DNA of 60,958 nt from Lachnospiraceae bacterium (GTDB taxonomy: Bacteria; Bacillota; Clostridia; Lachnospirales; Lachnospiraceae): positions 1 to 60,958 of the forward strand of contig JAAUZY010000054.1 in NCBI GenBank assembly GCA_014804355.1, read 5' to 3'. This document shows positions 1 to 60,958 of the stretch, in pieces; within the stretch, counting starts at the first letter, position 1, and each line of letters begins with the position of its first letter. The notes beneath the pieces were generated by a model. It was not told the origin of the DNA and did no database searches. It saw only the letters and a list, made by a program, of their open reading frames with translations. Both the position numbers and the translations under genes were made by a program.

Positions 1-1558
1 TCATGACGCGGAAATTAACCGTTTCCGTTTTGTCTTCATGTGATGTTTCAAACTGTGCACCTATCGTCATTGTGCATTTACCTGGCATTCCGTTATCTGC
101 AAGGAGTTTTTCGGTATCTGCGATGATTGTCTTATGCGTACTCTGATCTACTATGACCTCTCTAAGTATTTCGTTGTCCATGATATGCGCTTCGCTTGAG
201 GGTACATCGAAGAAGCGCAGCAGTTTTTCACTTTTTAATGTCAACACAAAATTTGACATGATCGTCATCAACAGAATACAGAGCGTAAATACAACCGTTA
301 TAACAGAAAACTGCTTCGGTGAGCTGAACACATCATTGACCGGGAAAAATGCAGCCTGCGGCAGCTTTGAACGTCCTAAGCGCATAAGGCTTCTTTTTCG
401 GAAGCGCTCTCCCGTCTGCCCGTTTCTTACCGCATCGATCGGTGAGAGCTTGTTGACTCTGCGTGTGCAGCCATAGCAGAACAGCAGGATAATCATAACT
501 ACCGCCGCAGAACTGAAACACCCTATCATAGTGCCGCTCTCGCTGTCCAGAACCATATGTTCCGATACTGTTTTCATCATCATATCCCCGAGAGGGACGG
601 AACAGAAATATCCTATCAGTGCACCAACCACAGCAATGGCAAGATATTTGACAATATACAGGCTTCTTATACTGCCGTTATCGATACCGACCGCTTTCAT
701 CACACCGATCTCACGAAATTCCTCGCTGACCGTAAAGCCTATTGTGAAACGCAACAGCACAAAGGCTGTGAACATCAGCACAACGCTAATTATCATTAAG
801 GCATAAGCCAAAAGCATATCATAGAGATAAATATCCTTTATTTCTTCCCGTGTGTAGACATATACACCGCTATAGTTCTTTGCAAGTTCCCTTATTTCAT
901 CAACTGATGATGTATTTACACAAAACTGCCTGCCATTCATGATATGAGTGGCTTCGTCCCTGTCAAGATAGTCATAGTCAGCAGAGTTCATGATAAGATA
1001 CGGGGAAGCCGTGTTTCCCGAATCAAACAGTGCACCTTTGAACCGCCCCATAAACTTAAGCGTGAGATGACTGTCGCCGACAGTAAGCTCCACCTCGTCG
1101 CCCTCTTTTATAGTAAGATCCTGTAAAAAAGGGGCGTTGGCATAAAAGCAACCCTTATCCACACTTTCGATGATGTTATTGTTCTCATCGAAATAGTTGA
1201 TAGCCATTTCACTATCGGAAATCAAATAGGCAGCATTCGTGAAATTATCAAGTTTATTTCCGTTATGTCTGAAATACTTTGAGCTGGATACACACAGCCA
1301 ATGCTCGGTCCTTATCTCCTTGGCGGGGGCAAGCTCCCCAATCTTTTCCTCGAGATCGTTTTCCCCGCTGAACAGCACCCGCACAATGACATCGGGAACA
1401 TCCGCCGCATCGAAATAATGCTCGATACCGCCAGTCACGGCTATAATGTTGTTCACTGCCGCCGCTGCAAACATGGAGCACAAAATGACAAACAGCAGCA
1501 GAATGATGTTCATGGTCTTTTTGCGTTTCAGGTCTTTTTTCAATATCCTCCAGAACAT
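1..1558 (-). CDS. FtsX-type ABC transporter permease, 3' end outside the window
   Basis: The reading frame opens with MFWRILKKDLKRKKTMNIIL, behind an AGAGGT ribosome binding site, and stays open to the left edge (about 519 codons). It has a first membrane segment near residues 17-35, a long extracytoplasmic region, then a block of membrane segments containing EEFREIGVMKAVGI, the typical signature of the FtsX/MacB permease domain. A further hydrophobic segment (FSVITVVFTLCILLMTIMSNF) starts the second half. Permeases of this shape (usually about 780 residues) work with a cytoplasmic ATPase to export or sense lipids, peptides or antibiotics. No ATPase gene lies upstream, where rsgA is, so a partner would be downstream beyond the edge or elsewhere. 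Family assignment is firm; substrate is unknown. Confidence 0.88.
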   Translation of the reverse strand, partial: MFWRILKKDLKRKKTMNIILLLFVILCSMFAAAAVNNIIAVTGGIEHYFDAADVPDVIVRVLFSGENDLEEKIGELAPAKEIRTEHWLCVSSSKYFRHNGNKLDNFTNAAYLISDSEMAINYFDENNNIIESVDKGCFYANAPFLQDLTIKEGDEVELTVGDSHLTLKFMGRFKGALFDSGNTASPYLIMNSADYDYLDRDEATHIMNGRQFCVNTSSVDEIRELAKNYSGVYVYTREEIKDIYLYDMLLAYALMIISVVLMFTAFVLLRFTIGFTVSEEFREIGVMKAVGIDNGSIRSLYIVKYLAIAVVGALIGYFCSVPLGDMMMKTVSEHMVLDSESGTMIGCFSSAAVVMIILLFCYGCTRRVNKLSPIDAVRNGQTGERFRKRSLMRLGRSKLPQAAFFPVNDVFSSPKQFSVITVVFTLCILLMTIMSNFVLTLKSEKLLRFFDVPSSEAHIMDNEILREVIVDQSTHKTIIADTEKLLADNGMPGKCTMTIGAQFETSHEDKTETVNFRVM

Positions 1559-1589
1559 AGTGTATACCTCTTTTCCTGTGCGAAGTTTT

Positions 1590-1635
1590 AGAAGTTCTTG
1601 GCGAAACAGCCCCTGCTGTGAGCCCTAGAACTTCT
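1590..1635 (-). promoter_or_regulatory. Leader hairpin of the FtsX-type permease
   Basis: Nine-base arms AGAAGTTCT and AGAACTTCT enclose a second stem (ACAGC/GCTGT) about 30 nt before the permease start codon. It would lie inside the leader transcript. There is no U-run, so it is more likely a processing, stability or attenuation structure than a terminator. Confidence 0.5.
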
Positions 1636-1662
1636 CTTCACACTATTTTCTCCATGTTCTGA

Positions 1663-1692
1663 ATCATAGCATAGAAATTCTTAACAAGTCTT
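1663..1692 (-). promoter_or_regulatory. Possible promoter of the FtsX-type permease
   Basis: On the minus strand a good -10 (TATGAT, 1663-1668) stands 18 nt from a poor -35 (AAGACT). It lies after the rsgA terminator and before the leader hairpin, which is where a promoter is needed. The weak -35 suggests an activator or an alternative sigma factor, or a wrong call. Confidence 0.35.
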
Positions 1693-1710
1693 TAACTTTT
1701 AACGGAACAT

Positions 1711-1744
1711 AAAAAAGCAACCACCTAGTCACCTAAATGATTGC
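1711..1744 (-). terminator. Rho-independent terminator after rsgA
   Basis: On the minus strand, GCAATCA pairs with TGGTTGC (7 bp, one G-U) and is followed by six T. It sits 50 nt after the rsgA stop and closes the murE-to-rsgA gene run. Confidence 0.65.
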
Positions 1745-1793
1745 ATGCAAATTCAAATTCATTAAGTTTCTTTTGCTGAAAGTTTCAATCCAT

Positions 1794-2672
1794 CTAATAT
1801 CTCCTCTTATCTTTCAACTCCTGATACAGCACCTTATAATTCTCGTATCGCACCGTGCTGATCTTCCCCTCCGCCACGGCCTCCTTGACGCCGCAGGACG
1901 GTTCGCTGATATGGGCACAGCCGCTGAACTTGCAATACGGCTCATACTGCACGAATTCCGGGTAATACTGTCCCAGCTCCTCTTTCGTGATCTCGGAAAT
2001 ATCAAGGGACGTAAATCCGGGTGTGTCCATAATATATGTTTCCTCACCCAGCGCTATGATTTCCGAGTGTCTTGTGGTGTGTTTTCCTCTTTCTATCTTG
2101 GCGCTGATCTCCCCGGTCTCCATGTTGGCTTTCGGCGCCAGCCTGTTGATCAGTGAGGATTTGCCTACCCCGCTTGGTCCCGCCACAGTGGTAGTCTTAC
2201 CGTTCAACAGTTCTTTGACCTGTTCTAAGCCTTCATTCTCCAGCGCACTGATAAACAGGACATGATATCCGCATGTTTCATAGGACTGCCTGAGTGCTTC
2301 CTTCTCCTGTGCGGAGGCAATGTCCTGTTTGTTAAAACATATGATCGTAGGCAGATTCTGCCGCTCCATGCGGATGAGAAATCTGTCCAGAAGATTGAAA
2401 TTAGGATTTGGCTTCACAATGGCAAAAATAATCATAGCCTGATCCACGTTAGCAACCGCCGGGCGGATCAGGGCACTTCGTCTGGGAAGTATTTCACTGA
2501 TGTTACCCAGTCTCTCACCTTCATCCAATACATCCATAACCACATCGTCACCCACAAGCGGCTTTACATGATCTTTTCTGAAAATCCCCTTAGCCTTACA
2601 TTCATAGGTCCCGTGTCCTTCTACATAGACATAATAGAATCCCGCAATTCCCTTAATGATCTTCCCCTGCAT
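1794..2672 (-). CDS. rsgA: Small ribosomal subunit biogenesis GTPase RsgA
   Basis: Circularly permuted GTPase that matures the 30S subunit; 292 residues, normal for the family. An N-terminal OB fold (about 1-70) is followed by the permuted order G4 (NKQD, 114-117), G1 P-loop (GPSGVGKSS, 165-173) and G3 (DTPGF, 216-220). The C-terminal zinc knuckle has Cys247, Cys252, His254 and Cys260. The start lies 10 nt after the prkC stop, so the two are co-transcribed, an order conserved in many Firmicutes. Confidence 0.97.
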   Translation of the reverse strand: MQGKIIKGIAGFYYVYVEGHGTYECKAKGIFRKDHVKPLVGDDVVMDVLDEGERLGNISEILPRRSALIRPAVANVDQAMIIFAIVKPNPNFNLLDRFLIRMERQNLPTIICFNKQDIASAQEKEALRQSYETCGYHVLFISALENEGLEQVKELLNGKTTTVAGPSGVGKSSLINRLAPKANMETGEISAKIERGKHTTRHSEIIALGEETYIMDTPGFTSLDISEITKEELGQYYPEFVQYEPYCKFSGCAHISEPSCGVKEAVAEGKISTVRYENYKVLYQELKDKRRY

Positions 2673-2682
2673 GAACTTCTTC

Positions 2683-4809
2683 CTATTCCTGTGTAAACTG
2701 AATCTCTCTTGTCACCGTTTTCTCTTCGGAAACAGGATCCGTCGTCACTGTCTCTCCCGTCTCGGGATCGGTTGTGGTCGTCGCCTCCCTCTCCACCGTA
2801 AAATGAAAGGTAATCACACCGCTTGGTGATTTGATTCCCGTGTAATTAACCGCTACGGGAAAGGAAGATGTCTGTGTACTTAAAAGCTGTGTACCGTCCG
2901 CTGTAGTGACCGTAACGTTGACGGACATCCCGGTCCGATAATCCGGATCTTCTGTCGGTGCGGTAATACCCTCAGAATACCGATAAGTTACATCGGAAGG
3001 CCCGATACTTATTTTCAAGTCAATGGGCGTTCCGGCATCCACATAGGAGCCCACCGAATAACTCTGATAACATACTTTATCTGTCAGCGAAGCATCTTCA
3101 TTATTTACCTGTGAAACCGTTCCCACTGCCAGACCGCTCTCATTCAGGCTCACTGTGGCATCCATTTCCGTCATGCCGATCACATCGGGTACTCTGATCT
3201 TACTCTCCTCCGCACCCTGACTGACACGGAGTGTGATGGAAGACCCCGACGGCGCCTTCGTATCCGCCTCCGGAGACTGGGAGATCACATATCCGCTCTC
3301 CACCTCCGCGTCATAACTTTCTGTCACATTAACCACAAATCCCGCCTGTTCAAGAATGGACGTTGCCTCCGATCTGGACTTACCGGTTACCGGCGGAACT
3401 TCTACCCCATCTGTTCCCTGCGCCACGGTCATCACGATTACCGTATTCTTACTGATCATATTGCCCGGTGCCACACTTGTAAGACCGTCCTGGGAAGCGG
3501 CCCGCAGAACTGTGCCTACTTCATAAGCGCTGTTCTCCTCATATTTGATCTCCGGTGTCAGCCCCAGCTCCAACAGAGCGCGCTTAGCATCCTCCACATT
3601 CATGCCGACTACCTGAATCATCTCTACCTGCTCTATTTCTTCCTGTGACTCCTTATCATCCTCGGAAGCGCCGAACTGGAACACACCCACTGCTCTTCCC
3701 ACAAGGAAGATCACGATACAGCCAATCAGAATCGCCGCCACTACTGCGAGGATCGTGGTGATCTTCTCCATCTTGGGATCATAGTCATCCTCGTCCTCAT
3801 CCCAATCCTCGTCTTCTTCCTCATCGTCCTCTTCTTCATAATAGCGCTCGCTGTCTTTCTTCAGTCTCATGGCCTCATCCATGGAGTCTCTTCGGTCAGA
3901 CTGTCTCTTGATCTGCGCCATATCCCTGTCCGTAATCATTCTGGTGGAGGCTTCCTCATCCGGATCAACCACCTTGACAAAATCCTCATCGGGATTGATC
4001 AGCGACTGCTTTAAGTCCGCAACAAGCTCCGCCATGGACTGATATCTCCTGTCCGGGCTCTTCTGGCAGCACTTGCATACGATCTGCTCCACACTGATCG
4101 GAATCTCCGACACGTAGTCCCTCGGAGAAGGCATTTCTTCCTGTATATGTTTGATCGCGATCGCTACCGTAGTCTCCCCGTTGAAGGGCACCCTGCCCGT
4201 GAGCATCTCAAACATCGTGATACCTAAGGAATAGATATCGCTCTTCTCGTCACTGTAGCCGCCCCTTGCCTGTTCCGGGGAAGTATAGTGCACCGAACCC
4301 ATGACATTAGAGGTGATGGTGTTACTGGTAGCCGCCTTGGCAATACCGAAATCCGTCACCTTAACTTTGCCTTCTTTAGAAATAATAATGTTCTGCGGCT
4401 TGATATCGCGATGAATAATATGATTATTATGCGCCGCCTCGATGCCCATAGACACCTGAATCGCGATACTGATTGCCTCTTTGACGGACAGTCTCGCCTT
4501 CTTCTCGATATATTTCTTTAATGTGATACCATCCACCAGCTCCATTACGATATAGTGGATACCACCCTCTTCTCCGACATCATACACATTGACGATATTC
4601 GGATGCATGAGTCCTGCCGCCGCCTGCGCCTCGATTCTGAATTTGGATACGAAATTCGCATTCTCGCCGAACTCCTGCTTCAACACCTTAACCGCAACGA
4701 ACCGGTTCAGCTTATGATCTTTTGCTTTATATACATCTGACATACCGCCGGTGCCGATCTTTTCTAAGATCTCGTATCGGTCGCCTATCATCATTCCTAT
4801 CTTAATCAT
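2683..4809 (-). CDS. prkC: PASTA-domain Ser/Thr protein kinase PrkC/Stk1
   Basis: Membrane Ser/Thr kinase of 708 residues that senses muropeptides or lipid II and controls growth, division and dormancy exit. Residues 10-270 are a Hanks-type kinase with catalytic Lys41, HRD (133-135) and DFG (153-155). A very acidic juxtamembrane stretch (about 323-345) precedes one transmembrane helix (351-371). Outside are three PASTA repeats (about 396-467, 468-536, 537-610) and a C-terminal domain rich in Thr and Val. The first ATG overlaps the end of the phosphatase gene by 8 nt, so the kinase and its phosphatase are translationally coupled. MIGDRYE (codon 7) is an alternative start. Confidence 0.97.
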   Translation of the reverse strand: MIKIGMMIGDRYEILEKIGTGGMSDVYKAKDHKLNRFVAVKVLKQEFGENANFVSKFRIEAQAAAGLMHPNIVNVYDVGEEGGIHYIVMELVDGITLKKYIEKKARLSVKEAISIAIQVSMGIEAAHNNHIIHRDIKPQNIIISKEGKVKVTDFGIAKAATSNTITSNVMGSVHYTSPEQARGGYSDEKSDIYSLGITMFEMLTGRVPFNGETTVAIAIKHIQEEMPSPRDYVSEIPISVEQIVCKCCQKSPDRRYQSMAELVADLKQSLINPDEDFVKVVDPDEEASTRMITDRDMAQIKRQSDRRDSMDEAMRLKKDSERYYEEEDDEEEDEDWDEDEDDYDPKMEKITTILAVVAAILIGCIVIFLVGRAVGVFQFGASEDDKESQEEIEQVEMIQVVGMNVEDAKRALLELGLTPEIKYEENSAYEVGTVLRAASQDGLTSVAPGNMISKNTVIVMTVAQGTDGVEVPPVTGKSRSEATSILEQAGFVVNVTESYDAEVESGYVISQSPEADTKAPSGSSITLRVSQGAEESKIRVPDVIGMTEMDATVSLNESGLAVGTVSQVNNEDASLTDKVCYQSYSVGSYVDAGTPIDLKISIGPSDVTYRYSEGITAPTEDPDYRTGMSVNVTVTTADGTQLLSTQTSSFPVAVNYTGIKSPSGVITFHFTVEREATTTTDPETGETVTTDPVSEEKTVTREIQFTQE

Positions 4810-5548
4810 GTTTCACCTCGTCTGCTAACGGTTCAATAACAATCACGGAAATATTATCTTTACCGCCGTTGTGGTTGGCTGTTCTCACCAATTCTTCTAC
4901 CTTGTCCTTAAGACTTCCGTCCCCTGTCAGAATCTGATGTATCGTCTCGTCTTCCACCATATTCGTCAACCCATCGGAACAAAGCAAAACCTTGTCTCCC
5001 GCCTGCAGTTCCAGATTAAAGAAATCTGCTTCTATATAATCTCTGGCGCCGATCGCCCTGGTAATAATATTTTTATCCGGATGATTTCTGGCAGTCGCCC
5101 TGTCTATGCCGCCCATCCGCACCATCTCTTCCACCAGTGAATGATCCTGCGTGATCTGCTCTATCCTGTCGCCTACGACATAAAGCCTGCTGTCTCCTAC
5201 ATTGGCCACTTCCAGATATCGTCCTATACAAGTTGCCACCACCATCGTAGTGCCCATGCCGTTGTATGCCGCCTCATGACTTGCCAGATCGCGTATACGC
5301 GCATTTGCCTTCTCGATGGCTCTGTCCAGAATCCTGACAGGATTTTTTTCAAAAGAAATGCCGATCTCCTCCACTACGGTCTCCACCGCATAGCGGGAAG
5401 CGTAATCCCCGGCATTGTGTCCGCCCATACCGTCCGCTACAATAAACACATTAGGCAGATTACCGATGGGAGTCTCTGACAGATAGATAAAATCCTGATT
5501 CACTTGTCTTTTCTGTCCGATATCCGTTATCGCATAGGACCTAAGCAC
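4802..5548 (-). CDS. stp: PP2C-family Ser/Thr phosphatase, partner of PrkC
   Basis: PPM/PP2C phosphatase of 248 residues that reverses PrkC phosphorylation. It shows the metal-binding motifs DGMGGHNAGD (39-48), GDSRLYVV, SDGLTNMVED and GGKDNISVIV. It starts with GTG, 8 nt after a GGAGG ribosome binding site. It lies 25 nt downstream of rlmN and overlaps prkC, the usual Firmicute arrangement (prpC-prkC). Confidence 0.96.
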   Translation of the reverse strand: MLRSYAITDIGQKRQVNQDFIYLSETPIGNLPNVFIVADGMGGHNAGDYASRYAVETVVEEIGISFEKNPVRILDRAIEKANARIRDLASHEAAYNGMGTTMVVATCIGRYLEVANVGDSRLYVVGDRIEQITQDHSLVEEMVRMGGIDRATARNHPDKNIITRAIGARDYIEADFFNLELQAGDKVLLCSDGLTNMVEDETIHQILTGDGSLKDKVEELVRTANHNGGKDNISVIVIEPLADEVKHD

Positions 5549-5573
5549 CGTATCTTCCTCCGTTTGCCATAAT

Positions 5574-6629
5574 TTACTCTTTCGGTTCCGACTTCATGTA
5601 TCTGCGCCTCAACTGACCGCACGCACCGTCGATATCCCGACCCATTTCCCTTCTAATAGTAACATTAATTCCATTTTTTTCAAGTTTATTTTTGAACGCA
5701 TTCACCGCACACCGCTCAGACTGCCTGTAATCACGCTCCTTGATCGGGTTGACGGGAATCAGATTCACATGAATGCCCCGTCTGCCGATCAGGTTCGTAA
5801 GCTGCCTTGCATCCTCATCCGTATCGTTCACTCCCTTTACCAGACTGTACTCAAATGTGATCCGTCTGCCCGTCTGTTCAAAATAGTAATCGCACGCCCC
5901 AATCAGTTCCTGTAAGGAATACTGATTGGCAATGGGCATGAGCTGCCTGCGCTTGTCATCCGTCGCCGCATGCAGGGATAGAGCCAGTGTGATCTGCAGC
6001 CGTCTGTCGGCGAGCTGTCTCATCCGCGGCACGATCCCGCAGGTGGACACGGTAACGTTCCTCTGGCTGATATGCAGTCCGTTCTCGTCCGTCAGAAGCG
6101 CAATGAACCGCAGCAGATTATCATAATTATCCATCGGCTCCCCGCTTCCCATGACCACCACGTTAGAAACCCGCTCTCCGGTCTGTCTGGTAATCGCATA
6201 GATCTGGTCGAGCATCTCCGAAGGCAGGAGATTCCGCTCCAGCCCGTCCAGCGTGGAGGCGCAGAAGCGGCAGCCCATACGGCACCCCACCTGCGAGGAA
6301 ATACAGACGGAATTACCGTGCTGATAGCGCATAAAGACACTCTCCACCGTGTTGCCGTCCGCCAGTTCAAACAGATACTTTCTCGTGCCGTCCGCCTTTG
6401 ATTCCTGAACACGGCAAATTTGCAACGCCGTATAGTCATAGCGTTCCCTGCACTTATCCGCCAGCGCCTTAGGAATATTCGTCATTTCCTCATACCCTGC
6501 GGCCTGTTTCTTATGCATCCACTCATACATCTGACCTGCCCGAAAAGATTTCTCGCCCATGGCCTCCATCTCTTCCTTAAGCTGATCTAAGGTGAATGAC
6601 TTGATATCTCTAGTGTTCCCTGTTTCCAT
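5574..6629 (-). CDS. rlmN: Dual-specificity 23S rRNA/tRNA methyltransferase RlmN
   Basis: Radical SAM enzyme that methylates C2 of A2503 in 23S rRNA and A37 of some tRNAs. The 351-residue protein has the cluster motif Cys116-x3-Cys120-x2-Cys123 within CRMGCRFCAST. It also has the SAM-binding stretch GSGEPMDN and a C-terminal Cys in IDGACGQL that serves as the methyl-carrying residue in the family. It lies between rsmB and the stp-prkC pair; the gap to rsmB is taken up by a 42-bp palindrome. Confidence 0.97.
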   Translation of the reverse strand: METGNTRDIKSFTLDQLKEEMEAMGEKSFRAGQMYEWMHKKQAAGYEEMTNIPKALADKCRERYDYTALQICRVQESKADGTRKYLFELADGNTVESVFMRYQHGNSVCISSQVGCRMGCRFCASTLDGLERNLLPSEMLDQIYAITRQTGERVSNVVVMGSGEPMDNYDNLLRFIALLTDENGLHISQRNVTVSTCGIVPRMRQLADRRLQITLALSLHAATDDKRRQLMPIANQYSLQELIGACDYYFEQTGRRITFEYSLVKGVNDTDEDARQLTNLIGRRGIHVNLIPVNPIKERDYRQSERCAVNAFKNKLEKNGINVTIRREMGRDIDGACGQLRRRYMKSEPKE

Positions 6630-6646
6630 GATATCTATCTCTCTTT

Positions 6647-6688
6647 GTAACTGTTCAGTAAATGCTTCGACCTATACTGAATAGTTAC
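6647..6688. repeat. GTAACTGTTCAGTA palindrome, short complete copy
   Basis: Arms GTAACTGTTCAGTA and TACTGAATAGTTAC (one mismatch) surround AATGCTTCGACCTA. The right arm supplies the TAA stop codon of rsmB (6685-6687). Related sequences occur at 21759-21890, 41708-41734, 45091-45149 and 49372-49430. Confidence 0.8.
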
Positions 6689-8061
6689 CTCTGTTTCATC
6701 TTTCTTCTCTGTATCCTGCGCAGCTTGGCTAAGAAGAACCCGTCGGTTCCGTGTATGCCGGGCAGAAGCTGTACATATCCTCTGTCCGCTTCCTCCCGAA
6801 GCTCTTCCGGCAGCTCCTGCGCCATACTCACCGGCTCCATATCGTATGTCCGGCAGATCCATTCCGTCATCTCTTCATTTTCCGCCGGATTCATGGTACA
6901 CGTGCTGTACATCATGACTCCCTCCGATTTCAGATACCGCACCGCATTGTCTATGATTTCCCGCTGCAAAGCAACGACTTCCTCCATGGACTGTCTGGTC
7001 ACGCGATACTTAATATCCTGTTTCTTGCCGATCACGCCCAGCCCGGAGCAGGGCACATCCGCAATAAGGACATCCGCCCGCCCGATCAGCGTCTCGTCAG
7101 TGATCCGGGCATCCCGCACCCTGACAGACACATTGTCCATGCCCATTCTGTCTCTGTTCTCTTCTATCTTCGCGGCCTTATACTCCGTCACATCACAGGC
7201 GATCACCTGTCCGGTTCCCATAAGCTTGTCCGCCGCATGCAGCGCCTTGCCTCCGGGCGCCGCACAGACATCAATGACCGTGTCCCCCTGTCTGATTCCC
7301 GCAGCTTCCACCACCAGCATGGAACTGACGTCCTGTACCGCGAAAGCGCCTTCCCGATATCCGGCAAGACCGCGGATGCCATCCGTCTTCTGAACCGTCA
7401 CGGCGTAGGGCAGATAGGGATGTCTGTGTACCTGTACCCCGCTTTGCTGCCACGCCTTCATCAGTGCCTCCCGATCTTTCTCGTCGAGTGTCTCCTGCAT
7501 TCTGATACTGACCGCTCCTCTTTGCAGGAAAGCCGCCAGAACAGCCTCACACCGTTCTTCCCCGTAAGCGGCACAGAAATGCTCTGTCAGCCATCGCGGC
7601 ATGGAATAGCAGACCGACAGATATTCCATGTAATCCGTCTGTTTATCCGGATAGGGAATCTGCTCTTTGCCCCTTGCCACCGCACGCAGCACACCGTTGA
7701 CGTATCCCTGCAGCGACCGGAAACCCCGCTTCTTCGCCAGCTTCACCGCCTCGTTGCACACCGCCGCGTCAGGTATATTTTCCATGAAAAGGATCTGATA
7801 CACACTCATTCGCAGCAATTCTCTGATAAACGGTTTCATCTTCTTCACCGGCACCTTGGAAAAACGATCAAGCACATAATCGATCTGAATCCTGCGCTCG
7901 ATCGTCCCCTCGCTCACCCTTTTGATGAAAGCCTTCTCTCTGCCGTCCAGATAATCATGCTTCTCCAAGACCGCCGCGATCAGTATATTGCTGTATTCAC
8001 TTTCTTTAGACAGTTCCAGTAATATATCCAGAACTACTTCCCGTCCGTTGACCTCTGCCAT
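6685..8061 (-). CDS. rsmB: 16S rRNA m5C967 methyltransferase RsmB
   Basis: SAM-dependent cytosine-5 methyltransferase of 458 residues. The N-terminal NusB-like domain (about 1-135) is followed by a Rossmann methyltransferase domain with the SAM loop DVCAAPGGKALHAADKL. Both catalytic cysteine motifs are present (DVPCSGLGVIGKK and YSTCTMNPAENEE). The ATG at 8061 (MAEVNGREVV) is chosen over an ATG 15 codons upstream because it has GGAG at proper spacing. The stop codon falls inside a palindromic repeat. Confidence 0.95.
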   Translation of the reverse strand: MAEVNGREVVLDILLELSKESEYSNILIAAVLEKHDYLDGREKAFIKRVSEGTIERRIQIDYVLDRFSKVPVKKMKPFIRELLRMSVYQILFMENIPDAAVCNEAVKLAKKRGFRSLQGYVNGVLRAVARGKEQIPYPDKQTDYMEYLSVCYSMPRWLTEHFCAAYGEERCEAVLAAFLQRGAVSIRMQETLDEKDREALMKAWQQSGVQVHRHPYLPYAVTVQKTDGIRGLAGYREGAFAVQDVSSMLVVEAAGIRQGDTVIDVCAAPGGKALHAADKLMGTGQVIACDVTEYKAAKIEENRDRMGMDNVSVRVRDARITDETLIGRADVLIADVPCSGLGVIGKKQDIKYRVTRQSMEEVVALQREIIDNAVRYLKSEGVMMYSTCTMNPAENEEMTEWICRTYDMEPVSMAQELPEELREEADRGYVQLLPGIHGTDGFFLAKLRRIQRRKMKQR

Positions 8062-8141
8062 ATCACTCCAATACCTATATCCTTCTCTCAACCTGCAAAT
8101 TTGCAAGCCAAGACGCTAACAACGTCGGCACCAATTTGTGT

Positions 8142-8164
8142 TTGAAAAATCTTTGATTTTTCAA
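8142..8164. repeat. A/T-rich perfect hairpin between the metallopeptidase and rsmB
   Basis: Ten-base perfect arms TTGAAAAATC and GATTTTTCAA with a 3-nt loop sit one base after the metallopeptidase stop codon. It could act as a weak terminator or a 3'-end stabiliser. It lacks a clear U-run. Confidence 0.45.
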
Positions 8165-8165
8165 G

Positions 8166-8879
8166 CTAATCCCTGCGCCTGTTATTGCCAAACAGCAGAA
8201 TCAGTCTGAGAAGCTGTAAGATGGCGGACGCTGCCGCCGCCACGTAAGTGAGCGCCGCCGCAGACAATACTTTACGGCACCCTCTTGTCTCATCCTGCTC
8301 CAGCATGCCGTAATCTCCCAGCATCGCAAGCGCCCTGCCGGAAGCGTTGAACTCCACGGGAAGCGTCACGATCTGAAAAAGCACTGCCAGCGCAAACACC
8401 CAGATACCGATCTGGATGAGAAGCTGATTCATTCCCAATATAGCGCCGAGAATAATTAACGGTATGCCTGCCTTTGATCCGATATTAGCCGCCGGCACAA
8501 GAGCCGTTCTGAACGACAAAGGTGCATACCCCTTGTTATGCTGAACTGCGTGCCCGCACTCGTGGGCCGCCACGCCGATCGCCGCTATGGAATCGGAACC
8601 GTACACGGAATCCGACAGCCTCAGCACCTTATGAGACGGATCGTAATGATCCGTCAATTCTCCCCGTACATGCTCTATGCTCACATCATAGATACCTGAC
8701 ATCTGTAAGATCCGCTGCGCCGCCTGAGCGCCCGTCAGTCCGCTCCTGCTCCTTACTCGCGCATATTTTCTGTAGGTGGAACTGACACGCATCTGCGCCC
8801 AGATGCACAACACCGCTCCGATCAATACAAGAAAATAGGTCGGATCAAAATAGTAACCGTAATATCCGTAACGTCCCAT
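8166..8879 (-). CDS. Zinc-dependent membrane metallopeptidase, YugP family
   Basis: Protein of 237 residues in the Zn_peptidase_2 (YugP) family, conserved in this position in Clostridia but of unknown substrate. It has an N-terminal membrane helix (about 12-28) and the metalloprotease motif HECGH (106-110) in AAHECGHAVQHNKGYAPL. Two hydrophobic stretches and a short basic tail (NNRRRD) follow. The second ATG is preferred because AGAAAGGA abuts the first ATG but is well spaced from the second. It sits between fmt and rsmB in the same direction. Confidence 0.9.
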   Translation of the reverse strand: MGRYGYYGYYFDPTYFLVLIGAVLCIWAQMRVSSTYRKYARVRSRSGLTGAQAAQRILQMSGIYDVSIEHVRGELTDHYDPSHKVLRLSDSVYGSDSIAAIGVAAHECGHAVQHNKGYAPLSFRTALVPAANIGSKAGIPLIILGAILGMNQLLIQIGIWVFALAVLFQIVTLPVEFNASGRALAMLGDYGMLEQDETRGCRKVLSAAALTYVAAAASAILQLLRLILLFGNNRRRD

Positions 8880-8945
8880 ACCTCTCATCCTTTCTGAAAA
8901 CTAAAAATACGAGGGGTTACAAAATTCACTTTGCAAACCCGACAG

Positions 8946-9917
8946 TTATGAATTCTCTCCAAGCTTCTCCCCGACCTTCACCGGGTATCCCAGAAGAAAA
9001 TCCTTCACTTCCATGCGTTTCTTACCCTCCGGCTGCACGGCGCTGATCTTAAGTATGCCGTCACCGGTCTGCACATAGAATGCATCTTTTGTCACGGCCG
9101 TCACAGTTCCCGGCTCCACAGATTCAGAAAGCACCTCCGTGCCCATCTGCTGCAGCTGTTCATCCGTCACGACCTCTTCCTTCCATATTTTAAGAATCCT
9201 GCTCCGATAAACTGTGGAAGCGCCGGGCCATGAGATCAGCCCGCGGATCAGGCAGTCCAGCTTCACAGCACTCTGCTGCCAGTCGATCCTGCTCATGGAT
9301 TTATCTAACATCTTGGCATAACAGGAATCCGCATCGTTTTGTTTCTCCGGTACCACCTCGCCCCGCTCGATCTTCGGCAAGGCTTCCACGATCAGACGCG
9401 CACCCGCCTGCGCCAGCTTGTCATGAAGGCTGTCGCCGGTTTCCTGCGGATCAATGGCAACCTCTGCTTTCAACAGCATATCGCCGGTGTCGATTCCCTT
9501 ATCCATCTGCATGATGGTGACACCAGTAGTCTTCTCCCCGTTAATGATGGCCCATTGGATGGGTCCTGCCCCTCTGTATTTGGGCAGCAGGGACGCATGT
9601 ACACACACACAGCCAAATTTCGGTATCGCCAGAATCTCTTCCGACACGATCTGCCCGAATGCTGCCACCACAAAGATATCCGCCCCGTAACTTCTGAGCG
9701 TCTCCACCGCCGCCGCTTCCTTGATTTTGACCGGCTGGAACACCGGAATATCATGCGCCGCCGCACACACCTTAACCGGTGTCATCTGCATTTCCTTGCC
9801 TCTGCCTTTCGGTTTATCCGGCTGTGTCACCACCGCCGCAACCTGATGTCCCGCCGCGATAATCGCCTCCAGTACGTCTACCGCGAAGTCAGGGGTTCCC
9901 ATAAATACAATCTTCAT
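8946..9917 (-). CDS. fmt: Methionyl-tRNA formyltransferase
   Basis: Formylates initiator Met-tRNA; 323 residues, normal length. The formyltransferase domain starts MKIVFMGTPDFAV and contains SLLPKYRGAGPIQWAI with the family's catalytic region. The C-terminal tRNA-binding fold starts near residue 205. It pairs functionally with def next door. The start codon overlaps the stop of a 4-codon frame (ATGGTATTAGTATGA) as ATGA, downstream of AAAGG. Confidence 0.97.
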   Translation of the reverse strand: MKIVFMGTPDFAVDVLEAIIAAGHQVAAVVTQPDKPKGRGKEMQMTPVKVCAAAHDIPVFQPVKIKEAAAVETLRSYGADIFVVAAFGQIVSEEILAIPKFGCVCVHASLLPKYRGAGPIQWAIINGEKTTGVTIMQMDKGIDTGDMLLKAEVAIDPQETGDSLHDKLAQAGARLIVEALPKIERGEVVPEKQNDADSCYAKMLDKSMSRIDWQQSAVKLDCLIRGLISWPGASTVYRSRILKIWKEEVVTDEQLQQMGTEVLSESVEPGTVTAVTKDAFYVQTGDGILKISAVQPEGKKRMEVKDFLLGYPVKVGEKLGENS

Positions 9918-9988
9918 ACTAATACCATGCCTTTCTCACACTAACCTCCATGATTCTGCGGAGCGGAATCTCAAAACTTGGGAAGAAT

Positions 9989-10051
9989 GCTGCTTGCAGC
10001 AAGTCCGCACTGCGGACGGTTCTTCTGCGTGAATGGTTCTTTCATTCACGC
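9989..10051 (-). repeat. Three tandem hairpins after def
   Basis: In transcript order they are GCGTGAATG/CATTCACGC (10027-10051, beginning at the def stop codon), GTCCG/CGGAC (10003-10017) and GCTGC/GCAGC (9989-10000). None has a U-run. They look like a processing or mRNA-stabilising site between def and fmt. Confidence 0.55.
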
Positions 10052-10530
10052 TACTCTTCTTCCGCCAGATCCGCCGTATTCACAAGTGGTCCGTCCACCT
10101 TCTCCACATACAGGTGTCCTTCCAGATGATCCAGCTCATGACAGATCGCTCTTGCAAGCAGCTCCGTCCCTTCCAGCTCAAAGGCATTCATGTTCTCATC
10201 ATAAGCCATGACCTTGGCATAATTCGGTCTGGTCACCTTGCCGCTCTTGCCGGGAACGCTCAGGCACCCTTCATAGCCCTCCTGTTCACCGCTGGTCTCC
10301 AAAAGCTTCGGATTGATGAGCAGGATCGGATCTTCTCCCGTGACATCAATCACCACGATCCTCTTCAAAATTCCTACCTGCGGCGCGGCAAGCCCTACGC
10401 CGTCCGCCTCGTACAGCGTCTCAAACATATCGTCTATCAGTTCCTGCACTCTGGGAGTGATCTCCGTCACTTCCTTACACTTCTTTGTTAAAACAGGATC
10501 TCCCATTTCTCTGATCTTTCTGATTGCCAT
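10051..10530 (-). CDS. def: Peptide deformylase
   Basis: Removes the N-formyl group from new proteins; 159 residues. All three family motifs are intact: GVGLAAPQVG (44-53), EGCLS (87-91, Cys metal ligand) and HELDH (131-135). The chosen ATG (MAIRKIREMG) has AGGAG upstream. An ATG 9 codons earlier overlaps the end of priA and has a poorer site. Confidence 0.97.
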   Translation of the reverse strand: MAIRKIREMGDPVLTKKCKEVTEITPRVQELIDDMFETLYEADGVGLAAPQVGILKRIVVIDVTGEDPILLINPKLLETSGEQEGYEGCLSVPGKSGKVTRPNYAKVMAYDENMNAFELEGTELLARAICHELDHLEGHLYVEKVDGPLVNTADLAEEE

Positions 10531-10553
10531 ACTTCTTCTCTCCTTCTTCCTTC

Positions 10554-12815
10554 TCAATATGTATTAATTGGATCGAAATCATACTGAACCGTCTGATTTT
10601 TCAATTCTTTTTCTTTACAAAAAAGCTCCAATATGTCTTTCATCTCCACCAGTATCTGATAGTCTGCATGCTTCACATAAAAGACATGTCTGTATAAGTC
10701 ATTGATCTTGCCGATGGCTGCCTCGGCAGGTCCGATCACCTGTATCCCGCGATATGCCCTGGCGTCCGTCTCCCGATCTCTTACACGTTCTGCATTGACT
10801 ACATTAGTCATTTCCTCGCACAGCTTCATTCCCTCTTCCGGCCCGGAAGATATAATCAACACCGCAAGCATGTGTGACACCGGCGGATAGCTCATGAGAT
10901 CCCGATAGGCGATTTCTTCCTCGTAGAATGCGACGTAATCCTGCTTCGCCGCATGTACGATGCTGTAATGCTCCGGCTGATAAGCCTGAATCACCACTTC
11001 GCCCTTCTTATCCCCTCTGCCGGCACGCCCTGCGGCCTGGGTCAACAGTTGGAAGGTTCTCTCTCCTGCGCGGTAATCGTTCCGGTTAAGGGACAGATCC
11101 GCCGCCAGAATCCCCACCAGTGTCACGTTCGGGAAGTCATGCCCCTTCACGATCATCTGGGTTCCCACAAGGATATCCGCCCGTTCGTCCGCAAATGCAG
11201 ACAGGATCTTCTCATAACTCTCCTTCTTCCGGGTCGTATCGGCATCCATGCGCAGCACCCGTGCCCCGGGGAATTCCCTGTGCAGCGCCTCCTCGATCTG
11301 CTCGGTGCCCGCCTTGAACCCCATCAGATATTTTGATCCGCATGACGGACACTTCGTCTGCTTCTTCTCCTCATACCCGCAATAATGACATATTAACATA
11401 CCGCCCCTGTGTTCGGAAAGAGAAACATCACAATGCGGACATTTCATCACATGCCCGCACGCCCTGCAGGAGATAAATCCCGCATACCCCCGTCTGTTCA
11501 GGAATAACATGGTCTGCTCTCCCGCCGCCAGTCTCTGCTCCATCAGTTCCCGCAGTTTCCGGCTGAATACGGAGCGGTTGCCCTGCCTTAATTCTTCCCG
11601 TAAATCCACCGTGTATACGTCAGGCAGTGTGCTGCTGCCATGTCTGCCTGTCATCTCGTACAGCTTGTAATCTCCCTTCTTCGCCCGGTAATATGCCTCC
11701 AGAGAAGGCGTCGCCGAGCCGAGTACCACGGCGGCATGCTGCATGGACGCAATGTGGATCGCAGTCTCTCTGGCATGATACTTCGGCATGGATTCACTCT
11801 TATAGCTGCTCTCATGCTCTTCATCCACAACGATCACGCCTAAATTGGGAAAAGGGGTAAAAAGTGCCGAGCGCGGCCCGATGATCACATCGATCTCTCC
11901 GTCCGCAGCCCGCCTGATCTGGTCATATTTCTCTCCCATGGAAAGCGTGGAATTCATCACCGACACACGATCCCCGAATCTCTTATAGAAACGCAACAGC
12001 GTCTGATAAGTAAGCGCGATCTCCGGTATGAGCACGATGGCCTGTTTCCCCATGGCGATCATCTGCTCTATGATTCCCAAATATACTTCCGTCTTCCCGC
12101 TTCCGGTAACCCCGTGAATCAGATAAGTGCCGGCACATCCTGCCCTATAGTCACGCAGGACATCCTCTATAATACCCTTCTGTACATCGCTCAGAGAAAC
12201 TCTTCGTTCCTCTTTGGCCTTCAGCTTGACGGGATTGCGGTACAGACTCTCCGTCTCGATCTGCAGACAGCCCTGTTTCTGCAAAGCCTGCAATGTGGCG
12301 GAGGACACGTTTAATTTCTGCCGGATCAACTCATAGGGCAGTACCTCCTCTTCCGTCAGTGCTCGAAGCACCCTGGCTTTCGCAGGCTGATGCTTCGCCT
12401 CGCAGCTTTCGGCAAGTTCACGCAGTTCTTCCGCCGGAAGGCATCTGGTGACTTTTTTCTTCTCAAGCTGCTTTAACTTCTGTTTCACGGGAAGGACGGT
12501 CTTGAGCGCGGCAATCATCGTGGACCCGTACTGCCTTTTCATCCAATAAGCGGTACGGATCTGAATGCTCTGCGCGTTGATGCCACGGTCATCCACGGAA
12601 GTGATGCTCTTTAACTTCTCCTCCGGGTAATCCGTCCGGTCGGACAGATCCACAACATATCCGATCTGATCCCGATTTCCTCTGCCGAAGGGTACATGTA
12701 CCCGTACCCCCGCATATACGGCTTCGGACAGTTCCTGCGGAATCTTATACTGAAAAGGTCTGTCTACTTTCTCATGAGAGATGTCAATGATCACATCCGC
12801 ATACTTTGCCGCCAT
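10554..12815 (-). CDS. priA: Primosomal replication restart helicase PriA
   Basis: Superfamily 2 DNA helicase of 753 residues that reloads the replisome at stalled forks. It has an N-terminal 3'-DNA-binding domain, Walker A (GVTGSGKTEVYL), DEEH (VVDEEHESSYKS) and the zinc-binding insert whose cysteine pairs run from CRACGHVMKCPHC to TKCPSCGS. Motif VI is GRAGRG. The start has GGAGAC upstream. It is 23 nt ahead of def. Confidence 0.97.
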   Translation of the reverse strand: MAAKYADVIIDISHEKVDRPFQYKIPQELSEAVYAGVRVHVPFGRGNRDQIGYVVDLSDRTDYPEEKLKSITSVDDRGINAQSIQIRTAYWMKRQYGSTMIAALKTVLPVKQKLKQLEKKKVTRCLPAEELRELAESCEAKHQPAKARVLRALTEEEVLPYELIRQKLNVSSATLQALQKQGCLQIETESLYRNPVKLKAKEERRVSLSDVQKGIIEDVLRDYRAGCAGTYLIHGVTGSGKTEVYLGIIEQMIAMGKQAIVLIPEIALTYQTLLRFYKRFGDRVSVMNSTLSMGEKYDQIRRAADGEIDVIIGPRSALFTPFPNLGVIVVDEEHESSYKSESMPKYHARETAIHIASMQHAAVVLGSATPSLEAYYRAKKGDYKLYEMTGRHGSSTLPDVYTVDLREELRQGNRSVFSRKLRELMEQRLAAGEQTMLFLNRRGYAGFISCRACGHVMKCPHCDVSLSEHRGGMLICHYCGYEEKKQTKCPSCGSKYLMGFKAGTEQIEEALHREFPGARVLRMDADTTRKKESYEKILSAFADERADILVGTQMIVKGHDFPNVTLVGILAADLSLNRNDYRAGERTFQLLTQAAGRAGRGDKKGEVVIQAYQPEHYSIVHAAKQDYVAFYEEEIAYRDLMSYPPVSHMLAVLIISSGPEEGMKLCEEMTNVVNAERVRDRETDARAYRGIQVIGPAEAAIGKINDLYRHVFYVKHADYQILVEMKDILELFCKEKELKNQTVQYDFDPINTY

Positions 12816-12947
12816 GCCGTCTCCTTCTTTTCCTTTTATCTTATGCGCTGCTCTTTATTATCACTTATGCTGCTTGCTATATTTTACTGTTTCTTTGCTG
12901 CATTTTGCCGTTTCTTACTATTTCTTACCGTTTTGTATACTCTATTT

Positions 12948-14414
12948 CTACCTGCCCTCCAGAATCTCCTGAATCAGCACGCGCTCATCCATGGGGTACT
13001 TAACGCCGTTGATCTCCTGATAATCCTCGTGACCTTTACCGGCCAGCACGATGATATCTCCCGGCTCCCCGTGAGCGATAGCGTAAGCAATGGCTTCTTT
13101 CCTGTCACATATCTCGACATAGCTGCCGTCTGTCCTGCCGATCCCGGTCTTGATATCATCAATGATTGCCTGGGGCTCTTCCGTCCGCGGATTGTCAGAA
13201 GTGATAATCGTCAGATCAGCCATCCGTCCGCTGACCTCTCCCATCTCATATCTTCTGGATTTGGCACGGTTGCCGCCACAGCCGAAGAGGCAGACCAGCC
13301 TGTGGGGATTATACTCCCGCAGCGTACCAAGGAGACTCTTAAGCGCCATGGCATTGTGCGCATAGTCGATCATCAGTGTAAATTCATCCGACACCTTCAC
13401 CGGCTCAATCCTGCCCTTCACTTTCGCCGCCAGAAGCGCCGCCTTGACGTCTTCCTCCCGCACGCCGAAATGACGGCAGATGGCGATCGCCGTGAGCGCG
13501 TTGTACACACTGAACTTACCGGGTGTGGCGATCTGCACCGGCAGATTCATAAGCCCTGTCACCCTAAAGCCCATGCCCAGATTCCCCGCTTCCCGCAGGA
13601 AGGTGATATTCTCGGCCCGCAGATCCGCCTCCGTATCGATTCCGTACGTCTCCAATTCGCAGGTGTGTCCTGCGGTAACCGCTTCCCAATGTTCATCGTC
13701 ATGATTAACGATTCCCACCCGGCACTGTTTGAACAACAGGCTCTTACAGTGCAGATAATCGTCGAAATCCTTATGCTCTCCCTTGCCGATATGGTCCGGC
13801 TCCAGATTGGTAAAGATTCCGAAATCAAAAATAAATCCCTGTGTCCTGTGAAGCATCAATCCCTGAGACGATACCTCCATCACCACCGTATCACATCCGG
13901 CATCCGCCATCTGCCTGAAATATTTCTGAATCAGATAAGATTCAGGGGTGGTGTGATCCGCATGGATATGGGTATCTCCTATTATAATCTCTATCGTGCC
14001 GATCAGCCCGACCTTCCTTCCGGCATGCTCCAGAATGGATTTCACCAGATAGGTCGTGGTAGTCTTGCCCTTCGTGCCGGTAATGCCGATGATCTTCATC
14101 TCCTGCGCCGGATTCCCGAAAAAAGCCGCCGAAGCAAACGCCATGGCATAGTGGGTATCCCGCACCCGGATCACCGTCACATCCGCCTCTTCCGGCAGTT
14201 CTACCTCTTTTTCCACCATCAGCACACCCGCTCCCGCCTGTACCGCAGCGGCGGCATACCCATGCCCGTCCTGAATGGCTCCCGTAATACAGATGAACAT
14301 ACTGCCAGGCGTCATCTTGCGGGAATCATATACGATATCCGCTACTTCCCGGTCCAATGTTCCCCTGATACATTCGTACTCGATCTTTGACAACAAATCT
14401 TTTAATACAGCCAT
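12948..14414 (-). CDS. murE: UDP-MurNAc-tripeptide synthetase MurE (meso-DAP type)
   Basis: Adds the third amino acid to the peptidoglycan stem peptide; 488 residues. The ATP loop is GTKGKTTTTYLV, and the ligase C-terminal domain contains SDNPRTEEP. The DNPR motif marks enzymes that use meso-diaminopimelate. The ATG at 14414 follows GGGGG at 6 nt; a longer frame beginning 26 codons upstream would start inside the promoter. It is the first gene of the run down to rsgA. The 132-nt gap to priA is T-rich on the plus strand with no feature I can name. Confidence 0.96.
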   Translation of the reverse strand: MAVLKDLLSKIEYECIRGTLDREVADIVYDSRKMTPGSMFICITGAIQDGHGYAAAAVQAGAGVLMVEKEVELPEEADVTVIRVRDTHYAMAFASAAFFGNPAQEMKIIGITGTKGKTTTTYLVKSILEHAGRKVGLIGTIEIIIGDTHIHADHTTPESYLIQKYFRQMADAGCDTVVMEVSSQGLMLHRTQGFIFDFGIFTNLEPDHIGKGEHKDFDDYLHCKSLLFKQCRVGIVNHDDEHWEAVTAGHTCELETYGIDTEADLRAENITFLREAGNLGMGFRVTGLMNLPVQIATPGKFSVYNALTAIAICRHFGVREEDVKAALLAAKVKGRIEPVKVSDEFTLMIDYAHNAMALKSLLGTLREYNPHRLVCLFGCGGNRAKSRRYEMGEVSGRMADLTIITSDNPRTEEPQAIIDDIKTGIGRTDGSYVEICDRKEAIAYAIAHGEPGDIIVLAGKGHEDYQEINGVKYPMDERVLIQEILEGR

Positions 14415-14445
14415 CTGATACCCCCTGTTTTTTCTCACTCTAAAT

Positions 14446-14474
14446 ACAATAGCACGAAAACGGGTCTTTTTCAA
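14446..14474 (-). promoter_or_regulatory. Sigma-A promoter of murE
   Basis: TTGAAA (14469-14474) and TATTGT (14446-14451) are separated by 17 nt, with a TGC extension before the -10. The predicted leader is about 25 nt. It fixes the upstream limit of the murE transcript, so the palindromic elements further right are not part of it. Confidence 0.75.
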
Positions 14475-14542
14475 CTTATGCGGTGTGCTCATTATGTTGC
14501 AATCTTGTAATTATTGTTTTTCATAGATTATCTAAGACGGAC

Positions 14543-14678
14543 GCGCAGAGGGAAGTTAATATCTACGGAGTCGCGCTTCCGCTCCGTAAAAAGCGTAACG
14601 GGCACTAAGTTCGAAAAAACCTCACTAAGTGCCGACGCTTTTTAAGGGACTCCTTAAGATATTAACTTCCCTCTACGC
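14543..14678. repeat. Nested palindromic element, single copy
   Basis: Outer arms of 22 nt (14543-14564 and 14657-14678) match with one mismatch. Inside, AAAAAGCGT pairs with ACGCTTTTT and GGCACT with AGTGCC around a short loop, and ACGGAG/CTCCGT forms a side hairpin. No coding frame or transposase is associated. It lies between the murE promoter and the larger element at 14753. It may be a small mobile palindrome or a structured RNA. Confidence 0.6.
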
Positions 14679-14752
14679 TGGGTGTCGGATCAGCCTAGAC
14701 AGTTATTTCCCCAAATTCGGGGGTCACAAGGATACATGAATAAACTTGAATA

Positions 14753-15011
14753 GGCAGATTGCACAAAAGGTTCTCGAAGCTGTCCTGCGTAGGAGATTGA
14801 GATTTTCTTAGTATTCCGTATACAAAATAGCAATTTCATGGGACGTGCTTATTATCCTAAAGGATAATAAGCTGATGTCCCGAAAAGCCCGACATGAGCC
14901 CGGATGGCGAATAGAGGGCGGTTGCGTCCGGCATCACAGCTTACGCCGGAATACTTAGAAAATCCATTCGACGTAGCCCAACAGCTTCGGGAACCTTTTG
15001 TGCAATCTGCC
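14753..15011 (-). ncRNA. Candidate structured RNA / palindromic element, copy 1
   Basis: A 259-bp element bounded by GGCAGATTGCACAAAA and its exact complement. Arms of about 65 nt pair along most of their length. A core beginning CGAAAAGCCCGAC and containing TGAGCCCGGATGGCGAAT is almost identical to copy 2 at 53066-53296. The GGGAC/GTCCC stem (14840-14881) carries an extra 11-bp hairpin (14847-14872) absent from copy 2. Between copies, both arms change together (GG to TA; G to A before TATTCCG), keeping the pairing. On the minus strand TTTGCTATAGT ends 11 nt before the boundary and could be an extended -10. It lies outside both neighbouring transcripts. I cannot match it to a named RNA family; a MITE is the alternative. 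Confidence 0.55.
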
Positions 15012-15206
15012 CTCTCAACCCAGACTATAGCAAATATTCAAAAAACACCCAGACCTCAGCCCCAATTTTTAGAAGTTTTTTAACCTTTCTTAAGGCAATT
15101 TTATTTTTTTATAACAAACTAAACACATTTTAGACACATTTACATTCTATGATAAGAACCAAGATAGTTGAAGAACTCACTATCTCCCCCCTCATAAGAA
15201 AATACG

Positions 15207-15235
15207 AAAAAGTCTGGGAACTCCCAGACTTTTTT
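15207..15235 (-). terminator. Rho-independent terminator after recJ
   Basis: GTCTGGG pairs with CCCAGAC around a 4-nt loop, extended by A-T pairs, and ends in six T on the minus strand. It lies about 70 nt after the recJ stop. The flanking A and T tracts would also let it work on the plus strand. Confidence 0.9.
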
Positions 15236-15307
15236 GTATGTCAATTCTTTTCGATATGTCCTTATCCGCCGGCTTCTGCGCCATCCTCGCCATATTTATC
15301 ATGTTTA

Positions 15308-17086
15308 TCACTGTACGCAGCAATAATCCTGCATGATCATCTGCAGCCGTTCCCTGCCCTGGTACACGTCCAGATCGGGATAATAAATCACATGGATGCG
15401 GATCTCGCCTCCGCGGCCCTGATACAGCCTGTCGTATGCCTCCTGACCGAACTGCTCCGTCAGAAAAGCGTGCCATGCATCCATATTGCCGAAATACATC
15501 ATCTCATACTGCCTTCCGGTCTCATCCTCCACCGTATACCGCCCTACATTGCTGTTTTTGCCGAGTATCCTTCCCCTGAGCAGGCGCAGATTCCTCTGTG
15601 CGAAAACAGGCTTGGGATTGCCGTTGCCGAAAGGTTCTAAAACCGAAAGCTGTTTCACGAACTTAGCCGTCACATAAGACATCGGCATCGGTACATCGAT
15701 ATGTATCTTCTCCTCCAAATCCTCATCTGTCAGCCCGCAGTGCTCATTGAGATATGTGCGAAACTTCTCCACATTCTCCTCCGGCATGGAAACCCCCGCC
15801 GCCATCTTATGTCCGCCATACTTCGTGTACAGTTCCTTACACTCGCTCATCTTATCATACATATGATACGCCTCCACGGAACGTCCCGAGCCTTTCACGC
15901 CCTCCTCCGACCGTGTCAGCACAAAAACCGGCTTATAATACCGCTCCCTGAGCCGTCCGGCGATGATCCCCGCGAGGCTCTCATGGCAGTCGGGCAGATA
16001 GACGACCAGCACTCTGTCATCCTTAAGGGTACTGTCCTCGATGACTGCTATCGCCTGTTCCGTTCCCTGCAGCGTCATATTCTTCCTGTTATCATTTAGT
16101 TCTTTTAATTCTCCGGCTATGGTCACCGCTTCCGCTCTGTCAGCAGACTGAAACATCCGCAGCGCCCTGAATGCGGTATCCAGCCGTCCTGTTGCATTCA
16201 GGCACGGTCCCAGCACGAACCCGATGTGATATGCCGAAAGCGGCTTATCCTGCAGGCCGTTGACAGCTAAGAGCGCCTGCATGCCTATGTTGGCCGACTT
16301 ACTGATCTGCTGCAATCCGTATCTGACGATGATCCGATTCTCATCGATCAGTTCCATCACATCTCCCACCGTGGCAAAAGCGGCAAACGCCAACAGCTCC
16401 TGCATAAGAGTCGACGCCTCTGTCCTGTTCTGTCCGTCATGCAGCACCTGTATCAATTTATAGGCCACCACCGCCCCGCAGATACCGTCAAAGGGATAGC
16501 TGCAGTCCGCCTGCTTCGGATCGATCACCGCGTCCGCTGCCGGCGGACACTCCCGTCTGCTGCCGTCCTCCTGCACTTCATAAGGCACCTCATGATGGTC
16601 CGTCACCACCACTGTCATTCCAAGAGACTTTGCGAATGCAATCTGCTCCTTTGCCGCGATCCCGTTATCACACGTCAGGATCGTATCGATTCCGGCCTCA
16701 TGCGCTTCCTCGATCATATGGTTATTCATCCCGTATCCGTCATGAATGCGGTGAGGGATTACGGTATCCACATCTGCGCCCAGGCTATTCAGTCCGGCAT
16801 ACAGAATATAAGTGGAACAGACACCGTCAATGTCATAATCTCCGATAATCCGTATCCGCTGCTTTCTGTCAATCTTATCCCGCAGGATGTCCGCCGCCTT
16901 CTCCGCGTCCTTTAAAAGCGCCGGGTCATGCAGCTGATCGATCGTGCCGTGCAGGAATTCATCAATGTTCTCATCTCCCACGATCTCCCTGTTGCGAATG
17001 ATTCTGGCAATCACCGGGTCTATATGAAATTTTTCCCCTATCTGATCAAAATCTGCCTTTTTAGCAGTTACTACCCATTTCGCCAC
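15308..17086 (-). CDS. recJ: Single-stranded-DNA exonuclease RecJ
   Basis: 5'-3' ssDNA exonuclease of the DHH phosphoesterase superfamily, 592 residues, used in recombination and mismatch repair. Metal-binding motifs DYDIDG (83-88) and DHH (163-165) are intact, followed by the DHHA1 domain (AGRLRERYYKPVFVLTR and GSGRSVEAYHMY) and an OB-type C-terminal domain. It starts with GTG. The 176-nt gap from secDF holds only a weak G/C hairpin with TTT (near 17153-17183). Confidence 0.94.
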   Translation of the reverse strand: MAKWVVTAKKADFDQIGEKFHIDPVIARIIRNREIVGDENIDEFLHGTIDQLHDPALLKDAEKAADILRDKIDRKQRIRIIGDYDIDGVCSTYILYAGLNSLGADVDTVIPHRIHDGYGMNNHMIEEAHEAGIDTILTCDNGIAAKEQIAFAKSLGMTVVVTDHHEVPYEVQEDGSRRECPPAADAVIDPKQADCSYPFDGICGAVVAYKLIQVLHDGQNRTEASTLMQELLAFAAFATVGDVMELIDENRIIVRYGLQQISKSANIGMQALLAVNGLQDKPLSAYHIGFVLGPCLNATGRLDTAFRALRMFQSADRAEAVTIAGELKELNDNRKNMTLQGTEQAIAVIEDSTLKDDRVLVVYLPDCHESLAGIIAGRLRERYYKPVFVLTRSEEGVKGSGRSVEAYHMYDKMSECKELYTKYGGHKMAAGVSMPEENVEKFRTYLNEHCGLTDEDLEEKIHIDVPMPMSYVTAKFVKQLSVLEPFGNGNPKPVFAQRNLRLLRGRILGKNSNVGRYTVEDETGRQYEMMYFGNMDAWHAFLTEQFGQEAYDRLYQGRGGEIRIHVIYYPDLDVYQGRERLQMIMQDYCCVQ

Positions 17087-17262
17087 TTATACTTCCGCCT
17101 TTCTGTCACTCGCGTATATTTCTCACGTTGAACTGTCCGTCACGTTTATGAAAGGCGCCCTGCCCATCGCAGAACGCCTCTTATATTTTCTTTCCGTCAC
17201 CCGCAGTTCCTTGCGGACACATCTGCACTTCCTGAACCGATATCTATTTGATCTACTCCGAT

Positions 17263-19527
17263 CTATTTTACCGCTTTCTTCACAAACTTCGTGCGGAATA
17301 CATACCACATTGCACCTGTCAAACAGATAGATGAGTAAGTACCACAGACGATACCTGCAATCAGCGGGAGCGCAAACTCCCTGATGGAAGATACGCCGAA
17401 TACTTCCAGAGCCGCCACCATAAAGAAGGTAGTCAAAGATGTAAAGATACTCCTCGACAGCGTCTGTGAAATACTCTTATTTACCATATCCTGTAAGGAT
17501 TCTCTGTCCTTCTTATCCCGCAGATTCTCACGGATACGGTCGAAGATAACAATGGTTGCATTGATGGAGTAACCCACGATCGTCAGCATACATGCAATGA
17601 AGGTATTGCCTACGGATATTCTGACAATCGCGTAGAACGCCAGAACCACCAGTACATCGTGAATCAGTGCGATTACGGAGCTGGCACCGAAACGGATGTC
17701 CTTAAATCTGAACCAGATGTACAATAACATAAGGATCGTTGCTACAACAATGGCCTTAATCGCATCCGCCTGCATCTCTGAACTGACGGTTGCGCTGATG
17801 GTTTCTGCCGTGATACTGCTCTCATCCACGCTGAAATTCGTCACCATCGTATCTGCAAACTGCTCTCTCTCCTGTACATTCAATGTCCTCGTCTTAATAA
17901 TAACCTGATTGGAACCTGCCACCTTAGTGGTCTGTACATTACCGTCGCCCGTGATATCCTCGATCAGCGGAACGATCTGTGCGTCGATCTCTTCGATGCT
18001 CATATCCTCATTCAATGTCATGGTGGTAGAAGTACCGCCCACGAAGTCAAGGCTGTAATTGAGCGGCATATCTATCTGGGCTTTGTTGACACCCATCACG
18101 ACAAAACCAATCAGAATCACTGCAACAGACAAGCCGAAGAACATATTTCTCTTAGACAGGAAGTCAATGGTCTTCTTCTCTTTGCCTACACCGTAAGCCT
18201 TCTCACTCTGGATTCCTACCGCGTACAGCGCATTGATTAAGAACTTCGTGATAAACAGCGCCGTGAACATGGATAAGAATATACCTAACATCAACGTAAT
18301 GGAGAATCCTTTGATCGAACCGCTTCCCATAAAGTAGAGCACGATCGCCGCGATCAGGGTCGTAATGTTACCGTCCAGAATCGCAGACAACGCTTTGCTG
18401 AAACCGATCTTAATGGAAGACTGTACCGTCTTACCGGTCGCCAGCTCCTCTCTGATACGCGCAAAGATTATTACGTTCGCATCCACTGCCATACCGACGG
18501 AAAGAATAATACCCGCGATACCCGGCAGGGTTAATGTCGCCTCAAAAGCATATAACAGAATCACCATCAGTTCCGTATACAGGCAGAGCGCCAGAGACGC
18601 TGCCAGACCGGAAACATAATATACCGCAATCATAAACACTACTACCAGAGCAAAACCTACTGCCGCAGCGATCAGGCTGGAATGGATTGCCTCGGAACCG
18701 AGCTGGGCGCCTACCACGTTGGAACGCAGCTCCTCAAGCTCCAGCTTCAGGCCACCGATACGGATTGTGGAAGCAAGCTGCTGCGCTTCCTCCACGCTGT
18801 TCTGTCCCGAGATCACCGCATTGCCGTCGGTGATGACAGCCTTTACGTTCGGTACGCTGACTAATTCCTCATCATAGTAGATAGCGATCGTTTCACCGTT
18901 ATCATAAGCCTTCTGGGTCGCTTCCGCAAAAGCCTCTGTTCCTGCCGCATTCAGCGTCAGCGCAACGACATTCTCCACATTTCCCATGGAATCCTGCTGT
19001 GCTCTCGCCTGCGCATCCTCTACTTCCGTACCTGTCAGGACAATAGAGCCGTCGGCTATCAGCTCGTCGATCGTCTTATTTAGCGCATACTGCGGAACAA
19101 AGTTTCCATCCGCATCGATACCGTAACCCAGATCATAGTTATTGTTGCCTTCGCTGTCAGTCTGCGCGATAAAGTACAGACTTCCGGGTTTACCTAATTC
19201 TTCTAAGATCGCATTGGCATCGGTCACTCCGGGGATCTCGATATTGATCCGGTCGTCACCTTCCTGATATACCTGCGCTTCCGTGCTGTATCCGTCAACA
19301 CGCTGCTGTAACTTATAGATCGTATCGCTCATATCTTCGGCGCTGGGCTTGCCTTCACCTACAACCTGATAAGTGATGCTGACACCGCCTGCCAGATCCA
19401 ATCCTAATTTAATGCTGGAGGCTGAGCCGGACTTGTCCGCTCCCACGCCGAAGACTGCCGTGTATCCGAGCAGCCCCAGTATCAGGGCAAATACGATCAA
19501 ACCTATAACCGCTCTGCTTTTTTTCAT
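17263..19527 (-). CDS. secDF: Fused protein-export subunits SecD-SecF
   Basis: RND-type membrane protein of 754 residues that uses the proton gradient to pull exported proteins through SecYEG. The SecD half has a signal-anchor helix (7-27), the motif LGLDLAGGVSITYQV, a large extracytoplasmic domain and five further helices. The SecF half begins near the second anchor (NMFFGLSVAVILIGFVVMG) and has LDFVGGTSTTM and its own helix bundle. The fusion is common in Firmicutes. It overlaps scfB by ATGA, so the SCIFF maturase and SecDF are translationally coupled. Confidence 0.96.
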   Translation of the reverse strand: MKKSRAVIGLIVFALILGLLGYTAVFGVGADKSGSASSIKLGLDLAGGVSITYQVVGEGKPSAEDMSDTIYKLQQRVDGYSTEAQVYQEGDDRINIEIPGVTDANAILEELGKPGSLYFIAQTDSEGNNNYDLGYGIDADGNFVPQYALNKTIDELIADGSIVLTGTEVEDAQARAQQDSMGNVENVVALTLNAAGTEAFAEATQKAYDNGETIAIYYDEELVSVPNVKAVITDGNAVISGQNSVEEAQQLASTIRIGGLKLELEELRSNVVGAQLGSEAIHSSLIAAAVGFALVVVFMIAVYYVSGLAASLALCLYTELMVILLYAFEATLTLPGIAGIILSVGMAVDANVIIFARIREELATGKTVQSSIKIGFSKALSAILDGNITTLIAAIVLYFMGSGSIKGFSITLMLGIFLSMFTALFITKFLINALYAVGIQSEKAYGVGKEKKTIDFLSKRNMFFGLSVAVILIGFVVMGVNKAQIDMPLNYSLDFVGGTSTTMTLNEDMSIEEIDAQIVPLIEDITGDGNVQTTKVAGSNQVIIKTRTLNVQEREQFADTMVTNFSVDESSITAETISATVSSEMQADAIKAIVVATILMLLYIWFRFKDIRFGASSVIALIHDVLVVLAFYAIVRISVGNTFIACMLTIVGYSINATIVIFDRIRENLRDKKDRESLQDMVNKSISQTLSRSIFTSLTTFFMVAALEVFGVSSIREFALPLIAGIVCGTYSSICLTGAMWYVFRTKFVKKAVK

Positions 19528-20936
19528 AATGCTTTCTCCTTTTCTTCATCGGCAAGCGCCGCTTTTATCATGATTGCGCACTCGACACGCTTTCTCTGCA
19601 ATTCACAGCCAAGGTCGTAAGAGCCGTTAATATTACCGCTGAAATGATAGGCATTGGCCGCACAGCCGCCGCTGCAGTAGAACTTCGCGAAACAGTCCTT
19701 ACACTTCTCCTTTGCATAGACATTACATGTTTTAAAAGTATCTCTGATATCTGTGCTGACAATTCCCTCGTCCACGTTACCCATCAGGAATTCTTCCTGT
19801 CCTACAAACTGATGGCAGGGATAGAAGTCTCCCCAGGGGGTTACCGCCAGATACTCTGTTCCCGACCCGCAGCCTGACAATCGCTTCGCCACGCATGGGC
19901 CACCCTCTAAATCTATCATAAAATGAAAGAAATTGAAACCTTTTCCTTCTTTTTTTCTTCGAATATATTCCAGTGCCAGCTTATCATACTCCTCAAGGAT
20001 AGCGGGAACATCCTCCCATCGAAGCGCATAATCCTCCGAATCCTCCGCAACTACGGGCTCCACAGAGATCTGCTCGAATCCCTCATCCGCCAGATGTCTG
20101 ACATCCTCCGCAAAATCCAGATTGTTTCTGGTGAAAGTGCCTCTCACATAGTAATTCATCTGATTTCTGCTCTCTGCTACCTTCTTATATTTAGGAACCA
20201 CCTCGTCATAGCTGCCCTGCCCGCCTCTGCGTGGGCGCATCAGATCGTGAATCTTCTTCCTCCCGTCTACGCTGAGAACAATATTGGCCATCTCCCTGTT
20301 GGCAAACGCAAGCACTTCATCGTCCAGAAGTACACCATTGGTCGTCAGGGTAAAACGAAACTTCTTATGATATGGCTCCTCCAGACTTCTGCCGTAAGCC
20401 ACCAGATCTTTGACCACCTGCCAGTTCATAAGCGGCTCCCCGCCGAAGAAGTCCACTTCAAGATTGACCCGGTTCCCGGAATTATGCACCAGAAAATCAA
20501 GCGCTTTCTTGCCCACCTCATAACTCATGAGCGCTCTTCTGCCGTGATACTCGCCCTCCTCGGCAAAACAGTACTTACAGGCGAGATTACAGTCGTGGGC
20601 AATATGCAGGCAGAGCGCCTTCACTACCGTCTGCCGGTTCTTGAATTCACCGATATATTTCTCATAAATATCTTCGGTGTAGAGCATACCCGCTTCCTTC
20701 AGTTCCAGAATCTCTCCCACCGCCTCCTGTAGACTCGCAGGCTCCATGGTGCCTCCGTCCCCTGCCAGTTTCTTTACGGCATATGCCGCGATCTCCTGCA
20801 CCCCGTTAAGTCCCTGTGCAAGTGCCTCTTCCACAAACGGTATCACACGATATGCCGTCTCGTCCACCACATGGACGGAACCGCTGTTGACATCCAGCAC
20901 GATATGATACCCGTTGCTTATATATTGATGTACCAC
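19524..20936 (-). CDS. scfB: SCIFF maturase, radical SAM/SPASM thioether-forming enzyme
   Basis: Radical SAM enzyme of 470 residues that installs cysteine-to-alpha/beta/gamma-carbon thioether links in the SCIFF peptide. Residues 1-90 look like a PqqD-type peptide-recognition domain. The cluster motif is Cys116-x3-Cys120-x2-Cys123 (CNLACKYCF). A SPASM domain with two auxiliary clusters occupies the last 120 residues (CGSGTEYLAVTPWGDFYPC, CKDCFAKFYCSGGC). It starts with GTG behind AAAGGA. It is downstream of scfA and overlaps secDF by 4 nt, the known clostridial arrangement. Confidence 0.96.
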   Translation of the reverse strand: MVHQYISNGYHIVLDVNSGSVHVVDETAYRVIPFVEEALAQGLNGVQEIAAYAVKKLAGDGGTMEPASLQEAVGEILELKEAGMLYTEDIYEKYIGEFKNRQTVVKALCLHIAHDCNLACKYCFAEEGEYHGRRALMSYEVGKKALDFLVHNSGNRVNLEVDFFGGEPLMNWQVVKDLVAYGRSLEEPYHKKFRFTLTTNGVLLDDEVLAFANREMANIVLSVDGRKKIHDLMRPRRGGQGSYDEVVPKYKKVAESRNQMNYYVRGTFTRNNLDFAEDVRHLADEGFEQISVEPVVAEDSEDYALRWEDVPAILEEYDKLALEYIRRKKEGKGFNFFHFMIDLEGGPCVAKRLSGCGSGTEYLAVTPWGDFYPCHQFVGQEEFLMGNVDEGIVSTDIRDTFKTCNVYAKEKCKDCFAKFYCSGGCAANAYHFSGNINGSYDLGCELQRKRVECAIMIKAALADEEKEKAL

Positions 20937-20954
20937 TTTTTATTTCCTTTCTCC

Positions 20955-20993
20955 TGTGTCGCTGCTTATACACGCATAATAAGCAGCGACACA
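20955..20993 (-). promoter_or_regulatory. Perfect 14-15 bp hairpin between scfA and scfB
   Basis: Arms TGTGTCGCTGCTTAT and ATAAGCAGCGACACA with a 9-nt loop stand between precursor and maturase. The scfB ribosome binding site begins right after the 3' arm. There is no U-run, so it probably protects the upstream scfA message from 3' exonucleases or limits readthrough. A third partial copy of the arm (TCGCTGCTTA, 20997-21006) could form an alternative pairing. Confidence 0.7.
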
Positions 20994-21039
20994 AGATCGC
21001 TGCTTACGCTTCCTATCATTTTAACTGAAACAGAATCAC

Positions 21040-21183
21040 TTATCTTGCCTTCTCACAGCTCTGGTTTCCTACCGTGCAGGATGTCTTGCAGGCTGACTGA
21101 CAGGATGTCTGGCACTCGCCGCATCCGCCCTTCTTCATGGATTCTTTCAGATCTCTTGTGCTTAAAGTCTTGATATGCTTCAT
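21040..21183 (-). CDS. scfA: SCIFF ranthipeptide precursor (six Cys in forty-five)
   Basis: 47-residue peptide beginning MKHIKTLSTRDLKESMKKGG, followed by a Cys-rich core with Cys21, 24, 28, 32, 36 and 43 and a basic tail. This is the classic SCIFF pattern, the substrate of ScfB and nearly universal in Clostridia, where related ranthipeptides have been linked to quorum-type regulation. The start has a GGAGG site at 8 nt. The six-cysteine count, length and position beside scfB make the call secure. It has its own promoter at 21280. Confidence 0.97.
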   Translation of the reverse strand: MKHIKTLSTRDLKESMKKGGCGECQTSCQSACKTSCTVGNQSCEKAR

Positions 21184-21279
21184 ACCTGTATCCTCCTTCA
21201 TGTATTATCATATTCTTCATTCGTCTTCAGTATGATACCGGCCGTCCGCACAGTACGCGATGCCGTCATAACTTTATGT

Positions 21280-21308
21280 AGTATACCATAGTTTTTGTGA
21301 TACGAAAA
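21280..21308 (-). promoter_or_regulatory. Extended -10 promoter of scfA
   Basis: TGGTATACT on the minus strand (TATACT at 21280-21285) is an extended -10; the -35 region is weak (TTTTCG at 17 nt). The leader to scfA would be about 90 nt. It separates scfA from the membrane-protein gene. Confidence 0.65.
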
Positions 21309-21342
21309 GTGTTTTTATCATTTTTTTATGTCCGCGGCTGCT

Positions 21343-21717
21343 CTAACTGATCATCCCGCCCAGCATACCGCTGCCGGCGCAGAGTAAGAAGACCGTTACC
21401 ATATTTCCCGCCACATCCTGAAGCCCTCTGTTCACGATGAACGACACGACCACCAGAATCACATAATAGGCAACTCCCATGGCAAGTCCCCACAGGAATT
21501 TACGTCTGGCCGCCCGTTTGCCCGCAAGCAGTCCGATCGCAAAAGTGACCGCTATGTAAATGCCGATGATACTAAGGGACACCACCTTCTCGGACAGTCC
21601 GAACCGATACAACATAAAAGCGAGCAGTAACAACAGCCCGGCCGTCAGTATGTATGCCGCCAGCATGCATTTAGTAATAAAAATCACTTTCTCCGTATAG
21701 ATTTCCTTTTTCCCCAT
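21343..21717 (-). CDS. TIGR04086-type four-helix membrane protein
   Basis: 124-residue integral membrane protein with four hydrophobic segments (about 15-36, 45-63, 72-92, 100-122). It has a basic cytoplasmic loop (AGKRAARRKF) and a Gly-rich end (AGSGMLGGMIS). It resembles the TIGR04086 family, often found next to SCIFF and sec genes in Clostridia; function unknown. The ATG at 21717 is chosen for its GGAGG site; an earlier ATG 25 codons upstream lies in the flanking repeat. A role in SCIFF export is conceivable but only from position. Confidence 0.85.
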   Translation of the reverse strand: MGKKEIYTEKVIFITKCMLAAYILTAGLLLLLAFMLYRFGLSEKVVSLSIIGIYIAVTFAIGLLAGKRAARRKFLWGLAMGVAYYVILVVVSFIVNRGLQDVAGNMVTVFLLCAGSGMLGGMIS

Positions 21718-21758
21718 ATTACCTCCGTTTCTGCCAACGTGTGAAAAATAACGTAAAC

Positions 21759-21890
21759 GTAACTGTTCAGTACCTTCACAGTTGCGATGCAAAATCCATC
21801 CTAAATTGTCTTCGAAAATGGGATTTTGCTCGCTGAATCATATTCTTACGGTCTCAGCAGTAAATGCTTCGACCTGTACTGAATAGTTAC
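21759..21890. repeat. GTAACTGTTCAGTA palindrome, long copy
   Basis: 132 bp with 15-nt end arms GTAACTGTTCAGTAC and GTACTGAATAGTTAC. An inner hairpin (GCAAAATCC/GGATTTTGC) separates a left module (CAGTACCTTCACAG) from a right module (GAATCATATTCTTACGGTCTC and GTAAATGCTTCGACC). The right module recurs at 45091 and the left at 41708. It fills the divergent gap between the TIGR04086 gene and the corC promoter. Confidence 0.8.
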
Positions 21891-21931
21891 ATATAAACTT
21901 ACTAATTATATATTCCGCGCTAAGGAAAAAC

Positions 21932-21961
21932 TTGACACATTCTTATGTTCCATAGTAATAT
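21932..21961 (+). promoter_or_regulatory. Sigma-A promoter of the CorC-like gene
   Basis: Consensus TTGACA (21932-21937) and TAATAT (21956-21961) with an 18-nt spacer. A perfect 12-bp palindrome, CTGTAATTACAG (21964-21975), begins at the expected start of transcription and could be an operator. Confidence 0.8.
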
Positions 21962-22016
21962 TTCTGTAATTACAGCGACATGCGTAACATATTATACATA
22001 AGGAGTGAACATTTCA

Positions 22017-23309
22017 TTGGATACCACAGGTGTCATACAAATCATAACATTGTTGGTTCTCGTTTTTTTATCAGCATTCTTCTCTTCTGCCGAAACAGCC
22101 TTTTCGACAGTCAACCGTGTACGGCTTCGTACACTTGCCCAGGAAAACAATAAGGGTGCCGCCAGGGTTCTCGCCATTTTAGATCAGTACGGCAAAATGC
22201 TAAGCGCTATCCTGATCGGAAATAATATCGTTAACTTATCGGCTTCTTCTGTTGCGACCACCTTTGCGATCAGAGTATGGGGCAGCCATGCGGTCGGTAT
22301 CATGACCGGCGCTCTCACCTTCGCCATCCTGATCTTCGGCGAAATCATACCGAAGACATGGGCCATGCAACGGGCTGAGTCCATTACCCTCATATACAGC
22401 GGACTGATCCGCACGCTGATGACAGTGCTGACTCCGCTCATATTTATCATTGACAAATTCTCCAACTGGATACTGCGCTTCTTACACATCAGTTCCGAGG
22501 GGAATAATTTCAGCATCACCGAGAAAGAATTAAAGACCTATGTGGATGTAAGCCATGAGGACGGTGTCATTGAATCCGATGAACGGGAACTGATCTACAA
22601 TGTATTTGACTTCGGCGACACGGTTGCCAAGGATATCATGATCCCCCGCATCCAGATGACCACCATTTCCCTCGATGCTTCCTATCAGGAACTGCTGTCC
22701 ACTTTCCAGGGCTCCATGTTCACGAGAATTCCTGTCTATGAAAGCGATCCTGATCATATCATCGGTGTGGTTAATATTAAAGATTTCATTCTGGTGAAAG
22801 ATAAAGAGAAATTTCAGATCAAGAAGATACTGCGCGAAGCATATTATACTTATGAATATAAAAGTGTGTCCGATCTGTTGATGGAGATTCGTGAGAAATC
22901 CTTAAGCATCGCCTTCGTTTTAAGTGAATACGGCGCTACCGTAGGCATGATCACCATGGAAGACATGATCGAAGAACTGGTCGGCGAGATCCGTGACGAA
23001 TACGATGCCGACGAAGAAGAACTGATTCAGGAAATGGATGACGGCCAGTATCTTGTTGTGGGCAGCATGAAGCTAAACGACATCAATGACGCCCTGAATA
23101 TCGAATTAGATTCCGAAGACTATGATTCCATCGGCGGGCTGATCATCGAGAAGCTGGAACGTCTTCCGGAAGATAAGGAAACCATCCTGTTAGACAACGG
23201 CATATCCCTGCAGGCGGACGGCGTGCAGGATAACCGCATCGTGAAAGTACTGATTACTCTGCCCTCTGAAGACGAGCAAGAAGAGGAAGAAGCTCCTGAG
23301 GAGTCTTAA
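22017..23309 (+). CDS. CNNM/CBS/CorC-domain transporter (hemolysin C family)
   Basis: Membrane protein of 430 residues. It has an N-terminal CNNM membrane domain (three to four helices, about 1-150), a CBS pair (near DIMIPRIQM to GMITMEDMIEELVGEI) and a CorC/HlyC C-terminal domain, ending in an acidic tail (SEDEQEEEEAPEES). Family members move or control Mg2+/Co2+. TTG at 22017 is preferred: AAGGAG lies 11 nt before it but touches the GTG 12 nt upstream. Its end overlaps the opposing HAD gene by 56 bp. Confidence 0.92.
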   Translation: MDTTGVIQIITLLVLVFLSAFFSSAETAFSTVNRVRLRTLAQENNKGAARVLAILDQYGKMLSAILIGNNIVNLSASSVATTFAIRVWGSHAVGIMTGALTFAILIFGEIIPKTWAMQRAESITLIYSGLIRTLMTVLTPLIFIIDKFSNWILRFLHISSEGNNFSITEKELKTYVDVSHEDGVIESDERELIYNVFDFGDTVAKDIMIPRIQMTTISLDASYQELLSTFQGSMFTRIPVYESDPDHIIGVVNIKDFILVKDKEKFQIKKILREAYYTYEYKSVSDLLMEIREKSLSIAFVLSEYGATVGMITMEDMIEELVGEIRDEYDADEEELIQEMDDGQYLVVGSMKLNDINDALNIELDSEDYDSIGGLIIEKLERLPEDKETILLDNGISLQADGVQDNRIVKVLITLPSEDEQEEEEAPEES

Positions 23310-23922
23310 TCATATTCTCCTTACGCGCGCCGGCGGCAAAGAGCTGGTAGTCTGTCCGAAATCCCCATGTAACGCTGATACATGTCATGGGCACATTAGC
23401 CGCCGTCTGCAGATCCACTTCGGAATCTCCCACATAGACGGCCCTTCGCGCATCCGAACCAAGTTCATTAAGCGCCCGGTATACCATATCGGGCGCCGGT
23501 TTTCTTTGTGACCCTTCCCGGTCTCCATGAAATTCCTGCACATATTTCCCGAAGAATTTAGCGCCCAGCTGCTTCACGGCCTGATCGGGTTTATTAGACA
23601 CGACCGCCATGCGGTAACCTGCCTCTTTCGCTGCTCTAAGCATCTGTGTTACTCCCGCATAAGGCGCGGTTTTGTCCTCACAATGCGCCGCATAATGCTC
23701 CCTGAACAGCTCTAACATCTCACGGTATGCCGGATCATCACTGCCCTGCGGTACCGACCGTTCAATCAGCTTCGCCGCACCGTTTCCGACATAGCTTCTG
23801 ACCTCTTCAAGCGTATGCACAGGATATTCGTATGCCGCCATAACGCAATTCACACTGTCGGTCAAATCTTCTAAAGTATTTAATAATGTCCCGTCCAAAT
23901 CAAAAATTATCGTATCCTTCAT
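23254..23922 (-). CDS. HAD-superfamily phosphatase, phosphoglycolate-phosphatase-like
   Basis: 222-residue HAD hydrolase with motif I FDLDGTLLNT (nucleophile Asp9), motif II VVSNKP, a Lys region at QRKPAPD and motif IV VGDSEVDLQTA. It is subclass I, with a helical cap between motifs I and II, as in Gph/PpaX. The ATG at 23922 follows the histidine-kinase stop directly (TAAAATG) with GAGG inside the end of that gene, so the two are coupled. A GTG 4 codons earlier is less likely. Exact substrate is unknown. Confidence 0.92.
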   Translation of the reverse strand: MKDTIIFDLDGTLLNTLEDLTDSVNCVMAAYEYPVHTLEEVRSYVGNGAAKLIERSVPQGSDDPAYREMLELFREHYAAHCEDKTAPYAGVTQMLRAAKEAGYRMAVVSNKPDQAVKQLGAKFFGKYVQEFHGDREGSQRKPAPDMVYRALNELGSDARRAVYVGDSEVDLQTAANVPMTCISVTWGFRTDYQLFAAGARKENMIKTPQELLPLLARLQRAE

Positions 23923-23923
23923 T

Positions 23924-26164
23924 TTAATCCTCACTTTTGCCCACGTCTGTTACACATACAGACTCCGCCGGAAGATAACGCATAAGCAGCTGTTCCAGCA
24001 TAGTTCCCTCGATGGGTTTCGCCAGATAATCGTCGAATCCTTTCTCCAGATACATCTCCCGAACGCCCGCCATGGCATTGGCCGTCAGCACGATCACTGC
24101 TGCCTCCCTGCTTCTGTTATCCGGCATGGCTTTCATTCCGGCAAGCGTCTCGATCCCGTCCATGCCCGGCATCATGTGATCCAGAAGGATCACGTCATAG
24201 CGTTCCTTCGCCACACACTCCAGACACTCGCTGCCGCTCTGGGCAAAGGTGACCTGCACTTTCGTCTTCCGAAGCAGTCCTCTGATCACGGTAAGATTGA
24301 CTTTATTGTCATCCACTGCCAGTATTTTCGCATCCGGCGCCGTGAACATCGGCGTATTCTTGCGGTGTCCCTCATGTCTGACTGACTCTTCCTCCAATGA
24401 ACCGACTGTCTCCATACCGACTGCCTTCTGCGGCAAACGTACTGTGAAGGTAGAGCCTTCTCCGAACACACTCTCCACTTCCACGGACCCGTGCATCAAC
24501 TTTACAAGCCGGTCCACGATACTGAGACCCAGTCCTGATCCCTCTATGGTATGTACCTCTTCTTCATTGACACGATCGAATTTATCAAACAGCCTGCCGA
24601 TATTCTCTTCCTTGATTCCGATACCGGTATCCTTCACCGCAAAAGTGAGCTCAACCACATCCTCCTTCACACGTTGATAAGAGACTTTCAGCGTCACGCT
24701 GCCCTTCATCGTGTATTTGACTGCATTAGTCAAAATATTGAGTATAATCTGGCGGACTCTCACCTCGTCCCCCAGCAGACGATCCGGCGTATCCTCCGGC
24801 ACTTCGAATATCAGTGCAAGCCCTTTATCCTCGGCGCGCATATGACATTCCATCCGGAGCGCCTTAAGCATGCCTTTCAAAGAATAGACTCCCTCGACCA
24901 CTTCCAGCATGCCCGACTCGATCTTGGAAAAATCGAGAATGTCATTGATCAGCACCAGAAGCGTCTTACTGGCATCCTGTATATTTCCCGCATACTCTAA
25001 GACCGCCGCGTCATCACTTTCCCTGAGGATCATCTCATTCATACCCATAACGGCGTTGATCGGCGTTCTGATCTCGTGGGACATATTGGCAAGAAATACG
25101 CTCTTCGCCTCATTTGCCTTATCCGCACGCTGCTTCTCCCTGCCCACTCTCTCCAACATGCGCACACGCTCTGTCACATCATGCACGATTACAATATAAC
25201 CGATAATATCCTTGTAGTCGTCATAGATCTTATCGATTGAGATACTGCATATATTATTCCGTTTCCAGCAGCGTGCCTCCACTCTGTTCTTATTGCCGCG
25301 GAACCGGAACGCATTATGGTCCAGCTCAAAAATATCGCTCAACTGCATCTTGCGGCACTCTTCCGCGCTCATGTCCAGAAACAGGGTCGCGCCGTTATTC
25401 ACAATACACAGCCGCTCCGCCTCATCAAACAAAAATACCGGCTCGTCCACGGAATAGTACACAAACTCAGACATATTCTCAAGCGTCATCCTCGTCCTGT
25501 TATGGAACAGATATGTCCTGTACAGCACAACACAGCCGAAAAACTGCCCGATCGTACAGCCCGGGAATGCGGCAAATCCCGCCATCTGCATAATCGTATC
25601 CAGCGCGCACCCGAAGCACACAACACAAATGCATAAAAGCAGCGAATAGGCAACGACCCTGTCCCGCCTGCGTATACTTCTGCGCAACATATAGATCGCG
25701 ACACATGCCATGTTAACCGCCGCAATTACGCAGTACGCCGTATATGCCACACTCCATACTCCGAAAACGAACCGGTATGACATGCCATATGTCGTCATCT
25801 CGAATATCATATTTCTACGCTGTATCATAAAGGGAAATAGAATAACACCCAGCCAGATAAAACCAACGGTCCACTGCTTCAATCTGCCGCGCACATTTGA
25901 CCAATAGACCACCATGTGCGTGTTGCATATAAGCAGTCCGAAGATATGGAACATCCCAAGCGCACGCATGAGCGCCGCCTTATCCTGATCTGTCTGGATC
26001 AGCACAAGTCCCATACACAGACTCCACCCCGCGCTCAACATCGCCGCCGTGAAATAAATCCTGTCGATCCGATTCTCCCTGATTCCTTTGCGCAGGATAG
26101 AATATCCTATGATATATGTGATCACAGCGAAATTATAGATCAGGAAAAACATAAAATATTTCAT
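23924..26164 (-). CDS. Hybrid sensor histidine kinase (7TM-PAS-HisKA-HATPase-REC)
   Basis: 746 residues. The first ~215 form seven membrane helices of the histidine-kinase N-terminal type, followed by a PAS-like domain (about 225-340) and a short coiled coil. HisKA has the phospho-acceptor in FLANMSHEIRTPINAVMGM. The ATPase has GTGIG and GSGLGLSIV. A C-terminal receiver has VDDNKVN and phospho-acceptor Asp in ILLDHMMPGMDG. No HPt or output regulator is encoded nearby, so the relay partner is elsewhere. It starts 8 nt after the sseB-like gene. Confidence 0.95.
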   Translation of the reverse strand: MKYFMFFLIYNFAVITYIIGYSILRKGIRENRIDRIYFTAAMLSAGWSLCMGLVLIQTDQDKAALMRALGMFHIFGLLICNTHMVVYWSNVRGRLKQWTVGFIWLGVILFPFMIQRRNMIFEMTTYGMSYRFVFGVWSVAYTAYCVIAAVNMACVAIYMLRRSIRRRDRVVAYSLLLCICVVCFGCALDTIMQMAGFAAFPGCTIGQFFGCVVLYRTYLFHNRTRMTLENMSEFVYYSVDEPVFLFDEAERLCIVNNGATLFLDMSAEECRKMQLSDIFELDHNAFRFRGNKNRVEARCWKRNNICSISIDKIYDDYKDIIGYIVIVHDVTERVRMLERVGREKQRADKANEAKSVFLANMSHEIRTPINAVMGMNEMILRESDDAAVLEYAGNIQDASKTLLVLINDILDFSKIESGMLEVVEGVYSLKGMLKALRMECHMRAEDKGLALIFEVPEDTPDRLLGDEVRVRQIILNILTNAVKYTMKGSVTLKVSYQRVKEDVVELTFAVKDTGIGIKEENIGRLFDKFDRVNEEEVHTIEGSGLGLSIVDRLVKLMHGSVEVESVFGEGSTFTVRLPQKAVGMETVGSLEEESVRHEGHRKNTPMFTAPDAKILAVDDNKVNLTVIRGLLRKTKVQVTFAQSGSECLECVAKERYDVILLDHMMPGMDGIETLAGMKAMPDNRSREAAVIVLTANAMAGVREMYLEKGFDDYLAKPIEGTMLEQLLMRYLPAESVCVTDVGKSED

Positions 26165-26172
26165 ATGTGCTC

Positions 26173-27093
26173 CTACATGCGGGCTGCCAGCCCCATCACC
26201 GCCTCAATCTCCGCTCCGTTGTCCGGTGCCTGTTCCACCAGCTCATGTTTTCCGTCCGGACTCACCTGCCCGATCTGATTGCCCTGCTCAGTCTTTTCTA
26301 ACGTGTAGTAGCGCAGTTCTTTCGTCTCTCGCAGCCAGACAGCATAGGCACGGTAGCATATCCCGTTCTTCGCCGCCTCATCCGGCATGTCGATCCTTGT
26401 GATCTGCATATCTTCCGTGACATTCAGCGCCATGACCGAGAAATCATCCTGTCTCACAGCTACGGCCGATTTCCTGTCCTCCGGATAACATTCCCTGTAG
26501 AACTGCAGTATCAGTTCTCCCTCTTCGTGCTGCAGATGCTTTAGCCCTTCTTCCTTATTCTCAAACAGGTATTTCGGAAGCATCTGCAATGTCACCCTGT
26601 TATGCACCAGCTGCTGAAACTGTTTCTCCGTCACCTTGATCGTCTTCGGCTGCTTCGGTGCGCCAAGACGCTTGGCCGCCACAGCCAAGATCTCCTGCGG
26701 CAGCACCATATTATGTGTAAAAGGATTCAGCACGACAGCCTCCACCTGCCCCTTATTCGCCATGATCATGGAAATGCATGATCCAAAGGGCATCGCCATA
26801 AGCGCCGGACTCTTCTTATCCTGCGGTATCTGAGCTGCGGAAGTAAAAATCGGAAGTACCTGCTCGCCGGTCTCCTTGCGCAACAGACACGGAACTACCT
26901 TGGCCTCCGGCGGAAGTTTGATCTGCCTGCCTTCCTTCATTAATTTCTCTGTTTCCTCGTCTAACCCCTGCGGCGGCATGGCGGGAACCAGTATCATCGC
27001 CTTCTCTAAAACCTCCATGACCGCGACATACTTCTCCTTCTGCCTGTCCTGCACATATTCCTCTAATACCGCTTCCAACTGTGTATTATCCAT
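26173..27093 (-). CDS. SseB-family protein
   Basis: 306-residue cytoplasmic protein with an N-terminal SseB domain (residues about 20-150; PAMPPQGLD, FTSAAQIPQ and AVVLNPFTHNMVLP) and an SseB C-terminal-like domain with a typical FYRECYPEDRKSAV stretch. SseB proteins were named for enhanced serine sensitivity; the biochemical role is unknown. The ATG at 27093 has GGGGG at 6 nt; an upstream in-frame ATG lacks a site. It is co-directional with the kinase gene 8 nt downstream. Confidence 0.85.
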   Translation of the reverse strand: MDNTQLEAVLEEYVQDRQKEKYVAVMEVLEKAMILVPAMPPQGLDEETEKLMKEGRQIKLPPEAKVVPCLLRKETGEQVLPIFTSAAQIPQDKKSPALMAMPFGSCISMIMANKGQVEAVVLNPFTHNMVLPQEILAVAAKRLGAPKQPKTIKVTEKQFQQLVHNRVTLQMLPKYLFENKEEGLKHLQHEEGELILQFYRECYPEDRKSAVAVRQDDFSVMALNVTEDMQITRIDMPDEAAKNGICYRAYAVWLRETKELRYYTLEKTEQGNQIGQVSPDGKHELVEQAPDNGAEIEAVMGLAARM

Positions 27094-27180
27094 CTTAATC
27101 CCCCATTCTTGCTCAATCTGCGAGTTTGGGCGCAAGCACAAATATGACTCTGCTCCTTTACCGTAGATATCTCATAAATA

Positions 27181-28326
27181 TCAGAGTTTTTCCTTCCTGC
27201 CAATCTGCCGGATCATCCCAAGCAGCTTCCGATCCACCAGATGCAGCACTGTGGCCAGCACGATCGAGGCAGCATAACACGCCAATATATATCCTATCCT
27301 GTTTGAAATAGGCATATACAGCAGGAACAAATTATGTATCAAATACAACTCCAGCGCAATGCTTCCCAGAAAATCAAGGATCTTATTACCGCATTCAATC
27401 TTCTGTAATATGACGATCACCGTAAAGACCGTCATAAGAACGAAGGGTGTCTGTACGGCCAGAGTCTGCACTTTCTCCTTATAGCCGGCATAGCCGTCCC
27501 ACTCATACCAATACCCCTTGTTCTGTATCATAAACATCGTCTCTTTATACAAAAATGCTGTCATAAGAACCGACACGATCAGCACGATCCCATAAAATTT
27601 CCTGACAAACCCGAGAATCTGCTTTTCCCATTTAGCAAAAAGCATTCCGGCCGGCATGAGAAGCGTCGTGTTATACCACCATTCCCCGTGGAACCACAAT
27701 CCCTGCGTCGGTGTCGTCTTGTCATGCCCGAGCCGCAGACTGAAACCGATCAAAATCAATGTTAAGACGATGTACACGGCACATGCTGCGTTCCTGTTTT
27801 TGATCAGGCGGAAGACAATGTAGAACAGCAGATACATGATCAGTATCTCCACGATGTACCACATCTGAGAGTTCATCAGAATCACACCCGTCAGATAAGG
27901 CACAAGCTCTCCCTTTTTAAACTCATAACCGAAAAGATATGAGCCCAGAATAAAGACGAAATTGCACATATAGAATGGCACAAGAACCGACGGGAGTCTG
28001 CCGCGCAGAAATCCCTTCAGATAATCCGGTTTATCGCGCAGACTGGTATAAAGTCCGTAACCGGAAAAGAAAAAGAACATTCCCACAAAGCATACCCCGA
28101 TATCCACCATAAACAGCAGGATACCCGGATCTTCGTTTGCAAAATAAATCGTCTGGGACATATGATGCAGCATAATGCCCACCGCACAGAATCCCAAAAT
28201 CCCCTTCGAAGTATGTAACGATAAGGAAGTCTCGCGCCAAAAGCCTCTGGCTGCCGGCTTCACACCGATCAACAAAATCACCACTAATATACTGTAGAAT
28301 ACGAAATAATATTCTTTGGCTATCAT
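27181..28326 (-). CDS. Acyltransferase 3 family membrane protein
   Basis: 381-residue membrane protein with about ten hydrophobic segments. It matches the acyltransferase-3 (OafA-like) family: the N-terminal segment contains the conserved His pair (MLHHMSQTI), followed by FFFFSGYGLY and a basic loop (KGFLRGRLPSVLVPFYMCN). Such enzymes O-acylate cell-surface sugars, peptidoglycan or lipids. The AAAGG site is well placed. Target is unknown; no glycosyltransferase is adjacent. Confidence 0.88.
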   Translation of the reverse strand: MIAKEYYFVFYSILVVILLIGVKPAARGFWRETSLSLHTSKGILGFCAVGIMLHHMSQTIYFANEDPGILLFMVDIGVCFVGMFFFFSGYGLYTSLRDKPDYLKGFLRGRLPSVLVPFYMCNFVFILGSYLFGYEFKKGELVPYLTGVILMNSQMWYIVEILIMYLLFYIVFRLIKNRNAACAVYIVLTLILIGFSLRLGHDKTTPTQGLWFHGEWWYNTTLLMPAGMLFAKWEKQILGFVRKFYGIVLIVSVLMTAFLYKETMFMIQNKGYWYEWDGYAGYKEKVQTLAVQTPFVLMTVFTVIVILQKIECGNKILDFLGSIALELYLIHNLFLLYMPISNRIGYILACYAASIVLATVLHLVDRKLLGMIRQIGRKEKL

Positions 28327-28367
28327 ATTCGCCTTTCTCCTCCTTCTTTCCCGGAAAATCCATCATT

Positions 28368-29318
28368 TCATTCTTTATCCGTCATCCGCTGGTTACTTCT
28401 ATCCGGCAGCTGCGCCAGCACAATCGCCACTACCATCAGACAGCACCCTAACAGTTCCCTTCTGTTCATAGTCTGGTGCAAAATGAGGAATCCCGCCACC
28501 ACGGAAACTACCGACTCCAGACTTAAGATTAACGATGCCACCGTCGGGTTCATACCCTTCTGTCCTACAATCTGTAATGTATACGCAACGCCGCAGGACA
28601 TGATGCCCCCGTAGCAGATCGGCTGCCAGGCGGCCAGGATGCTGCCAACATCGGGATGCTCAAGCAATATGCTGCAAAGAAGAGACAATATCCCGCATAC
28701 CCAGAACTGAATGCATGACATTCTCACACCGTCCACTTTCGGTGAAAAATAATCGATCACCAGAATGTGCAGGGAAAAAACAACCGCGCAAACAAGCACT
28801 AAGGCATCTCCCCTCTCCAGATTAAAACCGTTTGCCATACACAGAAGATAAAGTCCGCACACCGCAAACATAACGCCGATCCATACTTTACCTCCGACTT
28901 TCTTATGTACAAAAAGTCCCATGACCGGCACAAGAAGAATATACATTGCCGTGATAAATCCCGCTTTGCCGACCGATGTGTACTGAATCCCGATCTGCTG
29001 CACGCTGCTTGCCACGAACAGGATAACACCGCAGCATAGACCGCCCGTCAATAATTGTCTGCCGTTTTGCGCAGTCACACCCGTCTCCTGCGACCGTGTT
29101 CCCACACCCGTCACTTGCTCTTCTTTTCTTCCACCCTGCAGCCTGTCGAGCAACAGGATGCACGGCAGTAAAACAAGACCACCCAGAATACACCGCACGC
29201 CATTGTAGGTAAAAGGCCCTACATAATCCATGCCCGCACTCTGCGCAACAAACGCCACGCCCCAGATCACCGCCGTCAGAAACAGCAGCAGCGACTGCCG
29301 TAAAATAAATCTGTTCAT
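28368..29318 (-). CDS. EamA-type DMT-superfamily transporter
   Basis: About 316 residues with ten predicted helices in two EamA repeats (AVIWGVAFVAQSAGMDYVGP near the start; SCGVAYTLQIVGQKGMNPT in the second). Members export metabolites or amino acids. Between repeats is a polar loop (about residues 60-100). The ATG at 29318 (MNRFILR) is chosen because the upstream ATG lies one base from the AAGG site; fmt and the permease at 46505 show the same layout. Confidence 0.9.
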   Translation of the reverse strand: MNRFILRQSLLLFLTAVIWGVAFVAQSAGMDYVGPFTYNGVRCILGGLVLLPCILLLDRLQGGRKEEQVTGVGTRSQETGVTAQNGRQLLTGGLCCGVILFVASSVQQIGIQYTSVGKAGFITAMYILLVPVMGLFVHKKVGGKVWIGVMFAVCGLYLLCMANGFNLERGDALVLVCAVVFSLHILVIDYFSPKVDGVRMSCIQFWVCGILSLLCSILLEHPDVGSILAAWQPICYGGIMSCGVAYTLQIVGQKGMNPTVASLILSLESVVSVVAGFLILHQTMNRRELLGCCLMVVAIVLAQLPDRSNQRMTDKE

Positions 29319-29337
29319 ACTAATACTCATACCTTCA

Positions 29338-29580
29338 TTATCGTTCCAGCGTCAGGTTCTTAAGCTGTTCGATCATCTCCATGTCATCCGCATTGATCTT
29401 CAGGTTAGAGTCGAAGCTCTCCCCTTGTGCCGTAGTGACTTTGATCTCTATGATACTGCCCTCTTTGACGCCGTTTTTCACCACTGCCGATATGAATTTC
29501 GGGAACTTCGGATGATTACGCTGAAAACGTCCCCACAAATTCATCAACTGTATAATTGCCGCCGGATTCTGCATATTCAT
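29338..29580 (-). CDS. Small conserved hypothetical protein, 80 residues
   Basis: It begins MNMQNPAAIIQLMNLWGRFQ and ends with a helix (MEMIEQLKNLTLER). A central strand-rich part has GSIIEIKVTTAQGESF. There is no signal peptide or membrane segment. A strong GGAGGAGG site and tight spacing (25 nt after hisS, 19 nt before the EamA start) support a real gene translated in the hisS run. I do not recognise a family with a known role. Confidence 0.75.
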   Translation of the reverse strand: MNMQNPAAIIQLMNLWGRFQRNHPKFPKFISAVVKNGVKEGSIIEIKVTTAQGESFDSNLKINADDMEMIEQLKNLTLER

Positions 29581-29605
29581 TTTGTTTCCTCCTCCGGTAA
29601 AATCT

Positions 29606-30868
29606 TTATCTCTTCAATTCTTCTCTATAGAACTCCTTAAACTCTTCGTATCCTTGGGCCGTAAGCTGTTCCTTCTGGAACTTCTTATTCTTGTTCATAC
29701 GCGCCAGCAATATCTGGTTGCCCTTCTCACGCTCCGCCTGCGCCTGCGCCATCACCTCACACAGTCGGTCTGATGGTAAGCCCTTTTCCATGAGATAGGC
29801 GATTTTCCTTCCTGACTTTGGCACCTTAAATCCGCTCTCCAAAAGCAATAATATGATTCTCTCAAAACCGATGGAAAAGCCGCATGCAGGGACATCGTTC
29901 CCCGTAAACTTACCTACCATCTTGTCGTATCTTCCGCCGCCTCCGCAGCTTCCGCCGAACTCCGGCATATCGATCTCGAAGATCGTGCCCGTATAATAGG
30001 ACATACCGCGCACCAGCGTAGGATCAAATACCAGTTTGAAGAAGTCTCCCTTGGTCGCTTCCACACTGTCGATGATCTCCTTGAAGCTCTCCATCACATC
30101 CGACGGCAGATTCTCTGACAGTTTGTCCGCGATATAAGCGATGGGCTCCTGTGCCGATTCCAATCCTCTGTAGAGTTCCATGTATTTGGTCACGCATGTC
30201 TGATCGTATCCTGCTGCCAACAGTTCGGACTCCACGCCCTCTATGCCGATCTTGTCCATCTTGTCCAGAATGATAAACACCTGATCGTAATCCTCCTCGG
30301 CAAAACCGCTGTAAGCCGCCATCGCCTTGAGGATCTGTCTGTCGTTAATGCGGATATTGAAATTTTGAAATCCCAGTCTGCCCAGCGTCGTGGTGGTGGC
30401 AAGGATCAACTCGATCTCCGCCAGATTCCCCGCCTCTCCCAGAATGTCTATATCACACTGCATAAACTGACGATACCGCCCTCTCTGGGGTCTGTCCGCA
30501 CGCCATACGTTACCCATCTGCAATGCCTTAAAGGGCGCGGGCAACTCACTTACGTGATTGGAATAGTATCTGACAAGCGGTACTGTCAGATCATAACGAA
30601 GTCCGCCGTCCACCAGATCATCTTCGCTCTGCGCCTCGCTAAGCCGCAGCTTCTCGCCTCGCTTTAATATTTTAAAAATCAGTTTCTCATTCTCCCCGCC
30701 CGCCTTGCAGTTCAAGTTTGCAAGATTCTCCACACAGGGCGTTTCGATAGATGTAAATCCGAAATTTCCGTAGGTCTCCTTGATCACTCCGATGACATAG
30801 TCACGGATCTCCATCTCCTCCGGAAGGATATCTTTCATACCGGTAACCGGTTTCTTACTGAGTGCCAT
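29606..30868 (-). CDS. hisS: Histidyl-tRNA synthetase
   Basis: Class II synthetase of 420 residues. Motif 1 lies near GFTSIETPCVE, motif 2 is YRQFMQCDIDILGE, the histidine-binding loop is RGMSYYTGTIFE, and GGGRYDKMVG precedes motif 3 (GFSIGFERI). A C-terminal anticodon-binding domain is present. It starts its own transcription unit from the promoter at 30905; I see no T-box in the short leader. Confidence 0.97.
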   Translation of the reverse strand: MALSKKPVTGMKDILPEEMEIRDYVIGVIKETYGNFGFTSIETPCVENLANLNCKAGGENEKLIFKILKRGEKLRLSEAQSEDDLVDGGLRYDLTVPLVRYYSNHVSELPAPFKALQMGNVWRADRPQRGRYRQFMQCDIDILGEAGNLAEIELILATTTTLGRLGFQNFNIRINDRQILKAMAAYSGFAEEDYDQVFIILDKMDKIGIEGVESELLAAGYDQTCVTKYMELYRGLESAQEPIAYIADKLSENLPSDVMESFKEIIDSVEATKGDFFKLVFDPTLVRGMSYYTGTIFEIDMPEFGGSCGGGGRYDKMVGKFTGNDVPACGFSIGFERIILLLLESGFKVPKSGRKIAYLMEKGLPSDRLCEVMAQAQAEREKGNQILLARMNKNKKFQKEQLTAQGYEEFKEFYREELKR

Positions 30869-30904
30869 AATTTCTCCTTGCTCCTATATTAGTTTACTGC
30901 TACG

Positions 30905-30933
30905 ATTCTACACTGTTTCGGGGTGATTTTCAA
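30905..30933 (-). promoter_or_regulatory. Sigma-A promoter of hisS
   Basis: TTGAAA (30928-30933) and TAGAAT (30905-30910) with a 17-nt spacer, about 30 nt before the hisS start. It drives the hisS-to-HAD run. Confidence 0.8.
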
Positions 30934-30978
30934 TCAGAATATTACACAGGACGCTATTATCCGAAGTATGCAGACTCT

Positions 30979-32781
30979 CTACCGCACAATTTCCCCATTT
31001 TCAAACTCACAGATCACTTCCCTGGCGCCGGCAGTCATAACCGCACTTCCGCTATCGTTAATAATATGACTGATTCCCGGATTGCCCGTAATCATAACCG
31101 TACATATATTGTGTATCTTCACGCCTTCACATTCCGGCGCTTCCATTGCACTGTAAAGTTCTACCGTGGCATCCCTGTTAAAGGAATAGATTCCAAGCCC
31201 CCATGCCTCGTGATTTGTCACATCGTCCGCTATATAATAGGAAGCAAAACCGTTAACACTGCCATCATGGCTCTTCCAGCTATCCTGCGCCGGTACATCA
31301 TACGGGATTTCGCACTGATAGAAACAGGTCTTTCCGTAATCACCGTTCCATATGGTCTGATACTCCTGAAAATGCTCCACCAGAAGCGCATACATTGTCA
31401 CGTAATCCCCATCAATAATAATCCCGTTCTTCGCCTGATTCAGTTCCCAGCCAACCATGTCCCCATGGTCTGCCCGCCATACCCAGAAATTATCTCCCAG
31501 CACATGACTGCTCTTTATCATGACACAGTTATCTACCTGAGTCTTGTGCATGGCTGCACCGCCGACACGGAAATACAGGTCGCTTAATAATACCGGCACC
31601 TCTTTCCCGGCAGTTTCTTCTGAAGCATCATATCCCACTTCCAAGAGGGTTTCACTCTTCTTTTCTCCCGCTTCAAATAAAAGTCCACAGACTTTGATTC
31701 CGGAGCGGTCTGCTGTTTTCATGCATACAGTTCCGTCATTCGATTCCAGCGTTGCCAGTCCCATTCCCATCACGATCGTATTTTCATGATCTACCACTAT
31801 CGGTTCCGTGAGACTGTAAATCCCCGGCGTAAGCAGCAGGTGTTTTCCCTCATCCAGAGCCTTATTCATGGTTTCTGCCGTATCCACATCCGGTTTTGCA
31901 ACATAGATATCTTTCATTTCCACAAAGGTTCCCGCAATGTCCTTATCCCATGAAATTCCTGTGGAATCTTTTCTTGTATCCGGCACAAATATTCCGTATC
32001 CCTTTTCTTCATCATAGGTCAGGAATGGCTTTTCCTGTATTTCTTCCACGGTCTCTACAGCAGTATACTTCTTACCCGGCCATGTGCCTTTCGGAGCGTT
32101 ATTATCACCGATTCCGGCAAATACCATGTTCCAGTTCTCACCCATCCAAGTTCCCCAGTTACAATTCCTGGAAAGCCATTGCTGCTGCGAACCGGAATCC
32201 ACCATGCGGTCAACCAGAGAATCCGACAGAAATCCGCCGCTCGCCCATCCGTAATCATCGTGCAGATACAGACTGCCTTCAATATGTACTCTTCTCATGG
32301 AGGTAGCCTGAGACACGGCCCACACCGTATTGCTTCCGATATTGATATTCTCCACACCCCTCCAGAAATTACAGGTAGCATTATGATTAGACGGATCATC
32401 TGACAGCCATCTGGCGAGACAGGATAAATTCCCTATCCTGGTATCGTCCGGCGTAAGTCCGAGTCCGGCGACCTGCATATAAAATCCCATATTTACCTGA
32501 ATGGAAGGATCGTACTCTCCCGGCATAAATAATACCGCATACCGCTTCTCTCCAAACTGATTGCTCTCCTGACTCGCATACAGTTCATCCAACACGGCCT
32601 GCACCTGTTCCGGTTCATCCTCCGGCGTAAAAATATAGGTGCTTTCTCCAAATACAGAATCATGAAAATCCTTAATATCAGCCTTGACAGGCTTAGCAGC
32701 ATTGCCGCATCCGGTCAACAGAGTCATCATCAACATAGTCATACCCACATACCTTATTATCGTTTTATATCTGTGCTCCAT
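30979..32781 (-). CDS. Lipoprotein with right-handed beta-helix, GH55-like
   Basis: 600-residue exported protein. The signal peptide ends in the lipobox LLTGCG (Cys25), so it should be membrane-anchored outside the cell. The rest resembles the GH55 / 'coagulation factor 5/8'-annotated proteins of Actinobacteria: SGGFLSDSLVDRMVDSGSQQ, LLLTPGIYSLTEPIVV, GMGLATLESN and WVWRADHGDMVGW. These contain two pectate-lyase-like beta-helix halves. GH55 members are beta-1,3-glucanases. Start has AGGAGG. The nearby GH3 enzyme, AraC regulator and chemoreceptor fit glucan use. Fold assignment is fairly sure, activity is inferred. Confidence 0.75.
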   Translation of the reverse strand: MEHRYKTIIRYVGMTMLMMTLLTGCGNAAKPVKADIKDFHDSVFGESTYIFTPEDEPEQVQAVLDELYASQESNQFGEKRYAVLFMPGEYDPSIQVNMGFYMQVAGLGLTPDDTRIGNLSCLARWLSDDPSNHNATCNFWRGVENINIGSNTVWAVSQATSMRRVHIEGSLYLHDDYGWASGGFLSDSLVDRMVDSGSQQQWLSRNCNWGTWMGENWNMVFAGIGDNNAPKGTWPGKKYTAVETVEEIQEKPFLTYDEEKGYGIFVPDTRKDSTGISWDKDIAGTFVEMKDIYVAKPDVDTAETMNKALDEGKHLLLTPGIYSLTEPIVVDHENTIVMGMGLATLESNDGTVCMKTADRSGIKVCGLLFEAGEKKSETLLEVGYDASEETAGKEVPVLLSDLYFRVGGAAMHKTQVDNCVMIKSSHVLGDNFWVWRADHGDMVGWELNQAKNGIIIDGDYVTMYALLVEHFQEYQTIWNGDYGKTCFYQCEIPYDVPAQDSWKSHDGSVNGFASYYIADDVTNHEAWGLGIYSFNRDATVELYSAMEAPECEGVKIHNICTVMITGNPGISHIINDSGSAVMTAGAREVICEFENGEIVR

Positions 32782-32849
32782 TTACGCTTACCTCCTGTAA
32801 TATCCTCTCTTAGCCTGCTTTCCGTCTCCCAGCGCCTGCTCCCATCCCC

Positions 32850-32878
32850 ACTTAACTACATTATTCTTCCCCTGTCAA
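32850..32878 (-). promoter_or_regulatory. Promoter of the GH55-like lipoprotein gene
   Basis: Consensus TTGACA (32873-32878) and a weak -10 (TTAAGT, 32850-32855) with a 17-nt spacer. An inverted repeat GAATG-TTTT-CATTC (32894-32907) sits just upstream of the -35 and may bind a regulator, which would fit an activator-dependent promoter. Confidence 0.55.
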
Positions 32879-32955
32879 CAGTTTGAAAGACCCGAATGTT
32901 TTCATTCAGTTTGTCCATTTTTCTTGTTTCCATTGTTATACACTCTCCTTCTGCC

Positions 32956-32996
32956 ATAAAAGAGATACCAAAGGAAATTTCTCCCTTTGATACCTC
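32956..32996 (-). terminator. Terminator after the chemoreceptor gene
   Basis: GAGGTATCAAAGG pairs with CCTTTGGTATCTC (G-U pairs allowed on the minus strand) and is followed by TTTTAT. It lies about 50 nt after the stop of the gene at 33047. Confidence 0.75.
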
Positions 32997-33046
32997 TTAT
33001 GATGCCTCTTACACCGTATCCATTCCGAAATGATATGGAAAAATTA

Positions 33047-35077
33047 TTAACGGAACTTATCCACTTCCTGACGCAGTTCATTTGATATACGTTTATTATC
33101 AATGACTTCCTGCTGAATGGATCCAAGGTTCGTTACAAGGTCGGTTGTTGACTCTGCCACCATTACGATTCCGTTCGTGCTTTCTTCAACCGCATTTGCA
33201 ATCCCGTTCATGCCCTCTTTCAATACATTCGTATTCTCTCTCAATTGACCTGCCTGAGCTGCGAACTCACTCAATACACTTTCCAAATGAGTGGAATCTT
33301 CTCTGTAGTATTGTGTAATCTCGGCAAACTTGTCATAATCCTTCAATACGGTCGTATCAATAAACTCCAACATTGAACTCGCATCAGACGCCAGCTTCTC
33401 AACTGCTTCAATAACAGTCTGGCTAATTGTCTGAATGTTATTCGCGGTCAATCTCGAACGCTCTGCCAGTTCCCGTATTTCCTCTGCAACAACCGCAAAG
33501 CCTTTACCCGCCTCTCCGGCTCTGGCCGCTTCAATGGAAGCGTTCAGTGCAAGCAGGTTTGTCTGGCTGGCAATGCTTAAAATATCTAAAGTAAGTTCTG
33601 TAATATCATCTACCTTTTTACTGTTTTCAATAGACTCTGTCATAATGGACCGAATTTCATCCACCATTGCATTTGTTGATGCTTTTCCTTTTACAGCCGT
33701 ATTTTCGCTTTCTCTGGCTCTTATCTGGCACTCTTTGGCAAACTCTGCACCACTCTCAGAATTATGGGCGATCTGAAGAATCGTATCAGCGGTAACCTCG
33801 GTTGAACAGCTCATATTCGCCGTTGTCGCCGACACCTCCTCCATCGCTGCCGCAAGCTCCTGCATCGTTGCCGACGTATCATTTGCGCTCGCATTGGAGT
33901 CGGACACCTGTGTGGCAATTGCTTCAACGGTATTTAGCATATTTTTCGACTCTATATCCAATTTCGACAGCATACTTTCCAGACTGGAAGCCAGAAAGGC
34001 GATCGACTGCTTCAATTCCATCATTTCTTTGGTATGGGCATAGCCCATTTTTCTCTCGATCAGATTCGTATCGCCATGAGCAAGCGCCTCTGTCTGCTCT
34101 GCGATCCACACAAACGGTGTTGTAATACTCTTGGCCATAAATAGGGAAATCATAATTCCCAAAGCGATCACAATCAGAATAAAGATCGCCAGTATCTTTA
34201 CCAAATTATACACGATTTCGTATGCTTCCACAGATGGTGCTGTAATACAGATAGACATCCCGCCGATTCCGATCGGGGCATATGCGTAAACGTAATCCAT
34301 GCCTGACACGACGCCTTCTTCTCCCCGCATCATAGCTGCTACCACGCTTCTCTGATTATCTGTCATATTATCGATTTCATCCGATGAAACCGTCTCATCG
34401 CATTCACCGGTCGCCCAGTTCTGCAGTAAAACAATATCCTCATTCGGATGCGCTGACAGCATACCATCCGAATTCAGCATAAATGCATAGTTATTGTCCG
34501 TGATACGATAATTATTGACCTCTGCCGATACGTACTCCAGCCGGACAAATCCGACCAGCACGCCGACCTTTTCCCCGGCACTGTAAACCGGTGTGCCGAT
34601 TGCCAGAATTCTTCTTCCCGTGCTTTTTGAGAAGGTAGGCTCGCAAATAACAGTCTTCTCCTCATTCCATGGTACCGAATAATATTCCCTGTCTGCAATA
34701 GACGTTCCGTGGTGTTCTTCGCCATCCGTGTGAGCAATTTCAACGCCTTCACTGTCGGTAATCAGAAAATGGGACCATACATTTCCGCTATCGCTGATAA
34801 CTTTGTTCAGATATTCCTCCGCCCTGCTATAATCCATACCGGTCACATTTTCATTATCCGCCGCTGTCCTGACAACAGAAACATACTGCTGCACCACTGC
34901 ATTTACATTACTTGCAATCATATCCGCCATCGTCGAATAGGTATCCGCCTTATCCGCCTGCACATCCTTGAAAATCTGTACAGTTATCACCAGCAGAATG
35001 ATTACAAACGGCAACAACATTCCTAACAGAAGATTTCGTAAAAATACATTTTTCATACTACTCTTTTGCTTTTTCAT
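33047..35077 (-). CDS. Methyl-accepting chemotaxis protein with dCache sensor
   Basis: 676 residues. Transmembrane helix 1 (about 12-32) is followed by an extracellular double-Cache domain (about 40-285; [19 protein letters not shown] is typical), a second helix (about 290-312) and HAMP. The long signalling coiled coil has the hairpin tip [23 protein letters not shown]. No C-terminal CheR/CheB tether peptide is present. It senses a small external ligand and controls CheA. Position between the GH55-like and GH3 genes suggests a sugar or breakdown product, which is inference. Confidence 0.95.
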
Positions 35078-35157
35078 TATACTCTCCTTTGCAAATTCCC
35101 CTTTGGCTTCCTAAATAATAGTGCGCGAATACGCTACTATTGTCGGAATTATCACAC

Positions 35158-35203
35158 AAAGGGCATCTTCTCTGTTGAACTATCAACCAGAGAAGCGCCC
35201 TTT
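35158..35203 (-). terminator. Terminator-like hairpin after the GH3 gene
   Basis: AAAGGGC-CTTCTCTG pairs with CAGAGAAG-GCCCTTT around a 13-nt loop, with small bulges. The stem is long and strong; the T-tail on the minus strand is poor (GTGTG). It separates the GH3 gene from the chemoreceptor. Confidence 0.6.
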
Positions 35204-35280
35204 AACTTTAATTTAAGAATAGCAAATCCAATATTACTTGAATTCCATCGACATACAAAATCGATCTTACAGCTCTTCTC

Positions 35281-37686
35281 TTAATCGATCTTCAAAATCA
35301 GTTCCAGTACTCTCTTCGCACATCTTACCAGATCATCTCTGCTAATCGCGCCCTTCTCCATCGCTTCCTTCACACGCTCCGGGAAACCGCACGCCATTTT
35401 CACATCGTTGCCGGCTTTAATCTCCTTATAATGCTCGCCTCTCGTCCACCAGTCTGAGGTAACCATGCCTTTATATCCCCATTCACCGCGCAGGATATCT
35501 TCCAGAAGCTCATGATTTTCGGAAGACCGATGTCCGTTTATCATATTGTATGCGGACATGATCACCCACGGATCAGCCTCTTTCACGATCATTTCAAAGC
35601 CTTTCAGATAAATTTCCCTGAGCGCACGTTCCGAAACTCTGGAATCACTATGCTTTCTGTTAGTTTCCTTATTATTACATGCAAAATGCTTCACTGCCGC
35701 TCCAATATGCTGCGATTGAATGCCTTTCACCATAGCGCTTCCCATCTTACCCGTCAGATAAGGATCCTCAGAATAGTACTCAAAATTGCGCCCGCAGTAT
35801 GGATTTCTATGAATATTTACCGCAGGGGTCAGCCACACGGCAATATTATTTTCCTTCACTTCTTCCGCTCCGGCTTTGCCCACCTGCTCTATCAATTCCG
35901 TGTTCCAGGTTGAGGCAAGCAGTGTGGCGCAGGGCCATGCAGTAGTATTCAGACAGATTCTGAGACCTGCCGGTCCGTCCGCAGTCATAATGTTGGGTAC
36001 GCCATATTCCGGAAGATTGCCGTAACCGAAAGTATTGGCTACCGATGTGTTCGGCTGTCCGCCCAGCATATGAATGAGGTCTTCATCACTTAACTGTGCG
36101 ACAAATTCCTCCATCGTCATTTTGCCCTCTGCTACTTCTATAAAAGGTCTTGCCCCTTCTGCATAAGGCTTCATAAGGAGATAGCTTTCCCGGCTTCTGA
36201 CTGACGGAGTCAACGCTTCTTCCGTGCCGCTTTCCATCTTCACAAGCACGCACTCGTTAGGATCGTTCGCCTGTGATAAGGGAAGTTCCTCATAACTGCC
36301 GTCCGCAAGCATACGCTTCTTCAGACTGGTCGGTGCCGCCTTCCTGCTTAACTGTTCCACTACTTCATTATCCGTAAGAATCAAAGAAAAGTCCAGTTTG
36401 CATGTATCTCTTACCGAATTGCCCACATAGAATTCATAGGTTCCCTTTTCCAGCACATATGCCGATTCTGCGATTTTGCCTAAATCATCATAGGATGCCA
36501 TTTCATTTCTGGCAAATTCCAGTACTACCGTCTGACTCTCTCCGGGCATAAGGCTTCTTGTCTTTGCAAATGCAGCCAGTTCTCTGTATGGCTTCTGCAA
36601 TATTCCCTGCGGTGCACTGTAATATGCCTGTACTACTTCCTTACCCTCTGCTCTACCGACATTCGTCACCTGCACGGTGATCCTGATCACACCGTCCTCC
36701 ATCAAAGTCCCCTGGGGATCGATCTCAAATTGTGTATATGACAGACCGAATCCAAAAGGATAACATACCTTGCCATCCGCTCCCGGAATCGTTTCAAAAT
36801 AACGATACCCAACATAAATATCTTCCGTATAATCTACATAATGCGGAGATTCATGGAAGTTTTCCGTAGATGGATAGTCTTCTAAACATCTTGCAAAAGT
36901 ATCCGGAAGCTTGCCGGAAGGAGATGCTTTACCGCAGAGAAGCTCCGCCGCTGCAAGTCCGCCTTCCATACCGGCCTGCCATGCCACAAGGACGGAGGAA
37001 ATCGCATTATCCTCTTTGAACCATGTGCTATCTATGACGCCGCCGATATTTAATACCACCGCCACCTTCGCAAAGTTTTCCTTTACCTTCTGAATCATTT
37101 TCTTTTCTTTTTGGGTCAGATAGAAATCCCCGTCCTCGAAAATTTCTCCTGCAATCTTAGGCATACTGGTTTCCGTTTCCCATGGATTATACTCTCCGTC
37201 ATACTCCACACTGGAACGATCCCAGCCCTCTCCCGAGAAACGGCTGATGGTAATAATTGCCGTGTCTGCAAATGCCTTCGCTCCCTCTATAAGCTCGTCC
37301 GGAAGAGACGGCTCTACTGTCATACCGGGGGCTGCACCCTTCGCATACTGTTCCTTTACGTCATCGCGATAAAAATCAGACAGCGGCTCATATAATGTCA
37401 CTGTATCCTCCTGAAGCTTCAATCCGTCATACAGATTACGCACATAAGAGACGGTCACATCACCGCTTCCGCCGCCGCCCTTTACATAATCAAAACTTCC
37501 TTTGCCAAAAAGAGCCACTCTGCTACCAGCACGAAGCGGCAGAAGATTATTATCGTTTTTTAACAATACCATTCCTTCTTTTGCTGCTTCTTTTGACAGC
37601 GTGATATGCTCCTTTGATGCAGTTACGTGTTGCCCCTCTTTCAGAGGCAGATTCGGCTGATATTTCGCCCTTGCCCATCTCTCCAT
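35281..37686 (-). CDS. GH3 beta-glucosidase with permuted domain order
   Basis: 801 residues, no signal peptide, so intracellular. In most GH3 enzymes the TIM barrel comes first. Here the alpha/beta C-terminal-type domain opens the protein (EGMVLLKNDNNLLPL near residue 38), the fibronectin-III-like domain follows (about 300-420), and the barrel is last (VPNIMTADGPAGLR, VKHFACNNKE, SERALREIYLKGFE). The nucleophile Asp lies in MVTSDWW (about 743). The same permutation is known in Butyrivibrio BglA and some Ruminococcus enzymes. It likely hydrolyses beta-glucosides from the GH55-like lipoprotein. It diverges from the AraC gene. Confidence 0.93.
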   Translation of the reverse strand: MERWARAKYQPNLPLKEGQHVTASKEHITLSKEAAKEGMVLLKNDNNLLPLRAGSRVALFGKGSFDYVKGGGGSGDVTVSYVRNLYDGLKLQEDTVTLYEPLSDFYRDDVKEQYAKGAAPGMTVEPSLPDELIEGAKAFADTAIITISRFSGEGWDRSSVEYDGEYNPWETETSMPKIAGEIFEDGDFYLTQKEKKMIQKVKENFAKVAVVLNIGGVIDSTWFKEDNAISSVLVAWQAGMEGGLAAAELLCGKASPSGKLPDTFARCLEDYPSTENFHESPHYVDYTEDIYVGYRYFETIPGADGKVCYPFGFGLSYTQFEIDPQGTLMEDGVIRITVQVTNVGRAEGKEVVQAYYSAPQGILQKPYRELAAFAKTRSLMPGESQTVVLEFARNEMASYDDLGKIAESAYVLEKGTYEFYVGNSVRDTCKLDFSLILTDNEVVEQLSRKAAPTSLKKRMLADGSYEELPLSQANDPNECVLVKMESGTEEALTPSVRSRESYLLMKPYAEGARPFIEVAEGKMTMEEFVAQLSDEDLIHMLGGQPNTSVANTFGYGNLPEYGVPNIMTADGPAGLRICLNTTAWPCATLLASTWNTELIEQVGKAGAEEVKENNIAVWLTPAVNIHRNPYCGRNFEYYSEDPYLTGKMGSAMVKGIQSQHIGAAVKHFACNNKETNRKHSDSRVSERALREIYLKGFEMIVKEADPWVIMSAYNMINGHRSSENHELLEDILRGEWGYKGMVTSDWWTRGEHYKEIKAGNDVKMACGFPERVKEAMEKGAISRDDLVRCAKRVLELILKID

Positions 37687-37824
37687 CTTTTTCCTCTTTT
37701 CCGGCAGATTCTGCCTGATTATTCGTTACATTTTACTCCGCGCAATAGCTTGTCCGTTGCTATACGCCCAATGTCCGTTCTTCTGATCTATAATACATTA
37801 TAAGTATAAGCACTCTGTTAATCT

Positions 37825-37854
37825 ATAATAAATATTGCTTAAAATATAGGTCAA
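37825..37854 (-). promoter_or_regulatory. Promoter of the GH3 gene
   Basis: TTGACC (37849-37854) and TATTAT (37825-37830) with 18 nt between. The -35 lies inside the left arm of the inverted repeat TAGGTCAAT/ATTGACCTA (37847-37855 and 37908-37916). Confidence 0.6.
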
Positions 37855-37916
37855 TCTTGATATTACGAGCGGTTTTAGATATAATTAAGCATAAATTTTA
37901 TGATTATATTGACCTA
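37847..37916. promoter_or_regulatory. Divergent operator: 9-bp inverted repeat around the araC promoter
   Basis: TAGGTCAAT (37847-37855) and ATTGACCTA (37908-37916) are perfect inverted arms 52 nt apart. They enclose the araC promoter and overlap the GH3 -35. Two AraC-family dimers or a DNA loop could connect them. Confidence 0.5.
37857..37885 (+). promoter_or_regulatory. Promoter of the AraC-family gene
   Basis: TTGATA (37857-37862) and TATAAT (37880-37885) with a 17-nt spacer, about 55 nt before the start codon. Confidence 0.75.
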
Positions 37917-37946
37917 GACAGGTATTTTCTTTCCCAGGAGGCGCCC

Positions 37947-38867
37947 ATGCACTGCGAACACGAAACGATCCACGATGATGAACTGACTCAGGTATATTTT
38001 TCTTCCGTAGAGAATTCCGATATTCTCGTCCCGGCGCACTGGCATCAGCACCTCGAAATACTTTACATCGCAAAGGGTAAAATGACCGCCTATATTAACG
38101 AGGCCTCTTATGAGCTTCTCACATCCGATATTCTGATCGTCAATCCTCAGGATATTCACTACACTCACGCACTCGGAGACTGCCACTATTACCTGCTTCA
38201 GATTCCTTCCATCCATCTGGAGCGCATCAGCACGGACTGGAAGCTGCTTCACTTCTCCGAATATCTTCCGCACGATTCCTCTCCCGACTCACTGAATCTC
38301 CGGTTATGCGAAATCTTCCGGGAGTTTATCGATCTGGACCGGAACAGGGAAAAGGGATGGCATCTGCTGTTCTTTACACAGCTCTACTATTTTCTATATC
38401 TTCTGTACACAAGGGGTTCCTCTCTTTTAAGCGTACAAAACAGAAAACGCACGGAGCGGGATTTTCTGCGCATCGAACAGAGTATGCAATATGTCCGCAG
38501 ACACTATCGGGAACAAATATCCCTCAACCAGATCGCGGCGCAGCTTAGTGTCACTCCCGAATATTTCTGCCGTCTCTTTAAAAAATATACCGGACAGACT
38601 TTCTTCACTTACGTGTCACAGGTGCGTCTCATGCGATTTTATCAGGAATTGATACAGACAGATGAGAGTATTACCTTTTTACTGGAAAAAAACGGAATAA
38701 CAAATTATAAGCAGTTCATGCGGATGTTCAAAGAAACCTACGGCACGACTCCGCATAAGCTTAGGATGGGGCAGCATTGTCCTCCAACATTTTCTCAAAC
38801 ACATCCTCCGGTATTGGCTTGCAGTAGCGGTAACCCTGTGCCACATAAGCGCCGATCTCCATCATAA
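37947..38867 (+). CDS. AraC-family transcriptional regulator
   Basis: 306 residues: an N-terminal cupin sensor domain (about 1-130; HWHQHLEILYIAKGKM and DILIVNPQDIHYTH) and a C-terminal double helix-turn-helix (about 175-275; LSVTPEYFCRLFKKYTGQ, then a second helix-turn-helix ending YGTTPHKLR). The ATG at 37947 has AGGAGG at 5 nt. It is divergent from the GH3 gene and likely controls it. The family usually ends soon after TPHKLR; here about 35 more residues, rich in Pro and Ser, run antisense into the GGDEF-EAL gene, so the natural stop may have been lost. Confidence 0.92.
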   Translation: MHCEHETIHDDELTQVYFSSVENSDILVPAHWHQHLEILYIAKGKMTAYINEASYELLTSDILIVNPQDIHYTHALGDCHYYLLQIPSIHLERISTDWKLLHFSEYLPHDSSPDSLNLRLCEIFREFIDLDRNREKGWHLLFFTQLYYFLYLLYTRGSSLLSVQNRKRTERDFLRIEQSMQYVRRHYREQISLNQIAAQLSVTPEYFCRLFKKYTGQTFFTYVSQVRLMRFYQELIQTDESITFLLEKNGITNYKQFMRMFKETYGTTPHKLRMGQHCPPTFSQTHPPVLACSSGNPVPHKRRSPS

Positions 38868-41682
38868 GCTCCGTATCGTTCTCTGTCTCCACGCCCTCAC
38901 AGACCACCTGGGCGTTCAGATCTTTAGCAAGATTTACGATATTCTTCATGATCTGCACTTGTCTGGTACGATTTTCATTATTGAGCAGGAAAGAACGATC
39001 CAGCTTAATAACGGAGGCCGGTATCTGTTCAAACACTCCCAGAGAAGAATACCCTGACCCGAAATCGTCTATGGAGAGATGCACGCCCTTTGCCCGCAGG
39101 ATGTCTACGATCTTCTTGACCTTCTGCTGTTGCTCATCCTCTACTACCAGTGTCTCTGTAATCTCCACCTCGATCAGTTCTTTGGGAATCTGATATTTGT
39201 CAATAACGGACTCAAACTTTTCAGGAAAATCATCATCCGTAAAATGCATTCTGGAAAAATTGCAGGACACAGGCACTACATTCCTGCCCGCATCAAGACG
39301 CCGGCGCAGCATTTTACACACACTTTCCATAACAAAGAAATCTATCTCCTTAATCCTGCCGGTGCGCTCATAATAGGGTACAAAGAACCACGGCGTGCGG
39401 ATGGCCCCATCCGCTGTAGGATCCTTGAAGCGTACCAACGCCTCAGCGCCCACGATCTTCTCATTGCGAATATCCACCTTTGCCTGATAATAAGCCACAA
39501 AGTCCTTATTGGTATCGACAGATTCCAAAAGCTTTTCCCGCTCATGCGTCTCTCTCAGCTGCTCCCGCAGCTTGTCATCATAAATCTGCACCACATTGCC
39601 GTAACTGCTCTTTAAAGAATCTACCAGCTGTATACCCTCAGCCAAAGCACGCTGTAAATCGTCGTCCCCGTTCTCCAGACAACCTACACCTATAGCAAGT
39701 GACATATGGGCATCCGCCTTCTCATAGATTCGTGAAGATATTTTATCTGCTATGTTTATCAGACGGCTTCGCAGAGTTTCCATGTTATCATACTTCATAA
39801 AAAGTATAAAATGACTTCCATAGTTTCTGGCGTAGAGTTCGTTTTTGTCATCTATTTTCTCACGGAACACCTCGATAACTAATTCCAGTATACGCTGCCC
39901 CGCATTCCAACCATATAACGCGTTGTAACTCTTAAATTGACCGATATCCGTGTATGCAACGGCATAATTGCTGTTTCTGTCCGCTGCCAGTCTCTTTGCC
40001 GCCCGATACGTCAGATAATTTTGATTCCAAATATTAAATGCCGTATCCTTGTACATCAGCTTCTGAACCCGTATACTGTTTCGCAGCAGCAAGAACAGCA
40101 CCAGAATGATTGCCACAGCACAGCACGACAGAACAAGGATGATCGGAATACTGTGATCGCTGATAAAGTTCGCCATACTCATCTTGGAATAGAAATTGTC
40201 CTGAAGCATATAGTCATTGACCATCTTGTCGCTGACCCCGAGCAGTTCCTTATTTAAAATGTCGAGAAGCGGCGAATCCTCATTATCCGCCACAAGCATA
40301 CAGATGCTGTGGGCGTCGCTCAGCACACTGTGGATCTCCATCTTGTTGAAACGAAGCTGGGAACCGAGCAGATACTCCGCCAGATACCCGTCGCATACGG
40401 CCGCGTCCGCCTCGCCGTCCATTACCGCATTCAGGCTGTCAAGCTGTGAGGAATAGAGTTGAAGACGAGTATTCTCATCGATGAAATTCTGCACTGCCGC
40501 CCCTGAAGCGTTGCTTTCTTCCACAGCCAGAACATTTATCGAATCTGATTTGTCATTCCTGCTCATAATAATGACTTGAGGTGCCTGAGCATACTCTTTG
40601 GTAGACGCCAGTCCGTCTGACTGCATGCGCTGAACCGTCTCTCCACAGTAGCTTAAGATATCGATACTACCGACTTTTAAGGCATTCCTAGCCTCCTCCA
40701 TGCTTTCCAGTTTCACATAGTTAAAGAGGATCCCTGTGCTCACAGACACCTCCTCCAACATTTGTTTGGAAAGCCCCATATAAACTCCCTCATTTTCATA
40801 GGAGAACGGATAGTAACCATCTAAATATCCTACGGTCAATGTCTTTTGTTCCGCAATATACTTCTTCTCACTACTTGTCAGCAGAATTGTCTGATCCAGT
40901 CTGCTGTCATAATACTTTACCATCAGTTCATTTTCCAGCCCCGGCCGGTTCATCTTCAAATCTGCGATTCCCCGATTGAGTTCCCTCACCAGATCATAGT
41001 TGCCCTGATAGGTAATGTAATAAAAAGGCATGGGCGCAAACCTGCCGACCACACGCTGCCCTTCACGAACCTCTGTCAGGGAATGTACAAGGGCGTCAAT
41101 TTCCCCGGCATCCAATGCTTCATGCAAAGCTGCCGAATTTTCGTATTCCTTTACCTTGATACTTAAAATACCGCGATCCGCCAGATATTCATAAAATTCG
41201 GCCTTTCGTATGTAGCTGCCCACAATACCAAAGGTGGCATTGCGCAGCGCGGCAAAGTCTTCATATGCAATTTTGCTGTCACCATTTACGGCAATCACAC
41301 CAAAGGTATATCCGCTGGCTAAGTTCGCATACTGATACAGCTTATCCCGTTCCGCGGAATACTGCGCAGAACCCACCAGATCTATCTCCTCATTCAAAAG
41401 CATAGTCAGGGCATCGTCCCAGCTTTCACACTCCACATACTCAATATTCCAGTCCACATAATCGCACAGCGCATCCAGATACTCAACGTCCATGCCTGTG
41501 CGGCTGCCATCCGCTTTGGTCTCATTGTAACCATCCATAGGGAAAAAGCCGACACGGACTGTGCGCTTTCCCGCGCCATGTACAACTTCGGTACTGCCAA
41601 TTGATACCAGAAGTGCCACTACAAGCATAGACACAAGCAACCTGACTGCCCTGCCTGGCATTCTTTTATGTATCTTCTCCAT
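38761..41682 (-). CDS. Membrane c-di-GMP protein: two SBP_bac_3 sensors, GGDEF, EAL
   Basis: 973 residues. A signal peptide or anchor (about 14-36) precedes two periplasmic-binding-protein type-3 domains (about 40-260 and 275-495), one transmembrane helix (about 512-540), a GGDEF domain (about 550-705) and an EAL domain (about 720-965). The GGDEF motif is degenerate (YGSHF, near 618), so cyclase activity is unlikely. The EAL domain keeps EALVRF (about 747), EITETL, DDFGSGYSSL, KLDRSF and CEGVET, so it should hydrolyse c-di-GMP. An extracellular amino-acid-like ligand probably tunes it. It overlaps the AraC tail by 107 bp. Confidence 0.94.
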   Translation of the reverse strand: MEKIHKRMPGRAVRLLVSMLVVALLVSIGSTEVVHGAGKRTVRVGFFPMDGYNETKADGSRTGMDVEYLDALCDYVDWNIEYVECESWDDALTMLLNEEIDLVGSAQYSAERDKLYQYANLASGYTFGVIAVNGDSKIAYEDFAALRNATFGIVGSYIRKAEFYEYLADRGILSIKVKEYENSAALHEALDAGEIDALVHSLTEVREGQRVVGRFAPMPFYYITYQGNYDLVRELNRGIADLKMNRPGLENELMVKYYDSRLDQTILLTSSEKKYIAEQKTLTVGYLDGYYPFSYENEGVYMGLSKQMLEEVSVSTGILFNYVKLESMEEARNALKVGSIDILSYCGETVQRMQSDGLASTKEYAQAPQVIIMSRNDKSDSINVLAVEESNASGAAVQNFIDENTRLQLYSSQLDSLNAVMDGEADAAVCDGYLAEYLLGSQLRFNKMEIHSVLSDAHSICMLVADNEDSPLLDILNKELLGVSDKMVNDYMLQDNFYSKMSMANFISDHSIPIILVLSCCAVAIILVLFLLLRNSIRVQKLMYKDTAFNIWNQNYLTYRAAKRLAADRNSNYAVAYTDIGQFKSYNALYGWNAGQRILELVIEVFREKIDDKNELYARNYGSHFILFMKYDNMETLRSRLINIADKISSRIYEKADAHMSLAIGVGCLENGDDDLQRALAEGIQLVDSLKSSYGNVVQIYDDKLREQLRETHEREKLLESVDTNKDFVAYYQAKVDIRNEKIVGAEALVRFKDPTADGAIRTPWFFVPYYERTGRIKEIDFFVMESVCKMLRRRLDAGRNVVPVSCNFSRMHFTDDDFPEKFESVIDKYQIPKELIEVEITETLVVEDEQQQKVKKIVDILRAKGVHLSIDDFGSGYSSLGVFEQIPASVIKLDRSFLLNNENRTRQVQIMKNIVNLAKDLNAQVVCEGVETENDTELMMEIGAYVAQGYRYCKPIPEDVFEKMLEDNAAPS

Positions 41683-41707
41683 AAGACTTTGCCCTTTCTG
41701 ATTATTC

Positions 41708-41734
41708 GTAACTGTCCAGTACCTTCACAGGTAC
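41708..41734. repeat. GTAACTGTTCAGTA-type element, left module only
   Basis: CGTAACTGTCCAGTACCTTCACAGG matches the left module of the 21759 copy. Within it GTACCT-TCAC-AGGTAC forms a perfect hairpin. It lies in the leader of the GGDEF-EAL gene. Confidence 0.65.
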
Positions 41735-41750
41735 GACTATTATATGTTTA

Positions 41751-41779
41751 ATTATAGTAAACAAGATTGCAAGGTGCAA
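41751..41779 (-). promoter_or_regulatory. Promoter of the GGDEF-EAL gene
   Basis: TTGCAC (41774-41779) and TATAAT (41751-41756) with a 17-nt spacer. The transcript would carry the small hairpin at 41719-41734 in its leader. Confidence 0.75.
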
Positions 41780-41788
41780 GTGAATTCA

Positions 41789-43345
41789 TCAATCACCAAG
41801 AAGCTGTTTCTTCCTCTCAATCATCTCATCGATTCTCTCGATATACTGCGCCACTTCCTTCACATTCTCACAGCGTTCAATCCGCCCGTCGGGATCCACC
41901 CTCTTCGTGATCGAACCCGCTCCCAACGCAACAATAGTCTGCATCTCCTCCATAATTAAAATGTTATAGATCCCATACTTATCCTTCACGGAATACCCCA
42001 CGTTCTCAAAATTGCCCGACATATTTTTCTGCCGGTACAGATAATAAGGTTCCATGCCCATAGCCCGTGCGCCTGCTGCCGCAATCCGCATGGTCTCCTC
42101 CGTGTTGTTGTAGGCAGTAACACCGTTTTCCTCGATCCACTTATGCAGACCGGAAGCCCGCTTCACCGCAAGGGAATGCACTGTCAGGGAATCCGGCATC
42201 AAGCCCTGAATGACTCCTATCGTCCCCTCCACGTCTTCTTTGGTCTCTCCCGGAAGCCCCAGTATGATATCCATGTTGATATTATCAAATCCGACCTTAC
42301 GCGCCAGCCGGAAAGCGTCTATCACCTGCTCTACCGTATGCTGCCTGCCGATCAGCTTCAGTGTCTCCTGTTTCATAGTCTGCGGATTCACGGATATCCT
42401 CGTGACGCCATGTCGGCGGAGTACTCTTAATTTATCTTCCGTGATGCTGTCTGCGCGCCCTGCCTCCACCGTAAATTCCTGTACGGTGCTAAAATCAAAG
42501 GTGCTTTTTAATCTTGTAATCAGTCTGTCCAATTCATCCGCGGACAACGCTGTGGGTGTACCGCCGCCGATGTAAACGGTGTCCAGAATCTTTCCCTGCT
42601 GTATCTGCGCTACCGCCTCCATCTCCTGTTCGAGCGCCGTCAGATAATCCGCCACCCTCTCTCTCCACACACTGATGGGATAAGAAGTAAATGAACAGTA
42701 CAGACAGGTCGTCGGACAAAAGGGAATGCCAATATAAAGGCTATAGCCGTTTTCGTAATGAATCCTGCTTAAGATTTCTCTCTCCCGCTCCGCAATCTCT
42801 ATCCCTAATGCGATCTTTTCCTCGCTGACAAAATGTTTTTCCCTGAGGAATGCCGCCACATCCTGTTCGCTCTCACCCTTTTCCAACATAGTCATGGCGA
42901 TCTTAGTGGGGCGGATACCCGTCAGATTTCCCCACGGGAGTGTGATGCCTGCCTCTTCCTGTAATGCCGTGTAGAGGAAGCGCTTAAATTCATCCTTATA
43001 CCCGAAAGCATCCACTTGTTCTGTACTGCACCATGTGTAAACATGCGGAGTATTCACATTAGCAGATTTATCTTGTGCGTATTTATCCTCACGCTCAGAG
43101 TTATGTAAACCTATATCATTTATAGCATTATGCTGCCCCGCATAAAGTACGTCAGGATATATAATAAATTTTACTTCCCTCTCTCCAAATTCCAGCTCCA
43201 TCACCGGAGCTGTCTCCCGTATTCTCCTGTCCTTCACGACCGATTCCGGTGTGAGAACCTTAAGTTCCCACGCAGGATAGAACGCCTTCACAAGCGCATG
43301 GATATCATATTCATATTGTGCTTTATTGCTTTTCAGAATCTGCAA
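41789..43345 (-). CDS. hemZ: HemZ-type coproporphyrinogen dehydrogenase / radical SAM protein
   Basis: 518 residues. An N-terminal HemZ-specific region (about 1-160) is followed by a radical SAM domain with CPTTCLYCSF (Cys-x3-Cys-x2-Cys), GGGTPTAL and NMDIILGLPGE, and a HemN-type C-terminal part (EPYYLYRQKNMSGNFENVGY). It would act anaerobically on porphyrin precursors, but many clostridial members occur without a full heme pathway and may do something else. The start is TTG (MQILKSNKAQ) behind AAGG. Confidence 0.9.
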   Translation of the reverse strand: MQILKSNKAQYEYDIHALVKAFYPAWELKVLTPESVVKDRRIRETAPVMELEFGEREVKFIIYPDVLYAGQHNAINDIGLHNSEREDKYAQDKSANVNTPHVYTWCSTEQVDAFGYKDEFKRFLYTALQEEAGITLPWGNLTGIRPTKIAMTMLEKGESEQDVAAFLREKHFVSEEKIALGIEIAEREREILSRIHYENGYSLYIGIPFCPTTCLYCSFTSYPISVWRERVADYLTALEQEMEAVAQIQQGKILDTVYIGGGTPTALSADELDRLITRLKSTFDFSTVQEFTVEAGRADSITEDKLRVLRRHGVTRISVNPQTMKQETLKLIGRQHTVEQVIDAFRLARKVGFDNINMDIILGLPGETKEDVEGTIGVIQGLMPDSLTVHSLAVKRASGLHKWIEENGVTAYNNTEETMRIAAAGARAMGMEPYYLYRQKNMSGNFENVGYSVKDKYGIYNILIMEEMQTIVALGAGSITKRVDPDGRIERCENVKEVAQYIERIDEMIERKKQLLGD

Positions 43346-43431
43346 AATGCTACCTTGCCTTTCGTACTGTTTCTCTATAACTGTAAGAACCGCCTTCCAT
43401 TCTTATGACGCAAGCCGCTGTACATGGGCTT

Positions 43432-43460
43432 ATTATACCAGAGATTCCCTAAAACTTGAA
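43432..43460 (-). promoter_or_regulatory. Promoter of hemZ
   Basis: Extended -10 TGGTATAAT (TATAAT at 43432-43437) with TTCAAG at 17 nt. The leader is about 85 nt. Confidence 0.7.
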
Positions 43461-43597
43461 GCCGGAAAAGAAATACATGCAAAATACCGAAGCAATACAT
43501 GTCGATATTTCATACTTGTGCCCATGTCTTTCCAGACACAAACATTTTTTCATACCTTCACGCATACTCCGGTACTTTTCCTGTTATTTCTCACATT

Positions 43598-45052
<1,455 letters not shown>

Positions 45053-45090
45053 TCCTGTTTTATAATTTACTTATCCTATTTTATTGTTTT

Positions 45091-45149
45091 TCTGAATCAT
45101 ATTCTTACGATCTCAGAAGTAAATGCTTCGACCTGTACTAAATAGTTAC
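45091..45149. repeat. GTAACTGTTCAGTA-type element, right module only
   Basis: CTGAATCATATTCTTACG through GTACTAAATAGTTAC matches the right half of the 21759 copy with few changes. It begins 6 nt after the stop of the permease gene. Confidence 0.75.
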
Positions 45150-45155
45150 GTTTTT

Positions 45156-46505
45156 CTACTCGTTTCTGATTGCCGCCAGAGGACTCAGCTTCATTGCTCT
45201 TCTCGCCGGGAAGAATCCTGCCAGCATACCTACCAGAATCGCAAATATCAGCGACAGCCCCACCAGCCAGACCGGAATATAGGAGATACTCGAATCTCCC
45301 AGCATCATATCCTGCGAGGCCTGTGCCAGCTTATTGATCACGGCAGATATCGCAAAACTCAACCCTAATCCGATACATCCACCGATCAGCCCGATGAATC
45401 CCGCTTCCATCAGGAACAGGCTCCGGATATTACGTAGATCGCAGCCCAGCACTTTCATAACTCCGATCTCCTTCGTCCGCTCATAGATAGACATCATCAT
45501 CGTATTGGTAATACCGATCGCCGCCACGAACAGTGACACCGCGCCGATACCGCCAAGCACCATCTGTATCGTACCCATGGACCGCTGGCTAGATTCCACC
45601 CACTCTGCATTGCTGTATGCTTCATAGCCCAGATCGGTCAGATAATTCTGTACTTCCATGACATTATTCAGATCATCCACATTCACATCCAGCTCACTGT
45701 AGAATATTTCCTTGTAAGGCTTGCCCGTCTTAGTTGTAGGCTGCCCGGGAATCACTTTATTTTTGAATATCTTCTTAAGCTGCGCAGTCAACTGCTCCAG
45801 ATCGCAGTAAGTATACCAGCCGTACTGTGACCAGCTGTCCTCAGCATTAGGGGCTTCCACTCCGCAGGCTTCAATCATATACTTTTTCGGCTGCGGTATG
45901 GTCTGTCCGTCTTCTGTCGTACTGCCTGCAGACCAGTATGCATTCGTATCAAATATCACGAAGATCGTATCATTCATCAGGTCGATATCCGGCAGAACTC
46001 CGGTCTCCCAATAGCTTCCTCCGCTGCCCTTGGTATTATAAAAATTCTGAAGTACCTCGTTGCCGTAGAAAAATGTGAGTGTCTCATCGTCACCGGGCAG
46101 CCGGCCCTGTCCGACATTAATATTCATCTCCTCAAAAGTTTCCTTCGGCATACCTCTGATTTGTAAATATCCCTGATAACTGCCGTACTTGGCTATGGCA
46201 TTGGTTTCCAAAACCGGACAGACCGAATCTACATGTTCTAAGCTCTCAAGCTCCCGTACCAAATTATCATCCAGTCGTTTTTCTTCCGAACTGTCACTGT
46301 TCCACGGTTCCCGCACCGTGATCTGGGTCAGACTCCCGTATGATTCTATCTGTTCCATCTGTGATCTGCTAAGCCCCAGTCCCAGCGAAACCATGACCAC
46401 GATAGATGCCACACCGATGACCACGCCTAATACCGTCAATACGGTTCTTATTTTTCTTTTCCATAAATTACCGCCGCTCATCCGCAGCAGGTCAAGGAAT
46501 TTCAT
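45156..46505 (-). CDS. MacB-type ABC transporter permease
   Basis: 449 residues. An N-terminal helix in RKIRTVLTVLGVVIGVASIVV, a large extracytoplasmic MacB-PCD domain (about 50-310), then three helices with the FtsX signature YERTKEIGVMKVLGCDLRNI, ending PLAAIRNE. It forms an export complex with the ATPase at 48545 and the CARDB-like protein between them. MKFLDLLRMS is taken as the start; an ATG 4 codons upstream is too close to AAAGG. Confidence 0.92.
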   Translation of the reverse strand: MKFLDLLRMSGGNLWKRKIRTVLTVLGVVIGVASIVVMVSLGLGLSRSQMEQIESYGSLTQITVREPWNSDSSEEKRLDDNLVRELESLEHVDSVCPVLETNAIAKYGSYQGYLQIRGMPKETFEEMNINVGQGRLPGDDETLTFFYGNEVLQNFYNTKGSGGSYWETGVLPDIDLMNDTIFVIFDTNAYWSAGSTTEDGQTIPQPKKYMIEACGVEAPNAEDSWSQYGWYTYCDLEQLTAQLKKIFKNKVIPGQPTTKTGKPYKEIFYSELDVNVDDLNNVMEVQNYLTDLGYEAYSNAEWVESSQRSMGTIQMVLGGIGAVSLFVAAIGITNTMMMSIYERTKEIGVMKVLGCDLRNIRSLFLMEAGFIGLIGGCIGLGLSFAISAVINKLAQASQDMMLGDSSISYIPVWLVGLSLIFAILVGMLAGFFPARRAMKLSPLAAIRNE

Positions 46506-46545
46506 ACCAATAACCATGCCTTTCTCTTAACACTATTTCTTATAT

Positions 46546-48528
46546 TTAATTCCATCTATTATCGTCCAGATCCGCCAGATCCTCCGCAAGCAGCTGCGCT
46601 GCCTTTTTCTTCTTACGGATCTGTAAGAATACGATCACTCCCGCAACCGCTGCCGCAACGACAACTGCAATAATTGCAATAATCAGACCTTTTGCACTCT
46701 GACTGCCCTCTTCGTCCATCATCATATCACCATCCATCATCATATCGCCATCCATCATCATGTCATCGAAAAACTCCTCCGATACGAACAGCGTGATCGG
46801 CTTCTCCGTGGTGGTCACATTCCCCGCATCATCCTCGTAAGATATCTGCATATTAATCGTTCCGTCATCCATGGTAGCCGCGATACCGGTCAGCATCACA
46901 TCCACGTTACCGGTCGCACCCGACTGCAGATTGCCTACAAACGCCGATGCCTCATCGATGGAATCCGCGACGAATTTCACCTGTACGTTATAGAGCGTCG
47001 TCTTACCCGTATTATAGATACTGAACATTACGTTAGACTGCCCGCCCACCGTGATATCCGTGGGAACCACCTCCGGTATGCTCGTGTCAAAACGGCTCTC
47101 CTGAGAGATCGGTATGGACACGCTGGCCTTATCCGTCAGATCAAACATGACACCTGCGTCATATTTCATATTGACATCCAACACGTAAGGCTTCTGTGCC
47201 AGATCTGCCTTCGCCGTCATCTCGATTATGATATCCGCCGCGGTGTTCGCCGCAATGCTGTCCATATAGACGGAACTTGCACCGGAAGTCGGCAGGAATG
47301 CCGAGTAAGTATTGGTCTTATCCTCGCCTTCCGCCGCCGCCTGCATATCAAAAAGTACATTGGTAACTGCCAGATCCTTGGCCGTGTTCTTTACATGTAT
47401 TGTCAGCGTAAATGTATCCCCTGCAAATACCTCCGCAGGATTCGTCTCGAATCCGGTCACCACGATACGCGGCTTAGACCCTGTCGTCTCCTGCCCGCTG
47501 CCGCCGATAAATCCACTGCCCGGTTTACCGATCGTCTGCACATATACGGTAAGCTCTGCCGGATTCTCGCTGCGGATGCCCGCTTTCGTATAAGATACGT
47601 TAAATTTCAGCGGATAATAACCGGTCATGACATCGCTTCTTACCGTAAAAATAAAAGTGAATTCCCTTCTGTTTTGCATCGCCGCTTCTTTGGTCTTATT
47701 ACCCGGAATAAAAGGTTCTGTCTGCAGATAATTCGTCATATCCGGCTCGAAAGGCCACTCTGACACCACCGTAGAAGTCTGCGGCTCTACGATCAGGTCA
47801 TTCAGTTCCTCCGTTCCGAAGTTCATGATTGGCAGGACGATCGCCACCTGCTGGCCCGCACTGACTGTGGGGGTCTGCCAGTTATCCGCCACCTGAAGAA
47901 ATTCGCTGGTTGTGGCTGTGACATTCGCTACCGCCGTAGATTCCATCTGCCCTTTGACAGACGATACATAAGACCACAGTTGTGCCACTGTCATATCTGT
48001 GTTGGCTATATAGTATACCGCACTGTTAAATAGATTGTGGAGATTCTCCATCACCTTCGCATCCAGATGATAACGGATCTCCAGGCTCTGCATATAGTAG
48101 TACAAATCTTCATCTGCATCCGCTCTGTCATCGTCATTGATGATTCGCTGGTCGCCGTTGTTATTGTTATTGGTTACAGTCTCAGTATTGCTGTTTGTGT
48201 CGTCTTTTTTGTTGGTATCGTTTTTGTTATTGTCATTTTTGTTATTAGTACCTGTATTGCTTCCATCATCTGTGTTCGCGCCGTTTCCATTGTCCGCACT
48301 TGCGCCATTTCCATCGTCTGTTCCCGTGCCGCTTCCGTCGCCTGTGCCTGTGTTGCCTCCATTGCCTGTACCTGTGCCGCTTTCGCCACTTGCATCATCA
48401 GGATTTTCTCCTGCCGCCTCCACATAAGACATCCCCTCGGAAATCTGCGGCACCGAAGGAACCGCCAATACCGCTGTCGCACACAATGCCATGCCGAGCA
48501 ACACTCTGTTTATTACCCTTTTGACCAT
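46546..48528 (-). CDS. Exported CARDB/COG1361-like protein of an ABC export triad
   Basis: 660 residues. It has a signal peptide (about 1-33), a low-complexity Gly/Thr/Asn/Asp linker (about 40-135), several Ig-like CARDB/NEW3-type domains (about 190-560; VTGFETNPAEVFAGDTFTLTI and PTDITVGGQSNVMFSIYNTG), a Met-Asp repeat, one transmembrane helix (GLIIAIIAVVVAAAVAGVIV) and a short cytoplasmic tail. It lies between an ATPase and a MacB-like permease and probably acts as the extracytoplasmic adaptor. The ATG at 48528 has GAGGAA; an ATG 12 codons upstream overlaps the ATPase gene. Confidence 0.85.
   Translation of the reverse strand: MVKRVINRVLLGMALCATAVLAVPSVPQISEGMSYVEAAGENPDDASGESGTGTGNGGNTGTGDGSGTGTDDGNGASADNGNGANTDDGSNTGTNNKNDNNKNDTNKKDDTNSNTETVTNNNNNGDQRIINDDDRADADEDLYYYMQSLEIRYHLDAKVMENLHNLFNSAVYYIANTDMTVAQLWSYVSSVKGQMESTAVANVTATTSEFLQVADNWQTPTVSAGQQVAIVLPIMNFGTEELNDLIVEPQTSTVVSEWPFEPDMTNYLQTEPFIPGNKTKEAAMQNRREFTFIFTVRSDVMTGYYPLKFNVSYTKAGIRSENPAELTVYVQTIGKPGSGFIGGSGQETTGSKPRIVVTGFETNPAEVFAGDTFTLTIHVKNTAKDLAVTNVLFDMQAAAEGEDKTNTYSAFLPTSGASSVYMDSIAANTAADIIIEMTAKADLAQKPYVLDVNMKYDAGVMFDLTDKASVSIPISQESRFDTSIPEVVPTDITVGGQSNVMFSIYNTGKTTLYNVQVKFVADSIDEASAFVGNLQSGATGNVDVMLTGIAATMDDGTINMQISYEDDAGNVTTTEKPITLFVSEEFFDDMMMDGDMMMDGDMMMDEEGSQSAKGLIIAIIAVVVAAAVAGVIVFLQIRKKKKAAQLLAEDLADLDDNRWN
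46714..46768 (-). repeat. 18-bp tandem repeat encoding DMMMDG units
   Basis: Three near-identical 18-bp units encode D-MMMDGD-MMMDGD-MMMDEE just before the transmembrane helix of the COG1361-like protein. Confidence 0.8.
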
Positions 48529-48544
48529 GAAGCTTCCTCTCTCA

Positions 48545-49312
48545 CTACATACTCTTTTTTTCATTTTCCTGCTCCTCTTTTACCCCTATTTGATCCGGCA
48601 TATCTTCTCCGCGTCTGTCCTCGATCTCGATGATCTTCCCATCTTTGATCCGCAGGACGATATCCGCAAATCCCGCCAGATAATTATCATGCGTTACCAT
48701 AACAAGCGTCTGATTCTTCTCCCGTACCACCTTTTTCATCAGATTCATCACTTCCACCGAAGTGTTGGAATCCAGATTACCGGTGGGCTCATCCGCGAAG
48801 ATGATCTCCGGCTCCACAACCAGCGCACGCGCCACACCGACACGCTGCTGCTGTCCGCCGGACATCTGATTCGGCCTATGCTTCTTATGCTTCGTCAGCC
48901 CGACCAGATCAAGCATCTCCTCCGCTCTGGCATTGCGTTTCTTCTTGTCCATCCCCTGAAAAGTGAGGGGCAGAGCCACATTCTCTATGGCATTCATCGT
49001 TCCCATCAGATTAAACGACTGAAAAATAAATCCGATATGTTCCCGCCTGAACGCCACCAATTGATTTTCTGTTTTCGTCTCCATATGCTCCCCGGCGATC
49101 ACGATCTCTCCTTTCGTCGGCTTTTCAAGTCCCGCCAACATGTTAAGGAGTGTGGATTTACCGGAGCCTGAGGTTCCCACGATGGAACAGAAATCCCCGC
49201 GGTTGATGGTAAAGCTGACACCGTTTAACGCCCGCACCTTGGTCTCTCCAACCCGGTATATCTTATACAGATCCTTGACTCTGATCACAGGTTCTGCCTG
49301 TCCTACATTCAT
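48545..49312 (-). CDS. MacB/LolD-type ABC transporter ATPase
   Basis: 255 residues. Walker A GTSGSGKST, Q-loop FIFQSFNLMGTMNAIENV, signature MSGGQQQRVGVARAL, Walker B IIFADEPTGNLDS and the H-loop VTHD are all intact. It has a charged C-terminal extension (about 225-255, many Glu and Lys). The AAAGG site is 7 nt before ATG. It is the first gene of the triad with the COG1361-like protein (16 nt gap) and the permease at 45156. Confidence 0.95.
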   Translation of the reverse strand: MNVGQAEPVIRVKDLYKIYRVGETKVRALNGVSFTINRGDFCSIVGTSGSGKSTLLNMLAGLEKPTKGEIVIAGEHMETKTENQLVAFRREHIGFIFQSFNLMGTMNAIENVALPLTFQGMDKKKRNARAEEMLDLVGLTKHKKHRPNQMSGGQQQRVGVARALVVEPEIIFADEPTGNLDSNTSVEVMNLMKKVVREKNQTLVMVTHDNYLAGFADIVLRIKDGKIIEIEDRRGEDMPDQIGVKEEQENEKKSM

Positions 49313-49332
49313 GAATATGCCTTTCTCTTAAT

Positions 49333-49351
49333 CCTGCGTTACCATCGCAGG
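49333..49351 (-). promoter_or_regulatory. Small leader hairpin before the ABC triad
   Basis: CCTGCG-TTACCAT-CGCAGG lies 21 nt before the ATPase start codon. A TATAAT hexamer (49353-49358, minus) sits directly upstream but has no good -35, so the promoter is uncertain. Confidence 0.45.
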
Positions 49352-49371
49352 TATTATATTCTTTGATTTTT

Positions 49372-49430
49372 CGTAACTGTTCAAAGCCCTGTTCTTCACA
49401 GTTACGAAGCACCTTCTGAACAGTTATGAA
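49372..49430. repeat. GTAACTGTTCAGTA-type element, diverged copy
   Basis: CGTAACTG (49372-49379) and CAGTTACG (49399-49406) are perfect inverted arms; TTCTGAACAGTTATGAA follows as a further diverged arm. It fills the gap between two ABC systems. Confidence 0.65.
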
Positions 49431-49468
49431 TTTGCTTTATTTTAACTCTGCTAATAATATTATCACTT

Positions 49469-51628
49469 TCATTCTCCCTGCGCCTTAAACGCCGTGGCTT
49501 CCACCACAAACTCCGGCACCTGTCCCGTATAGAATTTATAATATACGCCGTAACTGCCTCTATCATACGGATACGTCGTATCTTTTCTGAATGTGATATA
49601 TATATCGTAATTCTGATCAATTTCATTAGCGTCATGCCAAGTCGAATATCCCAGATAGGAGGGATAGATCACCGGTACGATTCCGGCAAATTCTTCCTGT
49701 TCATAGAAGGTCTGCGAAACCGAAAGATCTTCATAGGAATAATCGGCAGCTGCTGTCTCCCTGATGCTGTAATAACCTGCCGCCCATACTTCTCCGCCAT
49801 TCATTTGTTCCTTCAAATCATTGTGATAATTTGTTATTGTTATACTCTCGATATCCTCGGGATTTAACTGCAGCGGATAGTAGGCATCCTGAGATTTTAA
49901 ATACGCAATCGTATGTTCAAAACTCTCATACACGTCCACCCGCTCCTCCATCCAATTGGGGAACTGGAACGCTATCTGCCCGCAGGCATACTGTGTGCCC
50001 GCCAGCGAGAAATCAAACTCCTCCATATCTTTGATATAGGCTTCTCTCAATTTCTGCGCGTCCGCCGTCGGCAGTGCTACCCTAGCTGCTCCATTGCAGT
50101 AACTTAAACTCTCGACCTGATCGTAGGAATCCTGATCCGTCAGAATCTGATAAGTTCCGCTCTTAAATTCCTGTGATCCCACGATCCGATCCAGTTTCTC
50201 AGCATTGGCAGGATTGGCAATATCTACCCAGAAACGTCTGCCCACTTTTCTACCGGACTTTAAACGATACAAGATATTGAACACTCTGGGATCCTTCATA
50301 TCCTCCGGATTCTCACCCCGCGACTTATCGGCAAGCGCCAGCACAGGCTCCGTATCCGTGATAAACATATGCTCCTCCGCATATGTATTCGCCTGAATAT
50401 AATTAAACTCATTATCCCAGAACTGCCCGTAATAATCCACATTGAGGGCGATACTGTCCAGTTTGTCCGCCCGCGGCAGATATGCATCATACCCGGACAG
50501 ATCCAGCTTAAAGACCAGGAATACAACAATGATTCCCACAACAACCACACCGCTCGTCACCGGATGCCTGAACAGACTCTTAATATCGAAATCAAATATT
50601 ACTTCCGCGGCTGCACTGACGATCACGCCACAGCCGATCATACTCGCCACCGTCAGCAGCGTGTTGCCGTACGCCGCATCATGTACCCACATTCCGATTC
50701 CGAGACCGATCGGAATTGCCGTAACTACTTTCAATATCTGTCCGATCACGGGGAATGCCATCGCCTTACCCGCCGCCTCCGACGGACGTCTCCGATAGCA
50801 TATCCATGCCGCCGCCAGAATCACTACAGCCAGTATAAACCATTTGCCGTAGTATGGCAATACAAGCCGTGCCACTTCCTTCAAATCCCCCCTGTATGTC
50901 GTGTATTTGATATATCGTGCATTATCTATGTAATCTTCCACTACGGAGAGCTTCGGTCCATGTCCCACATAGAATCCCGATACGGTTCGGAAGAATACGC
51001 TCATCATAGTATTTATCAGAACGTATAAAAACAGTTCATACAACACCAGCGTCCCCGCCACACCGAGGCCGATAAACTGATTACCGGTCAGCATCACCGC
51101 CAGAATCGCCGTATGGTACATCACCAGAAAGAACAACATCTGCCATATGAATCCGAATCCGATCATCGCCAGAACATAGCCGTTTACCGCTCCCTGTATC
51201 GCTGCCACCATCGTGCCGATCATAAGGCTCGCCAGGGCTGAGGTCAGGTATATCATAATACCGTTCACATAGACCACCGCAAATCTCCTGTTTCTGTCTA
51301 CCGGTACACTGTGATACAGATCAACCTTTTTCCTGTCGTAGAGGTAGGAAAATCCCTGCATACCTATGATCATTGCCAGAAACAGCAGAATATAAATGAG
51401 CTTATCCTGAAAGCCCAACGCATCCTGCGCCGCCTGATACATCGCTTCCTTATACATCTCATATGTCTTGTAAGATCCCTGACTGTTCCGACTGTGGATT
51501 CGGCTCAAATACACCGTCAGGCTCCCTATATATGCCATTAACTGCGTCAGAACAGCTACGATCCACACCCAGATCCGTCGTTTATTGTTCTCTTTGCAGC
51601 TAGCCCAAAATGATTTTTTTGATATCAT
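49469..51628 (-). CDS. ABC-2-type transporter permease with large extracytoplasmic domain
   Basis: 719 residues. It has about eight helices in the first 340 residues (from VWIVAVLTQLMAYIGSLTVYL onward), one helix near 360-378 and then a ~340-residue C-terminal extracytoplasmic region rich in Asp, Glu and Tyr. It overlaps its ATPase gene by 29 nt. It fits permeases of YtrA-regulated transporters in Clostridia that respond to cell-wall stress; substrate unknown. Confidence 0.85.
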   Translation of the reverse strand: MISKKSFWASCKENNKRRIWVWIVAVLTQLMAYIGSLTVYLSRIHSRNSQGSYKTYEMYKEAMYQAAQDALGFQDKLIYILLFLAMIIGMQGFSYLYDRKKVDLYHSVPVDRNRRFAVVYVNGIMIYLTSALASLMIGTMVAAIQGAVNGYVLAMIGFGFIWQMLFFLVMYHTAILAVMLTGNQFIGLGVAGTLVLYELFLYVLINTMMSVFFRTVSGFYVGHGPKLSVVEDYIDNARYIKYTTYRGDLKEVARLVLPYYGKWFILAVVILAAAWICYRRRPSEAAGKAMAFPVIGQILKVVTAIPIGLGIGMWVHDAAYGNTLLTVASMIGCGVIVSAAAEVIFDFDIKSLFRHPVTSGVVVVGIIVVFLVFKLDLSGYDAYLPRADKLDSIALNVDYYGQFWDNEFNYIQANTYAEEHMFITDTEPVLALADKSRGENPEDMKDPRVFNILYRLKSGRKVGRRFWVDIANPANAEKLDRIVGSQEFKSGTYQILTDQDSYDQVESLSYCNGAARVALPTADAQKLREAYIKDMEEFDFSLAGTQYACGQIAFQFPNWMEERVDVYESFEHTIAYLKSQDAYYPLQLNPEDIESITITNYHNDLKEQMNGGEVWAAGYYSIRETAAADYSYEDLSVSQTFYEQEEFAGIVPVIYPSYLGYSTWHDANEIDQNYDIYITFRKDTTYPYDRGSYGVYYKFYTGQVPEFVVEATAFKAQGE

Positions 51629-52505
51629 ATCCCACTACCTCCGTTTCACTGATGAAGATCTCCTCTAACGAAAGAGGAAGCACTTCATAAAATACGGTAT
51701 CTACCGTGGCAAATCTGGCCGTCACTTCTTCTCGCGTGCTTCTTACGGTATAAGTGCGAAGAGACCCCCTCTGTTCCTTCTTAAGCACTTCCATGCCGTT
51801 TAACGCCTTTAACTCTTCATCCACCGTGGCAAACACACACTGAACTTTCTGGATGTTGCACTTCATATCCTCCAGATCTTTAGAAAGCAGCACGCCGCCC
51901 TTATGCAAAAGTCCTACATGATCGCAGATATCCTCAAGTTCCCGCAGATTGTGGGAAGCAATTACGGGCGTCAGTCCCCTCTCTTCCATCTCCTTGGCAA
52001 AAATGGATTTGATCCCCTGCCGCATCACCGGATCGAGTCCGTCGAAAGTCTCATCGCACAGAATATATTTCGTATGCGCGCAGATTCCCAGAAGAAGTGC
52101 AAGCTGCTTTTTCATTCCTTTGGAAAAAGTACTGATCTTCCGGTTCTGATCCAAATTAAAGTTCTCCAGATATTTGTAAAATTCCTCTTTATTAAACTCC
52201 TCATAGATACCGCTGAAGTATCGTTCCATCGTCCGCGCATTGGAATTGGAGAAGAAATAAGGCTCATCTGCTATAAAAAAGAGTTTCTTCTTCGCCTCCA
52301 CATTATTGTATACGGGCATGTTATCCACTGCCACCGTACCGCTGTCGGGCCGCAGCACGCCGGAAACCATTCTGAGCACGGTGCTCTTACCGGCTCCGTT
52401 CGTTCCGATCAGACCGAACACGGTATTGTCTTTTATCGTTACGCTGACTTCGTCAACTGCCTTGATTTTGTCAAATGTCTTCGTCAGGTTATGTATCTCT
52501 ATCAT
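51600..52505 (-). CDS. ABC transporter ATPase of the GntR-controlled system
   Basis: 301 residues. Walker A GTNGAGKST, signature FSKGMKKQLALLLGI, Walker B YILCDETFDGLD and switch His ASHNLRELEDI. Walker B has Asp-Glu-Thr in place of the more common Asp-Glu-Pro. The C-terminal 90 residues form the DUF4162-like extension of such exporters. GGGAGG precedes ATG. It lies 18 nt after gntR and is coupled with the permease. Confidence 0.94.
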   Translation of the reverse strand: MIEIHNLTKTFDKIKAVDEVSVTIKDNTVFGLIGTNGAGKSTVLRMVSGVLRPDSGTVAVDNMPVYNNVEAKKKLFFIADEPYFFSNSNARTMERYFSGIYEEFNKEEFYKYLENFNLDQNRKISTFSKGMKKQLALLLGICAHTKYILCDETFDGLDPVMRQGIKSIFAKEMEERGLTPVIASHNLRELEDICDHVGLLHKGGVLLSKDLEDMKCNIQKVQCVFATVDEELKALNGMEVLKKEQRGSLRTYTVRSTREEVTARFATVDTVFYEVLPLSLEEIFISETEVVGYDIKKIILG

Positions 52506-52523
52506 AAATTCCTCCCTTTCTGC

Positions 52524-52877
52524 CTAAAGCGCTTCGATCAGGCGGATGAGTTCTGCTTTGGACATACCGATCTCCAGCACTTCCCGCACAAGTGCCATGA
52601 TCTGATCCACATATTCATTCTTGCGTCTCTCCACCAGCCCGCTGTCCCCTGATACAAAATTGCCCCTGCCTTTTACCACATAGATAAACCCCTGACGTTC
52701 CAGCTCCGCATACGCCTTCTGGATCGTATTGGGATTAATGGAAAGTTCCATCGCCAGATTGCGTACCGACGGAAGCTGCTCGTCAGGCTGCATAACGCCC
52801 TTTAAGATCAGGGTCTTATAGCGCTCTACGATTTGTTCATATATCGGGCGGGTGTCTTTATAATCTATGAATATCAT
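52524..52877 (-). CDS. GntR/YtrA-family transcriptional regulator
   Basis: 117 residues: a winged helix-turn-helix (about 10-76; QLPSVRNLAMELSINPNTIQ) and the short helical dimerisation tail of the YtrA subfamily, with no ligand-binding domain. It is the first gene of the ABC operon and probably represses it through the inverted repeat at 52926-52962. AAAGGAG precedes ATG. Confidence 0.94.
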   Translation of the reverse strand: MIFIDYKDTRPIYEQIVERYKTLILKGVMQPDEQLPSVRNLAMELSINPNTIQKAYAELERQGFIYVVKGRGNFVSGDSGLVERRKNEYVDQIMALVREVLEIGMSKAELIRLIEAL

Positions 52878-52908
52878 GCCTGCTCCTTTCCCTGTGAATT
52901 ACGTTTTA

Positions 52909-52918
52909 CCCCCCCCCC
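52909..52918. repeat. C10 homopolymer in the gntR leader
   Basis: Ten consecutive C (G on the transcript strand) lie between the operator and the gntR ribosome binding site. Such tracts are prone to slippage. Confidence 0.85.
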
Positions 52919-52925
52919 ACGGAGA

Positions 52926-52962
52926 ATACTAAGTGTACTATCAGTGGTGGTACACTTAGTAT
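52926..52962. promoter_or_regulatory. GntR operator: 13-bp perfect inverted repeat
   Basis: ATACTAAGTGTAC (52926-52938) and GTACACTTAGTAT (52950-52962) with an 11-nt centre. It overlaps the -10 and the start of transcription, as expected for autorepression by a YtrA-type regulator. Confidence 0.8.
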
Positions 52963-52986
52963 AGTTAAAATGTGCGAGGCTGTCAA
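52958..52986 (-). promoter_or_regulatory. Sigma-A promoter of the gntR-ABC operon
   Basis: Consensus TTGACA (52981-52986) and TATACT (52958-52963) with a 17-nt spacer. The -10 overlaps the operator. Confidence 0.88.
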
Positions 52987-53065
52987 GTGTGAGAATAAAG
53001 ATATGGGTTGTGTGAAACGGTCGCTCGAGCTAGGGTATTGGATATGAACTAATAAGTTTTTGAAG

Positions 53066-53296
53066 GGCAGATTGCACAAAATATTCTTGAAGCTGGCATG
53101 CGGAGGAATATGAGATTTTCTTAATATTCCGTTCGATATCCAGAAATTTCGGGACACGGATGTCCCGAAAAGCCCGACCTGAGCCCGGATGGCGAATGTC
53201 GGGCGGTTTCGTCCGCATCCACAACTTCACCGGAATATTTTAGAAAATCCATATGACGCAGCCCGCCAGCTTCGAGAATATTTTGCGCAATCTGCC
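53066..53296 (-). ncRNA. Candidate structured RNA / palindromic element, copy 2
   Basis: A 231-bp paralogue of the element at 14753-15011. It has the same GGCAGATTGC boundaries, the same core and the stem GGGACA-CGGA-TGTCCC (53151-53166), here with only a 4-nt loop. In the core GCCCGAC and GTCGGGC can pair over 7 bp. Arms differ from copy 1 by matched changes. On the minus strand TTTGATATAAG ends 7 nt before the boundary, like TTTGCTATAGT in copy 1. It stands between the gpmI terminator and the gntR promoter, so it would need its own transcription. Family unknown to me; a non-coding mobile palindrome is the alternative. Confidence 0.55.
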
Positions 53297-53375
53297 TCCC
53301 TCGCTTATATCAAAAATGTCCTTCACTCAATTGCAAGACTTTCACCGCAAACCCAAAACATCCCATAGAATTTCC

Positions 53376-53414
53376 AATAAAAAAGGACATACATGGAATA
53401 TCCACACATGCCCT
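53376..53414 (-). terminator. Rho-independent terminator after gpmI
   Basis: AGGGCATGTGTGGA pairs with TCCATGTATGTCCT (14 bp, four G-U pairs valid only on the minus strand), 3-nt loop, then six T. It lies about 100 nt after the gpmI stop. Confidence 0.85.
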
Positions 53415-53510
53415 CTTTTAATATACTCTAAATATTTTATACAGAAATCCTCACCGTTCTATGACATTGGCCTTCCCAAAATCATTTCAAGCACATTTTC
53501 CTGCCATAAC

Positions 53511-55052
53511 TTACTTCACCAGCAGCGACTTCCCAGTCATCTCTTCCGGCTGCTCCATCCCCATAAGCTCAATGAGCGTAGGCACGATATCCGCCAGACA
53601 TCCGCCCTCTCTCAATTTATAAGCCGGATCCGCATTAACGAGAATAAACGGCACCGGATTCGTAGTATGCGCCGTGAAAGGTGCACCCGTCTCGTAATCT
53701 ATGAGCTGCTCCGCATTGCCGTGGTCGGCACAGATAAACATCACGCCATCCACTTCCTTAATGGCTTCCACCGCACGTCCGACACACTCATCCACAGCCT
53801 CCACAGCCTTGATCGCCGCTTCTTCCACTCCCGTATGACCTACCATATCAGGATTTGCAAAGTTGATGATAATCACGTCGTACTCACCGGACTTAATGCA
53901 GCCTACCAGCTTGTCACAAACTTCGTAAGCGCTCATCTGAGGCTTTAAGTCATAAGTCGCCACGTCCTTCGGAGAATTGACAAGGATCCTCTCCTCACCC
54001 TCGTTGGGTTCTTCCACACCGCCGTTGAAGAAGAATGTTACATGTGCATATTTCTCCGTCTCCGCCAGTCTCGCCTGTTTCATATGATGTGCCGCAAGCC
54101 ACTCGCCGAACGTATTGGTTACTGCGATCTTGTGGAATGCCACTTCTTTATTCGGGATCGTAGGATCATAATCCGAGAAACATACATAGGTAAGATCCAA
54201 TTTCTTCTCTCTGGCAAAACCCTTGAAATCATCGTCACAGAAGCTTCTGGTAATCTCTCTGGCTCTGTCGGGACGGAAGTTAAAGAAGATAACGGAATCA
54301 CCGTCCTTGATCGTAGCTACCGGCTCACCGTTTTTCATCACAACGGTAGGTTTCACAAACTCGTCCGTCTCTTCTCTGTCATAGGATGCCTGAATCCCTT
54401 CCGTGGCACTTGCCGCCTCAAGCCCTTCGCCCTTGGTAAGTGCGATATATGCTTTCTCTACTCTGTCGTAGTTGTTATCCCTGTCCATAGCGTAGTAACG
54501 TCCTGTCACGGTTGCCACTTCACCCACGCCGATCTTCTTCATTTCCTGCTCTAAGTCTTCCACAAAGCCCTTGCCGCTGGCCGGAGGCGTGTCACGGCCG
54601 TCTAAGAAAGCATGTACATACACTTTGCTTAAGTTGTTTCTCTTAGCCAGCTCCAACAGTCCGTAGAGATGCGTATTATGGCTGTGTACGCCGCCATCTG
54701 ACAGCAGTCCGAACATATGCAGCGAAGAATCGTTTTTCTTACAATTATTCACAGCGTCAAGAAGCGCAGGATTCTCGAAGAAGGTTCCGTCCTGAATCTC
54801 CTTGGTGATTCTCGTAAGTTCCTGATATACGATGCGTCCCGCACCCATATTCAGATGTCCCACCTCGGAGTTACCCATCTGTCCGTCGGGAAGGCCTACC
54901 GCCATACCGCTGGCATTACCTTTCACAAAAGGACACTCCGCCATGAGCCTGTCCATCACGGGTGTCTTCGCTTCCGCCACCGCATTGCCCTGCGTCTTCT
55001 CATTCAGGCCGTAGCCGTCAAGGATCATTAATACTGCCGGTTTTTTTGTCAT
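53511..55052 (-). CDS. gpmI: 2,3-bisphosphoglycerate-independent phosphoglycerate mutase
   Basis: Mn2+-dependent mutase of the alkaline phosphatase superfamily, 513 residues. It has LMILDGYGL, the phospho-Ser region GQMGNSEVGHLN and metal-binding FICADHGNAEQ and HTTNPVPFI. It interconverts 3- and 2-phosphoglycerate, feeding enolase. AGGAGG precedes ATG. It is 14 nt after the TPR gene, so they share a transcript. Confidence 0.97.
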   Translation of the reverse strand: MTKKPAVLMILDGYGLNEKTQGNAVAEAKTPVMDRLMAECPFVKGNASGMAVGLPDGQMGNSEVGHLNMGAGRIVYQELTRITKEIQDGTFFENPALLDAVNNCKKNDSSLHMFGLLSDGGVHSHNTHLYGLLELAKRNNLSKVYVHAFLDGRDTPPASGKGFVEDLEQEMKKIGVGEVATVTGRYYAMDRDNNYDRVEKAYIALTKGEGLEAASATEGIQASYDREETDEFVKPTVVMKNGEPVATIKDGDSVIFFNFRPDRAREITRSFCDDDFKGFAREKKLDLTYVCFSDYDPTIPNKEVAFHKIAVTNTFGEWLAAHHMKQARLAETEKYAHVTFFFNGGVEEPNEGEERILVNSPKDVATYDLKPQMSAYEVCDKLVGCIKSGEYDVIIINFANPDMVGHTGVEEAAIKAVEAVDECVGRAVEAIKEVDGVMFICADHGNAEQLIDYETGAPFTAHTTNPVPFILVNADPAYKLREGGCLADIVPTLIELMGMEQPEEMTGKSLLVK

Positions 55053-55066
55053 AATTGTTTTCCTCC

Positions 55067-56896
55067 TTAATAGTCAATCTCCCACTCATGCTCGCCGCCC
55101 CAGTCGCCGATGGCGTTGGTTGTGGTGCCCTCATCTGTGGTTACTTCCGTGTCAAACCGATAGTTCATCTGCGGCACATACTGACCGCCTATTTTCACAT
55201 TACTATATAAATACTGCACTTTATATTCCGTATGGGAATCTGCTCCGTTTTCTGCTGCCGGCACATAGGAAATTGCGCTTCTCTGTACGCCGTCGTCCTC
55301 CTGCTTCGTACCCCATACCTTAATCATGTCTTTGTAGTTCTCATACTTATCCATGTCAGGGAAGAAAAATCTGACTTTGCCCTCTTCCTTGTGTAACACC
55401 ATCTGCTCCCTGTTAACCGGAATATAAACGGAACCTTCCCAATAACCGGAATTTCCTTCGATAAAACTGTCTCTGATCTGCTGATAAGATTCCTGCACCA
55501 CCAGTTCTCTTGCATAAGCATAGTTGCCTGCCTCAAACTCTTGAAAAGCTTCCGCGAAATAATCACTCACCTCTTTTACACGGGCGAGACACGCCATCGT
55601 CTCCGTGATTCCCGCGTCGTTTACCGCACTGTTTACCTCCGTAAGAAGTATCCTGTATGTTTCCAGATGAGGAATACTGATCTGTACATAGGGCATGTCG
55701 ATCAGCACGTACTGTGTCAGAACCGCCTTCATCGCTTCCGAAGGTTTTGCCTGATACAATGCAAGCATTCTGCGCACAAGCGACTCATACTCTGCGTAGC
55801 TGCACGTATCCTGCGCCGCATCCGCATCAAAAAACATGCTGCATACAGCTTCCTCTTCCTCCGTCCTGAACAGACGCTCATAGCAGGTCGATAACAGTCC
55901 CGGTGCATCCGCATTATCCGGCTCCTGCTCCAGCACCTGAATACATTTATCTACGGTCGCAAGTGTACAATTTCCCTCGTTGATCTCATGTACCGCCTCA
56001 TTGTACAGTTCCACACAATAATAATGAAGAAGCCCCTCGTCCTGTGTCTGCTCCCAGCCGGTGTATAAGATCTGTTTGGCCTCCTGTATATTGCCCTGTG
56101 CCACGTAACTATCCGCCATACCGCGGTATGCTTCTACCGATGCCGTATCGATCTTAAGCGCATTCTCATAGGCGCTCTGCGCATTTGTATAATCGGACTG
56201 TTCCGTATATCTGCCGCCTTTGGCAAGACAGCGGGACAGCTTCATCGAAGGCAGGCTAAGAAGCATTGGTATGGCAATGGCTCCAACCACGATCACTCCG
56301 GCACATACCGCCATTGCGATCTTCTGTCTCCTGACCTTCCTCCTGCGTTCCTCGCGTCTTCTGGCACGTAATTCGTCACGCTTCTGCATGCGGAGCTCGA
56401 AATCTTCCCTGCTTTCCGTGTCGCCGTTCTTATCCCCTGTCTGTCCGGTCTTCTTTTCCTCTGAGATCGGTTTTACTTTCTTTTTCACTGCCGTTTGCGG
56501 CTTCTTCTCTTCAGTTGCCGGCTTTACTTTCTTTTTTACTGCCTGTCCGGTCTTTTTTTCTACGGTTACCGGCTTTACTTTCTTTTTCGCCGTCGGTTCC
56601 GGCTTCTTTTCCTCTGAAACCGGTTTTACTTTCTTTTTCACTGCCGTTTGCGGCTTCTTCTCTTCAGTTGCCGGCTTTGTTTTCTTCTCTGCTTGTCCGA
56701 CTTTCTTTTCTTCGGTTGCCGGCTTTGTTTTCTTCTCTGCCGGGCCGGTCTTCTTTTCTCCTGTTGCCGGTTTTGCATTCTTCTCTGCCGGGCCGGTCTT
56801 CTTTTCTACGCCCGCCGGCTTCGCCTTCTTTTTCTCCATAACCGAAATCTCGGACTGCGTCTGCCGCTCCGCCAAATTGCTGTTATTATGCTCCAT
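55067..56896 (-). CDS. Membrane TPR protein with a Lys-rich repetitive N-terminus
   Basis: 609 residues. Residues about 18-150 are eight repeats of 16-17 residues (EKKTGPAEKKTKPATE type), very rich in Lys, Pro and Ala. A charged helix (REDFELRMQKRDELRARRRE) leads into one transmembrane segment (about 195-216; IAMAVCAGVIVVGAIAIPML). Outside are TPR-like helices (about 220-420; YTNAQSAYENALKIDTASVEAYRG) and a C-terminal domain with many Tyr and Glu. The Lys-rich part should be cytoplasmic and could bind nucleic acid or acidic partners. No family function is known to me. Confidence 0.88.
   Translation of the reverse strand: MEHNNSNLAERQTQSEISVMEKKKAKPAGVEKKTGPAEKNAKPATGEKKTGPAEKKTKPATEEKKVGQAEKKTKPATEEKKPQTAVKKKVKPVSEEKKPEPTAKKKVKPVTVEKKTGQAVKKKVKPATEEKKPQTAVKKKVKPISEEKKTGQTGDKNGDTESREDFELRMQKRDELRARRREERRRKVRRQKIAMAVCAGVIVVGAIAIPMLLSLPSMKLSRCLAKGGRYTEQSDYTNAQSAYENALKIDTASVEAYRGMADSYVAQGNIQEAKQILYTGWEQTQDEGLLHYYCVELYNEAVHEINEGNCTLATVDKCIQVLEQEPDNADAPGLLSTCYERLFRTEEEEAVCSMFFDADAAQDTCSYAEYESLVRRMLALYQAKPSEAMKAVLTQYVLIDMPYVQISIPHLETYRILLTEVNSAVNDAGITETMACLARVKEVSDYFAEAFQEFEAGNYAYARELVVQESYQQIRDSFIEGNSGYWEGSVYIPVNREQMVLHKEEGKVRFFFPDMDKYENYKDMIKVWGTKQEDDGVQRSAISYVPAAENGADSHTEYKVQYLYSNVKIGGQYVPQMNYRFDTEVTTDEGTTTNAIGDWGGEHEWEIDY
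56440..56845 (-). repeat. 48-51 bp coding tandem repeat (Lys/Pro-rich)
   Basis: About eight units encode the EKK...KPxTE repeats of the TPR protein. The units are similar enough in DNA to change copy number by recombination or slippage. Confidence 0.8.
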
Positions 56897-56982
56897 CTTG
56901 CTTATACTCCTATAACTGTGATACCTTCCGCGTCATCCGGCTGTCCATGCCGCAACGTTTTTAAATGCCCCATACATTCACC

Positions 56983-57012
56983 ATACTAGCATATCAGATA
57001 GGATTTTGTCCA
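56983..57012 (-). promoter_or_regulatory. Promoter of the TPR-gpmI pair
   Basis: TGGACA (57007-57012) and extended -10 TGCTAGTAT (TAGTAT at 56983-56988) with an 18-nt spacer. Confidence 0.65.
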
Positions 57013-57052
57013 GTATTGCGTTCCTTATAATGTTACTATTGTACCCCTGTGT

Positions 57053-57058
57053 TATAAT
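57053..57058 (+). promoter_or_regulatory. Extended -10 of the YgjP-type gene
   Basis: TGTTATAAT on the plus strand, about 50 nt before the start codon; the -35 is weak. It is divergent from the TPR-gene promoter 41 nt away. Confidence 0.55.
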
Positions 57059-57106
57059 ATAATCAATGCGGTTCATCATGTAATTCACCGCCCCTGGAGG
57101 TCACCT

Positions 57107-57715
57107 ATGATAAATCAATCTGACAGCACAATACGCATCCAATATCAGAGTAAGCTTTACGAGCTGCCTTACACACTCGTCCGCAGCAACCGCCGAAGCT
57201 TCTCCATCAGTATTTCCCCCGACGGACAAATCACGGTGCGCGTTCCCATGCGCGCCACACAGAAGGAAGTATCCCATCTGCTCATCGAGAAGCGCATCTG
57301 GATCATCACCAAGTATCTGGAGGTTCAGGAAAAGCAGCGTAACCGCCCCGTCTCCGAGCTGACCGACACCCAGCGGCTCGCCTTGGAAAAGCGCTATATC
57401 GCCGCGGCGAAAGAATATTTCCCGAAAAGAGTCGCCTATTTCCACCAGTTCACTGGTGGCTCCTATGACCGCATCACCATCAGGGATCAGAAGACCCGCT
57501 GGGGAAGCTGCAGCGCCAGAGGCACGCTCTCCTTTAACTGGAGGCTCATGCTGGCGCCTCCCGCCATTCTGGATTATGTGGTCGTCCATGAGCTGTGCCA
57601 TCTGACCCATATGAATCACTCTGCCGCTTTCTGGCAGAAAGTAGAATCTGTATATCCCGATTACCGTACCGCCCGTAAGTGGCTGAAAGACCACGGGCAG
57701 GAACTGGTGCTATAA
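57107..57715 (+). CDS. YgjP/SprT-like zinc metallohydrolase
   Basis: 202 residues of the YgjP (DUF45) family. The conserved RWGSC (131-135) is followed by the zinc motif HELCH (161-165) with a third ligand at His171 (HMNHSAAFW). The fold is that of minimal gluzincin proteases such as SprT; the substrate is not known. The GGAGGT site is near perfect. Its end overlaps the helicase gene on the other strand by 6 bp. Confidence 0.93.
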   Translation: MINQSDSTIRIQYQSKLYELPYTLVRSNRRSFSISISPDGQITVRVPMRATQKEVSHLLIEKRIWIITKYLEVQEKQRNRPVSELTDTQRLALEKRYIAAAKEYFPKRVAYFHQFTGGSYDRITIRDQKTRWGSCSARGTLSFNWRLMLAPPAILDYVVVHELCHLTHMNHSAAFWQKVESVYPDYRTARKWLKDHGQELVL

Positions 57716-59521
57716 TGTGCCCTGTTTCTTGGTTTTGATGCGCAGTGCGGCATATCTGCCGTTGCTTCTGTTGTCACGCGGTCTGTCTGCGCCTCTGCCC
57801 ACTCCCGATCTTCTCTCGGCAGCGCTTCCACGATCCGATCTGCCGCCTCTACCGTTACGTTCATTCCTGCCGCCTCTAGCACTGTCCCAGCCGCCTTGAT
57901 CCGATCTGCTTCCACGTCCGTTCTGCCTACCTGTGCCGCCGCGACCATCTCTGCCATTCTGTCTACCTATACCACCGCGCCCATCCCTGCCATTCTGTCC
58001 GCCTGCACTGCGTCCGTCTCTGCCATTCTGCCTGCCCGCGCCGCGTCTGCCTTCTTTTCTGTCGAAAAAGAACTTCTCTTCCCTGATGTCCTCTATCTCA
58101 TCTCCCAGCTTCATCTGCATAAACGCTGCCGCGATCTGCAGCTCACTGTGCTGTCCCAACGCAACCTCGTCCAGAATATATTCCATAGCGCGGCTGATAT
58201 CCTGCTGTTCGATCACGCTGTGGGCCTCCTTTAATATCCTGGCCGCTTTGCGCTGCATAATATCCGCTGCATTCGGAATCTTCCTTTCCTTGATCTTCGT
58301 ATGGCATACCCGCTCGATATCCCGGATCTTATATGCTTCCCTACCGACTACCAGTGTAAAGGAACGTCCTGTCTTGCCGGCGCGCCCGGTCCTGCCGATT
58401 CGATGTACATAATACTCAATATCCTCCGGCACGTCATAATTATAGACAGCCTCCACATCGCTGACGTCGATCCCTCTCGCCGCCACATCGGTAGCAATCA
58501 GGATACCTGCTCTGCCGCTGCGGAACAAATTCATCACCGTGTCTCTCTGATTCTGGGACAGATCTCCGTGAAGCCCTTCCACCTCATATCCGCGTTCCTT
58601 CAAATGCTCTGTCAGCTCGTCCACCATGCGCTTGGTGTTGCAGAAGATCAACGCCCGCTTTGGATCATAATAATCGATCAGCCGGCACAGCACTTCCTCT
58701 TTATCCTGCCTGCGCACCTGATAGTACGCCTGCTTGATCAGCGGAATCGTCACCTCCTTGGGTGTCATCTTGATATAAGCCGCATCCTTTTGATAAGTTC
58801 TGGTAATATCCAGTATCGGCTTCGGCATGGTCGCGGAGAAAAGTCCCGTCTGCCTGTGCTCCGGCATCTCCTGCAGGATTGTCTCTATATCTTCCCGGAA
58901 GCCCATGTTAAGCATTTCATCCGCCTCGTCCAGCACTACCGTATGCACATGCTCCATTTTCAGTGTGTGTCTGCGCATGTGGTCCATCACTCTGCCCGGT
59001 GTGCCCACTACGATCTGTACGCCGGATTTCAGATTCTTGATCTGCCTTACGATATCCTGTCCGCCGTATACCGGCAGTATTTTGATTCCGTGCATATACT
59101 TAGCAAATTTACGAAGTTCCTCCGCCGCCTGCATGGCAAGTTCCCGCGTAGGGCACAGGATCACGGCCTGCAGATTACGGTCTTCCGGATCGATTTTCTG
59201 CAGGATCGGTATACCGAATGCCGCGGTCTTGCCGGTGCCCGTCTGCGCCTGTCCGATCATATCCCTTCCTGTCATGAAAAGCGGAATCACCGCTTCCTGA
59301 ATCGGCGTCATCTCATCAAATCCCAGTTCCTTTACTGCCCGCAGAATCCGCTCGTCTATCCCCGCATTCTCGTATTTCATATGCGTCTCGATTGTCTGAC
59401 TACGATCCTCTGCAGCCGCCTGTACACCTCTCCACGCATTGTCCATCCCGCTTTCCTGCACAGATCGCTCCGATTCCCATGATGTTTCAAATGATTCCTT
59501 GTGTTTTGTCTTCTTACTCAT
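57710..59521 (-). CDS. DEAD-box RNA helicase with RG-rich tail (DeaD/CshA-like)
   Basis: 603 residues. The helicase core (about 50-410) has motif I AQTGTGKT (92-99), VLDEADEML, the SAT motif and HRIGRTGRAG. A DeaD-type dimerisation/RNA-binding region follows. The last ~100 residues are almost only Arg, Gly, Asn and Asp (units like GRQNGRDGRGG), a disordered RNA-binding tail. The 45 residues before the core are polar with no known domain. ATG at 59521 follows GGAG; the frame is open for 54 more codons upstream but without a site. Probable roles are ribosome assembly, RNA decay and cold adaptation. Confidence 0.93.
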   Translation of the reverse strand: MSKKTKHKESFETSWESERSVQESGMDNAWRGVQAAAEDRSQTIETHMKYENAGIDERILRAVKELGFDEMTPIQEAVIPLFMTGRDMIGQAQTGTGKTAAFGIPILQKIDPEDRNLQAVILCPTRELAMQAAEELRKFAKYMHGIKILPVYGGQDIVRQIKNLKSGVQIVVGTPGRVMDHMRRHTLKMEHVHTVVLDEADEMLNMGFREDIETILQEMPEHRQTGLFSATMPKPILDITRTYQKDAAYIKMTPKEVTIPLIKQAYYQVRRQDKEEVLCRLIDYYDPKRALIFCNTKRMVDELTEHLKERGYEVEGLHGDLSQNQRDTVMNLFRSGRAGILIATDVAARGIDVSDVEAVYNYDVPEDIEYYVHRIGRTGRAGKTGRSFTLVVGREAYKIRDIERVCHTKIKERKIPNAADIMQRKAARILKEAHSVIEQQDISRAMEYILDEVALGQHSELQIAAAFMQMKLGDEIEDIREEKFFFDRKEGRRGAGRQNGRDGRSAGGQNGRDGRGGIGRQNGRDGRGGTGRQNGRGSRSDQGGWDSARGGRNERNGRGGRSDRGSAAERRSGVGRGADRPRDNRSNGRYAALRIKTKKQGTL

Positions 59522-59707
59522 ACATACTCCATTCCTATTTTCATGTATATTTAATATAATTCGTATAAACTCTGCTATTACAGGAGAGTTTGTTATATTT
59601 TGCAAAATCCCGCCTGTTCCAAACATGATAATTGCTGCCACATCCCCTGCGAACGCCAAGGATATGACAGCACACATTATCACAGTATCGCTATGTTATT
59701 GAGCTTC

Positions 59708-60373
59708 TTATGCCAGATATATCTTACGCAGTTTGTTTACCGCCCGGTCTGCAATCAGGCACTCGCCATGCTCTTCTAAGTACAGCATTCTCTCTTCGGA
59801 AACCGCGATCAGGTTACCAAACTCCACTGCCTGCGCACTGATCTTATTAAACATCTTGTAAGACAGCCGATTCTTCTCCATCACAAGGTAATATGCTTCT
59901 CCCTCTTTATAAAGGTGGCTCTTCACAGACAAATTCTTCGGAATGGACGCAGTATACTGCATGGCCTGATGAAGCGTGGCAAACACAAACATCCGCCTAG
60001 TATCCTCATATTCTTCCTGTTTCTTCTGCCCCGCAGCGCGGCGTTCCTCTTCATCCTGTCTGCCAAGCTCTGCGCTGACTCCCTGCAGGACTTCCTTCAA
60101 GTGCTGCAGAATATCCCGGAAACCCATAGGGCTCTCATTTGTAAAAGTGACTGCGAGTCCCTTATCCTGCAACGGCGTGATCTGCATGGCAATACTCTCT
60201 CCGTTTAACGTATATCCCACCTCGTCATGCGCGCGCTCAATAATATCCCGCAAAAATCCCTCGCCCTTCTCATTTCTCTCGAATATGTCTGACAGAGTCA
60301 GCCCATATTCAAGCATATCTTCCGCTGTGACAATACACTGTACCGTCGCGTCATTGATTTTCTTATATTCCAT
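59708..60373 (-). CDS. mecA: MecA-like adaptor protein
   Basis: 221 residues. The N-terminal domain matches MecA (MEYKKINDATVQCIVTAEDM, GLTLSDIFERNEKGEGFLRD), which selects substrates for ClpCP. A charged linker (about 95-125; RQDEEERRAAGQKKQEEYED) precedes the C-terminal ClpC-binding-like domain (MFVFATLHQAMQYTASI, LYKEGEAYYLVME). In Bacilli MecA targets ComK and others. No clpC is in the window. ATG at 60373 is chosen over an earlier ATG that overlaps the promoter. Confidence 0.88.
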   Translation of the reverse strand: MEYKKINDATVQCIVTAEDMLEYGLTLSDIFERNEKGEGFLRDIIERAHDEVGYTLNGESIAMQITPLQDKGLAVTFTNESPMGFRDILQHLKEVLQGVSAELGRQDEEERRAAGQKKQEEYEDTRRMFVFATLHQAMQYTASIPKNLSVKSHLYKEGEAYYLVMEKNRLSYKMFNKISAQAVEFGNLIAVSEERMLYLEEHGECLIADRAVNKLRKIYLA

Positions 60374-60414
60374 ATAGCCTGTTATCCTCTGTTTTCTTTC
60401 GGTTACCGACCACA

Positions 60415-60443
60415 AACCTACCAGATATGTAGAACTTTGTCAA
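60415..60443 (-). promoter_or_regulatory. Sigma-A promoter of mecA
   Basis: Consensus TTGACA (60438-60443), 17-nt spacer and extended -10 TGGTAGGTT (TAGGTT at 60415-60420). Leader about 35 nt. Confidence 0.75.
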
Positions 60444-60497
60444 GCCGAAGTTTCTCTGTGCGCCTCTCATCTTAACGGGCGCATTACTATTCTATCA

Positions 60498-60535
60498 CAA
60501 AAAAGCACAATAAGAAAGAATCTTATCGCGCTTTT
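60498..60535 (-). terminator. Rho-independent terminator after the right-edge chemoreceptor
   Basis: AAGCGCGATAAGA pairs with TCTTATTGTGCTT (two G-U pairs valid on the minus strand), short loop, six T. Confidence 0.88.
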
Positions 60536-60540
60536 CTGTC

Positions 60541-60958
60541 TCAATGCAATTTAAATTTACTTACCTCACTCTTTAACAGTCCGGAAACTCCCAGATTAGA
60601 ATCAGCCTGTTTGTCGATATCACTGACGCTTTCTGTTAAACCGACTACTGTATCCGACACATTACTGATCCCTATTGCGCTCTCGTTCACTGCTGTCTTG
60701 ATACCCTCTACCGATCCTCTGATCAGATCCATACTGTGCCGCAATTCTTCGCTCTCTGACGCAAATCTCTGCATCGTCTCATTCATGCTGCCCACATCAC
60801 TCCGGTAATTCTCACTGGTCGTAAGAAGCTGCTCATAGCCGCCCATAGCAGTCTCGTTCATAAAGTTGATCATTACTTCCGCTTCTGCCGCCAGTTCATC
60901 CACTGCCGCGATCACTTCCGCCGTCACCTTCTGAATCTCTGTTGCCGCATCGGCCGAA
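60541..60958 (-). CDS. Methyl-accepting chemotaxis protein, C-terminal part only
   Basis: About 138 residues of the C-terminal helix of a receptor signalling domain (EVIAAVDELAAEAEVMINFM, then GLTESVSDIDKQADSNLGVS), ending FKLH with no tether peptide. Its heptad pattern and ending resemble the receptor at 33047. The start and sensor are beyond the right edge. Confidence 0.9.
   Translation of the reverse strand, partial: SADAATEIQKVTAEVIAAVDELAAEAEVMINFMNETAMGGYEQLLTTSENYRSDVGSMNETMQRFASESEELRHSMDLIRGSVEGIKTAVNESAIGISNVSDTVVGLTESVSDIDKQADSNLGVSGLLKSEVSKFKLH

Follow-up and report, generated by a model that had tools for sequence, protein, structure and literature searches.

Two hairpin elements in the 60,958 nt window (the whole stretch of DNA analyzed here, contig JAAUZY010000054.1 of a Lachnospiraceae bacterium) belong to RF01731, the TwoAYGGAY RNA family. 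The best account of them, leaving aside titration of CsrA, is a mobile MITE-like element that carries a plus-strand, CsrA-binding RNA core, and the probability of this reading is put at about 0.7. TwoAYGGAY has been catalogued since 2010 and its function is unexplained; what is new in the window is the context of this RNA.

The TwoAYGGAY elements of the window

Copy 1 spans positions 14753–15011 and copy 2 positions 53066–53296, both given on the plus strand. The shared boundaries described in an earlier note on this DNA are present, with GGCAGATTGC beginning at 14753 in copy 1 and at 53066 in copy 2, and the complementary sequence finishing at 15011 and 53296, respectively. The two elements form one family, as 194 of 227 aligned positions are identical and the alignment score is 128.6 (the maximum in 200 shuffles is −7.5). 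Both fold strongly, with z values of −13.5 for copy 1 and −12.1 for copy 2 and 0 of 200 shuffles equally low. The sequence and fold of copy 1 show an outer stem with its 5′ arm at 14753–14784 and its 3′ arm at 14980–15011. The RNA core between them is at 14785–14979, and the core of copy 2 is at 53098–53264.

A cmscan search against Rfam 15 matches both copies to the full length RF01731 model (positions 1–168) on the plus strand. The scores are 73 bits for copy 1 and 113.8 bits for copy 2, far above the gathering cut-off of 43, and membership in the family is virtually certain. The model leaves out the outer arms of approximately 32 bp as well as the transposon ends. Rfam matches to MIR8562 (36.1 bits, cut-off 211), algC, DLG2-AS1_2 and L20_leader are below cut-off and were discarded. 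The elements had been proposed as a candidate new minus-strand ncRNA family. The analysis supports a structured RNA built around a conserved core, however the family is a known one and the plus strand is better supported.

Copy 2 has AYGGAY-type loops in both of its hairpins. Hairpin 1 (53150–53167) displays the loop ACGGAT with GGA at 53158–53160, and hairpin 2 (53172–53204) the loop CGGAT with GGA at 53187–53189; both are predicted CsrA sites. In copy 1 only hairpin 2 (14887–14919, GGA at 14902–14904) has a loop of this type. Unlike the RF01731 model, hairpin 1 of copy 1 (14840–14881) has an 11-bp stem extension, 14847–14857 pairing with 14862–14872, which removes one GGA loop. The extension is unique to copy 1 within the window, as had been observed; however hairpin 1 is also extended in other copies, 8 among the 174 examined in total, and these are confined to the genome of the window (G000) and that of a sister species (G027).

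The matched arm changes between the copies (GG/CC versus TA/TA, T/A versus G/C, G/C versus A/T) are all found in the sequence, and on the minus strand each copy has TTTGnTATA just beyond its right end. An additional covariation claimed for TGATG/CATCA versus GGATG/CATCC did not hold up: the Rfam structure has no such pair, and GATGTCC pairs inside hairpin 1. A separate observation concerns the 5′ part of the core (14791–14811 and 53104–53124), which resembles a ribosome site followed by a four-codon frame. The frame is AGGAATATGAGATTTTCTTAA in copy 2, while copy 1 has it with TTG and TAG, and many copies show a similar arrangement.

Weinberg 2010 (PMC2864571) presents TwoAYGGAY as a probable RNA and marks cis-regulation as ‘n’ (probably not). 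PMC4333381 predicts CsrA binding of TwoAYGGAY by motif matching and mentions tandem GA pairs, the Rfam 15 paper (PMC11701678) reports two added covarying pairs for RF01731, and PMC4383904 gives a general description of the CsrA motif. No report placing TwoAYGGAY in a transposon was found among publications judged by titles and abstract openings.

Terminal repeats and target duplication

Intact relatives of the element end in GATTCGGGTGTCAAAAGG...CCTTTTGACACCCGAATC, outside of the arms. The outer limits given in the earlier note are those of the hairpin, and the mobile element of intact relatives is about 35–45 bp longer on each side. Of the 125 copies from the genus, 32 keep both inverted ends, each with no more than 5 mismatches over 18 positions, and the usual total length is ~304 bp. 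Best-end mismatches of 3 or fewer are found in 60 of 247 real flanks from the genus vs. 1 of 1235 shuffled flanks. Identity between the outer flanks peaks at 7 bp, where it is 0.585 compared with 0.376 in shuffled flanks (maximum 0.473 in 200 shuffles); at duplication lengths of 5, 6, 8, 9 and 10 bp flank identity is within the range of the shuffles. Seven among 37 copies with 6 or fewer mismatches show perfect 7/7 duplications (G017 C104, G017 C92, G032 C7, G013 C21, G028 C9, G032 C12 and G001 C47). The element in this genus is very probably a MITE.

These ends are absent from other genera: across 28 genomes, 0 of 94 flanks have fewer than 7 mismatches, which is the chance level. The RF01731 core is nevertheless present in other genera without these ends.

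In the window, copy 1 displays an eroded left terminal inverted repeat at 14714–14731 with 3 of 18 mismatches to GATTCGGGTGTCAAAAGG, and no recognizable repeat at its right end (8 mismatches, chance level). Copy 2 shows no recognizable terminal inverted repeat on either side (9 and 9 mismatches). The ends of the window copies are eroded, and these copies appear to be old and decaying.

Several coreless elements of 50–95 bp with the same inverted ends were also observed (L138 3025–3095, L132 2717–2803, L143 3011–3060, L142 2989–3076 and L146 3259–3353). The ends can therefore move or persist without the RNA. In G238 (loci L194–L196) the outer stems, judged by eye, exceed 70 bp, have one purine-rich arm and vary between copies.

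A probable partner insertion sequence

The end sequence led to a 472 amino acid transposase frame in G011 that has a DUF772 match. Its score against the IS1182 model is 92.5 bits, which is below the cut-off of 270, and the transposase family is a common one (of 7997 database proteins scored, 2822 match at E ≤ 0.001). In one scan of genome contigs, 13 transposase loci were detected and the ends of 11 inspected. Matching left ends are found at L250 (identical with the query locus), L251, L255, L256, L257, L260 and L262; L253 and L261 have no matching left end, and the L258 sequence ends early. Both ends together with a perfect duplication were verified in one IS, that of Lachnospiraceae KH1T2, which is 1854 bp long, ends in GATTAGGGTGTCAAAAGG and GATTAGGGTGTCAAAAGA and displays a perfect CTTATAG duplication on both sides. 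A transposase relative in G068 (50%) with a different inner repeat raised the suspicion that the shared ends are foreign to the IS, and the KH1T2 copy ruled this out. Transposase matches are present in 5 of 60 genomes of the genus, 3 of them strong, and none was detected in G000.

With the same ends and the same duplication length, mobilization in trans is the natural inference, i.e. an IS1182-like transposase appears to have moved the TwoAYGGAY element. The scarcity of transposase matches in the genus, and the lack of one in G000, speaks against it. The earlier note had considered a MITE unlikely, and its RNA proposal was to fall if target-site duplications and an autonomous transposon sharing the ends came to light. 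Both are found in relatives, although neither at the window copies, and the RNA core retains its support.

The element is similar to MITEs mobilized by IS1182-like insertion sequences in sharing its ends and a 7-bp duplication with a transposase-coding element. Ordinary MITEs are taken as relics without a selected interior, whereas the TwoAYGGAY element carries a conserved structured RNA core. It is also similar to REP and BIME sequences in that it is intergenic, multi-copy and palindromic. The hallmarks of REP sequences are a GTAG foot and a RAYT transposase; the TwoAYGGAY ends in this genus differ in being of the terminal inverted repeat type with target duplication.

Copy number and distribution

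The genome of the window has 21 RF01731 copies. In a survey of 61 genomes RF01731 is found in 21, all within the genus and with 1 to 27 copies each, and 16 of the 37 genus genomes are without it. In a sample of the order, where 7 candidates were scored per genome so that copy counts saturate, 34 of 392 genomes (32 over cut-off) and 19 of 173 genera have the family. In a phylum sample with 6 candidates scored per genome, matches are present in 51 of 398 genomes (34 over cut-off) and 41 of 267 genera. The oriented set of 174 copies comprises 127 from 22 genomes of the genus and 47 from 28 others; by source, 125 are from the 61-genome survey and 49 from the order survey.

Among the matches listed, at least 9 divergent pairs (minus then plus) lie within 1.5 kb, vs. 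2 tandem and 0 convergent pairs. Divergent pairs are seen in G382, G401, G378, G362, G443, G132 and G036 (L179–L186, L064). The members are 0.3–1.1 kb apart; a composite transposon was ruled out, since the spacer open reading frames share no gene.

Turnover between sister species

Fourteen orthologous copies are shared by G000 and G027, 12 in the same orientation and 2 inverted in place. At the first inversion (G000 C47:6113, G027 C149:5445) the cores are identical at 161 of 167 positions in the RNA sense and both flanks are swapped. At the second (G000 C9, G027 C204) the core identity is 141 of 166, and the flanks are supported one by BLAST and both by pairwise alignment. An apparent occurrence of the core in either orientation within a fixed target was an artefact of minus-strand loci that had not been turned, and was ruled out.

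Ten unshared sites were tested, comprising the complete set of 7 in G000 and 3 out of the 13 in G027. At seven of the 10 the other species is without a core, and 3 (C1, C5 and C16:11901) are uninformative. The sister site of C8 is without the core between CGAAGC repeats and retains the arms; that of C43 lacks the core together with most of the stem, and at that of C39 the left end alone remains. The sister sites of C15 and of G027 C6 have a copy of another repeat, and those of G027 C265 and C60 lack the element and have altered flanks. Core loss at sister sites indicates that single copies are dispensable.

A second structured repeat is present in the window at 14536–14690 on the plus strand; the region 14530–14760 folds at z −7.0 and the repeat has no Rfam match. 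With 40 candidates scored in each genome, at least 44 matches are found in G000 and at least 46 in G027. A copy of it replaces the TwoAYGGAY element at two sister loci, and in G011 a repeat with a similar start is found to the left of many TwoAYGGAY copies.

Genomic placement

Copy 1 is flanked by a Mur ligase gene and a RecJ-like gene, and copy 2 by genes for a GntR regulator and iPGM, all on the minus strand. Neighbors of 163 copies, called crudely from open reading frames, are both opposite to the RNA in 79 cases and both with it in 29, with 31 convergent and 24 divergent. When neighbor open reading frames of at least 150 aa are taken and 20 orthologous or duplicate copies are listed for dropping, the genus shows 59 copies with both neighbors opposing the RNA vs. 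15 with both on the same strand (p = 3e-7), together with 9 convergent and 12 divergent; the comparable numbers for other genera are 13 opposing vs. 9 same strand. A cis-regulatory leader would be expected upstream of its gene and on the same strand; the right neighbor is co-directed with the RNA in 53 of 163 copies. The median gap between the core and the right-hand open reading frame is 132 bp. The excess of opposing neighbors speaks against a leader role, and in this genus the placement fits selection against having the plus strand within host transcripts. Promoter capture by insertion into −10 boxes found no support, as insertion sites show no promoter enrichment.

RNA and DNA level conservation

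The outer arms differ greatly between copies, yet they match within each copy. In the genus, where 124 of 127 stems met the filter, arm mismatches are G-U in 27 and A-C in 38 distinct contexts (p = 0.21), and in other genera (45 of 47 stems) G-U in 35 and A-C in 19 (p = 0.04). Strand-neutral mismatches, together with flipping and loss, suggest that DNA-level events are the main means of keeping the arms matched. Thus the compensatory arm changes that had been offered as evidence of RNA are present but weak as such evidence; because the mismatches in the genus are strand-neutral, and the segment between the arms flips or is lost, the arm changes alone are no proof of RNA. An earlier count with an A-C excess (p = 1.6e-6) was dropped, since it extended past the stem into the flanks.

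Hairpin 1 shows 13 G-U vs. 1 A-C mismatches (p = 0.0018, neutral scoring, 171 cores), which is the pattern of a plus-strand RNA. A previous count of 11 vs. 0 (70 rows) was dropped as its scoring favored G-U. The hairpin 2 mismatches (G-U 10, A-C 19, other 113) lean the other way but are confounded by an A.G/G.A internal loop, and were not used for strand. The loop GGA is present in 87 of 100 distinct hairpin 1 sequences with 29 different stem tops, and in 119 of 133 distinct hairpin 2 sequences with 28 different stem tops. These hairpin counts leave out 3 cores with N and the extended copies (8 for hairpin 1 and 3 for hairpin 2, all from G000 and G027). GGA loops exist on the plus strand only, and the core is in all likelihood a plus-strand RNA. 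Uniform selection is contradicted by G036, where hairpin 1 has CGA instead of GGA in 16 of 18 copies. Extended hairpin 1 copies, e.g. copy 1 of the window, lose the GGA site. Both observations count against the favored account.

Association with CsrA

A CsrA site has the shape A-N-GGA-N in a loop, and the host encodes CsrA (match at G000:C29). In the order sample CsrA is found in 225 of 392 genomes, i.e. in 34 of 34 RF01731-positive vs. 191 of 358 negative genomes (p = 3e-9), or by genus in 19 of 19 positive vs. 90 of 154 negative genera (p = 9e-5), and in the phylum sample in 49 of 51 positive vs. 236 of 347 negative genomes (p = 4e-6), where the genomes are not independent of each other. The positives without CsrA are G629 (six matches, the best over cut-off, 94% complete) and G682 (one marginal match, 75% complete). 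Within the genus CsrA does not discriminate, being present in 21 of 21 RF01731-positive and 15 of 16 negative genomes. Flagellin is present in 43 of 43 RF01731 positives checked, out of 54 in the genus and order surveys, and the association with CsrA could therefore reflect motility instead. Binding of CsrA by TwoAYGGAY RNA, as predicted from the loop motif, is considered more likely than not.

CsrB, CsrC and RsmXYZ resemble TwoAYGGAY in that stem-loops display GGA in the loop and the host has CsrA. The CsrB architecture is one or few loci with many sites. TwoAYGGAY differs in having two predicted sites in each RNA and some 20 copies scattered over the genome. We know of no CsrB-type RNA in flagellated Clostridia. 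By analogy, collective titration of CsrA is a possible role, although this is regarded as tentative.

Discussion

A purely DNA-level selfish element, with the hairpin selected for transposition and the core serving as a transposase or host-factor site, is an unlikely explanation. It agrees with the strand-neutral outer-arm mismatches of the genus (G-U 27, A-C 38, p = 0.21), with cores inverted at 2 of 14 shared loci and lost at sister loci, and with a plus strand that opposes co-directed flanking genes in the genus (59 vs. 15). However hairpin 1 favors G-U by 13:1 and the loops stay A-N-GGA-N while the stems vary, and since the core is found in other genera without these ends, the ends do not explain its conservation.

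An independent ncRNA from the minus strand, as first proposed, is favored by the TTTGnTATA found outside both right ends on that strand and by the fact that minus is co-directed with most of the co-directed flanking gene pairs in the genus; the A-C mismatches of the genus outer arms slightly exceed G-U, although not significantly, and hairpin 2 has A-C 19 vs. G-U 10, a confounded count. The hairpin 1 asymmetry points to the plus strand, as do the outer arms in other genera (G-U 35, A-C 19, p = 0.04), and Rfam models the plus strand, which makes the minus-strand proposal very improbable. A leader in which each copy controls the same-strand downstream gene is suggested by the Rfam type label of RF01731 (Cis-reg) and by the intergenic location of the copies, with the median of 132 bp to the right-hand open reading frame. 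It is the least probable of the explanations considered, as the right neighbor is on the RNA strand in 53 of 163 copies, both-opposing outnumber both-with neighbors 59 to 15 in the genus with orthologues dropped, both window copies sit between minus-strand genes, and the ‘n’ for cis-regulation in Weinberg 2010 (PMC2864571) is contrary to it.

The mobile MITE-like element with a plus-strand RNA core would operate as follows. An IS1182-like transposase would move the element in trans, and the long arms would stay matched mainly by DNA-level events, i.e. inversion and template switching between the arms. The core would be selected as a plus-strand RNA, and the two stem-loops of the transcribed core would present A-N-GGA-N to dimeric CsrA. 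The ~20 copies together may titrate CsrA, as CsrB-type RNAs do elsewhere. A more speculative and somewhat doubtful extension is a transposable CsrA sponge with a decoy RNA as its cargo, spread by an IS1182-like transposase in one genus and by other routes elsewhere, in which the number of copies would determine how active CsrA is in flagellated Clostridia.

For an RNA that has lacked an assigned role from its listing in 2010 onward, carriage as mobile cargo explains the patchy distribution in the genus, 0 to 27 copies in 37 genomes. The outer-arm covariation of TwoAYGGAY is partly a DNA effect and calls for caution. If the CsrA link is true, transposon copy number would tune a global regulator.
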